Part shown: one piece after another, positions 1-40,882 of the stretch
Layout: each line of letters starts with the position of its first letter
How positions within the stretch are numbered: the stretch's first letter is position 1
Origin: Parafrankia sp. EUN1f
GTDB taxonomy: Bacteria; Actinomycetota; Actinomycetes; Frankiales; Frankiaceae
DNA length: 40,882 bases
Assembly (NCBI RefSeq): GCF_000177675.1
Contig: NZ_ADGX01000078.1
Span: 1 to 40,882, forward strand
Direction of reading: 5' to 3'
Program-made: the position numbers and the translations under genes
Notes under the pieces: model-generated
What the model saw: the letters and a program-made list of their open reading frames with translations, nothing else
What the model was told of the DNA's origin: nothing
Database searches by the model: none

Positions 1-24
1 CCACGCCCACGCCCACGCCCACGC
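1..24. repeat. Hexanucleotide repeat (CCACGC)x4 inside ppsA
   Basis: Four perfect CCACGC units at the window edge encode alternating Gly-Val in the ppsA frame, just after the swivel domain. The repeat may extend further left. It is in frame, so copy number would only change a linker length. Confidence 0.8.
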
Positions 25-1369
25 CCGCGCTCTCGACCACGCCGAGGGCGCCGTCGACGATGACGTGGTCGCCCGTGTGCAGGGTGGACGTCGCCGTGCT
101 CGTCCCCACGACGCAGGGGACGCCGAGTTCGCGGGCGACGATCGCGGCGTGGCAGGTGATGCCGCCGCTGTCGGTGACCACAGCGGCGGCACGGCGGATG
201 ACGGGTACCCAGTCCGGCGAGGTCATCGCGGCGACCAGGACCTCGCCGGTGGCGAACCCGGCCGCCTCGCCGGGCGAGGCGAGGACGCGGACCTTTCCGC
301 CGGCCCGGCCCGGCGCGCCACCCCGGCCGGTCAGCAGGACCGTGCCGGCCGGCGCCATGCCAACAGACGCCATGCCGGAGCGCGGCAGCACACCCGGGTC
401 CGGGCCGCCGGGTGCCGCGGCCGCGCCGGTGGTGACGGGGCGGGCCTGCACGAGGTGGATGTGGCGGCCCTCGATCGCCCACTCAATGTCCTGCGGCCGG
501 CCGAAATGGTCCTCGACCTGCAGAGCGAGCCGGGCAAGGCCCAGAATCTCGTCAGCGGAGAGGGCCTGCCGACCATCCTGCGTCGCCATGCCGACGGCGA
601 GGTCGTGTCCGTCGGTGCCACGGACTATCTGATGGCTCTGCGCGCCGGTCCGGGCGTCGACGAGCCGTAGGCCGTCCTTGTCCACGATGTATGTGTCGGG
701 GATGACCTTGCCGCCGACGACGACCTCACCGAGCCCGAAGGCGGCTTCGATCACGATCCGGGACCTGTCACCGGTCAGCGGGTCGGCCGAGAACATCACG
801 CCTGACCGCTCCGCGTCGATCATCCGCTGGACCACGACCGCGATCTCGGGTTCAGCCACCAGGCGGCGGCTGGCCCGGTAGGCGACGACCCGCGGCCCGT
901 ACAGCGACGCCCAGCAGTCGCGAACCCGGGCGAGGAGTTCCGCCTCACCGGAGACGTTGGTGAACGTGCTGTTCATGCCCGCGAAGGAGGCGTCGGCCGC
1001 GTCCTCGGCCGTCGCCGACGACCGCACCGCCACCGGGCCGCCGCCCAGCTCCCGGTAGGCCCGCGAGATCGCCTGGCGCAGCGGCTCCGGGACGGGCGCC
1101 GCCGCGATGCGTGCCCGCAACTCCCCGGCGACCTGCGCGAGCTGCGCGGAGTCGTCCGGGTCGATCCGCGCGGCACGAGTGGCGATCTCCGAGCGCATCC
1201 TGGCCGTCTCGACGACGTCGACGTACGCGGACGCCGTGACGACGAAACCAGGTGGCACGGGCAACCCGGCGCGGGTCAGCTCTCCGAGGTTCGCGCCTTT
1301 GCCCCCGACCTGGTCGACGTCGTCCGCGCCGATCTCCTTGAACCACGCGATCCAACGGCGCTCGCTCAC
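1..1369 (-). CDS. ppsA: Phosphoenolpyruvate synthase / pyruvate-phosphate dikinase family, C-terminus beyond left edge
   Basis: Open minus-strand frame starting at GTG 1369 and running off the window (456 codons visible). The N-terminus has the PPDK/PpsA ATP-binding domain signature GGKGANLGEL followed by LPVPPGF, then AVRSSATAEDAADASFAGM and DIEWAIEG..HIHLVQARP near residue 330. The phosphohistidine swivel domain follows, with the motif GGITCHAAI and catalytic His at residue 407. The ATP-binding then His order fits PpsA/PPDK, whereas rifampicin phosphotransferases have another domain between them; the PEP/pyruvate TIM barrel would lie off the window. The family interconverts pyruvate and PEP in the cytoplasm. 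The start overlaps the stop of the CBS gene by 4 bp (GTGA), implying translational coupling. The last visible residues are a Gly-Val repeat. Family call is firm; exact substrate is inferred. Confidence 0.88.
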   Translation of the reverse strand, partial: MSERRWIAWFKEIGADDVDQVGGKGANLGELTRAGLPVPPGFVVTASAYVDVVETARMRSEIATRAARIDPDDSAQLAQVAGELRARIAAAPVPEPLRQAISRAYRELGGGPVAVRSSATAEDAADASFAGMNSTFTNVSGEAELLARVRDCWASLYGPRVVAYRASRRLVAEPEIAVVVQRMIDAERSGVMFSADPLTGDRSRIVIEAAFGLGEVVVGGKVIPDTYIVDKDGLRLVDARTGAQSHQIVRGTDGHDLAVGMATQDGRQALSADEILGLARLALQVEDHFGRPQDIEWAIEGRHIHLVQARPVTTGAAAAPGGPDPGVLPRSGMASVGMAPAGTVLLTGRGGAPGRAGGKVRVLASPGEAAGFATGEVLVAAMTSPDWVPVIRRAAAVVTDSGGITCHAAIVARELGVPCVVGTSTATSTLHTGDHVIVDGALGVVESAGVGVGVGV

Positions 1370-2016
1370 CGGCCGGCCTCCCTGCCGCTCGCCCCGGCCG
1401 CACCGATCGGCTGGGCGATCTCCAGGCCCAGCACCCCGGGGACGTCGCAAACGAGCCGTCTCAGCACGGCGAGATCCGAGGCATCGGCGTCGAAGACGCC
1501 GAGGTTCGAGATCCGAACCCTCCCGTGTAGCACCTCGATGTGGGGCGAACCGTGGACCCCGGCCGCTTCCACCGCTGCGCGGACGTCCTGGGCGACCGTC
1601 TGGTCGGGGCGGGCGAGCAGCCGGAGCAGGTCACTGCGGCTGATGATGCCGACCAGCATTCCGGCTTCGTCCAGGATCGGTACGCGCGAGATGTGCTGGG
1701 CCAGCATGACGCCGACGATGTCCGCGATGTCGGTGTCGACTCTGGCCGTGACGACCGGCGACGACATCAACTCGCCGACAGTGCCTGGTGCGGCCGGCCG
1801 CGGATTGCGATCACGGCGGGCGTGCAGCCTCGAGTCGGGTCGGGCCTCGAGGGCGATGAAGTCCGCCTCCGTCACGATGCCGACCAGCTCACCCTGAGCG
1901 GAGACCACCGGCACGGCGCCGATTCCCCGCAGGGCGAGAAGCCGCGCGACGTCCTTCACCGGCACGTCGGGTGTCACGATACTGAGCTTGCGCGTCATCA
2001 GTTCTCCGGCACGCAT
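1366..2016 (-). CDS. CBS-domain pair protein with C-terminal BON domain
   Basis: Start chosen at ATG 2016 (MRAGELMTRKLSIVTPD), where CBS homology begins and a GGAAAGG stretch lies upstream; an in-frame start at 2124 adds 36 residues of unlikely sequence. Two CBS domains follow: one containing LALRGIGAVPVVSAQGELVGIVTEAD, and a second starting at VGELMSSPVVTAR with QHISRVPILDEAGMLVGIISRSDLL. The last ~60 residues (QDVRAAVEAAGV..IEVLHGRVRISNLGV) look like a BON domain. CBS pairs bind adenine nucleotides and usually act as energy or redox sensors; BON domains are associated with membrane or phospholipid binding. The gene is 122 bp downstream of the DoxX-like gene and overlaps ppsA by 4 bp, so the three are probably one operon. 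Confidence 0.88.
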   Translation of the reverse strand: MRAGELMTRKLSIVTPDVPVKDVARLLALRGIGAVPVVSAQGELVGIVTEADFIALEARPDSRLHARRDRNPRPAAPGTVGELMSSPVVTARVDTDIADIVGVMLAQHISRVPILDEAGMLVGIISRSDLLRLLARPDQTVAQDVRAAVEAAGVHGSPHIEVLHGRVRISNLGVFDADASDLAVLRRLVCDVPGVLGLEIAQPIGAAGASGREAGR

Positions 2017-2137
2017 CGCCGCCGCCTTTCCAGGAGGAATCAGTTCGCCCGGCGCCGCCGAATGGATTTGTATCGGGTCCATCCGGCGGCCGCTTTTCAG
2101 GAAAGCTCGGGTCCGTCCCGCCACGAGACGGGGGAGT

Positions 2138-2710
2138 TCAGATCAGGTAGGGCCGGCCGCGGGTGACTGCGGTGCGCTCCCACCAGCCCCCGAGACCAAA
2201 GGAACGACCGGCGCCGAAGACGGCGAGAACACCGAGGAGCAGGGCGTAGACGAGGTGGTCGTCCATGAAGGGGTTGTTCTCCGGGGGAAGAACCGCGGCC
2301 CACATGAGGACGAGCAGAGTGGCACCCGTGACGGCGGCGGCGCGCATGCCGACACCGAGGACGAGGGCGGCTCCGATACCGGCCAGGCCGATCATGAACA
2401 GCCAGTCGGCCCAGGCGGCGCCCGCGATGTCGTGGTAGATCCCGGCGAAAGGCCCGGTGGCCGCGTGGGCCAGGAAACCCTCGGTGGGGCTGCCGCCGTT
2501 GACCCAGGCCTGGGCTGAGGTGGTCTCGTGGCCCAGGCCGAACAGCTTGTCGACGAAGGCCCACAGGAAGACCCAGCCGAGGCTGACCCGGGTGACCGCG
2601 AGCAGGACGTCGGCGGCGACGCTGTGGCGTCCTGGGTGGGGGCGGTGGTTGAGGTCACCCAGGGGCGAGCGGACCGCCGCGGTGGCCTTCGTACCGGTGG
2701 TGGCAGGCAT
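2138..2710 (-). CDS. DoxX-like integral membrane protein
   Basis: About 190 residues; start at ATG 2710 (MPATTGTKATAAVRS) preceded by a strong GAGGAGG at 6-7 nt, preferred over an upstream ATG at 2743. Hydrophobic segments are visible at VLLAVTRVSLGWVFLWAFVDKLF, WLFMIGLAGIGAALVLGVGM, AAVTGATLLVLMWAAVL and HLVYALLLGVLAVFGAG, giving about four membrane spans. The first has the LGWVFLWAFVDKLFGLG pattern common in DoxX-type proteins, which are linked to quinone, thiosulfate or oxidative-stress redox chemistry. It heads a minus-strand set with the CBS and PEP synthase genes, an association recalling dormancy or hypoxia regulons of actinobacteria. The specific reaction is unknown. Confidence 0.8.
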   Translation of the reverse strand: MPATTGTKATAAVRSPLGDLNHRPHPGRHSVAADVLLAVTRVSLGWVFLWAFVDKLFGLGHETTSAQAWVNGGSPTEGFLAHAATGPFAGIYHDIAGAAWADWLFMIGLAGIGAALVLGVGMRAAAVTGATLLVLMWAAVLPPENNPFMDDHLVYALLLGVLAVFGAGRSFGLGGWWERTAVTRGRPYLI

Positions 2711-2850
2711 CGTGTCCTCCTCGATCGGGATGACCATCAGCATGTCGCCAGCCGAACGTCCCTCCGAGTGAGCTACCTCCTGCCACCTATGGGCGGATGG
2801 TCCTGGTCCGGACGGGACCGCCGGACACCCGGCAACCCACGGTCAGCGGA

Positions 2851-2870
2851 GGTCCCCGCTACCGGGGACC
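2851..2870. terminator. Inverted repeat, possible terminator of the acyltransferase gene
   Basis: GGTCCCCG-CTAC-CGGGGACC is a perfect 8-bp inverted repeat with a 4-nt loop. It lies 34 nt downstream of the acyltransferase stop on the minus strand and 141 nt upstream of the DoxX-like start. No T tract follows, so it may be a terminator or a protein-binding palindrome. Confidence 0.4.
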
Positions 2871-2879
2871 GCTGGCCCC
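2864..2879. promoter_or_regulatory. Possible DevR/DosR-type box upstream of the DoxX-like operon
   Basis: GGGGACC-GCT-GGCCCC resembles the GGGACY-N3-GGCCC shape of actinobacterial dormancy-regulator boxes. It overlaps the preceding hairpin and lies about 155 bp upstream of the DoxX-like start. The match is by eye, and high GC makes such matches easy to obtain by chance. Confidence 0.28.
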
Positions 2880-2903
2880 GAACCACGGCACCGCTGCCGG
2901 CGC

Positions 2904-4250
2904 TCAGCCCGGACGGCATCCTCGTGACAGGCGCAGTGCGGTGGCGCCGATCAGGTAGGTGAGAAGGCCGCTGGCAGGCATGCCGACGATGTAGTTCCCC
3001 GTCCGGGGGGTCAGGTTGTTGCTGAGCAGCCCGGCGATGACCGCGGCGAAGGCGGCCAGGGTCAGCCCAAGGCGCGGAATCGGCGTACTGACCGTACTGA
3101 CGACGCGTTCCAGCCGTGGTGGGCACGGGGCGGGCGCGAGGCGCGGGCCGTGTACCTCGATCCGGCCGAATATCGTGACCAGGATGGTCAGAGCCACGGT
3201 CAGCATGACCAGCCACGGCAGCCGCCAGAGCCACCATGCCGCGGTCGCCGCCGGCGGCGTCGGCAGGGCGTCCAGTGCGTTCAGGAGACCGACGACCAGC
3301 AGCACAGCGCTCATGTGCCACAGGAACACGGTGAGCACCACCGTGTTCACCGCCACCACCGCCTGCCAGGGCCGGGCGCGACGCAGCCAGCGCTCGGCCG
3401 GGTCGCGCAGCATCAGCACCAGGCCCAGCTGGAACGCGGTGTCCGCGAGCAGCGCCAGCGTCGGCGGGGACGCGTTGTGCATCCGCTGCCCGGAGACGTC
3501 GATCATGCTGATCGAGTAGGGCCCGGGCACGGTCAGGAGGAACACCACGGCCAGCCCGCCGACCAGCAGGGGCAGCCACAGCTGCGGCCGGAACGACAGC
3601 TGGCCGCCCTGCCAGGCGAAACCGATCTGGTGAATCGCCAGCCAGCCGAAGACGAAGTTGCCGTCACCCCAGGCGTCCGCGCCGCACAGCCGGGCCAGGT
3701 CGCCCAGCCCGACCAGGACGACCAGCACCGCCGGCACGCGCCAGCCGTGGTGCTGATGTAGCCGGAACATGACCGGCGCCAGCAGCACCACGACGAGGTA
3801 GGCGGACAGGAACCACAGCGGGATCGACGCGACCCAGACGGCCATCCGGGTCAGATCGGGGTCCGCCCCGGACAGGCGGGCGATGAGCGCGCTGCCGGCG
3901 AGTACGACTAAAAGAGTGGTGGTGGGTGGGACCAGACGCCCGGCCCGGTTCTGCAGCCAGGTGGCGGCGTCGCCGCCTCGGCGACGGTGCGAGGTCAGGG
4001 AGGCGGCGTTGGCGTATCCGCCGACGATGAAGAACAACGGCATCACCTGAACCAGCCAGGTGATCGGATATGCCCACGGCTGCGACTCCAGCGCCGAGTG
4101 CCCGGTCAACTCGCCGCGTTCGTCGTACTCGAGCACGCTGATGAGCCAATGGCCGAGGACGACGAGAACGATCGCTGTCGCGCGTAGCAGGTCGATGTAG
4201 CGCTCGCGCGAGGCCGGGGTCCTCTCGGCCCGTTCGCGTAGCGCGCCCAC
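2904..4250 (-). CDS. Membrane acyltransferase (acyltransferase family 3)
   Basis: 448 residues from a GTG at 4250. The N-terminal RYIDLLRATAIVLVVLGHW with the invariant His near residue 34 is the acyltransferase-3 signature, followed by MPLFFIVGGYANA, where the family normally has an FF..SGF/GY motif. About ten further hydrophobic segments run through the protein (for example LWLPLLVGGLAVVFLLTVPG and LTLAAFAAVIAGLLSNN). Members move acyl groups onto sugars, glycans or lipids at the cytoplasmic membrane. The C-terminal RLSRGCRPG is basic. It is a single gene on the minus strand with no obvious glycan partner nearby, so the acceptor cannot be named. Start is moderately sure; the ribosome-binding site is weak. 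Confidence 0.85.
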   Translation of the reverse strand: MGALRERAERTPASRERYIDLLRATAIVLVVLGHWLISVLEYDERGELTGHSALESQPWAYPITWLVQVMPLFFIVGGYANAASLTSHRRRGGDAATWLQNRAGRLVPPTTTLLVVLAGSALIARLSGADPDLTRMAVWVASIPLWFLSAYLVVVLLAPVMFRLHQHHGWRVPAVLVVLVGLGDLARLCGADAWGDGNFVFGWLAIHQIGFAWQGGQLSFRPQLWLPLLVGGLAVVFLLTVPGPYSISMIDVSGQRMHNASPPTLALLADTAFQLGLVLMLRDPAERWLRRARPWQAVVAVNTVVLTVFLWHMSAVLLVVGLLNALDALPTPPAATAAWWLWRLPWLVMLTVALTILVTIFGRIEVHGPRLAPAPCPPRLERVVSTVSTPIPRLGLTLAAFAAVIAGLLSNNLTPRTGNYIVGMPASGLLTYLIGATALRLSRGCRPG

Positions 4251-4360
4251 GGCGGCAGCCTAGGGTCCCCGGCGGCCTGCCGCCCGCCGATCTGACCGGT
4301 GCTGGCCATGCCGACCACGCCACCTTCGCCGGAGGCTTCGGCGGCGCGCCTGGCGACGGA

Positions 4361-5080
4361 TCAGGAGCTGGCCACGTCGACGAGAGCGTCGGTGACCGCC
4401 TGTGGCTCAGTGATCATGAGGTCGTGCCCGGTGTCGATGTCCCAGAGCCGGCCGGCGGCGCGGGCCTTCGATGTCAGCTCCGGGTCCCTGGTCGCCAGGG
4501 TGGAGGTGCAGACGATGTGGTACTGCGGGATCGCCCACAGGGCGTCCTCGTTGGTGAGGGTCAGCGGCTGCTCGAAGCACCGCCAGGGGTGCGGGGTCAG
4601 CCGGTCGGCCATCCAGGCGATGTCGTCCGGGTCGGTCACCCCGTAGAAGGTGCCGGCTTCGGGGAACGGGATGAGCACGAGCTCGACACCGTCCACGACC
4701 TTCCCCATCGGGCGGGTGGCGGCGATGATCGGCCCGGCGACGTCGAGCAGCGACTGGCCGTTGACCGGGTTCGCCGCGTCGAGGTAGACGAGGCGCCCGA
4801 TCCGGTCCGCGGCACGGTCGGCGACGCCGGTGATGACCATGCCGCCGTAGCTGTGCCCGACCAGGATCACGTCACGCAGGTTCTCGTGGTGCAGCAGCGC
4901 GACAACGTCCTGGATGTGCAGGTCGAGGTCGATGTGGGGGCCGACGAGGTGCGCCCGCTCACCTAAGCCGGTCAGCGTCGGCGTGTACACCTCGTGCCCG
5001 GCCGCCCGCAGCAGCCGTGCCACCGGCTGATAGCACCAGCCACCGTGGCCGCCGCCGTGTACGAGGACGTATGTAGCCAT
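4361..5080 (-). CDS. Alpha/beta hydrolase (salicylate-esterase-like)
   Basis: 239 residues; start ATG 5080 (MATYVLVHGGGHGGW) chosen because GGAGGAGA lies just upstream and the HGGGHGGW oxyanion-loop motif begins at once; an upstream in-frame start at 5137 is less likely. The nucleophile elbow is GHSYGG with Ser77, and the C-terminal DTGHDLMITEP supplies the probable catalytic His. This compact architecture is that of the methyl-ester hydrolase/salicylate-binding-protein-like branch of alpha/beta hydrolases, which hydrolyse small esters. It is transcribed divergently from a TetR gene with two operators in the shared spacer, so it is probably the regulator's target and responds to a small aromatic or ester inducer. 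Substrate is inferred only. Confidence 0.88.
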   Translation of the reverse strand: MATYVLVHGGGHGGWCYQPVARLLRAAGHEVYTPTLTGLGERAHLVGPHIDLDLHIQDVVALLHHENLRDVILVGHSYGGMVITGVADRAADRIGRLVYLDAANPVNGQSLLDVAGPIIAATRPMGKVVDGVELVLIPFPEAGTFYGVTDPDDIAWMADRLTPHPWRCFEQPLTLTNEDALWAIPQYHIVCTSTLATRDPELTSKARAAGRLWDIDTGHDLMITEPQAVTDALVDVASS

Positions 5081-5159
5081 TTGATGCCGTCTCCTCCGCA
5101 CGATGGCGCCGGTCGAGTTGGTGCCTGACGGAACCATCGAAACCTGGATTAACCACCCG

Positions 5160-5174
5160 AGTAACGAGGTTACT
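5160..5174. promoter_or_regulatory. TetR operator site 1
   Basis: AGTAAC-GAG-GTTACT is a perfect 6-bp inverted repeat with a 3-nt centre. It directly abuts site 2 and lies between the divergent hydrolase (start 5080) and TetR (start 5296) genes, the standard position for an autoregulating TetR operator. Confidence 0.75.
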
Positions 5175-5193
5175 AGAGTAACCGTGTTACTCT
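5175..5193. promoter_or_regulatory. TetR operator site 2
   Basis: AGAGTAAC-CGT-GTTACTCT is a perfect 8-bp inverted repeat sharing the GTAAC-N3-GTTAC core with site 1. Centres of the two sites are 17 bp apart, under two helical turns, so two dimers could bind side by side. Confidence 0.8.
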
Positions 5194-5295
5194 GAGGGCG
5201 TCAACCGAGATCGTCGCGGCTGATGCGGCGGCTGGGCGCAGGGGGCGTGCTGGCGGGGAGACGGACGCTGGGAACACATCGAGGGGGCCGGCGCG

Positions 5296-5925
5296 GTGGC
5301 GGAGTCACGGTCGGCCGACGCGATCATCGATGTCGTCGTCGCGCTGCTGGAGTCCGAGGGCTACGACGCGGTCCAGCTACGTCTGGTGGCTCGTGAGGCC
5401 CGCGTCTCGCTCGCCACGATCTACAAGCTTTTCGGCACCCGTGACGAACTGATCGTCGCCGCCGTCGAACGGTGGATGGCGCGGAACAGCTGCGCGCCGG
5501 TGCCCGCCCCGCCACCCGGCGAGAGCCTCTACGACGGCCTGATGAGGGTGTTCCGGCACGTCTTCGAACCATGGGAGCGCAGCCCGCGCCTGCTCGAGGC
5601 CTACCACAAGGCCCGTGCCACGCCGCCCGGCGATCGGCTCGAACAGCAGACCATGACCATCATCGAGCCCGCGGGCCGTGCCGTGCTCGCGGCCGGCGAG
5701 CCCGGCTACGTCAGCGACATCGGCCTCCTGCTGACCAACGTCGCCTACGCCGTCGTCGCCCGGTTCGCCGTCGGCGAGATCGACATCACCGCCATCCTCC
5801 CGACACTCGAGCGTGCCGCGTACCGGCTCACCGCGAACAACGAGCCCGCCGCCAGAGCGGCCTCCGCGCCTGCGGTCGCGCCCCGCCGGGCCAAGCGGCG
5901 GCCGCAGCACCGCGAGGGCGCATGA
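5296..5925 (+). CDS. TetR family transcriptional regulator
   Basis: 209 residues from GTG 5296, with GAGGGGG 9 nt upstream. The first 55 residues form a TetR DNA-binding domain (ADAIIDVVVALLESEGYDAVQLRLVAREARVSLATIYKLFGTRDELIVAAV), with the helix-turn-helix at VQLRLVAREARVSLATIYKLF. The C-terminal ligand domain is about 120 residues and ends in a basic tail (PRRAKRRPQHREGA). Gene order and the paired palindromes at 5160-5193 suggest that it represses itself and the divergent hydrolase. The inducer is unknown. The 153 bp between this gene and the next (5926-6078) hold nothing I recognise. Confidence 0.9.
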   Translation: MAESRSADAIIDVVVALLESEGYDAVQLRLVAREARVSLATIYKLFGTRDELIVAAVERWMARNSCAPVPAPPPGESLYDGLMRVFRHVFEPWERSPRLLEAYHKARATPPGDRLEQQTMTIIEPAGRAVLAAGEPGYVSDIGLLLTNVAYAVVARFAVGEIDITAILPTLERAAYRLTANNEPAARAASAPAVAPRRAKRRPQHREGA

Positions 5926-6078
5926 TTCCGCATCGGTAGACGCCGCATCAGTCCGCGTTCGCCCGCTGTTGCCGCGGTGCTCCAAGGCGCAGTGGTGACC
6001 AGGCCGAGGCGGACGGTGGAGCGGTCGGCCGGCGCGAACGCTCCGGCGTCGGGCAGCGGCACGACGACCAACCGCCGG

Positions 6079-7143
6079 TCAGGCGCCGACCGCGGCGAAG
6101 ACGTCGTGGTCGGCGGCCGCCGTGCCGAGCCGCTCCAGGAGCGCCGCGGTGATGGGCGGGTCGACCTTCACCGTGATGCCCCAGAGGTAGAAGCCGTGCA
6201 GGATCCCGCGGCCGATGGCGCGCCATGCCTCGTCCCACTCCGGCGCCTGCACCCCGCCTGCCCGCAGCCGGTCAAGGTAGTGCGAGAGGAGGTCGCGTTC
6301 GCTGCGGCGGCGGTCCGCGACGGTCAGCGCGGACGCGATGTGATAGCCGACGTCGATGTACCAGGGGCCGCGCTGGACCAGCTGCCAGTCCAGGAAGGAC
6401 GGGCGTCCCGCGCCGTCGAGGAAGAGGTTCCCGATGTGCGGATCACCGTGGATCACGGCCCACGGTGACGCGGCGGCGGTTTCGGCGGCCAACCTGCGGT
6501 AGGCCGCCACCAGGCGTTCGGCGTCGCGCGTCTCGTCGGGTACTCCGGCGCCGATCCAGCAGGCGAAGTTGGCGGAGATCTCGGGCAGGCCGCGTCCCCG
6601 GAGATAGCTGTCCAGCCGGCTCCGCAGCCATCCGACGTCCGCGAGGGAGGGATCGGCCCAGGTCGCCGCGTGCAGGGTGGCCAGCTGGTCGAGGCTGTCG
6701 GCGGCCTGGTCCGGCGTGTAGTCGCTCAGCCCGTCGAGGAAGACGCCGCCCTCGGCCACCACATCCTCGGTGATGACGATGTTCGCGTCGGTGCGCGTGT
6801 CGACGTCCGCGAAGACACTTCGCAGGGTGCGGATTCCGGCGCGGTCGGCGAGATCCCGGTAGAAGCTGGTCTCGGGCACCCCGGCGGGGCTCGCCGGCCG
6901 GCCGATCTCGCTGAAGTAGCCCTTGGCACACAGGTGGGGCGACAGGCCCTTCGGGACTCCGCCGGTGCAGTCGATGCGGAACCGGGCGTTGGTCGAGACC
7001 CGGCTGACCACCGGGCCGGGGGTGACCTCGACGATCTCGATCCCCGGGTAGCGGATCGCCAGCGCTTTGTTGAGCCATCCAGGGGAGAGCACCTCGTGGA
7101 GCTCGTCGGGTAAGGCGACCACGGATGCGGATTCGGAAGACAC
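6079..7143 (-). CDS. Aminoglycoside-phosphotransferase-like (APH) kinase family protein
   Basis: 354 residues from GTG 7143 (MSSESASVV), preceded by GAGGGGAAAG. The kinase-like fold is shown by VIHGDPHIGNLF near residue 235 (Brenner-type catalytic loop, HGDxHxxN) and SFLDWQLVQRGPWYIDVGYHIA (metal-binding Asp). Despite the name, chromosomal actinobacterial members near lipid or xenobiotic catabolism genes are unlikely to be drug-resistance enzymes; they probably phosphorylate a small hydroxylated metabolite. It follows the substrate-binding lipoprotein on the same strand with a 185-bp gap, so co-transcription is possible. A related kinase with its own partner gene occurs at 23351. Confidence 0.87.
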   Translation of the reverse strand: MSSESASVVALPDELHEVLSPGWLNKALAIRYPGIEIVEVTPGPVVSRVSTNARFRIDCTGGVPKGLSPHLCAKGYFSEIGRPASPAGVPETSFYRDLADRAGIRTLRSVFADVDTRTDANIVITEDVVAEGGVFLDGLSDYTPDQAADSLDQLATLHAATWADPSLADVGWLRSRLDSYLRGRGLPEISANFACWIGAGVPDETRDAERLVAAYRRLAAETAAASPWAVIHGDPHIGNLFLDGAGRPSFLDWQLVQRGPWYIDVGYHIASALTVADRRRSERDLLSHYLDRLRAGGVQAPEWDEAWRAIGRGILHGFYLWGITVKVDPPITAALLERLGTAAADHDVFAAVGA

Positions 7144-7150
7144 GGCTTTC

Positions 7151-7190
7151 CCCTCTTGTCAGGCACAGCGCCCTCTTGTCGGGCACAGCG
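7151..7190. repeat. 20-bp tandem duplication in the leader of the APH-like gene
   Basis: Two adjacent copies of CCCTCTTGTC-R-GGCACAGCG (7151-7170 and 7171-7190) differ at one base. The copy nearest the gene carries the complement of its ribosome-binding site, so the duplication has doubled the Shine-Dalgarno region. Confidence 0.85.
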
Positions 7191-7328
7191 CGCCCGCCCT
7201 GGTCAGGCAGGCTCTGAAACGGGTGCTGGGGCGGAGGCGGGTGGGGGCGCAGCCGGGGCCCGACGGCCGCCGGACCGGTGGAGGCGGCGGTCCGGCGGCG
7301 CGCCGGGCCCCGGCAGGCCCGGCGCCGG

Positions 7329-8633
7329 TCAGGCCCCGGCGACCTCGTAGCTCGTCGGGTATCCCTTGTCGTCAAGCGTGCTGATCAGGCCGCCCTGTAC
7401 GCAGGAGGCGGGCGCTGTGGAGGCCGCCTTGCCGCCGCACTGGAACTTCTGCCCGCCCGAGCCGGGCAGCTCCTTCTCCGGCATCGTCTTCAGCGCGTTG
7501 ATGATCGTCGCAGGGGTGACCTCACCGGTGAGGTCCTCCAGCGCCGTCTGCAGGCCCGCGACCGCCGTGAAGATGTTGATGCCGGCGATCTTGCTGGTGT
7601 CGATGTTCTTGCCGTAGGTGGCGGCGATCGCGTTGTACAGGCGGGTCGACGGGTTGTCCGTACCGACCGGGGCGATGGCGGAGATGCTGATGCCCTTGAG
7701 TTGGTCACCGGAGATGGCGGTCCGGGTCGAGTCGGTGACGCACTGGGCGATGGCACTGATCGGGCCGGTGAACCCGACCGCGTTCAGCCCGTTGAGAGCG
7801 CTGATGCAGAACGAGTCGTTGCCGAGGATGAACACCTCACCGTCGTCCTTCGCGATCTGCTGCATCTGCGGCGTCATGTCGGCGGTGCCGATCGGGACGG
7901 CGACCAGCTCGAACTCGATGCCCGCCTTCTTGTAGATCGCGGGCGCGCTGGCCTCGAGCGCTCCCTTCGCCGCCGGGACGTCGATCACGACGGCGGTGAC
8001 CTTCTTGACACCCTCCTTCTGCGCCACCTTGAGCGGGAGCCCGATGGTGCCGAAGGTCGCGTCGGCGAACGAGAACGTGCTCTTGGCGTCGGCCAGCAGC
8101 GCGGTGGCGCTGGTGGAGTAGAGGATCACGGGTATGCCGGCGTCGTGCAGCGGCGTCCAGGCGCTCTCCTGGGCGGCGACGCCGCCGATGACCACCGCGG
8201 CGACGTCCTGCTCGATCATGCGGTTCGCGCAGTCGGCGGTTATGCCGGGATCGGCCTGGGACGCGCAGGTGACCAGCTCGATCGGCCGCCCCGCGATGCC
8301 GGAGCGGTGCTCGTTGAGGTAGGCCACGGTCGCCTTGCCGGCCTCGATCTCGACCGACTGGTCGACGGTCGCCGCCTTCCCGTCGGAGACGAGCCCGATC
8401 CGCACCGGCTCGCCGGCGGCCTTCGCCACCGGTCCCAGTACCTCGGTCGCGTTCGTGGCATCGCCGGTGCCGCTGGCGCCACCGGCTGTGTCGGAGCTGT
8501 CGCTGCCACAGGCCGCGACCAGCAGCAGGCAGGCGGCCAACCCGCCCGCCACAGCGCCTAACCGGACCGCGGCCGGCCGCGGTGCCACCACTCGCCGACG
8601 TGTTGTCCCTCGGCGGAAGCCGTTCTGCCGCAT
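7329..8633 (-). CDS. Branched-chain amino-acid-type ABC transporter substrate-binding lipoprotein
   Basis: 434 residues from ATG 8633 with GAGGT upstream. A basic N-terminus and hydrophobic stretch end in the lipobox LVAAC (Cys42), so the mature protein should be a lipoprotein. The body matches the periplasmic-binding-protein family 6 (LivJ/AmiC-like): VRIGLVSDGKAATVDQ, YLNEHRSGIAGRPIELVTC, NRMIEQDVAAVVIGG and a C-terminal CGGKAASTAPASC. Such proteins in actinobacteria bind amino acids, amides, urea or aromatic acids. No permease or ATPase genes are adjacent, so it is an orphan that must borrow a transporter or act as a sensor. It is divergent from the 9318-20542 catabolic cluster and may deliver its substrate. 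Confidence 0.88.
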   Translation of the reverse strand: MRQNGFRRGTTRRRVVAPRPAAVRLGAVAGGLAACLLLVAACGSDSSDTAGGASGTGDATNATEVLGPVAKAAGEPVRIGLVSDGKAATVDQSVEIEAGKATVAYLNEHRSGIAGRPIELVTCASQADPGITADCANRMIEQDVAAVVIGGVAAQESAWTPLHDAGIPVILYSTSATALLADAKSTFSFADATFGTIGLPLKVAQKEGVKKVTAVVIDVPAAKGALEASAPAIYKKAGIEFELVAVPIGTADMTPQMQQIAKDDGEVFILGNDSFCISALNGLNAVGFTGPISAIAQCVTDSTRTAISGDQLKGISISAIAPVGTDNPSTRLYNAIAATYGKNIDTSKIAGINIFTAVAGLQTALEDLTGEVTPATIINALKTMPEKELPGSGGQKFQCGGKAASTAPASCVQGGLISTLDDKGYPTSYEVAGA

Positions 8634-8697
8634 GGGCGGATTACCTCGTTTCGCTTGTCAGCGGTCGACGATCAGGACCGGCGGCCGGTTGTTTCGG

Positions 8698-8822
8698 GGA
8701 TCGGGAGGTCGATCGATCGGGAGGTCGATCGATCGGTGGGTGCGATCGATCGGTGAGGTGCGATCGGTGAGGTGCGATCGGCTGGTTCCGATCGGCTGTT
8801 CCGATCGGCTGGGTGTGATCGG
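8698..8822. repeat. GATCG-rich degenerate tandem repeats
   Basis: About fifteen GATCG cores in 125 bp, first as GGTCGATCGATCGGGA-type units, then GTGAGGTGCGATCG units, then GGCTGTTCCGATCG units. Each subarray has its own spacing, suggesting slippage expansion. No coding potential was recognised. The whole spacer 8634-9317 between the lipoprotein and CoA-transferase genes holds only these repeats, a candidate promoter and the array at 9187-9297. Confidence 0.8.
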
Positions 8823-8911
8823 CCACGGCGCCGGGCCGTGCGGTTCGCGGCCCGGGTTCGCGAGTCCCGAGGTCCGCGACCTGCGATGCCGGCCGCCGGA
8901 TGACTGTGAGG

Positions 8912-8940
8912 AGGATCGCAACACCTCCGAGAGAAGTCAA
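8912..8940 (-). promoter_or_regulatory. Candidate sigma-70-like promoter for the substrate-binding lipoprotein
   Basis: Read on the minus strand, TTGACT (8935-8940) is followed after 17 nt by GATCCT (8912-8917). The -35 match is good and the -10 poor. It would give a leader of roughly 270 nt containing the GATCG repeats. Confidence 0.3.
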
Positions 8941-9186
8941 CGTTCTACCCAAAACGAGATGGGGTCTTCCCAAGAGGCATGTCGTCGGCCTACATTCGGG
9001 TCGTTCAGCTGACGACGGCGCCTCGCCCGTCTGGTCGCGCCCCAGCCCTTGATCGCAAGCTCCTGATCGTGCGCAGGGGCCGGGCCGCTCTGCCCGCGCG
9101 GGACTTCCGCGTCACCCGCGGGGACGCGTCGTCTCGATCACGAACCCGGCCCGGCCGAACAGACCGACCGGCACGCCGACCGGTAG

Positions 9187-9297
9187 ACCGAACGACCGAA
9201 CGACCGACCGAACGACCGAACGAACGACCGAACGAACGACCGAACGAACGACCGACCGAACGAACGACCGACCGACCGACTGAACCGACTGAACCGA
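9187..9297. repeat. Tetranucleotide (GACC/GAAC) tandem array upstream of the catabolic cluster
   Basis: Roughly 90 bp of alternating GACC and GAAC tetranucleotides, ending in two GACTGAACC units, lie directly before the Shine-Dalgarno of the first catabolic gene (AGAGGAGGAGG at 9301). In one frame it reads as Arg/Thr/Asp/Glu/Pro repeats joined to the CoA-transferase, but the repeat composition and the strong ribosome-binding site after it argue against translation. Confidence 0.85.
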
Positions 9298-9317
9298 CGC
9301 AGAGGAGGAGGTGCCGC

Positions 9318-10529
9318 GTGGCGAAGGGGGCCTTCGACGGCTTACGTGTCGTCGAGCTCGCCCAGTGGGTGTTCGTGCCCGTCGCCGGTGCGCTGCTGGC
9401 GGACTGGGGCGCCGATGTGATCCGGGTCGAGCGGCCCGAGGGCGACCCCTACCGTGCGCTGGCCACCCAGGGCATCGGCACCGATGGCGGCGGCGTGAAC
9501 CTCTCGGTCGCCCTGGCCAACAGGGGCAAGCGCTCCGTCGCCCTCAACCTGCGCACCGAGGCCGGTCGGGCGTCGCTCGACCAGCTACTCGAGTCGGCAG
9601 ACGTCTTCCTGACCAGCTTCCGGCCCGGCGCCCTGGAGCGTCTGGGCCTCGGCGCCGAGGAGCTCACCCGGCGCTTTCCCCGCCTCGTCTACGCCCGAGG
9701 GCACGGTTTCGGTGCCCGCGGCCCGGGGGCCGACCGGCCGGGGTACGACTCGTCGGCCTTCTGGGCGCAGGGCGGCATGGCGCATGTGCTGACGCCACCG
9801 GACCGCGATGCGCCGATCGGCCAGCGCGGCGCGATGGGCGACCGCAACGGCGCGATGGCCCTGGCCTTCGGGATCGCCACCGCGCTGCTGGGCCGGGAAC
9901 GGACCGGTGAAGGGTCGGTCGTCGACGTCTCGCTGCTGGCCACCGCGATGTGGACGCTGTCCTCAGACGTGCTGGCGGCCCTCGCCGGCGGGCGGCCGCG
10001 GGCCGCCAGCGGGCGGGCGGGGTACGTCAACCCGCTCGTCGGGGCGTACCGGACCAGCGACGGGCGGCACATCCAGCTGGTCTTCCTGGAGGCCGACCGA
10101 TACTGGGCCGACTTCTGCCGCCTCGTCGGGCGCGACGACCTCGCCGCCGACCCGCGCTTCGCGGACCTGCGGGCCAGGGCCGAGAACCGCGAGGCCTGCG
10201 TCGCCGAGCTGGAGGCCGAGTTCGCGAAGCGCTCGTTCGACGAGTGGAAGGAGCTGCTCGGACGGATCGACGCGCCGTGGGCTCCCGTGCAGGCCGTGGA
10301 GGAGCTGCTCACCGACCCGCAGGTGCTCGCCAACGACTACCTCGGGGAGGTCGTCGTCGAGGGCGGGCCCAGGTATTCGCTGCCGAACGTGCCCGTACAG
10401 CTCGACGGGGCGCCGCCGGCACTGCGCCGGGCCCCGGAGCACGGCGAGCACACGGAGACGGTGCTGCTCGACCTCGGCTACACCTGGGAACAGATCGTCG
10501 AGCTCAAGGACGCCGGGGTGATCCCGTGA
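9318..10529 (+). CDS. CaiB/BaiF (type III) CoA-transferase
   Basis: 403 residues. Start taken at GTG 9318 because AGAGGAGGAGG ends 6-7 nt before it and family homology begins at once (FDGLRVVELAQWVFVPVAGALLADWGADVIRVERP). An open frame runs back to 8979 through the repeat array and is not credible as protein. Family motifs: NLSVALANRGKRSVALNLRTEAG, the R-P-G-x-L turn in SFRPGALERLG, and GYDSSAFWAQGGMA. These enzymes move CoA between carboxylic acids using an aspartyl-CoA intermediate. It opens an 11-gene plus-strand catabolic cluster; the next gene overlaps its stop by 4 bp. The acid substrate is unknown. Confidence 0.92.
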   Translation: MAKGAFDGLRVVELAQWVFVPVAGALLADWGADVIRVERPEGDPYRALATQGIGTDGGGVNLSVALANRGKRSVALNLRTEAGRASLDQLLESADVFLTSFRPGALERLGLGAEELTRRFPRLVYARGHGFGARGPGADRPGYDSSAFWAQGGMAHVLTPPDRDAPIGQRGAMGDRNGAMALAFGIATALLGRERTGEGSVVDVSLLATAMWTLSSDVLAALAGGRPRAASGRAGYVNPLVGAYRTSDGRHIQLVFLEADRYWADFCRLVGRDDLAADPRFADLRARAENREACVAELEAEFAKRSFDEWKELLGRIDAPWAPVQAVEELLTDPQVLANDYLGEVVVEGGPRYSLPNVPVQLDGAPPALRRAPEHGEHTETVLLDLGYTWEQIVELKDAGVIP

Positions 10530-11002
10530 CGGCCCAGCCGCGGACGACCGAAGGTCAGCCGACCCGGCCGTTACCGGTTCCGGACGCGGTGTCGTCCGGC
10601 TACTGGGAGGCGGCGGCCGGGGGAGTGCTCACCGTGGCTCGCTGCGGACGTTGCCGTGCCCACGCGATCCCACCCGGCCAGGTCTGCCCGTCCTGCGGCA
10701 GCACCGACCCCGGCTACGGCTTCGAGCCGGTCAGCGGGCGGGGCCTGGTGCGGTCCTGGACCGTCGTCCGCCAGGCGTTCCTGCCCGGGTTCTCCGCCGA
10801 CGTGCCGTTCGTCCTCGTCGACGTCGAGCTCGCCGAACAGCCTGAACTGCGCATGATCGGCCGGCTGCTGGACGGCCCCGCGGCCCCCGGGCTGCGGCTC
10901 GGCGCCCAGGTCACGGCGGCGTTCGAGGACGTCGCTGCGGGGGTGGCCGTACCGGCCTTCCAGCTCGCGGACGCGTCCGGGCGGCCTGGGGAGGCGTCAT
11001 GA
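10526..11002 (+). CDS. DUF35 zinc-ribbon/OB-fold protein (thiolase partner)
   Basis: 158 residues from GTG 10526, whose GTGA overlaps the previous stop. The N-terminal rubredoxin-like zinc ribbon has Cys40, Cys43, Cys54 and Cys57 (C-GR-C ... C-PS-C), followed by an OB-fold (RGLVRSWTVVRQAFLPGF..VPFVLVDVEL). Proteins of this DUF35 type pair with thiolase-like partners; in steroid degradation such a domain forms a complex with the Ltp2 aldolase. The thiolase-like gene follows immediately with another ATGA overlap, so the two subunits are almost certainly made together. The role as CoA-substrate-presenting partner is inferred from the family. Confidence 0.9.
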   Translation: MTAQPRTTEGQPTRPLPVPDAVSSGYWEAAAGGVLTVARCGRCRAHAIPPGQVCPSCGSTDPGYGFEPVSGRGLVRSWTVVRQAFLPGFSADVPFVLVDVELAEQPELRMIGRLLDGPAAPGLRLGAQVTAAFEDVAAGVAVPAFQLADASGRPGEAS

Positions 11003-12201
11003 GCCGCCGGTTCGCGGCGCGCGGCCAGGTCGCGATCGTCGGCTACGCGCACAGCGACGTGTGGCGGCACGCGCCCCGGCCGCTCGGCGCCCTCGCCGTC
11101 GACACCGCGCGCGAGGCCATCGCCGACGCGGGACTCAAGCCCGACGACGTCGACGGATTCGTGACGGCGCCGCTGTTCCCGACCGCCGGTGCGCACGCCG
11201 TCGAGGACGGGGTCAGCACCGTGACGGCGCAGTGGCTCGCCGAGCATCTCGGCGTCACCCCCGCCTACACGTCGGGATTCTCGGGGATCGGGCAGCTTCC
11301 CGGGGCGCTGGGGCTGGCGGTGGGCGCCCTTTCCAGCGGCGCCGCCGACTACGTGCTTCTGCACCGGGCGCTGCACAACCCGCCGGGTCGCTACCACGGC
11401 AATCCCCTGCGGGAGGCGGCCGGCTCCGCGCAGTGGACGGCACCGCAGGGCTTCTTCGGCCCGTTGCCGATGATCGCGCTGCCCTACAACGAATACCTCC
11501 AGCGCTACGGCGCCAGCCAGGAGGCGATGGCGGCCGTTGTGACGGAGGCGCGCAAGAACGGCGCGCGGATCCCGTGGTCCTACTGGCGCGACAAGCCGCT
11601 GGGCGCGGAGGAGTACCTCGCCGCGCCGATGATCAGTGACCCGATCCGCCGCTTCGACTGCGACCTGCCGGTCGACGGGGTGGCGGCGTTCGTCCTGACC
11701 TCCGCCGAGCGGGCCCGGGACCTGCCGCACCGGCCGGTTCACATCGCCGGGATCGCCACCGCCGCGCCGCCGCGCCGCCGGCTGCCGCTGCACTGGCCGC
11801 TCGACGACATCATGGCCGCCGGCACCGGGCTGGCCGGGCGGCTCTGGGAGGCGGCCGGGATCGGGCCGGGCGAGGTCGACCTGCCGCAGCTCTACGACGG
11901 TTTCTCGCCGTTCGTCTACTTCTGGCTCGAAGCCCTGGGGCTGTGCCCGGTGGGGGAGGCGCACCGCTTCGTCCAGGACGGGCGCATCGACAGCGACCGC
12001 CCCGACGGGCTGCCGGTGCTCTCCGGTGGCGGCGCCATCGGGAACGGCCGGATGCACGGCGTCCCCCAGATGCTCGAGTGCTACCTGCAGTTGTCCGGCC
12101 GGGCCGGGCCGCGCCAGCGCGAACGGGCGACGGTCGGCGTTGCCTGCCAGTCCTCGCCCCACTTCGGCGGCGCGGTCGTCTACACCACCGAGCCCGCCTG
12201 A
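10999..12201 (+). CDS. Thiolase-like (Ltp2/SCPx-type) protein, probable retro-aldolase subunit
   Basis: 400 residues; ATG 10999 overlaps the DUF35 stop. N-terminal VAIVGYAHSDVWRHA..PLGALAVDTAREAIADAGL and C-terminal VGVACQSSPHFGGAVVY show the thiolase fold. Where a classical thiolase has its nucleophilic Cys, this protein reads AYTSGFSGIGQ (residues 89-99), with no Cys. The LYDGFSPF segment occupies the place of the usual catalytic His motif. Loss of these residues with a DUF35 partner is the pattern of Ltp2-type enzymes that cleave beta-hydroxyacyl-CoA by retro-aldol chemistry rather than by thiolysis. Acetyl-CoA acetyltransferase would be a misleading name. Substrate unknown. Confidence 0.88.
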   Translation: MSRRFAARGQVAIVGYAHSDVWRHAPRPLGALAVDTAREAIADAGLKPDDVDGFVTAPLFPTAGAHAVEDGVSTVTAQWLAEHLGVTPAYTSGFSGIGQLPGALGLAVGALSSGAADYVLLHRALHNPPGRYHGNPLREAAGSAQWTAPQGFFGPLPMIALPYNEYLQRYGASQEAMAAVVTEARKNGARIPWSYWRDKPLGAEEYLAAPMISDPIRRFDCDLPVDGVAAFVLTSAERARDLPHRPVHIAGIATAAPPRRRLPLHWPLDDIMAAGTGLAGRLWEAAGIGPGEVDLPQLYDGFSPFVYFWLEALGLCPVGEAHRFVQDGRIDSDRPDGLPVLSGGGAIGNGRMHGVPQMLECYLQLSGRAGPRQRERATVGVACQSSPHFGGAVVYTTEPA

Positions 12202-12245
12202 GAGGCAGCCCGAGACAGGGCCCGAGACAGGAAGGAGCGAGCACC

Positions 12246-13715
12246 GTGACGGAGATCCTCGCCGAACGCCGCTCGTACATCGCCGGACGCTGGGTCGACG
12301 GCGACGAGTCGTTCGACGTCGAGAACCCGGCCGACGAGTCGGTCGTGACGAGCGTGGCCGCGGCGTCGCCGGCCGATGTGGAGCGGGCCATCCTCGCCGC
12401 GCGGGACAGTTTCGACCAGGGCACCTGGGCCGAGACCCCGGTGGCGGAGCGGGCGAGGGTGCTGCGTGCCCTGCTCGACCACATCGAGACACTGCACGCG
12501 CCGCTGGTCGCCAGCATGGTGGCCGAGGCCGGTCAGCCGGTGCTCTTCGCCGAGTTCGCGCAGTACGCGGCCGGGATCACGCTCGCCCGCAACACCATCG
12601 ACCTCTACCTGTCGATGCCGCACGAGCAGGCCAACCCCGTCCCGCTCGACGAGCTGGTGCGCGGCGGGCTCAAGGCGAGCGTGCGCCGCCACGAGCCGGT
12701 CGGGGTCGTCTCGGCGATCACCCCCTACAACGGGGCGATCATCATGGCGTTCCAGAAGCTGATCCCGGCGCTGATGGCCGGCAACTCGGTCGTGCTGCGC
12801 CCGAGCCCGCTCACGCCGATCTCGTCGCTGGCCTTCGGCGCGGCGGCGGAAGCGGTGGGCCTGCCGCCCGGCGTGCTCAGCGTCGTGATCGAGCAGGGCT
12901 CGGCCGGGGCCGAGCTGCTCACCAGCCACCCGGCGGTGGACATGGTGTCCTTCACCGGCTCCACCGCGGTCGGCCGGAGCATCCTCGCCCAGGCCGCGCC
13001 CACGGTGAAGCGGGTCGCCCTCGAGCTCGGCGGCAAGTCGGCGCAGATCTACCTGCCGGACGCGGTGGAGCGGGTCGCCGCCGGTGCGGCGGCGGTGGTG
13101 GCGATGACCGCCGGGCAGGCGTGCGTCGCGGCCACCCGCATCCTGGTGCCCGCCGATCGCAAGGACGAGGTGGTCCAGATCGTCGCGCAGGCCTACTCCG
13201 CGCTGACCGTCGGCCCGCCGTCCGATCAGAAGGCCACAATGGGCCCGCTCATCAACGCCGCCGCCCGCGAGCGCTGCGCCCGGATCATCGCGGCGGCCGA
13301 ACAGCACGGCGGCAAGGTCGCCCTCGGCGGCGGCCGCCCGGCCGGGCTGGACCGCGGCTACTACGTCGAGCCGACCGTCCTCGACCTGCCGGACAACAGC
13401 AACCCGGCGGCGCAGGAGGAGATCTTCGGCCCGGTCGTGAGCGTGCTCGGCTACCGCGACCTCGACGACGCGGTGCGCATCGCCAACGACAGCCCCTACG
13501 GGCTGGCCGGCCAGGTCTACGGCGCCGATCTCGCGGCGGCGACCTCGGTCGCGCGCCGGCTGCGCACCGGCGCGGTGAACGTCAACGCCGGCATGTTCAG
13601 CGCGTACGCCCCGAGCGGCGGCTACAAGCAGAGCGGCCTGGGCCGCGAACGGGGACCGGACGGCATCCGGGCGTTCCAGGAGGTCAAGCACATCGCTGTG
13701 GGCGAGCTGCGCTAG
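12246..13715 (+). CDS. Aldehyde dehydrogenase (NAD(P)+-dependent)
   Basis: 489 residues, normal for the family. Start GTG 12246 has GGAAGGAG upstream; longer in-frame starts run back into the thiolase gene. Motifs: SFTGSTAVGRSI (cofactor binding), LELGGKS with general-base Glu260, GQACVA with catalytic Cys293, and EEIFGPVVSV. The residue before the substrate pocket is TPYNGAI instead of the more common PWN, keeping the conserved Asn. It oxidises an aldehyde to the acid, which the cluster's CoA-transferase or acyl-CoA ligase could then activate. It begins 44 nt after the thiolase-like gene. Confidence 0.93.
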   Translation: MTEILAERRSYIAGRWVDGDESFDVENPADESVVTSVAAASPADVERAILAARDSFDQGTWAETPVAERARVLRALLDHIETLHAPLVASMVAEAGQPVLFAEFAQYAAGITLARNTIDLYLSMPHEQANPVPLDELVRGGLKASVRRHEPVGVVSAITPYNGAIIMAFQKLIPALMAGNSVVLRPSPLTPISSLAFGAAAEAVGLPPGVLSVVIEQGSAGAELLTSHPAVDMVSFTGSTAVGRSILAQAAPTVKRVALELGGKSAQIYLPDAVERVAAGAAAVVAMTAGQACVAATRILVPADRKDEVVQIVAQAYSALTVGPPSDQKATMGPLINAAARERCARIIAAAEQHGGKVALGGGRPAGLDRGYYVEPTVLDLPDNSNPAAQEEIFGPVVSVLGYRDLDDAVRIANDSPYGLAGQVYGADLAAATSVARRLRTGAVNVNAGMFSAYAPSGGYKQSGLGRERGPDGIRAFQEVKHIAVGELR

Positions 13716-13798
13716 CGGCTCGCCCGGAGGACGCGGGCCCGCCCGTCCCGCCTCGCTTCGCCCGGACCTGACCAAGAGCAAGAGCAGGAGGAGGAGAC

Positions 13799-15016
13799 AT
13801 GACCTCTGACCCGAACGGCCTGAACCTCGACTGGCTGATCTCGGTCGACGACCACGTTCTCGAACCGCCGCACCTGTGGGTGGAGCGCGTCCCCGCCAAG
13901 GACCGCGACCGCGCTCCGCACATGGAGATCGACGACAGGGGGATGGACTTCTGGGTCTACGACGGCAAGAAGTTCCCCAGCTCGGGCCTGTCCGCGGTGG
14001 CCGGCAAGTCGAAGGAGGAGTTCTCCCCGGAGCCCCTCGCCTACAGCGAGATGCGCCCTGGCTGTTACGACGCCGCCGAGCGCATCAAGGACATGGACCA
14101 GGCCGGCGTCCTCGCGTCGCTGTGCTTCCCGACGCTGCCCAGGTTCTGCGGGCAGCTGTTCTACGAGGCCTCCGACCGGGACTTCGGCCTGGTCTGCCTG
14201 AAGGCCTACAACGACTGGATGATCGAGGAATGGTGCGGCGCGGCCCCCGGCCGGTACATCCCGCTCGTCCTCATCCCGCTCTGGGACCCGGCCCTGGCCG
14301 TGAAGGAGCTGGAGCGCTGCGCCGCGAAGGGCGCGACGTCGTTCGCGTTCTCCGAGAACCCGGAGCCGCTCGGCCTGCCGACGATCCATGATCCGTCCGG
14401 CTATTGGGAGCCGGTGATGGCCGCGGCCAACGACCTGGAGATGGTCGTGTCGATGCACGTCGGCTCGTCCTCGCAGGTGCCGAAGATCGCCTCGAACACC
14501 CCGTTCATGGCGAACCTGACCTGGGGCGCCATGCGTACCTCGGGAACCATGCTGTCCTGGCTGTTCTCCGGCCTGTTCCAGCGATACCCGAACCTGAGGA
14601 TCGCCCTGTCGGAGGGTGAGGTCGGCTGGATGCCGTACTACCTGGAGCGGGCCGCGCAGGTTGTCGACAAGCAGCGCTACTGGGTCCAGCGGGGCGCGAC
14701 GTTCGGGGACCACGGTGCCGCGACCAGCGTCGACCTGGACACCTTCGACGTCCGCCAGACTTTCCGCGACCACGTCTTCGGCTGCTTCATCGAGGACCAC
14801 CACGGCATCGCCAGCATCGCCGAGATCGGCGAGGACAACATCATGTGCGAGACGGACTACCCGCACTCCGACTCCACCTGGCCCAACTGCATCCAGACGG
14901 TCAAGAGCATCATCAGCCACCTCCCGGCGCAGACCCAGTACAAGCTGCTGCGGGGCAACGCCGAGCGGCTCTACCGCTTCACCCCCGCCGCGCCGCCCGT
15001 GCTCGCGGGGGTCTGA
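13799..15016 (+). CDS. Amidohydrolase family 2 protein (decarboxylase/hydrolase)
   Basis: 405 residues from ATG 13799 after a GAGGAGGAG Shine-Dalgarno. The metal site is recognisable: DDHVLEPP near residue 17 (an H-x-x-E-P motif), SMHVGSSSQVPK near residue 220, and ETDYPHSDSTWP with the late Asp and His near residue 355. This branch of amidohydrolase 2 (ACMSD-like TIM barrels) contains nonoxidative decarboxylases and hydrolases, and members are common in terpenoid, steroid and aromatic catabolic loci of actinobacteria. It sits between the aldehyde dehydrogenase and ferredoxin genes with the next start 4 nt after its stop, so it belongs to the operon. The exact reaction is not decidable. Confidence 0.88.
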   Translation: MTSDPNGLNLDWLISVDDHVLEPPHLWVERVPAKDRDRAPHMEIDDRGMDFWVYDGKKFPSSGLSAVAGKSKEEFSPEPLAYSEMRPGCYDAAERIKDMDQAGVLASLCFPTLPRFCGQLFYEASDRDFGLVCLKAYNDWMIEEWCGAAPGRYIPLVLIPLWDPALAVKELERCAAKGATSFAFSENPEPLGLPTIHDPSGYWEPVMAAANDLEMVVSMHVGSSSQVPKIASNTPFMANLTWGAMRTSGTMLSWLFSGLFQRYPNLRIALSEGEVGWMPYYLERAAQVVDKQRYWVQRGATFGDHGAATSVDLDTFDVRQTFRDHVFGCFIEDHHGIASIAEIGEDNIMCETDYPHSDSTWPNCIQTVKSIISHLPAQTQYKLLRGNAERLYRFTPAAPPVLAGV

Positions 15017-15019
15017 AAA

Positions 15020-15286
15020 GTGGCTCAGATCGGCGCGGTCACGGTCGTGATCGACCGAGGGCGCTGCATCGGCAGCGGGATGTGCGTGATGTACGCGCCG
15101 GCGACCTTCGAGCACGACGACGCGGCCAAGGCCGTGCTCGTCGAGCCGATCGGCGACTCCCCCGAGACCGTGGAGAACGCGGTGGACGCCTGCCCCACCG
15201 GGGCACTGGCGCTGGCTCCGGCACCAGCTCCGGCCTCGGCCCCGGTGGCGGCTGACGCCTCCCCATCAGAGAGGGAACAAACATGA
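15020..15286 (+). CDS. [3Fe-4S]-type ferredoxin for the cluster P450
   Basis: 88 residues from GTG 15020, 4 nt after the preceding stop. Only three cluster cysteines are present: Cys16 and Cys22 in C-IGSGM-C, and Cys58 in ACPTGAL. This is the actinobacterial P450-partner pattern that ligates a 3Fe-4S cluster. The last ~25 residues are an Ala/Pro-rich tail (APAPAPASAPV) unlike the core. It ends in a 4-bp overlap with the SDR, and the P450 is the second gene downstream. It probably shuttles electrons from an unlinked reductase to that P450. Confidence 0.92.
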   Translation: MAQIGAVTVVIDRGRCIGSGMCVMYAPATFEHDDAAKAVLVEPIGDSPETVENAVDACPTGALALAPAPAPASAPVAADASPSEREQT

Positions 15287-16074
15287 GTTCCACCGCACTG
15301 CTCGACGGCAGGAGCGCGATCGTGACCGGCGCCGGCTCGGGTGTCGGGCGGGCGTCGGCCCTGCGTTTCGCCGAGGAGGGCGCCCGGGTCGTGTGCGCCG
15401 ACATCGATCTCGGCTCGGCGAAGGAGACGGTCCAGCTGGTCGAAGCCGCCGGCGGCACCGCCGTGGCCGTGGCCTGCGACGTCTCCCAGGAGGACGACGT
15501 GGCGGCGGCGGTCGCGGCCGCCGTGGACAGCTTCGGCCGGCTCGACATCATGTTCAACAACGCGGGGATCCCGACGCCGCGGCTGGGGGCGGGCTTCACC
15601 GACCACACGGTCGCCGACTTCGACCGGCTGGTCGCGGTCAACCTGCGCGGGGTGTTCCTCGGCTCCCGCCAGGCCGTGCTGAGGTTCCGCGAGCAGGGCG
15701 ACGGCGGGGTCATCGTCAACACCGGCTCGGTCGCCGGCCTCGTCTCCTGGGGCGGCTCCGTATACGGCGCCACCAAGGCCGGGGTGCACCAGCTGACGCG
15801 CGCCGTGGCCATCGAGGGGGCGCCGTACGGCATCCGCGCCAACGCCATCTGCCCGGCGGGCATGCCGGCGACGAACTTCATGGCCGCCGGCGGCCTGCCG
15901 TCCAGCCCGGAGCTGCTGGAGGCGACGTCCCGGCAGGTCGGTGCCTCGCATCCGCTCGGCCGCCCGATCACCGCCGAGGACTGCGCCGAGGCCGCGGTCT
16001 TCCTCGCCTCGGACCGCGCCGCCAACATCACCGGCGTGCTGCTGCCCATCGACGGCGGATACGTGGCCAGGTGA
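15283..16074 (+). CDS. Short-chain dehydrogenase/reductase (SDR)
   Basis: 263 residues from ATG 15283, overlapping the ferredoxin stop. Classical SDR: nucleotide-binding TGAGSGVG, NNAG near residue 90, catalytic Ser in NTGSVAG, and YGATK with Tyr161 and Lys165. The Asp of VVCADIDL after beta-strand 2 favours NAD(H). C-terminal GVLLPIDGGYVAR is typical. It likely oxidises the alcohol produced by the P450, or a beta-hydroxyacyl intermediate, in the same pathway. Confidence 0.93.
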   Translation: MSSTALLDGRSAIVTGAGSGVGRASALRFAEEGARVVCADIDLGSAKETVQLVEAAGGTAVAVACDVSQEDDVAAAVAAAVDSFGRLDIMFNNAGIPTPRLGAGFTDHTVADFDRLVAVNLRGVFLGSRQAVLRFREQGDGGVIVNTGSVAGLVSWGGSVYGATKAGVHQLTRAVAIEGAPYGIRANAICPAGMPATNFMAAGGLPSSPELLEATSRQVGASHPLGRPITAEDCAEAAVFLASDRAANITGVLLPIDGGYVAR

Positions 16075-16081
16075 CGGACCG

Positions 16082-17323
16082 ATGACGATGACCCACCTTC
16101 TCGACCGTGACCGGGTTCGCCGGCTGTTCGACCTGCGTAGCAGCTACAACGCGATCGCCGGCGGCGACTTCACCGACGACCCCTACCCGGCGTGGCGGCG
16201 GCTGCGTGAGCAGGCGCCGGTGCACGAGGGCACCGTCCACGAGCTGACCGGCTATCAGGGCCAGGCCAGCTTCCACGGCCTGCCGGAGCCGGACCGCCCG
16301 CACTTCTCCACGTTCAGCTTCGCCGTCTGCGACGAGGTCTACCGCAACGAGGAGCTGTTCTCCTCGTCGACGAGCCTCGGCCTGGACGGCGACGTCGGGG
16401 TCGGCGCCAGCCTGCTGACGATGGGCGGGAACCGGCACCGCCGCTACCGCGCCCTCGTCCAGCCGTCGTTCGTGCCGGCGAAGGCCAAGTGGTGGATCAG
16501 CAGGTACATCGAGGAGACGGTCCAGCTGCTGATCGACAGTTTTGTGGACGACGGCCGTGCTGAGCTCAACGTCGACTTCTGCGCGGCCATCCCGGTGCTG
16601 ACGATCACCAGCAGCTTCGGCGTCCCGGTCGAGGAGGCCCTGGACATCCGCGAGGCGCTGCACCAGCCGGCGAAGGTGATCCAGCATCTCGCGCCGATCG
16701 TCGCGGCCCGCCGCGAACAGCCGCAGGACGACCTGATCAGCATCCTCGTCGAGGCGGAGGTCACCGACGAGGACGGCGTCCGGCACCAGCTGACCGACGC
16801 CGAGATCTACACGTTCGCCGTCCTGCTGCTGCTCGCGGGTTCCGGGACGACCTGGAAGCAGATGGGCATCACGCTGACCGCCCTGCTGACCCGCCCCGAG
16901 GTCCTGGCCGCCGTCCGGGAGGACCGGTCGCTGCTGCGGCCGGCGATCGAGGAGGCCGTGCGCTGGACACCCACCGACCCGATGTTCTCCCGGTGGGTCA
17001 CCGAGGACGTCGACTTCCACGGCGTGCATCTGCCCAAGGGGTCGGTGCTGCACCTGTGCATCGGAGCGGCGAACCGGGACCCGGCCCGGTGGGATCGCCC
17101 CGACGAGTTCGACCTGCACCGGCCGATGAAGCGCTCCCTGGGCTTCGGTGGCGGGCCGCACATCTGCCTGGGCATGCATGTCGCCCGCGCCGAGATGGCG
17201 GTCGGCATCGGCGCCCTGCTGGACCGGCTGCCGAACCTGCGGCTCGACCCGGACGTGGCGCCGCCGCGGCTGATCGGGATGTACGAGCGCGGAGCAACCG
17301 AGATCCCCGTGCTGTTCGGCTGA
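16082..17323 (+). CDS. Cytochrome P450
   Basis: 413 residues. Start ATG 16082, 7 nt after the SDR stop, with the family sequence beginning soon after (DFTDDPYPAWRRLREQAPVHEG). The I-helix oxygen-activation motif is LLLAGSGTTWKQM, the K-helix is EEAVRW, and the haem loop FGGGPHICLGMH gives Cys362. The segment between FGVPVEEALDIREALHQ and REQPQDDLISIL is slightly shorter than in many bacterial P450s. Class I electron delivery is expected from the ferredoxin at 15020. It should hydroxylate a hydrophobic substrate and begin the pathway. Its last codons and stop are duplicated downstream (17311-17359). Confidence 0.94.
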   Translation: MTMTHLLDRDRVRRLFDLRSSYNAIAGGDFTDDPYPAWRRLREQAPVHEGTVHELTGYQGQASFHGLPEPDRPHFSTFSFAVCDEVYRNEELFSSSTSLGLDGDVGVGASLLTMGGNRHRRYRALVQPSFVPAKAKWWISRYIEETVQLLIDSFVDDGRAELNVDFCAAIPVLTITSSFGVPVEEALDIREALHQPAKVIQHLAPIVAARREQPQDDLISILVEAEVTDEDGVRHQLTDAEIYTFAVLLLLAGSGTTWKQMGITLTALLTRPEVLAAVREDRSLLRPAIEEAVRWTPTDPMFSRWVTEDVDFHGVHLPKGSVLHLCIGAANRDPARWDRPDEFDLHRPMKRSLGFGGGPHICLGMHVARAEMAVGIGALLDRLPNLRLDPDVAPPRLIGMYERGATEIPVLFG

Positions 17324-17359
17324 CGACCGCTGTTCGGCTGACAACGCTGTTCGGCTGAC
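17311..17359. repeat. Three copies of the P450 3' end including its stop codon
   Basis: The 14-mer GCTGTTCGGCTGAC occurs exactly at 17311-17324, 17329-17342 and 17346-17359. The first copy carries the P450 stop codon (TGA); the other two are untranslated. Unit spacing is 18 then 17 bp. Confidence 0.92.
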
Positions 17360-17399
17360 ACCGCCGGCAGCAGACCAGACCATCCGAGAGGCGATGCTC

Positions 17400-17834
17400 A
17401 TGAGTTCACCGGGCTACCAGGCGCCCGACCTCGCTCTTGTCGGCGCCGAGCACGTCCGGCGCTACCGGGAGACCGGCGGCGAGGTCGGCTACGAGTGGAA
17501 CGGAGTGCACACCCTGCTGCTCACCACCACCGGGCGGCGCAGCGGCCAGCCGCGCACCAGTGCGCTGATCTTCGCCCGGGACGGGGACGACTACCTGGTC
17601 GTGGCGTCCAAGGGCGGCGCGCCGGAGCATCCCGAGTGGTACCGGAACCTGCTCGCGAACCCAGCGGCGGAGATCCAGGTGCAGGCGGAGCGCTTCACGG
17701 TCCGCGCGGCGACGGCCTCCGACGCGGAGAAAGCACGGCTGTGGGAGATCGTGACGAAGGTGTGGCCGAACTACGACGCCTATCAGACGCGTACCGAGCG
17801 GCCCATTCCGGTGGTGGTCCTGTCACCGGTCTGA
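17400..17834 (+). CDS. F420-dependent nitroreductase/quinone reductase-like (Ddn, DUF385) protein
   Basis: 144 residues. ATG 17400 preferred because GAGAGG ends 8 nt before it; ATG 17394, two codons upstream, would be only 2 nt from it. The Ddn family is shown by HTLLLTTTGRRSGQPRTSALIFARDGDDYLVVASKGGAPEHPEWYRNLLANPAAEIQV, where TTGRRSG and KGG..HP.W..NL are the deazaflavin-binding signature. Such small split-barrel enzymes use F420H2 to reduce quinones, enones or nitro groups. In a catabolic cluster it may reduce a C=C bond of the substrate. It follows the P450 by 76 bp on the same strand. Confidence 0.9.
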   Translation: MSSPGYQAPDLALVGAEHVRRYRETGGEVGYEWNGVHTLLLTTTGRRSGQPRTSALIFARDGDDYLVVASKGGAPEHPEWYRNLLANPAAEIQVQAERFTVRAATASDAEKARLWEIVTKVWPNYDAYQTRTERPIPVVVLSPV

Positions 17835-17854
17835 GCGCGGGTACTGTTCCTCCC

Positions 17855-18583
17855 ATGGGCTGGGCTGAACGTGCCGCCGACCGGTCGCCGGTGGTGCATC
17901 GCTCCCGCTCCCGCAGCATCCAGCAGACGCGGGGCATCGTGGACGCCGCGCGCCGCCTGATCGCCGTCAAGGGATCCTCCTTCACGACCCAGGAGCTCGT
18001 GAAGGAGGCCGGCGTCGCGATGCAGACGTTCTACCGGCACTTCACGGGAAAGGACCAGCTGCTTCTCGCCGTCATCGAGGACGTCGTGGCGGAGAGCGCC
18101 GTGCGGTTCGAGGAGGCAGCGCGGGCCATTCCCGATCCGCTGTCGCGGCTGCGGTACTACCTGACGACCACCGTGGACGGCCTGTTCGAGGACATCGGCT
18201 GGTCCCGGTTCGTCACGTCCGAGCACTGGCGCCTGCGCGAGCGCTTCCCGAAGGAGATAGCGGACGCCGACCAGCCCTTCACCGACCTGATCGAACGGGA
18301 GCTGCGGGCGGCCCAGGACGCCGGCCTGCTGCCGCCGAGCGATGTGGGCCGGGATGCGGAGATGGTCGCCCGGGTCGTCATGTCCGTGTTCCACCACTAC
18401 GCGTTCGCCCATGGGCGCTGGTCGCCGCAGGACATCGGTGACTATCTCTGGGAGTTCTGCCTGGGCGGGATCAGCCGCGCGGACAACCCCCGGCTGACCG
18501 CCACCACTGTCGCACCGGCGGCCTCGGCGGGCCTGGAAACCGGTGGCCATCCGGCCGAGGAACAGCAGAACACCACCCCGTAG
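17855..18583 (+). CDS. TetR family regulator of the catabolic cluster
   Basis: 242 residues from ATG 17855, 20 nt after the Ddn-like stop. DNA-binding region: RSIQQTRGIVDAARRLIAVKGSSFTTQELVKEAGVAMQTFYRHFTGKDQLLLAVIEDV. The C-terminal domain holds SRFVTSEHWRLRERFPKEI and a long low-complexity tail. It is embedded in the plus-strand cluster before the acyl-CoA ligase, so it probably controls the operon in response to a CoA-ester or the substrate. I see no convincing palindrome in the short spacer before it; the spacer after it (18584-18844) is mostly tandem repeats. Confidence 0.88.
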   Translation: MGWAERAADRSPVVHRSRSRSIQQTRGIVDAARRLIAVKGSSFTTQELVKEAGVAMQTFYRHFTGKDQLLLAVIEDVVAESAVRFEEAARAIPDPLSRLRYYLTTTVDGLFEDIGWSRFVTSEHWRLRERFPKEIADADQPFTDLIERELRAAQDAGLLPPSDVGRDAEMVARVVMSVFHHYAFAHGRWSPQDIGDYLWEFCLGGISRADNPRLTATTVAPAASAGLETGGHPAEEQQNTTP

Positions 18584-18644
18584 CTGTCGGCCGTGTAGCT
18601 GTCGTCCGTGTAGCTGTCGTCCGAACGCCGGCCGAACGCCGGCC
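18580..18644. repeat. Tandem repeats over the TetR stop codon
   Basis: Three 13-15 bp units (GTAGCTGTCGGCC at 18580, then GTGTAGCTGTCGTCC at 18593 and 18608) are followed by two GAACGCCGGCC units (18623 and 18634). The TetR stop codon TAG lies in the first unit and is duplicated in the next two. Confidence 0.9.
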
Positions 18645-18844
18645 GCCCGGTCCACGCTCGCGCCGCCCGGTGCACGCCCATGCCCGGCGGCGCCGGGCCG
18701 CCGGGCCGCCCGGCCGCCCAGTCGCGGCTGGACACCGCCGAGCACACCTCCTGGACACCGCAGCGCACCCTCGCGGCGCGGTCCACCCCGATGAGGCTTT
18801 GCCGCGCCGTCTCACCCGGCGCCGCCGTTACCTGAGGAGATCAG

Positions 18845-20542
<1,698 letters not shown>

Positions 20543-20583
20543 ACGTGTTGTGTGCCGGTGGTCCCCACGGGTAGGCCTGAGCT

Positions 20584-21878
20584 GTGGACGAAGAGGTCCG
20601 GCACTGCCCATCGTGCCTGGGACCGCGGTGGCCGGTGACGGAGCCGTGGACGGTCCTCGTCGATCTGTTGGAGGTGCTGCGCCGCAGGTTGCACATGGAG
20701 ATCACCTGGCTTGGCCGGCTCGAGAGCGATGTGCTCGTCCTCCAGATCGCCAACGGCGATGCTGCTGCGCTTGGGGTGGGCCGGGCTCGAGCGTGCGCCG
20801 CGCCGGCTCCCTGTACGACCGGATCCTCTCCGGCGAGCTGCCGTCATTACTTCCCGATGTACGAGGTGACCCGCGCACGTCCGATCTGCCCGTGGTCAGG
20901 GAGCTCGGTATCGGTTCCTACGCCGCCACACCGATCGTCGACACCGAGGGTCAGGTGTACGGCCTCCTCGGAGGCCTCAGCCGGCAGCCGTGTCCCACGT
21001 TGCACCAGAGTGACGGTGGCTTCCTGCGCCTGCTCGCGTCGTTTCTCACCGAGTTCGTCATCGACCTGCGCCAGCAGTGGGAGTCCCGCAGCGCTGTCTG
21101 GCGCCAGATCCGTCGGCTGCTCGATCAGGGCGCGCCGGACGTGGTCTTCCAACCGGTCGTCGAGCTGGCGACCGGCCGAGTCGTCGGAGTCGAGGGACTG
21201 GCACGGTTCCTGACGGGACGGCATGGGCCCGAGGACCTGTTCGCCGCGGCCGGGATGGTCGGCCTGCGGCCGGAGCTCGAGATGGCGGCGGTCCGCAACA
21301 CCCTGCGAGTGCTGCCCAGCGTGCCCGGCGGCGTGATCCTGACCGTGAACGCCTCGCCGGACACCGTGACCAGCGGCCTCATCGACGTGATCGTCGGGAC
21401 CGGAGCACCGGAACGGGTGGCCGTCGAGATCACCGAGCACGACCATATCGGTGACAGCCAGGAGCTTCTGATGGCCACCGAGGCCCTTCGAGGGCACGGG
21501 ACGCACATCGCGGTGGACGACGTCGGCAGCTGTTACTCAGGGCTGGAACAGCTTCTCCACCTGCGCCCCGAGGTCATCAAGATGGATCGCTTCATCACCC
21601 ATCGCATCCATCTCGATCCGGCCCGCCGCGCCGTGGCCGCGGGACTCACCAAGGTCGCGGCTGAGATCGGCGGATCGGTGGTGGCCGAAGGCATCGAGTC
21701 GATCCCCGAGTTCGAGGCCGTTGCCGACGCCGGTATCCCCTATGGCCAGGGTTTCCTGCTCGGACGTCCCACCGCCGAGATCGGCGAGGCCTGCAGCGCC
21801 GGCGACAGGCTTCCCGCCGACGTGGTGGCGGGCCTGCCGCGCGGGCCTGTCTCCGCTGCGGGCGCGCCCCGTCTTTAG
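20584..21878 (+). pseudogene. GAF-EAL c-di-GMP phosphodiesterase-like gene, frameshifted near 20781
   Basis: The N-terminus reads correctly from GTG 20584 (EVRHCPSCLGP, then TWLGRLESDVLVLQIANGDAAALG), but family-like sequence continues in the +1-shifted frame from about 20785 (PGSSVRRAGSLYDRILSGELPSLLPDV..GIGSYAATPI). One missing C in the GGGCCGGG stretch at about 20781 explains the break; it could be a real mutation or a sequence error. The EAL domain is otherwise complete: VEGLARF, TVNASPD, EITEHD, DDVGSCYSG, IKMD, VVAEGIES, GQGF, so metal and catalytic residues look retained. If the break is real, the EAL part could be translated only from an internal start. The N-terminal part resembles a GAF sensor. 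Confidence 0.8.
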
Positions 21879-21880
21879 AC

Positions 21881-21914
21881 CGGCCGCCTCAGTTCTTCAG
21901 ACGGCCGCCTCAGT
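21881..21914. repeat. 13-bp direct repeat just after the EAL stop
   Basis: CGGCCGCCTCAGT occurs exactly at 21881-21893 and 21902-21914, beginning 3 nt after the TAG stop. Confidence 0.85.
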
Positions 21915-22016
21915 ACGGATCCCGGATGCGCCGGTCGGCCCGGCATACCGACAGCTGTCGCACTGCTCGCGGCCATGCCTTCCGCCCGTATCGCTACCTA
22001 TCCGCAGGACGGGCGT

Positions 22017-22038
22017 TCCGTAGTTTCACGGAGGACTT
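22017..22038 (+). promoter_or_regulatory. Conserved 22-bp element, copy 1
   Basis: Contains TCCGT-AGTTTC-ACGGA (inverted repeat, 5-bp arms, 6-nt centre) followed by GGACTT. It is identical over 22 bp to 25849-25870 (minus strand), and both copies have CTACCTATC 14-15 nt before them (here at 21994-22002). It lies about 113 bp upstream of the lipocalin-like gene at 22151, in the same orientation as that gene. Probably an operator or activator site. Confidence 0.75.
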
Positions 22039-22150
22039 GGGGCAGCGCCGCCTGCATCGTGTGTCTGGCCGCTGCACCGCCCTGAAGGGGGCTGCCTGCC
22101 AGCAGGCGCGACACCATGCCCGCGCCGCCCTCCCGAAGGGATATGCCCGC

Positions 22151-23344
22151 ATGCTCACACCGTTCGACGACTACCCCGTGCACCAGACCGCCCAACCGGT
22201 CGCGCACGTCGGTGGCGGGCATCCTGATCACTACGACCGCTTCTGGTTCAACGGCTACGACGAGCACATGTTCTTCGCGGTCGCGCTCGGGCTCTACCCG
22301 AACCGCGGGATCATCGACGCGGCCTTCAGCGTGGTCCGCGATGGTGTTCAGCGGTCCGTGTTCGCCTCCGGGCGTGTCCCGCTCGACCGGACCCGGACCA
22401 GCGTCGGCCCGATCGCCGTGGACGTCGTGGAGCCGATGCGGGTCAGCCGCATCCGGGTCGACGCGCCGGAGCACGGGCTGGTCGCCGACCTCACCGCCAC
22501 CGCCCGCACGGCCGCCTACGAGGAACCGAGGGCCACCCGTAACGACGGGACCTACCCGCTGATGGACGTCACGCGGGCAACCCAGATGGTGAGCTGGAGC
22601 GGGCAGCTCACGGTCGGCGGGCAGTCCATCCAGCTGAACGCGACGGGCACAGGTGCCGCCGGTGCCGGTGCCGGTGCCGGCGGAGACGGGGACGGCGTCG
22701 TCGGGGACGGTGCCGTCGGCGTCGTCGGGACGAAGGACCGCTCGTGGGGCATCCGGGGCCTGGGCGATCCCATTCCCGGCGCGCCCCGCCGCATGAAGCC
22801 CCAGACGTTCTTCCTCTGGGCCCCGCTCAACTTCCCGGACCAGTGCCTGCACTACACGGTGATGGAGGACGAGAGCGGGCGGCCCTGGACCGAGACGGCG
22901 GCGGTGCTGCCCGTGCTCGGCGACGGCAGCCCGGTCTTCGGGCCGGAGACGGACCTCGGCATCCGACGGCTACGCGGGGTGCGGCATGACGTGCGGTGGG
23001 CGGCGGGACTGCGCCGTTCCGAAGGAGCCACCCTGGTTCTCGGGCCGGGCGAGGCGGTGGAGCTGGAACCGCTGCGCACCTTCCGCATGAAGGGCGTCGG
23101 CTACCTGCATCCGGTCTGGGGGCACGGCCGGTGGCACGGTGAGCTCGTCGTCGGTGCGGAGACGCACAAGGAATCCGAGCTGGACACCCTCGCTCCCGAC
23201 TGCATCCACGTCCAGCAGGTGATGCGGGCCAGGTGGGGCGACCGGACCGGGCTGGGCGTGCTGGAACAGCTCGTCATCGGTCCGCACGCACCCAGCGGCT
23301 TCCGCAAGCTGTTCGACGGCGCCCCGGCGCGCCCGGAGGCCTGA
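22151..23344 (+). CDS. Lipocalin-like (double-calycin, DUF7064/DUF7065-like) protein
   Basis: 397 residues from ATG 22151 (MLTPFDDYPVHQTAQPVAHV). The frame is open further upstream, but that would run through the 22-bp element. Recognisable features: HYDRFWFNGYDEHMFFAVALGLYPNRGIIDAAFSVVRDG at the N-terminus, SWSGQLTVGG, DRSWGIRGLGD and a late GHGRWHGELVVG. This pattern occurs in actinobacterial proteins distantly related to the CrtC/AttH double-calycin fold, often beside phosphotransferase genes, as here (6-nt gap to 23351). A Gly/Asp-rich insertion (AAGAGAGAGGDGDGVVGDG) near residue 175 is low-complexity. No signal peptide. Function unknown; lipid or terpenoid binding or modification is a guess from the fold. 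Confidence 0.72.
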   Translation: MLTPFDDYPVHQTAQPVAHVGGGHPDHYDRFWFNGYDEHMFFAVALGLYPNRGIIDAAFSVVRDGVQRSVFASGRVPLDRTRTSVGPIAVDVVEPMRVSRIRVDAPEHGLVADLTATARTAAYEEPRATRNDGTYPLMDVTRATQMVSWSGQLTVGGQSIQLNATGTGAAGAGAGAGGDGDGVVGDGAVGVVGTKDRSWGIRGLGDPIPGAPRRMKPQTFFLWAPLNFPDQCLHYTVMEDESGRPWTETAAVLPVLGDGSPVFGPETDLGIRRLRGVRHDVRWAAGLRRSEGATLVLGPGEAVELEPLRTFRMKGVGYLHPVWGHGRWHGELVVGAETHKESELDTLAPDCIHVQQVMRARWGDRTGLGVLEQLVIGPHAPSGFRKLFDGAPARPEA

Positions 23345-23350
23345 GCCACC

Positions 23351-24514
23351 ATGCCGACGAATCACGAGCCGAGTCACGAGCCGAGTCACGAGCCGAATCA
23401 CGAGCCGAATCACGACGAGCCGAATCACCAGAGGAACGCCGGCGGCCAGGTGCCGGTCGTCGACGATCCGGCTGCGGTGACCCCGCAGTGGTTGACGGCG
23501 GCGCTGCGTGCCGGCGGCACCGAGACCGAGATCATCGCTGTCGGTCACGAGGCGATCGGTACCGGCCAGCTCGGCGCCAGTTACCGCTTCCACCTGCAGG
23601 CCCGCCCCGGGCAGGACGGGAGCGCACCGAGAACCGTCGTCATCAAGATGGCCGCCGGCGATCTCAGGGCCCGGTCGCTGATCGCCACGGCCTATCGGCA
23701 GGAGACGGGCTTCTACCGCGTGTTCGCCCCGTCGGCCCGGATCCGGGTGCCGCGCTGCTGGTATGCGGGCCTGGCCGACGACGGGCTCAGCTTCACCCTG
23801 GTCCTCGAGGACGCCCACCCCGCGAGCCCGGGACGACAGGTCCAGGGGTGCACGATCGACCAGGCGACCGCCGCCGTGCGCAACCTCGCCGGCCTGCACG
23901 CGCCGTTCTGGAACGACGACACCCTCACCGAACAGGCGACCTGGCTGCGGCGGACGAGTGAGACGACGCTGCGCTCCATGCGGGAGGTGCTCGTCAGCGC
24001 GGCCGACGCGTTCGTCGCCCGCTTCCGCGCCGATCTCTCCCTGGCGGACGCCGACGTCCTGCTCCGAACCGCCGACCAGATCGCGCGGTGGGGCCGGCAG
24101 ATCCGGCACCGCACGTCGCTGATTCACGGCGACTACCGCCTCGACAACCTCCTGTTCACGGCCGACGGGCAGGTGGTGACGGTCGACTGGCAGACCCTCG
24201 AGGCCGGCTTTCCCGGCCGGGACCTCGCGTACTTCCTGTCGACGGCGCTCCCTGCCCCGCAGCGCCGTCGACAGGAGACGTCGCTGGTGACCGCGTACCA
24301 CGAGCGGCTCCTGCAGCACGGCGTCACGGACTACCCGCTCGACGCCTGCTTCGAGGACTACCGCCTCGGCACCCTGCACGGACCGATGACGGCGATGATC
24401 GGCTGCGTGTACGCGCCGGGGAAGCCGACCGAGAGCTCGGACCAGATGTTCCTGTCGATGGCGACCAACTGCGCCGCCGCGATCCGCGAGCTGGGCACTC
24501 TGGACCTTCTCTGA
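23351..24514 (+). CDS. APH-like phosphotransferase with N-terminal His-Glu-Pro repeats
   Basis: 387 residues from ATG 23351, 6 nt after the preceding stop, so surely co-transcribed. The kinase fold is marked by VVIKMAAGD (phosphate-binding Lys), SLIHGDYRLDNLLF (catalytic Asp and Asn) and VVTVDWQTLEAGFPGRDLAYFLS (metal Asp). Residues 5-26 are an oligopeptide repeat of the type HEPS/HEPN, a hydrophilic, potentially metal-binding tail absent from ordinary family members. The partner gene suggests that the substrate is a lipid-like hydroxyl compound, but none can be named. A hairpin terminator follows its stop directly. Confidence 0.88.
   Translation: MPTNHEPSHEPSHEPNHEPNHDEPNHQRNAGGQVPVVDDPAAVTPQWLTAALRAGGTETEIIAVGHEAIGTGQLGASYRFHLQARPGQDGSAPRTVVIKMAAGDLRARSLIATAYRQETGFYRVFAPSARIRVPRCWYAGLADDGLSFTLVLEDAHPASPGRQVQGCTIDQATAAVRNLAGLHAPFWNDDTLTEQATWLRRTSETTLRSMREVLVSAADAFVARFRADLSLADADVLLRTADQIARWGRQIRHRTSLIHGDYRLDNLLFTADGQVVTVDWQTLEAGFPGRDLAYFLSTALPAPQRRRQETSLVTAYHERLLQHGVTDYPLDACFEDYRLGTLHGPMTAMIGCVYAPGKPTESSDQMFLSMATNCAAAIRELGTLDLL
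23363..23425. repeat. In-frame 12-bp tandem repeat coding His-Glu-Pro-Ser/Asn
   Basis: Four 12-bp CACGAGCCGARY-type units (23363-23410) and a fifth 15-bp unit with an added GAC codon. Copies differ only at the Ser/Asn codon. All lengths are multiples of three, so changes in copy number would keep the kinase frame. Confidence 0.92.
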
Positions 24515-24522
24515 CGGACAGG

Positions 24523-24560
24523 TGTCGGGGCGGGACGTCGTTCTCCGTCCCGCCCCGACA
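24523..24560. terminator. Bidirectional hairpin terminator
   Basis: TGTCGGGGCGGGACG (24523-24537) pairs perfectly with CGTCCCGCCCCGACA (24546-24560): a 15-bp stem with an 8-nt loop. It lies 8 nt after the phosphotransferase stop and 43 nt after the convergent lipocalin-like stop. No clear T tract, as is common in high-GC actinobacteria. Confidence 0.85.
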
Positions 24561-24603
24561 GTTCAGTTCAGTTCGTCAGCGGTCCGTTGTGGAGGCGGGG
24601 CTG

Positions 24604-25701
24604 TCAGGCGAACGGGGTCGGCATGATGTGGACCGGCGTGAGCTCCACGTACGACCTGCCGGCGACGGACTGGCCGTTGATCGTGCCGGTGACGGTCGAC
24701 GCGCCCTCCCAGTAGGACGACTGCGGAATACCCGGGATGAACAGTTCCTGGCCGGCGAGCCGGGGGGTGACCGTCAGCGTGCCGCCGGGGACGTTGACCG
24801 TCCACTTCGCCGGGTAGACGGCTCCGGTGTCGGGGCTGGTCCAGCTGCCCTGCGGGGTCTCGCTGATCGCCGTCGGCGCGAGGCTCGTGGTGGAGCCGTT
24901 GGCGTTGACCTTCGTTCCGACGACCTGGACGACCTGGCCGTACATGTCCTTGATGAAGTACAGCATGTACTGGGTGTTGTTCGTCAGCTGGATGCTGAAC
25001 CAGTCCCAGTTGCCGATGCCGTTGTTGAAGTCACCCCACTGGTGGTCCTGCCAGCCGATGCCGGTGATGTACACCTTCACACCGTGGTCGGTGACCGTGC
25101 CCAGGGCCTTCAGGTTCGTCTGGGAGTAGTAGGCCGACTCGCCCCACGGGCCATAGGGGATGACGCCGGCGGTTCCGTGCAGGGCGGTGGGCGTCGCCTG
25201 GCGCAGCGTGATGTCGAGGGCGTAGCTGTTGTCGGAGAAGCTGCCGGTCAGGTGGTTGACGCCGTTCTTGCCGTCCGCGTGCAGCAGGCCGACGGTGTTG
25301 TTGTAGCCGCCGCCGGCCGGCACGACGTCGGCCTGCGTCGCCACCGTCATGATGTCCTGCTTGAAGGTCTTGCGGGTGAGGTCGGTGATGGCGAACTGGC
25401 CGTTGTAGTCAGCGGTCGCCGGCTCGGTTCCCCGCGCGTCCGAGCGGATGATCGTGTGCTCGAACCCGTACTCGTGGTACTTGCCGAAGGTGTCGAAGCC
25501 CTGCAGGTGCCCGGTGAAGTACCACCATTCCATGGACGAGTCCGGGTGCGCCGCCTCGTCCGCCGGCAGTACGACCGCGGGCATCGCGGCGGTCGCGCTC
25601 TGGCTGTTCAGCACGAGCAGGAGCGGAGTGCACAGGGCGCCGAGGACAAGCCCTAATCGCCTGCGCTGACGGCGCCCGGGCGATAATTTGGTCAGTTTCA
25701 T
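24604..25701 (-). CDS. Secreted CrtC/AttH-type lipocalin-like protein, paralogue 1
   Basis: 365 residues from ATG 25701 with GGGAGG upstream. A signal peptide is evident: basic KLSPGRRQRRR, hydrophobic LGLVLGALCTPLLLVL, then SATAA-MPAV as likely cleavage site. The diagnostic family motif is SMEWWYFTGHL, followed by GKYHEYGFEHTIIR, GESAYYSQTNLKALG and GIGWQDHQWGDF. This is the double-calycin family that includes carotenoid hydratase CrtC and AttH-like proteins. With no carotenoid genes nearby, an exported lipid- or terpenoid-binding or modifying role is more likely than hydratase activity. About half its residues recur in the same order in the protein at 38724-39857. The divergent LuxR regulator and the intervening 22-bp element suggest regulated secretion. 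Confidence 0.87.
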   Translation of the reverse strand: MKLTKLSPGRRQRRRLGLVLGALCTPLLLVLNSQSATAAMPAVVLPADEAAHPDSSMEWWYFTGHLQGFDTFGKYHEYGFEHTIIRSDARGTEPATADYNGQFAITDLTRKTFKQDIMTVATQADVVPAGGGYNNTVGLLHADGKNGVNHLTGSFSDNSYALDITLRQATPTALHGTAGVIPYGPWGESAYYSQTNLKALGTVTDHGVKVYITGIGWQDHQWGDFNNGIGNWDWFSIQLTNNTQYMLYFIKDMYGQVVQVVGTKVNANGSTTSLAPTAISETPQGSWTSPDTGAVYPAKWTVNVPGGTLTVTPRLAGQELFIPGIPQSSYWEGASTVTGTINGQSVAGRSYVELTPVHIMPTPFA

Positions 25702-25848
25702 TTACTGCCTCCCTGGAGGGTGGTGAAAAGGGGAGCGAAAGGTCATGTCGCCCCTGGCGAGGCTGCATGCGGTCTCGCCCGCCGGCGGATGTCATTCTTT
25801 CCCCGCCGGCGCGGAGCGTGGGGATCAGGATGCCGAGGGCGATGCGGG

Positions 25849-25870
25849 AAGTCCTCCGTGAAACTACGGA
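25849..25870 (-). promoter_or_regulatory. Conserved 22-bp element, copy 2
   Basis: On the minus strand it is identical over 22 bp to 22017-22038, with the companion CTACCTATC at 25886-25894 (minus). It lies about 148 bp upstream of the secreted lipocalin-like gene and about 70 bp upstream of the divergent LuxR gene. The spacer 25702-25939 holds nothing else I recognise. Confidence 0.78.
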
Positions 25871-25939
25871 CGACCCCGCACGGCTGATAGGTAGTTCGCG
25901 GTGAGTTGACGCCCCTGCCGGCGGGCCCGAGGATGACCC

Positions 25940-28252
25940 ATGCCCGTACGGCCGCTGAATCCCGCACTGCCCGGGGAACGCACCAGTTTCGTGGGCCGGG
26001 GACCGGAGCTCACGGAGCTTCGGCGCCTGCTCGGGCGGCACCGGCTGGTGACGGTCACCGGCCCCGGAGGAGTGGGCAAGTCGCGGCTGGCCCTGCGCGC
26101 GGCGGCGAAGGCCCAGCGGGCGTACCCGGGCGGTGTCCACGCCGTGGAGCTCGACGGGCTCCACGACCCCGACCTGCTGGCTCCCACGGTCGCGGCGGCG
26201 CTCGACTGCCGGCCGCGTGACGATGTGTCCGCCATGGAGGCGCTGAGCGAGCACCTCGCGTCCAGGCAGCTGCTGCTGGTCCTGGACAACTGCGAACATC
26301 TCGTGGCGGCCTGTGCCCACCTGGCTGACGAGCTGATGGGCCGGTGCCCCGATCTGCGCCTCGCCGTGACCAGCCGGGAGTCCCTGCGGATCCCGGGCGA
26401 GGCCACCTACCTGGTGAAGCCGTTCGACGTCGCGCAGGAGAATGCGCCCGGCCGCGCCGCCGATCGGGACGCGATGATGCTGTTCCTGGACCGGGCCCAG
26501 TCGGTCCGGTCCGATTTCGAGCTCACCGACGACAACCGGGCCGCGGTCTGGGAGATCTGCCGCCGGCTGGAGGGCATGCCCCTGCCCATCGAGCTCGCCG
26601 CGATGCGAACCCGGGCGCTGTCACCGGCGGAGATCCTCGCCCATCTCGCCGCCGGCACCGAGATCCTCCGCCAGGACGGCCGGGGCGTCACCACCGTCCG
26701 GCAGAGCTCCCCGCAGGCCTGCGCCGGCTGGAGCTACGAACTGTGCACCGGGCCGGAACGGCAGTTGTGGGCTCGCCTGTCGGTGTTCGCCGGCGGCTTC
26801 GACCTCGACGCGGCCGCAGGTGTCGGCGGAGGCGGCGGGCTCGCCGAACCTCCCCTGGACCTGGTCTTCACCCTGGTCGACAAATCCGTCCTGACGTTCG
26901 AACCGGGACCGGAACGCGGCCGCCTCCGGCTGCCGGAGATGTACCGGAAGTACGGGCAGGACAGACTCGCGGAGCAGGGTGAGACGGAGGCGTTGCGGCG
27001 CCGGCACCGGGACTGGTTCTCCGCCGTCGTGAGCCAGGCCAGGGACGAGGGCGCCGGCGCCGGGTGGTCGCGGTGGCTGAGCCGATTGCGTCGGGACCAC
27101 GCGAACCTCGACCGGGCCCTCGGCTACTGTGCCGCCGCGGGAGACGGCGACGCCGGGTTGGAGCTGGCCAGCTCGCTGCACCGCTACTGGGTGGCCGACG
27201 GCCGGTTCGCCGAGGGCCAGCGATGGCTGACCACCTTCGTCGACCAGACCGAAGGCGAGGGACCGGGCCGTCTGCAGGCCCTGCACACCGCGGGCTGGCT
27301 GGCCGCCATGCGCGGTGACATCACCTCCGCCGAACGGCTCCGGCTCGACGCCGCGCGACTGTCCGCCCGCGAGGGCAAAGGCGGCGGCCAGGCGCTCATC
27401 ACCCAGCTCGACGGGCTCGGCGCGCTCTACTCCGGCCGACCCGGAGCGATCGAGGCGCTGAAACCCGCGTTGGCGCAGTTCCGCCGGGACGGCGAGCTCG
27501 ACCATCTGCAGGAGACGCTGTCCCTGCTCATGCTCGCGGTCGCGTTCGGCGCCGACTCCGGCGACGCGGAGGACTACCACCGCGAATGGACCACCATCGC
27601 GGCCGCACTGGACGAACCTCGGCTGCGCTCGTACGCCGACTGGGCCTACTCGATCGCCACCTGGAAGGCCGGTGACGCCCGGCGCGCCCGCGAGATCGCC
27701 CGGGCAACGCTCGCCGACGGGCACGGCAGCCTCGACAGGCTGGGCATCGTCCTGCTGCTGGAGGCCGCGGCCTGGTTCGAGAGCAGCCTCGACGAGCACG
27801 CCACCGCCGCCCTGCTGTTCGGCGCCGCGGACAGTCTGTGGAAGCGGATGGGCACGTCGACCACCGCCCTGCCCGGGCTGTTCCGCTGCCGCCAGCGGGC
27901 CGAAGCCACCGCCCGGCGGTCGCTGGGCCGCCGGGCGTTCGAAACCGCCTGGGCGCGCGGCGCTGTGCTGGAGCTGGAGGAGGCCTGTGCCCACGCCGTC
28001 AGCGGCCGGAGCCCCATCGTCGCGGTGCCAGCCGTCAGCAGCGGCAGTGCCCCGACCGTGACCGCCCCGCTGACAGCACGGGAACGCCAGGTGGCCGACC
28101 TGCTGGCCCGCGGCCTGAGCAACCGGGAGATCGCGGACACCCTGAAGGTCTCGCCCCGCACCGCCGAGGCGCACGTCCAGCAGATCCTCAACAAGCTCGG
28201 CCTCCCCACCCGCGCCCGGGTCGCCGCCTGGCTCGCCGAAAACCGCCTGTGA
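25940..28252 (+). CDS. Large NB-ARC/AAA ATPase regulator with C-terminal LuxR HTH
   Basis: 770 residues from ATG 25940 with GAGG upstream. N-terminal FVGRGPELTELRRLLG leads into a STAND-type NTPase: Walker A GPGGVGKS (residues 41-48), Walker B LLLVLDNCEHL, LAVTSRESL, and GMPLPIELAA. The middle ~400 residues (LSRLRRDHANLDRALGYC, LQALHTAGWLAAMRGD) resemble TPR-like helical repeats. The C-terminus is a LuxR/GerE helix-turn-helix, LTARERQVADLLARGLSNREIADTLKVSPRTAEAHVQQILNKLGL. Such proteins use ATP binding and oligomerisation to activate transcription on sensing a ligand. Its position beside copy 2 of the conserved element makes it the leading candidate to control the three lipocalin-like genes. 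Confidence 0.92.
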   Translation: MPVRPLNPALPGERTSFVGRGPELTELRRLLGRHRLVTVTGPGGVGKSRLALRAAAKAQRAYPGGVHAVELDGLHDPDLLAPTVAAALDCRPRDDVSAMEALSEHLASRQLLLVLDNCEHLVAACAHLADELMGRCPDLRLAVTSRESLRIPGEATYLVKPFDVAQENAPGRAADRDAMMLFLDRAQSVRSDFELTDDNRAAVWEICRRLEGMPLPIELAAMRTRALSPAEILAHLAAGTEILRQDGRGVTTVRQSSPQACAGWSYELCTGPERQLWARLSVFAGGFDLDAAAGVGGGGGLAEPPLDLVFTLVDKSVLTFEPGPERGRLRLPEMYRKYGQDRLAEQGETEALRRRHRDWFSAVVSQARDEGAGAGWSRWLSRLRRDHANLDRALGYCAAAGDGDAGLELASSLHRYWVADGRFAEGQRWLTTFVDQTEGEGPGRLQALHTAGWLAAMRGDITSAERLRLDAARLSAREGKGGGQALITQLDGLGALYSGRPGAIEALKPALAQFRRDGELDHLQETLSLLMLAVAFGADSGDAEDYHREWTTIAAALDEPRLRSYADWAYSIATWKAGDARRAREIARATLADGHGSLDRLGIVLLLEAAAWFESSLDEHATAALLFGAADSLWKRMGTSTTALPGLFRCRQRAEATARRSLGRRAFETAWARGAVLELEEACAHAVSGRSPIVAVPAVSSGSAPTVTAPLTARERQVADLLARGLSNREIADTLKVSPRTAEAHVQQILNKLGLPTRARVAAWLAENRL

Positions 28253-28337
28253 GGAGCACCCCCGCCTGGAAGCATGAGCGCTGGGGGCGTGATCGGAGGC
28301 CTCGCGCGCCGGACCGGGTTCCGCTCGGCCTGGCGCG

Positions 28338-29174
28338 TCAGCCTGGCGCGGAGGCGTAGCGGGCGGTGCCGTCGGCGACGGCGGCGTGGACGGCGCGGGC
28401 CAGCCGTGCCCCCCACTGGGAACGCGGGCCGCAGTACTCGGCCTGCGTCCTCCGGCTCGCGTCCGCGCCTTGTGAGCTGTCCGTGGTGCCTGGACTGTCC
28501 GTGGTTCCTGGGCTGTCCGTGGTGCCTGGGCCGTCCGTGGTGCCTGGGCCGTCCGTGGTGCCTGGACCCTCCGGGCAGCAGACCACGATGGCGTCCGACG
28601 CGGTGCCGGTGCCGGGCATGCCGGCTTCCAGCAGCGCCTGGCTTTTGGCCTCGGTGGCCGTGATGACAGCGTTGACCATCGCGGCGTCGCTCAGCCGCAC
28701 AGGCAGCATGCAGACCAGGTTGACCGTGCCGGGACGCCATCTGGCCGACGGCAGCGACAGGCCGTCCGGTGCGGCGGCCCAGGTCGGGTACGACAGCCCG
28801 ACCGTCGCGTCGCAGCGGACACCGCCGTCGCAGGAGCTGGTCATCTGCCGGGTGTTCGCGGCGGTCATCAGCCCGGCACCGGCTCCCGCCGCCAGGCCGA
28901 GCCCGGCGGCGATCTCACTGAGATGGACGGCAGGGTCGTCGCGACGGTAGTTCAGCGCCACCTCGGCGTTGATGACCCACTGGCCGCGCGCGAGCCCGCC
29001 GCCGAGCACCGCGCTGGAAAGCATTCGCACCGGCGCGGCGAACTTCCAGACGAGTACGGGACGCCGTTGCCCGGCGCCGCCGTCGTGGTGCTCGTACTGG
29101 TCGAGCCGCACCGCCAAGGCCGGATGGGCCGGCGCCTCGGGTGCCTCCGCCGTGCTGGTGAGGTCGACGCTCAC
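28338..29174 (-). CDS. cbiZ: Adenosylcobinamide amidohydrolase CbiZ with a repeat insertion
   Basis: 278 residues from GTG 29174 (start moderately sure; weak ribosome-binding site). CbiZ features: SSAVLGGGLARGQWVINAEVALNYRRDDPAVHL, GAGLMTAANTRQ, ATVGLSYPTWAA, PGTVNLVCMLPVRLSDAAMVNAVITATEAKSQALLEAGMPGTGTASDAIVVCCP. The family hydrolyses adenosylcobinamide (or pseudo-cobamide) side chains to salvage corrinoids for vitamin B12 remodelling. After the VVCCP segment, where the chain normally runs on to its last helix, there is an extra tandem Gly-Pro-Gly-Thr-Thr-Asp stretch, then AEYCGPRSQWGARLARAVHAAV, the normal end. No other cobalamin gene or cobalamin riboswitch was seen nearby. Confidence 0.85.
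   Translation of the reverse strand: MSVDLTSTAEAPEAPAHPALAVRLDQYEHHDGGAGQRRPVLVWKFAAPVRMLSSAVLGGGLARGQWVINAEVALNYRRDDPAVHLSEIAAGLGLAAGAGAGLMTAANTRQMTSSCDGGVRCDATVGLSYPTWAAAPDGLSLPSARWRPGTVNLVCMLPVRLSDAAMVNAVITATEAKSQALLEAGMPGTGTASDAIVVCCPEGPGTTDGPGTTDGPGTTDSPGTTDSPGTTDSSQGADASRRTQAEYCGPRSQWGARLARAVHAAVADGTARYASAPG
28477..28566. repeat. Five 18-bp units inside cbiZ
   Basis: Five consecutive 18-bp units of CYGTCCGTGGTKCCTGGR type; on the coding strand each gives Gly-Pro/Ser-Gly-Thr-Thr-Asp. They sit at a loop between the last strand and last helix of the enzyme, so insertion may be tolerated. Confidence 0.93.
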
Positions 29175-29411
29175 TGTGGCCGCACTGCTGACGCACTCAC
29201 CGGCGCCGACGAACCGGTGCGGGAGCCGGACCGACCTCGCCGAGCGGGGCGGCCAGCCTGTGGGTTCTGTTTCTCATCGTCATCATCGGCTCCTCGCCAC
29301 ACCTTAGCGAGATCGAGCCGTCGCCTACGGCCGAGTCCGAGTCCGAGTCCGGGGCCAGCGGCACCGCGGTCCACGGTCCGCGGTCCGCGGTCCGCGATGC
29401 CGCCCATCTTT

Positions 29412-29421
29412 TACGAACGTA
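29412..29421. promoter_or_regulatory. Possible TetR operator
   Basis: TACG-AA-CGTA lies in an AT-richer patch (TTTTACGAACGTATAG) 45 bp before the TetR start at 29466. A loosely similar TTTTA...A.GT.TA pattern occurs at 31391-31406 on the minus strand. The spacer 29175-29465 also contains short GAGTCC and GGTCCGC repeats. Confidence 0.4.
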
Positions 29422-29465
29422 TAGCATTGTGGGCTGGGGCTTGAGACGGCACTGAGAGGTTCCAG

Positions 29466-30059
29466 ATGACGACACCCCGCCGGGTTGGCACGGAGACGTC
29501 GAAGACGCGCGCGGCGCTGTTGGACAGCGCGGAGCGTCTCATGCTCGGCGAGGGGTACGCGGCGGTCACCTACCGTGGCGTGGCAGCCCGGGCCGGGGTG
29601 ACCTCCGGCCTCGTCCAATACTATTTTCCGACGCTGGACGATCTTTTCCTCGCGCTGGTCCGGCGCCGGACGGAGCAGACCCTGAGCACGCTGGTCGAGG
29701 CGCTGCAGGCGGATCAGCCGCTACGCGCCCTCTGGGAGTTCTCGAACAACCGGACGGCCGGAGCCCTGATCGCGGAGCTGACGGCACTGGCGAACCACCG
29801 CAAGATAATCAGGGCCGAGATGGCGGCGGTCGGTGAGAAGGTCCGTGCGCTGACGCTCGAGGCGCTGGCCAGATCGTCGAACGACTACACGGTTCCGCTG
29901 GAGAACATCCCGCCCGAGGTGCTCGTCTTCCTGGTCACCAGCAGCCCGCGGGCGATAATCACCGAGCAGTCGGTGGGCATGTCGACGTCCCATGCCGAGA
30001 CGCTCGAGTTCGTCGAGCGTTACCTCGACAGGGTCGAGCCCCGCCATTCGGACAGCTAG
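29466..30059 (+). CDS. TetR/AcrR family regulator
   Basis: 197 residues from ATG 29466 with GAGAGG upstream. DNA-binding domain: TRAALLDSAERLMLGEGYAAVTYRGVAARAGVTSGLVQYYFPTLDDLFLALV, the VQYYF recognition helix being typical. The ligand domain contains NRTAGALIAELTALANHRKIIRAEMA. It is convergent with the CMD-like gene, and the two spacers around 29412 and 31391 contain AT-rich palindromes. It likely regulates the CMD-like, SnoaL-like and LLM genes that follow. Confidence 0.9.
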   Translation: MTTPRRVGTETSKTRAALLDSAERLMLGEGYAAVTYRGVAARAGVTSGLVQYYFPTLDDLFLALVRRRTEQTLSTLVEALQADQPLRALWEFSNNRTAGALIAELTALANHRKIIRAEMAAVGEKVRALTLEALARSSNDYTVPLENIPPEVLVFLVTSSPRAIITEQSVGMSTSHAETLEFVERYLDRVEPRHSDS

Positions 30060-30077
30060 CCCCGACGGTGTTCGCTT

Positions 30078-30668
30078 TCACGTCGCTGTGGGGGTGGACG
30101 CCGGTTTCAGGTCGTCGTCGAAGTCGAGTTGCAGCGCGCCCATCATGAACGCGGAGATCTCGTAGGCGCCGACGGTGAGAATGACATCCAGGAGCTGCTG
30201 TGTGTCGAGCTCGGCCGCGAGGGCCGTCCAGGTCGGGTCGGTGATCGTGCCGTCGGCGATCAGTTCGTCGACGGCACGCAGCAGCGCGGCGTCGAGGGGC
30301 TCCCAGAACGGGGCGTCGGGCCCGAGGGCGATACGGCCGATCTCCCCCTCGGTGAGGCCGGCGTCCAGGCCGACGGGAACGTTCTGGGCCCAGACGTAGC
30401 CACACCGGCGGACGGCCGCCACCCTGATGACGAGCAGGTGCCGCTGCCGCGAGGTGAGGGTGGTGCCCCGCATGACGTGGCCGTTGAGGGTGAACAGCGC
30501 CCGCGCGAGCTCCGGATGATGGGCGAACGTTCCCAGTGAGTTGAGCGCCCTGGGGCGGCCCTCCCGGTAGGTGGCCGGGTGGCGAGGCTCGGGCGGGGTC
30601 ATCGCGGCCAGCGCGTCCCGCATCCGCGCCGGCCACTGCCGGGGCGGGATGGGCTCGACTCGTGCCAT
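30078..30668 (-). CDS. Carboxymuconolactone decarboxylase-like (AhpD fold) protein with altered active site
   Basis: 196 residues from ATG 30668 with GGAGCC upstream. The CMD fold is visible (HHPELARALFTLNGHVMRGTTLTSRQRHLLVIRVAAVRRCGYVWAQN), but key positions are changed. The usual R-E-x-x-I-L-R Glu is His77, YEW is YVW (Val92), and the catalytic His of WAQH is Asn96. The enzyme may therefore have lost hydratase/decarboxylase activity or use other residues. It lies 58 bp downstream of the SnoaL-like gene on the same strand, indicating an operon. Probable target of the neighbouring TetR. Confidence 0.82.
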   Translation of the reverse strand: MARVEPIPPRQWPARMRDALAAMTPPEPRHPATYREGRPRALNSLGTFAHHPELARALFTLNGHVMRGTTLTSRQRHLLVIRVAAVRRCGYVWAQNVPVGLDAGLTEGEIGRIALGPDAPFWEPLDAALLRAVDELIADGTITDPTWTALAAELDTQQLLDVILTVGAYEISAFMMGALQLDFDDDLKPASTPTAT

Positions 30669-30726
30669 TCTCAGGGCTCCTTCCGGCTTGTCGCTCCGTC
30701 GCTTCGCCGCTCGCCGCTTTTGCCGG

Positions 30727-31314
30727 CTACCAGCGCGCGGGTGCGGGGGAGTCGAGGCGGAGCGGTCGCTGGTAGGCCAGGTCGTGCTGGTCCCGGGTGC
30801 CCTTCAGGTAGCCCTGCCGTTGGAACGCCGGCGTCTGCAGCGCCGAGGCGTCGGCCGTGAGCATGAGCTCGACGGTCGACCGCCGCAGGCTGATCTTCCA
30901 GGTGCCGTCGCGTCGTTCGAGGCGGTCGAGGTAGCGGCCGTTGATCAGGGTCGCGGTCCGGCCGTCGGGGCTGAGCAGGGTGACCAGCACGTAGCTTTCG
31001 GCGTGCGCGACGTCTCCGTCGATCTCGCAGCTGTGGGTCGTGATGTTGTGCAGGTGCTGCTGGGAGGTGGCCGCGTGCACCGTGTTCGCCCAGGCGCCGT
31101 ACTCCGGCCCGGGGTTGATCTTCGCGCCGTGCTCGTCGACGCCGTCCGGGTGATAGGTGCCCGCGATCAGGTCGAGGTCGTGGCGGTCGCAGCCACGGGC
31201 GTGGTCGGCGATGCAGTCGATGATCGCCGCGCGGTCGGTCAGGTACTGGACCTGACGGCGGAGGCCGTCGAGCCCGCCGTGCTCGTCGTGCTCGTCGTGC
31301 TCGTCGTCGGGCAT
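30727..31314 (-). CDS. SnoaL-like / NTF2-fold polyketide-cyclase-type protein
   Basis: 195 residues; start at ATG 31314 with GAAGGAG 6 nt upstream, rather than longer in-frame starts to 31617 that cross the divergent promoter. NTF2-like: LTDRAAIIDCIADHARGCDRHDLDLIAGTYHPDGVDEHG, then HAESYVLVTLLSPDGRTATLINGRYLDRLERRDGTWKISLRR. The fold hosts cyclases, dehydratases and isomerases acting on small hydrophobic ligands. The N-terminus repeats DEH three times (MPDDEHDEHDEHGG), from an in-frame 9-bp repeat. Pairs with the CMD-like gene downstream and is divergent from the LLM oxidoreductase. Confidence 0.85.
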   Translation of the reverse strand: MPDDEHDEHDEHGGLDGLRRQVQYLTDRAAIIDCIADHARGCDRHDLDLIAGTYHPDGVDEHGAKINPGPEYGAWANTVHAATSQQHLHNITTHSCEIDGDVAHAESYVLVTLLSPDGRTATLINGRYLDRLERRDGTWKISLRRSTVELMLTADASALQTPAFQRQGYLKGTRDQHDLAYQRPLRLDSPAPARW

Positions 31315-31390
31315 GCGCGCTCCTTCGATGGCCGGATTCGCTGGCGGGCTTCCGGCGGGATGCGGGCCCTCGGCCCTGCACATCGGGACC

Positions 31391-31416
31391 ATACACATGT
31401 ATAAAAGGACGCGTCC
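31391..31416. promoter_or_regulatory. Divergent promoter/operator region with two palindromes
   Basis: ATACA-CA-TGTAT (31391-31402) is a perfect 12-bp palindrome in an AT-rich patch, followed by AAAA and the perfect palindrome GGACGCGTCC (31407-31416). They lie between the SnoaL-like (start 31314) and LLM (start 31508) genes and are candidate sites for the TetR at 29466. Confidence 0.55.
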
Positions 31417-31507
31417 ACGATTTTGAGAGCGTGATTCTCTTGCGCTCGCGGGCTCGGATGAGGCCGCGGGCCCGCGAGCGCGCTCGGCCCGGCCCGAGGA
31501 GGCAGCC

Positions 31508-32431
31508 ATGCGTATCGGTCTGACCGGAGGTGCGTCGACGCCCGACAAGATCGTCAAGCAGGCCCGCCAGGCGGAGCAGGACGGGTTCCACGCGCTCTGG
31601 TACGCCAGCGTCGTCACCGGCGACCCGCTCGTCGCGATGGCGCTGGCCGGGCGGGAGACGTCCAGGATCGAGCTGGGGACCGCCGTGCTGCAGACCTACC
31701 CGTGCCATCCGCTGCTGCAGGCGAACCGGGCCGCCTCGGTCGTCGCGACCATGGGCCGGCCCGGATTCACGCTCGGCATCGGGCCCTCGCACGAATCGGT
31801 CGTCCGCGACGCGTACGGGATGTCCTACGACCATCCGGGGCGCAGCACCGAGGAGTACCTGACGATCCTCGGCCCGCTCCTGCGCGGCGAGGACGTCGAC
31901 TTCCAGGGGCAGGACTGGTCAACCCACAGCGCGGGACGGATGACGCCGCTCACCCATCCGGTGCCGGTCCTGCTCGCCGCCCTGTCACCGCGCCTGCTGC
32001 GCATCGCCGGTGAGCACGCCGACGGCGTGGTGCTGTGGATGGCACCGCCGAAGGCCATCGAGACGCACATCGTGCCCCGGCTGTCCGCCGCGGCCTCGGC
32101 TGCCGGGCGCCCGGCGCCCCGCGTCGTCGCGGGCCTGCCCGTGGCTGTCCATGATGACCGGGCCGAGGCCCGGACGGCCACCGCGGCGACCGCCGCCGGG
32201 TATGCGGGCATGCCGAACTACCAGCGCATTCTCGCTCTCGGTGGCGCCGACACCCCCAGCGACGCCGCCATCGTGGGTGACGAGGCCTCCGTCCGTGCGC
32301 AGCTCGAAGCGCTGATCAGCGCCGGCGCCACCGAGGTCTGGGTGAACATCGTCCCGGTCGGAGACACCAGGGAGGCGAGGGTCGCCTCCCTGCGCCGCAC
32401 CACCAGCCTGCTGCAGGAGCTCCTCGACTAG
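31508..32431 (+). CDS. LLM-class F420-dependent oxidoreductase
   Basis: 307 residues from ATG 31508 with GAGGAGG upstream. Luciferase-like monooxygenase fold: RIGLTGGASTPDKIVKQARQAEQDGFHALWYASVVTGDPLVAMALAGRETSRIELGTAVLQTYPCHPLLQANRAASV, then RPGFTLGIGPSHESVVRDAYGMSYDHPGRSTEEYL and PVPVLLAALSPRLLRIAGEHADGVVLW. This TIM-barrel subfamily uses F420 for hydride transfer. Together with the Ddn-like protein it shows that the host makes F420. It is divergent from the SnoaL-like and CMD-like genes, probably one regulatory unit. Substrate unknown. Confidence 0.9.
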   Translation: MRIGLTGGASTPDKIVKQARQAEQDGFHALWYASVVTGDPLVAMALAGRETSRIELGTAVLQTYPCHPLLQANRAASVVATMGRPGFTLGIGPSHESVVRDAYGMSYDHPGRSTEEYLTILGPLLRGEDVDFQGQDWSTHSAGRMTPLTHPVPVLLAALSPRLLRIAGEHADGVVLWMAPPKAIETHIVPRLSAAASAAGRPAPRVVAGLPVAVHDDRAEARTATAATAAGYAGMPNYQRILALGGADTPSDAAIVGDEASVRAQLEALISAGATEVWVNIVPVGDTREARVASLRRTTSLLQELLD

Positions 32432-32484
32432 TGGCTGCTGCCTGGCAGGAGTTGACGACCGTGGTCGTTCTGATTTCTGGTTCT

Positions 32485-32518
32485 GGAGCCCGACGCAGAA
32501 TCCCGAGCCTCGGGCTCC
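32485..32518 (+). terminator. Candidate terminator after the LLM gene
   Basis: GGAGCCCGA (32485-32493) pairs perfectly with TCGGGCTCC (32510-32518), 54 nt after the stop. The loop contains a second small palindrome, CCCGAG-C-CTCGGG, partly overlapping the right arm. Confidence 0.5.
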
Positions 32519-32548
32519 TGTTGCCGCCACTGCTCCCGAGCAAGAAGT

Positions 32549-32585
32549 GAGGATTTTGGCTGCTGCGGCAACCGAAATCCTCTTT
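32549..32585 (+). terminator. Candidate intrinsic terminator with short T tail
   Basis: GAGGATTT (32549-32556) pairs with AAATCCTC (32575-32582) followed by TTT. It lies in an unusually AT-rich patch. The spacer 32432-33014 has no gene I can support: the 143-codon frame at 32547 crosses this hairpin, a tandem repeat and the phased operator. Confidence 0.5.
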
Positions 32586-32821
32586 GCTTGCGAGTTGTCA
32601 AGTGGCCTCGTGTCGCGTTTTGCATCTATTGGTGTGAATCGCTGGCGCTGGGTGACGGCGCGTGATCCCCGATGGGCGGCCGTGCGGTGCGTGGACGCGG
32701 ATCGCCAGGCCAATGTCGGTGGCCCGGATCCGCTACTTCTCGTCGCGGGCCGACCAGTGGTGGGCCGAAGCGCTGTGCGTCGTAGCGTCGTGAGCTCCGA
32801 CGTCTCGGGCCGGGCGCGGCC

Positions 32822-32866
32822 GTGGGTCGGGTGTGGCTGTGGGCCGGGTGTGGCTGTGGGTCGGGC
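32822..32866. repeat. 17-bp tandem repeat, 2.6 copies
   Basis: GTGGGTCGGGTGTGGCT at 32822 and GTGGGCCGGGTGTGGCT at 32839 (one difference), then a partial third unit at 32856. Located about 50 bp before the phased operator. Confidence 0.88.
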
Positions 32867-32916
32867 GGACGTATCGTCACGAACGGTTGCCGCGTCGGTA
32901 CCCTTCCTGGCAGGCT

Positions 32917-32939
32917 GCAAATTGTCGTATGCAAATTGC
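32917..32939. promoter_or_regulatory. Phased GCAA-N-TTGC operator upstream of the XRE gene
   Basis: GCAAATTGT at 32917 and the perfect palindrome GCAAATTGC at 32931 are spaced exactly 14 bp. The same motif and spacing recur at 34092-34129 on the other side of the XRE gene. About 75 bp before the XRE start, consistent with autoregulation. Confidence 0.6.
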
Positions 32940-33014
32940 GCATCCGGCCTCCCGGTGGAGTTGAATCCGTCAGGATGAGTACCGACCCAGGGCAGGGAAG
33001 GTGAGGCGGCCGCC

Positions 33015-33869
33015 ATGGCGACCAACGCTGTCGTTGCACGCAGGCGACTTGCGCTGAGCCTCCGGGAACGGCGGCTGCGGGCCGGGCTGACCCTGGAGGA
33101 GATGGCCCGCCGGATGGAGTGCTCGCCAGCAAAGATCAGTCGGATGGAGACCGGGCGCACCGGCGTGCGCGTCGCCGACCTGCGAATGATCGCCGACGTG
33201 CTCGGGCTCGGGCCGGCCGACCACGAGGCGATGATCGAGCTGGTGCGCCAGGCCCGGGGCCGGGAGTGGTGGCATGAGTTCGCCGACATCGTCCCCGACG
33301 GGTCGGCCACGCTCTTCGGCCTCGAGGACGGCGCGCCGGCCATCAGCCAGCACAGCACGTCGATCGTGCCCGGCCTGCTGCAGACCCCCGAGTACGCCCG
33401 CGCACTGATCTCCTCGGTGGAGGGGATCACCGCCGACCTGGTTGAGCGGCGCCTGGCGCTGCGGCTGCGCCGCCAGCACCTGCTGGACCGTCCACAGCCC
33501 CCGCGGCTGGACATCGTCCTGGACGAGGCTGTGCTGTGCCGGGTGATCGGTGGCGCCGAGGTGATGGCTGGCCAGTGCCGCCATCTGCTCGCGCGTGCCG
33601 CGGCCCCGCATGTGGTCGTCCGGGTGGTTCCGTTCGACGCCGCCACGCACGCCGCGGAGGGCGTCGGTTTCATCATCTTCGAGTTCGACGGCGAGGAGGA
33701 CGTGATGACTCCGGTCGTCTTCGCCGAGCAGCTGAGCCGGAGCACCTTGATCGATGATCCTGATGAGGCGGGCGGCTACCAGACGGCGCTCGCCGGCGCG
33801 CGCAGCGCCGCGCTGACGCCGGAGCGCTCCCTCGAGCTGATCGCCGCGCGGGCCGCCGGGCTGCGCTGA
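33015..33869 (+). CDS. XRE family regulator with DUF5753 ligand domain
   Basis: 284 residues from ATG 33015. N-terminal helix-turn-helix: LRERRLRAGLTLEEMARRMECSPAKISRMETGRTGVRVADLRMIADVLGL. The rest is the DUF5753 domain (SQHSTSIVPGLLQTPEYARALI, RLALRLRRQHLLDRPQPPRLDIVLDEAVLCR, VVRVVPFDAATHAA). These regulators occur in actinobacteria with small DUF397 proteins, thought to act as paired partners in development and antibiotic control. Here the DUF397 gene is convergent, 345 bp away, instead of directly downstream on the same strand. Strong hairpins follow the stop. Confidence 0.92.
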   Translation: MATNAVVARRRLALSLRERRLRAGLTLEEMARRMECSPAKISRMETGRTGVRVADLRMIADVLGLGPADHEAMIELVRQARGREWWHEFADIVPDGSATLFGLEDGAPAISQHSTSIVPGLLQTPEYARALISSVEGITADLVERRLALRLRRQHLLDRPQPPRLDIVLDEAVLCRVIGGAEVMAGQCRHLLARAAAPHVVVRVVPFDAATHAAEGVGFIIFEFDGEEDVMTPVVFAEQLSRSTLIDDPDEAGGYQTALAGARSAALTPERSLELIAARAAGLR

Positions 33870-33872
33870 CCT

Positions 33873-33906
33873 GCTGGGAGCGCCGACCCGCTGGGAGCGC
33901 TGACCC
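33873..33906. repeat. 17-bp tandem repeat after the XRE stop
   Basis: GCTGGGAGCGCCGACCC (33873-33889) and GCTGGGAGCGCTGACCC (33890-33906). In addition, CTGCGCTGACC, which spans the XRE stop at 33861-33871, recurs at 33943-33953 and 33960-33970. The spacer 33870-34213 holds these repeats, two hairpins and the phased operator, and no gene I can support. Confidence 0.85.
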
Positions 33907-33907
33907 G

Positions 33908-33935
33908 CTGGTCTGTGCCGGCCTGCACAGACCAG
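33908..33935 (+). terminator. Hairpin downstream of the XRE gene
   Basis: CTGGTCTGTGC (33908-33918) pairs perfectly with GCACAGACCAG (33925-33935) over a 6-nt loop, 39 nt after the stop. Confidence 0.65.
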
Positions 33936-33986
33936 TACGGACCTGCGCTGACCTGCGGCCTGCGCTGACCCGCCGGGCGCTACCTG

Positions 33987-34029
33987 GGCTCGCCGCCGTC
34001 CCTCTCCCCGTGTGGGACGGCGGCGAGCC
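33987..34029 (+). terminator. Strong 16-bp hairpin terminator
   Basis: GGCTCGCCGCCGTCCC (33987-34002) pairs perfectly with GGGACGGCGGCGAGCC (34014-34029), loop 11 nt, followed by TT. It probably terminates the XRE transcript. Confidence 0.75.
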
Positions 34030-34091
34030 TTGCGTCCGGCCGGACGTCTCGGTGGCGGTTAGCCAGATGGCCGACCAGGCGGAAGCCTTGC

Positions 34092-34129
34092 GCAACTTGC
34101 GAGATGCAACTTGCAAGATGCAGTATTGC
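34092..34129. promoter_or_regulatory. Three phased GCAA-N-TTGC repeats between XRE and DUF397 genes
   Basis: GCAACTTGC at 34092 and 34106 are perfect palindromes, and GCAGTATTGC at 34120 is a degenerate third, all at 14-bp spacing. The same motif and period occur upstream of the XRE gene. Here they lie downstream of both convergent genes, with no start codon of a supported gene nearby. Confidence 0.55.
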
Positions 34130-34213
34130 GGATGCGTCCACCGATCTCAACGAAATGCCGGTCGTGGCCGGATGAACCGTGCGACCGGCCGGGTCGGCGG
34201 GCCCTCGGGTGAC

Positions 34214-34483
34214 TCAGATCAACGGCAGCTCGAACTCGCCGTTACGAACGCCGAGCAGGAACGCCTCCCACTCCTCGGGAGTGAAGCGCAGGACCGGCCC
34301 GTCGAGGTCCTTCGAGTCGCGCACGCCGACACCGCCCGGCCCGAGCTGCACGTCCACACAGGTGTCCGCGGCGCCCTGACAGAAGCTGCTGCGCAGCCAG
34401 GCACGGTCGGCGGAGGCAGAGGCGGAGGCTGGGGCGGAGGTGACGGGATGCGACGCACTGTCCAGGTGCGCGGGGCGGTACAT
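34214..34483 (-). CDS. DUF397 domain protein
   Basis: 89 residues, start ATG 34483 chosen because AGGAG lies 5 nt upstream; in-frame starts at 34564 or 34624 would make it longer than typical for the family. DUF397 signature: AWLRSSFCQGAADTCVDVQLGPGGVGVRDSKDLDGPVLRFTPEEWEAFLLGVRNGEFE. A low-complexity Ser/Ala stretch (SAPASASASA) precedes it. These small acidic proteins accompany XRE/DUF5753 regulators such as the one at 33015 and are proposed to modulate them. Same strand as the FHA gene upstream, 150 bp apart. Confidence 0.9.
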   Translation of the reverse strand: MYRPAHLDSASHPVTSAPASASASADRAWLRSSFCQGAADTCVDVQLGPGGVGVRDSKDLDGPVLRFTPEEWEAFLLGVRNGEFELPLI

Positions 34484-34633
34484 GAACACTCCTGGATGGA
34501 AGGCCGGGACGATCGGCCGAGGCGGAGCGTGTCTCGCGGGCTCCGGACCACTGTCGGTGGACATTACGATCACACCTTTTTGTGGCCTGTTCCGAAAGGC
34601 TGCGCTGGCGCAGTGTCCGGTCACAGTGTCCGG

Positions 34634-35386
34634 TCAGCGCAACCAGGCCGGTGGGCGGCGATAGGCCGCGAACGCGGGCGGTGCGAGGTAGCCGGCCTGG
34701 ACGAGGACGTAGAGGTAGTCGGGGTTGGTCAGCCCCACCCGGCGGTGCAGGCCCAGCCGTACCGCCCGCTCGTGGACGTGCCGGAGCCGTTCCCGTACCG
34801 CGCTCTCGCCGATACCGAGGCGGCGGGCGGCGGCGTCGAGCTGCATGGGCTGTGCGGGTAGCCGCGGCGGCCACTGCAACAGCTCGTTGAAGACCAGCCG
34901 CACCGCCTCCTCCTGCGGGCCGGACAGCGGAAGCGGAGGCTCGGGGCTGACGGTCCAGGTGGTCGTGGGCGGATGGGCCCGCGGGCCCTGGGCCGTAACC
35001 GTTGCGGTGTCCGCTTCCAGCAGCAGCCAGTGATGGGCCGGATCACTGGTGTCGGGCCCCTGGCGCTTCGCCCCGCCGAGCAGGCGGATGGCGAGCCGCG
35101 GCCAGCGCAGGAACTGGCGCCCGGTGATGCGCTGCGGCGCCTGGCCCCAGGGGTGCAGCATCGCGCCGTTGAGGTTGAGCACGTTGATGTCCCAGCCGTC
35201 CTCGGCGGCCGTCACCTCGATCGCCTTTCGGGAGATCCCGCGGTTGAGGACCTCGACGCCGAGCCTGAGCTCGCCCTCGCGGCCGACGACGAGTGTTCTG
35301 CCGACCTCGACGGACAGCCCGACGGGCACACACGACCGGCCGGGCTCGTACTCGTAGGCCAGGATCCACCGCTCACCCGCGCTCAT
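34634..35386 (-). CDS. FHA-like domain protein with C-terminal winged-helix-like region
   Basis: 250 residues. Start at ATG 35386 (MSAGERWILAYEYEPG) because the upstream open frame to 35674 is low-quality sequence crossing a tandem repeat. N-terminal half is FHA-like (LVVGREGELRLGVEVLNRGISRKAIEVTAAEDGWDINVLNLNGAMLHPWG), containing GR, a RGISRKA analogue of the S-R/H core, and LN-G. The C-terminal half (LDAAARRLGIGESAVRERLRHVHERAVRLGLHRRVGLTNPDYLYVLVQAGYL) looks like a helix-turn-helix. FHA domains bind phosphothreonine, so it may be a kinase-responsive regulator. No Ser/Thr kinase gene is in the window. Confidence 0.75.
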   Translation of the reverse strand: MSAGERWILAYEYEPGRSCVPVGLSVEVGRTLVVGREGELRLGVEVLNRGISRKAIEVTAAEDGWDINVLNLNGAMLHPWGQAPQRITGRQFLRWPRLAIRLLGGAKRQGPDTSDPAHHWLLLEADTATVTAQGPRAHPPTTTWTVSPEPPLPLSGPQEEAVRLVFNELLQWPPRLPAQPMQLDAAARRLGIGESAVRERLRHVHERAVRLGLHRRVGLTNPDYLYVLVQAGYLAPPAFAAYRRPPAWLR

Positions 35387-35591
35387 CGTGCCGATACCCC
35401 GCTCTCCCGACTCCGTTTCCGTGGTTGCCGCGCGAACGGTATTTTTTCGATCCACCGCCTCGCCGGACGCGGCGGGTGCGCCCGCGATGGCGGGATGATG
35501 CTGGGGTGTAGTGACTCCGCCGGTGGGAGCGTCAGGAGATCCCGACAGCTGTCGCCGATGCGTGGTTCTGCGGGCGGGCGACAGCCTCAGA

Positions 35592-35625
35592 AGATCGCCG
35601 GTGTCCGCAGATCGCCGGTGTCCGC
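35592..35625. repeat. Exact 17-bp tandem duplication
   Basis: AGATCGCCGGTGTCCGC at 35592-35608 and 35609-35625, between the GGDEF stop and the FHA start. The rest of the spacer 35387-35670 holds nothing I recognise. Confidence 0.92.
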
Positions 35626-35670
35626 CGGTGATCGAGGTGGAACCGCTCGGGTGCCCTGAGGCCGGTCGGG

Positions 35671-37389
35671 TCACACCTGGTAGGTGGTGACGGATTGTCC
35701 GCCCCCGGCCTGCTTGGCCTTGTACATGGACATATCCGCGGCGTTCAGCAGGCGGTCCGGATTGGTGCGGCCCGTATCCGATATGGCGACTCCCGCGCTG
35801 GCGGTCACCGTGTGGAGGACTCCTTCCACCGAGATCGCCTCGCCCAGGCGGGCGATGACCCGGTGGGCCAGCCGCTCCATCTGACCGCCGTCGCGCACCT
35901 CGGTACAGACGATGGCGAACTCGTCCCCGCCCAGCCGGCCGACGAGATCGGTGGGCCGGACGGCGGCCGACAGGCGTCTGGCGACGGTGCGCAGAACGGC
36001 GTCCCCGGCTGTGTGGCCGTGGTTGTCATTGATCGTTTTGAAGCCGTCGAGGTCGAGGAATATCACCGCGACGGAACGGCCCTGGCCGCGGGAGGGATCG
36101 AGGGCCTGGCCGAGGTGGTCGAGGAGCGCTGCGCGGTTGGCCAGCCCGGTCAGATCGTCGTGCTGGGACCGGTACCGCAGCTGGCGTTCCGCGGCCAGCC
36201 GCGCGGTGGCGGAGACCAGGACGTCCGCGATGGCCCGAACATGTTGTTCGTCGTCCGCGTCGTCCGCGTCGTACATACCGTCCGCGGATGCGCCGGCGGT
36301 GTCGGTGTGGCTGTCGGTGTTGGTGTCGGTGTCGGGCCTCTGCACCACGACGACCCGTGCCGACCGGCGACCCTGCCCCGCGCCCGCCACCAGTGTCTGC
36401 CAGCCTGGGACGACGGACGAGTACCGGATGTCGCCGGCCGCGGGGATGTCACTCGTTCCGGCGAGGTGGGCGGCCACGAGGCTGGCCCAGCCGGGGGGTG
36501 GGCCCAGCGCCGGTTCGGGCACCGTGCAGGCCACCGGGGCCGTACCGCCGACATCCCACAGTGAGACGTGAGCATTCAGCGAACCGGCGAGCGTTCGCAC
36601 TGCCAGGCGCCACAGTGCGGCCGAGTCGGCGGTCTCAAGAGCCTGATGGGCGAACCGCGCGACGACAGCCTGTCGGGCGCGGGACCGCTCGCGGGCCGTG
36701 ACATACACGCCGACCCCGACCATCCGGGTCACCTTGCCGTGGGCGTCCAGCAACGGGGTGAGGTTGACGTCGACCTGGCCGCCGACGGCGGCGGTGGCGG
36801 TGCATGCGACGACGTGGCCGGACTGCGCGTCGCGCAGAAGCTCGATGAGCTCCGTCTCGTCGGCGAAGACCTCGAAGACGGAGGAGACCGTCGACTGCGC
36901 CAGCCCGGCGACAGCTCCCGGGGCGATACCGCCGCCGCCGATCAGCACGCGCCCGGCGGCGTCCAGCAACGCGAAGCTGACCGGGCTGTGGGTGAGGATC
37001 GTCCGCACCTGCTCGCGCAGCGGGTCGCCGTCGACGCGGTCCTGGAGAAAGCACGCACAGTCAGCGCACCCGGGTCCTGACGTCAGTCTGGTCATCACGA
37101 CCGGCACCGCGGAGCCGTCCGGCCGCCGGATCACCATGGCGTGGCGGTCCGGCGAGGAGTGCTGATCCCCAGGGAGCAGTTCGTCCCACTCGTCGAAGGA
37201 CAGCAGGGACGTCAGCGGGGTGCCGAGCAGTGCGCGCCGGTCTCGGTCGAACAGGGCGACCGCGCGGTTGTTGAGATAGGAGATGCGGTCGTCCGGCGGG
37301 GTGACCACCACGACGCCGGCCGGCAGGTCGTCGACCAGCTTGCGCCATCGCACTGTTCCTCCCTCCGCCCCGTCCGGTTTCCCATCCAC
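35671..37389 (-). CDS. PAS-domain diguanylate cyclase (GGDEF)
   Basis: 572 residues from ATG 37389 (MDGKPDGAEGGTVRWRKLV). A PAS domain opens the protein (LVDDLPAGVVVVTPPDDRISYLNNRAVALFDRDR..LLGTPL), a second PAS-like region begins near residue 130 (TILTHSPVSFALLDAAGRVLIGGGG), and a GAF-like stretch follows. The GGDEF domain starts at HDDLTGLANRAALLDHL; RLGGDEF begins near residue 485 with an intact active site and an RxxD inhibitory site (RPTD) five residues before it. It should make c-di-GMP with product inhibition. An Asp/Thr-rich low-complexity linker (36236-36335: DTDTNTDSHTDT, DADDADD) precedes the catalytic domain. No membrane segment, so a cytoplasmic sensor. Confidence 0.92.
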   Translation of the reverse strand: MDGKPDGAEGGTVRWRKLVDDLPAGVVVVTPPDDRISYLNNRAVALFDRDRRALLGTPLTSLLSFDEWDELLPGDQHSSPDRHAMVIRRPDGSAVPVVMTRLTSGPGCADCACFLQDRVDGDPLREQVRTILTHSPVSFALLDAAGRVLIGGGGIAPGAVAGLAQSTVSSVFEVFADETELIELLRDAQSGHVVACTATAAVGGQVDVNLTPLLDAHGKVTRMVGVGVYVTARERSRARQAVVARFAHQALETADSAALWRLAVRTLAGSLNAHVSLWDVGGTAPVACTVPEPALGPPPGWASLVAAHLAGTSDIPAAGDIRYSSVVPGWQTLVAGAGQGRRSARVVVVQRPDTDTNTDSHTDTAGASADGMYDADDADDEQHVRAIADVLVSATARLAAERQLRYRSQHDDLTGLANRAALLDHLGQALDPSRGQGRSVAVIFLDLDGFKTINDNHGHTAGDAVLRTVARRLSAAVRPTDLVGRLGGDEFAIVCTEVRDGGQMERLAHRVIARLGEAISVEGVLHTVTASAGVAISDTGRTNPDRLLNAADMSMYKAKQAGGGQSVTTYQV

Positions 37390-37483
37390 CCGGACCTACC
37401 CAGGGCGACGCGGGAGCTATCGCGCCGCTGGGGACTGCCCGCCCGGTGTGTGCTGGTCAGGGACCGGGCGGACACCGGACGTG

Positions 37484-37774
37484 TCAGGACAGGGGCTGCA
37501 CCTGCCCGCAGATCGGGCCGTCTCCGACGACCTCGAAGTTCTGCCCGAGGGAGTCCACCCGAACAAGGTTCAGGCAGGCGCTCGGCAGCGTGTAGTCGGT
37601 CAGGTTCACGGCCGGGCGCATCAGGCCGCCCGCGTCGTACCGCAGGACTGAGCGCAGCGCGCCGATGAACCCGTCTCGGGTCGGGCAGGCGCTGGCCGCG
37701 TTCAGACCGCGCAGCTGCAGCTCGAACGGCGGTGGGGCTGCGTTTACGCCCGGGGGCTTGCGAACAGACCTGCG
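37484..37774 (-). pseudogene. Gene remnant, C-terminal fragment without a start codon
   Basis: A 96-codon open minus-strand frame with coding-like composition but no ATG, GTG or TTG near its 5' end. It reads PPFELQLRGLNAASACPTRDG, then FIGALRSVLRYDAGG, LTDYTLPSACLNLVRVDS and GPICGQVQPLS, with three cysteines spaced like a small exported protein. A frameshift near 37760 could join it to a TTG-initiated frame from 37784, but no convincing N-terminus or signal peptide is present. I do not recognise the family. Probably a decayed or truncated gene. Confidence 0.4.
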
Positions 37775-37816
37775 TCAGGCGCAAGACACCGGGCCGCGAC
37801 CTAGGAGGTTCCGCCG

Positions 37817-38197
37817 ATGATGGCTTTTGGGTCGCGGAGGCCCTGTGACCTGGGCCGTCGGAGTGCCCCGGATCGTGGGAGCGCGCCGGATCGTCACAGC
37901 GGCCTGAGCCGTCGGAGCGGTCGGGTCCGGTCGGCCCTGCTGCTGGCCGCGGGGCTCGGGGCGGGTTTCGCCGGCGGGCGCATCACTCGTGCGCGTGGCC
38001 CGGTGGGACGAGCGCCTGGTGGAGCGCCGGCCTCGGTCGGGGCCGGCGCCGAGCCGACCGATCCCGTGTCGCCGCTGCGCTTCGGGGATCAGCCCGATCT
38101 GCTGGCCACCGAGGATGCCGCGAGCCCGCCGTTCGAAGGACTGTCCGCCAACACCCGTTTCGCCAACGAGGTCCTCGGCGCGGACATGTCAGACTGA
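37817..38197 (+). CDS. Small single-span membrane protein of unknown function
   Basis: 126 residues from ATG 37817 with a strong AGGAGG 8 nt upstream. A basic N-terminal region (LGRRSAPDRGSAPDRHSGLSRRSGRVR) precedes one membrane helix (ALLLAAGLGAGFAGG), then an Ala/Gly/Pro-rich linker and a hydrophilic C-terminus (PFEGLSANTRFANEVLGADMSD). No family recognised. The dtd gene starts 5 nt after its stop, so the two are co-transcribed. The N-terminal part contains short repeats (SAPDR twice). Confidence 0.7.
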   Translation: MMAFGSRRPCDLGRRSAPDRGSAPDRHSGLSRRSGRVRSALLLAAGLGAGFAGGRITRARGPVGRAPGGAPASVGAGAEPTDPVSPLRFGDQPDLLATEDAASPPFEGLSANTRFANEVLGADMSD

Positions 38198-38202
38198 AGG
38201 TC

Positions 38203-38634
38203 ATGCGGGCGGTGGTGCAGACGGTCAGCCGCGCGTCGGTCACCGTCGACGGCGATGTCGTCGGCTCGGTGGAGAACGGCCTGCTGGTTCTCGTCGGCGT
38301 CACCCACACCGATGTCACGGCAACAGCCGAGAAGCTCGCGAGCAGAATCCACAATCTGCGGGTTCTGGATGGCGGACGGTCAGCCGCGCAGATCGACGCG
38401 CCCATACTGGTCGTCAGCCAGTTCACTCTCTACGCCGACACCAGCCGCGGCCGGCGTCCAGGCTGGCAGGATGCCGCGCCGGCGCCGATCGCCGAGCCGT
38501 TGGTCATGGCCGTCGTCGAGAGGCTGCGAGCCTTGGGCGCCCGGGTCGAGACGGGTCGTTTCCGCGAGCACATGCTGGTCGAAAGCGTGAATGTCGGCCC
38601 GCAGACGATCATTCTCGATGTCGACGGCACGTGA
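38203..38634 (+). CDS. dtd: D-aminoacyl-tRNA deacylase
   Basis: 143 residues from ATG 38203. Dtd signatures: MRAVVQTVSRASVTVDG at the N-terminus, SQFTLYADTSRGRRPGW (SQFTLY catalytic motif) and ESVNVGPQTIILD (the NxGPxT Gly-cisPro motif). The enzyme removes D-amino acids, and glycine mischarged on tRNA-Ala, protecting translation. Length is normal. It is coupled to the small membrane protein gene upstream. Housekeeping gene, probably ancestral to this locus. Confidence 0.95.
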   Translation: MRAVVQTVSRASVTVDGDVVGSVENGLLVLVGVTHTDVTATAEKLASRIHNLRVLDGGRSAAQIDAPILVVSQFTLYADTSRGRRPGWQDAAPAPIAEPLVMAVVERLRALGARVETGRFREHMLVESVNVGPQTIILDVDGT

Positions 38635-38645
38635 GCGCGATGTGC

Positions 38646-38711
38646 CGGGGCGGGGGTCCGTGACGGCCGGTCCGTGACGGTCGGTCCGGCCTGGTCTCGT
38701 GTCCCGCCCCG
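38646..38711. terminator. Hairpin between convergent dtd and lipocalin-like genes
   Basis: CGGGGCGGG (38646-38654) pairs with CCCGCCCCG (38703-38711) across about 48 nt that itself contains two GTCCGTGACGG direct repeats. The right arm GTCCCGCCCCGAC is the same as in the terminator beside paralogue 1 (24547-24559). Confidence 0.55.
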
Positions 38712-38723
38712 ACTGCTCGGGAA

Positions 38724-39857
38724 CTACAGGCCGAGCGCGTCCTTGATCAGGTCGAAGACGAAGCCGCGCTGGAACATGGTGTAGGTGGGGGTCATCTCAA
38801 CGTATGACTGGCCGGTGACGGCCTGGCCGTTGATGGTGCCGGTGACGCTGGAGGCACCTTCCCAGTACGAGCCGTTCGACAGACCCGGGATGGACAGCTC
38901 CTGGTCGAGAAGCTTGGGCGTGATGGTCAGCGTTCCGCCGGGTACGGTGACGGTCCATTTCGAGTCGTAGGTGTACCCCGTGTGTGGGCTGGTCCAGGTG
39001 CCCAACGGGGTTTCACCGACCTGGGTCGGGTTGAGCTTGACGGTGCTGCCGTCGGCCTTGACGAGGGTGCCGACCGTCTCGACGATCTGCTCGTTCTCGT
39101 CCTTGATGAAGTACAGCATGTACTGGGTGTTGTTCGACAGCTGGATGGCGAACCAGTCCCAGCCGCCGGTGCCGGGGGCGAAGTCGCCCCACTGGTGATC
39201 CTGCCAGGCTATACCGGTCACGTTTACCAGCACGCCGTGGTCCCACAGCGTCCCCTTGACCTTCAGGTTGGTCTGCGAGTAATACGCCGACTCGCCGAAC
39301 GGGCCGTAGGGAATCACCCCGGCGTCACCGTGCAACGCGGTCGGGGTGGACTGCGTCAGCGTGAGGTTGATCGACGAGTAGCTGAGGTCCGAGAAGCCGG
39401 CGAAGAGGTGGTTCACACCGTTCTTGCCGTCCATGTGCGTCGTGCCGACGGTGTTGTTGAAACCGCCGCCGCTGGGCACGACGTCCGGCTGCAGGCCCAC
39501 CATGGACATGTTCTGCGTGAACGTGCCACGGGTGATGTCGCTGATCGCGAGGTGCCCGTTGTAGGCGGCCGCGACCGGCTCGGTCGCGAGGGCGTCGAGG
39601 CGGATGTGCGTGACTTCGAACCCGTACTCGTGCTTCTTGCCGAAGACGTCGGTGCCCTGGAGGTGGCCGGTGAAGTACCACCACTCCATGGTGGTGTCAG
39701 GGTGCGCGGCCTCGTCGATCGGCAGCGATACCGGCGGCATGGTGGCGGATGCGGAGGGGGCGGCCACGAGGAGTAGAAGCGGAGTGCACAGGGCGCCGAC
39801 GGTGACCATCAGGCGCCTACCTCGACGGCGGCCCGACCATAATCCGCTGATTTTCAT
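38724..39857 (-). CDS. Secreted CrtC/AttH-type lipocalin-like protein, paralogue 2
   Basis: 377 residues; start ATG 39857 (MKISGLWSGRRRGRR) with GGGAGG 7 nt upstream, preferred over a start five codons earlier. Signal peptide: RRRGRRLMVTVGALCTPLLLLVAAPSASA-TMPP. Family motif TMEWWYFTGHLQGTDVFGKKHEYGFEVTHIRLD, then GESAYYSQTNLKVKG, GIAWQDHQWGDF and QYMLYFIKDENEQIVETVGTLVKADGS. It aligns end to end with the protein at 24604-25701, including the GALCTPLLL signal core, so the two arose by duplication; it has a C-terminal extension (FQRGFVFDLIKDALGL). Likely an exported lipid-binding or modifying protein, not a true carotenoid hydratase. A degenerate copy of the conserved element lies 165 bp upstream. 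Confidence 0.87.
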   Translation of the reverse strand: MKISGLWSGRRRGRRLMVTVGALCTPLLLLVAAPSASATMPPVSLPIDEAAHPDTTMEWWYFTGHLQGTDVFGKKHEYGFEVTHIRLDALATEPVAAAYNGHLAISDITRGTFTQNMSMVGLQPDVVPSGGGFNNTVGTTHMDGKNGVNHLFAGFSDLSYSSINLTLTQSTPTALHGDAGVIPYGPFGESAYYSQTNLKVKGTLWDHGVLVNVTGIAWQDHQWGDFAPGTGGWDWFAIQLSNNTQYMLYFIKDENEQIVETVGTLVKADGSTVKLNPTQVGETPLGTWTSPHTGYTYDSKWTVTVPGGTLTITPKLLDQELSIPGLSNGSYWEGASSVTGTINGQAVTGQSYVEMTPTYTMFQRGFVFDLIKDALGL

Positions 39858-40021
39858 CAACTTGCCTCCCAAAACGCTGGCTGGTGGTAGAGGCGCGCGA
39901 CTGTGCGGCGACTCCGCGCATCCGTCGACCTGAGGGAAGAGCCTGAGCCGGCGACGAGGCCTGGCTATTCCTTAAGATCTCCTGGATTCCGGTCAGCTTC
40001 GATGAGAAGGCCGATGACCCG

Positions 40022-40041
40022 CATCCGTAGAACTACGTGGA
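40022..40041 (-). promoter_or_regulatory. Degenerate third copy of the conserved element
   Basis: On the minus strand TCC-AC-GTAGTTCTACGGATG matches 12 of 15 bases of GTAGTTTCACGGAGG in copies 1 and 2, with a 2-nt insertion after TCC, in the same orientation relative to the downstream lipocalin-like gene and at a similar distance. The remainder of 39858-40130 holds nothing else I recognise. Confidence 0.5.
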
Positions 40042-40130
40042 TGTCCACGTGCGCCCGCGGAGGTGAAGGCGTTGCCCGGCGAGCGCGTACCTGAGGAGGA
40101 CGTACCGGAGGTGGCGTAACCGGGACGTGC

Positions 40131-40882
40131 CTAACCAGGGCGTACCGACCGGGAGCTTCCGTTCTTCTCCTGACGGCGGCGCTTCGAGTGGTACATGGCG
40201 GTGTCGGCCTGGTGCAGGATCTGCTCGGCGCTCGTGGGCTGCCCGTCGGCCAGGGCGAGGCCGATGCTGATCTGGATCTGTTCGGTGTGGCCCGAGAGCG
40301 CCACCGGTTTGGCCATGGCCGCCATGATGCGTCGTGCGCACTGCTCGCCGGCGAGGCGCGGGCTGGCGTTGGAGTCGGCGAGCAGGACGGCGAACTCGTC
40401 GCCACCGAGACGGGCGGCGAGGTCGTCCTGGCGTACGGCGGTGTGCAGACGGGCCGCCACCGTGCGCAGGAGCTGGTCGCCGGCGTGGTGGCCGTGCGTG
40501 TCGTTGACGGTCTTGAAATGGTCGATGTCGCAGAAGAGGACGACGACCGGCCGGCCGCGGTCCCGGTGGGCGGTGACCGCGTGTTCGAGTTCCCGGGTGA
40601 ACAGGGCGCGGTTGGCGAGCCCGGTCAGTCCGTCATGGTCCGCCTGATATTGGAGGCGATGGTGCGCCAGCTTCACGTCGGCGACGAGCCGGCGGTTCTC
40701 GGTGACGCTGACGATCTGCCGGAGGCTGACCAGCGTGGCGAGTCCGATCGCCAGGTACAGAGGGAGGCCGCGTAACGCCCCGTTGCGCACAGCGGTCGCC
40801 AGCACGAGGGCAGCGGCGACGCTGAGCGGCAGGTAGGGCAGATAGGCGTGCAGCCAGGGCCGGATGTCGGGTCGCCGGTGGC
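40131..40882 (-). CDS. Membrane-anchored diguanylate cyclase (GGDEF), N-terminus beyond right edge
   Basis: The frame is open to the window edge (about 250 codons visible), so the gene starts beyond it. The visible N-terminal part has two hydrophobic spans (LHAYLPYLPLSVAAALVLATAV and GLPLYLAIGLATLVSLRQIV), the end of a multi-span sensor. The GGDEF domain follows: HDGLTGLANRALFTRELE, FCDIDHFKTVNDTHGHHAGDQLL, and RLGGDEF with active site intact and an RxxD inhibitory site (RQDD) five residues before it. It should make c-di-GMP at the membrane. It is one of two cyclases in the window, against one damaged EAL gene. Confidence 0.92.
   Translation of the reverse strand, partial: HRRPDIRPWLHAYLPYLPLSVAAALVLATAVRNGALRGLPLYLAIGLATLVSLRQIVSVTENRRLVADVKLAHHRLQYQADHDGLTGLANRALFTRELEHAVTAHRDRGRPVVVLFCDIDHFKTVNDTHGHHAGDQLLRTVAARLHTAVRQDDLAARLGGDEFAVLLADSNASPRLAGEQCARRIMAAMAKPVALSGHTEQIQISIGLALADGQPTSAEQILHQADTAMYHSKRRRQEKNGSSRSVRPG

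Follow-up and report, generated by a model that had tools for sequence, protein, structure and literature searches.

Two arrays of GCAA-N-TTGC repeats, candidate sites for a WhiJ-like regulator, flank an XRE gene convergent with a DUF397 gene in Parafrankia sp. EUN1f

Gene pairs encoding an XRE-family regulator and a DUF397 protein are numerous in actinobacteria and, to our knowledge, few operators are known for them.

Among the described systems, all of them cited here as far as the excerpts of the respective papers go, the WhiJ9/BldB9 pair of S. venezuelae consists of an XRE HTH regulator and a DUF397 partner. WhiJ9 binds three direct repeats (CGXXCTCAAC) beside its own gene, in a divergent intergenic region, and the loss of WhiJ9 raises its own transcription 2-fold, which is consistent with autorepression (PMC10294661). 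SCO1979 has been named among the XRE regulators that bind 5' of their own gene (PMC12565409). Scr1/Scr2 (SCO4441/SCO4442) from Streptomyces coelicolor is an XRE-DUF397 pair acting as a regulator, with the XRE gene placed first and the DUF397 gene behind it, and the excerpted text describes no operator array for it (PMC6262351). A type II toxin-antitoxin role, with a toxic DUF397 protein and a neutralising XRE protein, has also been proposed for such pairs (PMC2701414), and the overexpression of 14 DUF397 proteins in S. coelicolor produced no clear toxicity according to the excerpted report (PMC10364602).

The locus analyzed here lies in a stretch of 40,882 nucleotides from Parafrankia sp. EUN1f (contig NZ_ADGX01000078.1), hereafter the window, and comprises the following features:

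32917 to 32939, no strand assigned: O1, the upstream array of two GCAA-N-TTGC dyads 14 bp apart, ending 75 bp 5' of the XRE start.
33015 to 33869, plus strand: XRE-family regulator gene, WhiJ-like, HTH_31 and DUF5753 domains, 284 aa (Pfam and orthologues).
33987 to 34029, no strand assigned: strong hairpin with 16-bp stems, a probable bidirectional terminator without a T-tract (fold z -4.2; a similar hairpin in AgKG'84/4).
34092 to 34128, no strand assigned: O2, the distal array of two exact dyads and a degenerate third in 14-bp phase (copies in G004 and AgKG'84/4).
34122 to 34150, minus strand: promoter-like sequence TTGAGA-17-AATACT, whose second hexamer overlaps or abuts O2 (consensus scan).
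34214 to about 34570, minus strand: BldB-like DUF397 gene, facing the XRE gene in convergent orientation (Pfam and open reading frame list).

This arrangement resembles WhiJ9/BldB9 in its two partners and in the repeats beside the regulator gene, but it has GCAA-N-TTGC dyads spaced 14 bp apart instead of three direct repeats, a DUF397 gene that converges on the XRE gene, and an additional array behind the latter. XRE-DUF397 pairs have been described before, as have repeat operators associated with them. In our search of the open-licence literature, consulted in excerpts, we found no convergent XRE/DUF397 pair described as having a distal operator, nor did we find the convergent subfamily, its GCAA-N-TTGC operator, or the distal second array.

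The XRE protein carries its two domains (PF13560, E 7.6e-17; PF19054, E 2.7e-53) in a single polypeptide, and the adjacent gene matches PF04149 (E 6.5e-19; 34217-34570, minus strand), which is the composition of a WhiJ-BldB type pair. The DUF397 gene has its stop at 34214 and could start at an ATG (34564-34566) or at an upstream GTG (34624). The first-pass annotation had described the two genes as convergent rather than tandem, and the Pfam matches on the plus (XRE) and minus (DUF397) strands bear this out. The best NCBIfam model for the XRE protein is NF058600, that of the SCO1979 family (E 2.3e-62), but its 210.6 bits are well under the family cut-off of 350, and therefore the protein falls outside this family. 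An 11-row profile of the XRE protein detected no solved relative at E 0.001, and a scan of the window at the Rfam gathering thresholds detected no known structured RNA. The possibility of a defence system was rejected, since PADLOC gave weak HTH matches alone and none for DUF397. An ORF that adjoins the DUF397 gene (34634-35674, minus strand) is HTH-like without reaching the cut-off of any Pfam family; its homologues lie near the XRE gene in 7/13 of the other orthologue loci, in several of them on the other side of the XRE gene.

The repeats are located at 32917 and 32931 in O1, and at 34092, 34106, and 34120 in O2, with a spacing of 14 bp within both arrays, as initially annotated. The description of every copy as a GCAA-N-TTGC palindrome stands for the copies at 32931 (GCAAATTGC) and at 34092 and 34106 (both GCAACTTGC), which are exact, and for the one at 34120 (GCAGTATTG) as a degenerate copy, but not for the copy at 32917 (GCAAATTGT), which is imperfect, with 1 mismatch. 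The arrays could equally be parsed as 7-bp direct repeats with TGCA cores. The distance of 75 bp between the upstream set and the XRE start was confirmed, with the ATG at 33015. Further 5' of O1, at 32820-32866, there is also a short near-tandem G+C-rich repeat (gtgggtcgggtgtggct).

A single GCAANTTGC with up to 1 mismatch is not rare, being found 9 times in the window against 6.4 expected. Pairs of dyads in 14-bp phase, with up to 2 mismatches, are found only at the O1 and O2 places of the 9.35-Mb genome, each read on both strands, and the backwards-read control pattern gave 1 match in the same search. Hence, the objection that the motif might be equally common genome-wide failed when it was tested. 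In second-order Markov simulations (300 per flank), the score of neither O1 nor O2 was reached, a test that is partly circular in the window and independent only in the relatives, because the pattern itself was derived from the window.

For the comparison with relatives we have used 14 orthologue loci: the window, its near-twin in genome G004 (XRE identity 99%), Frankia sp. AgKG'84/4 (67-69%), 8 other Frankiaceae loci (53-59%), and 3 Pseudonocardia loci (52-54%). In a tree of 21 XRE proteins, all 14 loci form one clade (100/100), within which the window, G004, and AgKG'84/4 form a clade of their own (97/95). The orthologue was matched at E 1e-62 in 10/393 genomes of the class, among Frankiaceae, with up to six candidates scored per genome, and the P. 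oroxyli protein was matched at E 1e-75 in 2/62 genomes of the Pseudonocardia set. The Pseudonocardia sp. CNS-139 locus (L055 4001-4824) has an XRE frame that, read from 4001, hits a stop at 4316, with its main match at 4171-4824, and thus either this gene is broken or the assembly is in error.

The XRE and DUF397 genes are convergent in 11/14 of these loci and lie on the same strand in AgKG'84/4; DUF397 was not found in the other two, L040 and L046, the latter stopping close behind the XRE gene at a contig end. Of 29 more distant loci (a count that excludes 6 from genomes already counted, the 3 Pseudonocardia loci, and 2 unscanned), DUF397 shares the strand of the XRE gene in 25, the two genes converge in 1, and in 3 no DUF397 was seen. 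Given 11/14 against 1/29, convergence is characteristic of the orthologue subfamily rather than a novelty of the window. The past inversion that had been suggested for the window locus was not borne out when its orientation was compared in the relatives, and a recent inversion was rejected, since the convergent order, being common to 11/14 loci, is the ancestral state. AgKG'84/4 is a rearranged exception, where an ORF (L038 3979-5358, minus strand) intervenes and the XRE gene follows it on the strand of DUF397; this ORF has no Pfam match and, by inspection, a lipoprotein-like N-terminus. The XRE gene also has paralogues in its own genome, with 5 other matches counted, 4 of which were viewed for gene order, any arrays beside them being covered by the genome-wide pattern search alone. 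One of these paralogues (L106, G000:C294:22000-28000) has a DUF397 match on its own strand and, immediately past it, a second one on the other strand.

Arrays similar to O1 recur 5' of the orthologous XRE genes. In 9/14 loci (window, G004, L039, L040, L043, L046, L050, L055, and L078), the score of the best double-motif match in the 200 bases 5' of the XRE gene was reached by at most 2/300 Markov simulations; seven of these loci come in addition to the window and its near-twin, and Pseudonocardia is represented. The upstream array was not significant in the other five, that is, AgKG'84/4, L041, L042, L045, and L044, the last one being borderline (8/300). A matrix built from 4 sites (window O1, L050, L055, and L078) placed its top hit 5' of the XRE gene in 7/8 held-out loci (right in L039-L044 and L046, wrong in L045), once the near-twin G004 and AgKG'84/4, with its moved XRE gene, were left out. 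Across 11 sites, the conserved columns are the A, the T, and the outer C/G of both dyads, whereas the middle position (N) of the second dyad varies freely.

At the scale of whole genomes, the double motif with up to 1 mismatch was present in 2/2 of the same-genus genomes that have the orthologue and in 0/4 of those without it. A search of 58 genomes at the same tolerance gave matches in 4 (window, G004, G027, and G007), and the backwards control gave matches in 3 (G024, G027, and G031); single matches outside the locus may thus be due to chance. The G007 match was set aside as unrelated after inspecting the neighboring ORFs. When the looser pattern GYAANTTRC-N5-GYAANTTRC with 2 mismatches was searched in 10 orthologue genomes, no excess was found (18 places for the forward pattern, 22 for its backwards control).

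The conservation of O1-type arrays matches the expectation for an operator that has been retained together with its regulator, and O1 is very probably the own operator of the XRE/DUF5753 gene. The earlier proposal that the arrays are sites of the XRE protein is supported to the extent that, because of their conservation 5' of orthologues, they look like putative XRE binding sites.

O2 was found only in the window, in G004, and in AgKG'84/4, i.e., in one clade, and in the 400 bases behind the XRE gene no significant array was detected in any of the 14 loci other than the window and G004. In all three, the order is DUF397 stop, O2, hairpin. Between the window and AgKG'84/4, 15/16 defined bases of O2 and 26/38 bases over the array are identical, as are 32/44 in the hairpin, against 22/57 and 29/62 in the other non-coding parts, where gapped columns (2 and 22) were excluded. 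Between the window and G004, the array (46/48) is conserved no better than its surroundings (115/124 and 77/81), a pair too alike to reveal constraint. O2 was scored with a profile of 8 XRE-sense arrays, which tells the orientation right for only 5/8 known arrays and includes a training site, L050, that has the O2 spacer too; it fits better on the minus than on the plus strand, both in the window (31.0 vs 20.5 bits) and in AgKG'84/4 (23.1 vs 17.3 bits).

The consensus promoter scan of 32800-34720 found a single site, against 0.1 expected, which is the minus-strand sequence beside O2; no plus-strand match was found in the same scan. G004 has the same minus-strand match, and the same scan gave none in AgKG'84/4. 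The second hexamer abuts O2, and this is the position of a putative repressor site. The hairpin was not flagged by a terminator scan that requires a T-tract. It had been suggested that the distal set could mark an unannotated transcript; such a transcript is possible, because the promoter-like sequence overlaps O2, and it is predicted on the minus strand, from about 34115 toward the hairpin.

On balance, we favor the reading that both arrays are sites of the adjacent WhiJ-like XRE/DUF5753 protein, with O1 serving for autoregulation and O2 as a second operator, acting in the window on the minus-strand promoter. The XRE protein would bind O1 and control its own promoter, in the simplest form as an autorepressor; by analogy, autorepression as inferred for WhiJ9 is the most likely mode. 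The DUF397 protein would be a partner that tunes the XRE protein. O2 would have been gained as a second operator of the same XRE protein in the lineage that unites the window with G004 and AgKG'84/4, and in the window it would most likely control the minus-strand promoter, from which a short transcript would run from about 34115 to 33987 and stop at the hairpin that lies in the 3' spacer common to both genes. That O2 drives or silences such a short XRE-controlled RNA in order to coordinate regulator and partner via their shared 3' ends is a tentative extension, possible rather than probable.

Other roles can be considered for O2. The XRE protein, bound to both arrays, could close a loop around its own gene and strengthen repression. 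Two arrays of the same design do flank one gene, at separations of 1175 bp (window) and 1142 bp (G004), and looping of WhiJ9 at a distance has been proposed, not shown, in the excerpted report (PMC10294661). However, AgKG'84/4 retains O2 with no detectable O1, and this persistence without a partner site makes looping unlikely as the only role; the other 11 orthologue loci, moreover, lack a significant array within the first 400 bp beyond the XRE gene. Looping, which the first-pass annotation had also suggested, we regard as unlikely.

A role at the 3' end of DUF397, in which the XRE protein at O2 blocks or stops the polymerase coming from DUF397, or antisense RNA starts into DUF397, the convergent genes thus being spared interference, appears quite improbable. 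The order of stop, array, and hairpin is kept in the three loci although the XRE gene of AgKG'84/4 has moved, and in S. clavuligerus the XRE-DUF397 pairs are enriched for bidirectional transcript ends (10/24 pairs, in the excerpted data of PMC8269248). This role is disfavored by the lack of a plus-strand promoter match in the scanned region and by the other convergent orthologues, which have short 3' spacers and no array.

It is similarly improbable that O2 is a relic, in which operator and promoter would be the remains of a gene, or of a second XRE copy, that has since been lost and that used to face left in the way the XRE gene of AgKG'84/4 does. The minus-strand promoter match in the window would agree with it, as would the better minus-strand fit of O2 in both lineages, within the 5/8 accuracy of the profile. 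Nevertheless, a search of 33870-34213 detected no remnant of the XRE gene, the DUF397 gene, or the ORF that intervenes in AgKG'84/4 (best E 0.69), the retention of 15/16 defined bases across two lineages suggests use, and in AgKG'84/4 the hairpin stands between O2 and the downstream genes.

Finally, that the arrays belong to another regulator is very unlikely: G007 has a similar palindrome (1 mismatch) between two unrelated ORFs, and G010 and G028 have similar ones with no XRE/DUF397 relative in the stretch examined, but the window genome has the sites nowhere other than at this locus, and they recur 5' of this XRE subfamily across two families.

The favored reading, with the XRE protein acting at both arrays, provides a recognizable and conserved candidate operator (GCAA-N-TTGC dyads at 14 bp) that is directly testable in two bacterial families. 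Through the distal array, the regulator would act 3' of its own gene and of its convergent partner, which would be uncommon.

Outside this subfamily, the arrangement GCAAATTTA-N5-TGCAA-N-TTGC was observed in G010 and G028 close 5' of possible starts of other ORFs (L110 about 2833, L111 about 2464, and L112 about 2552), and these palindromes probably serve another regulator.
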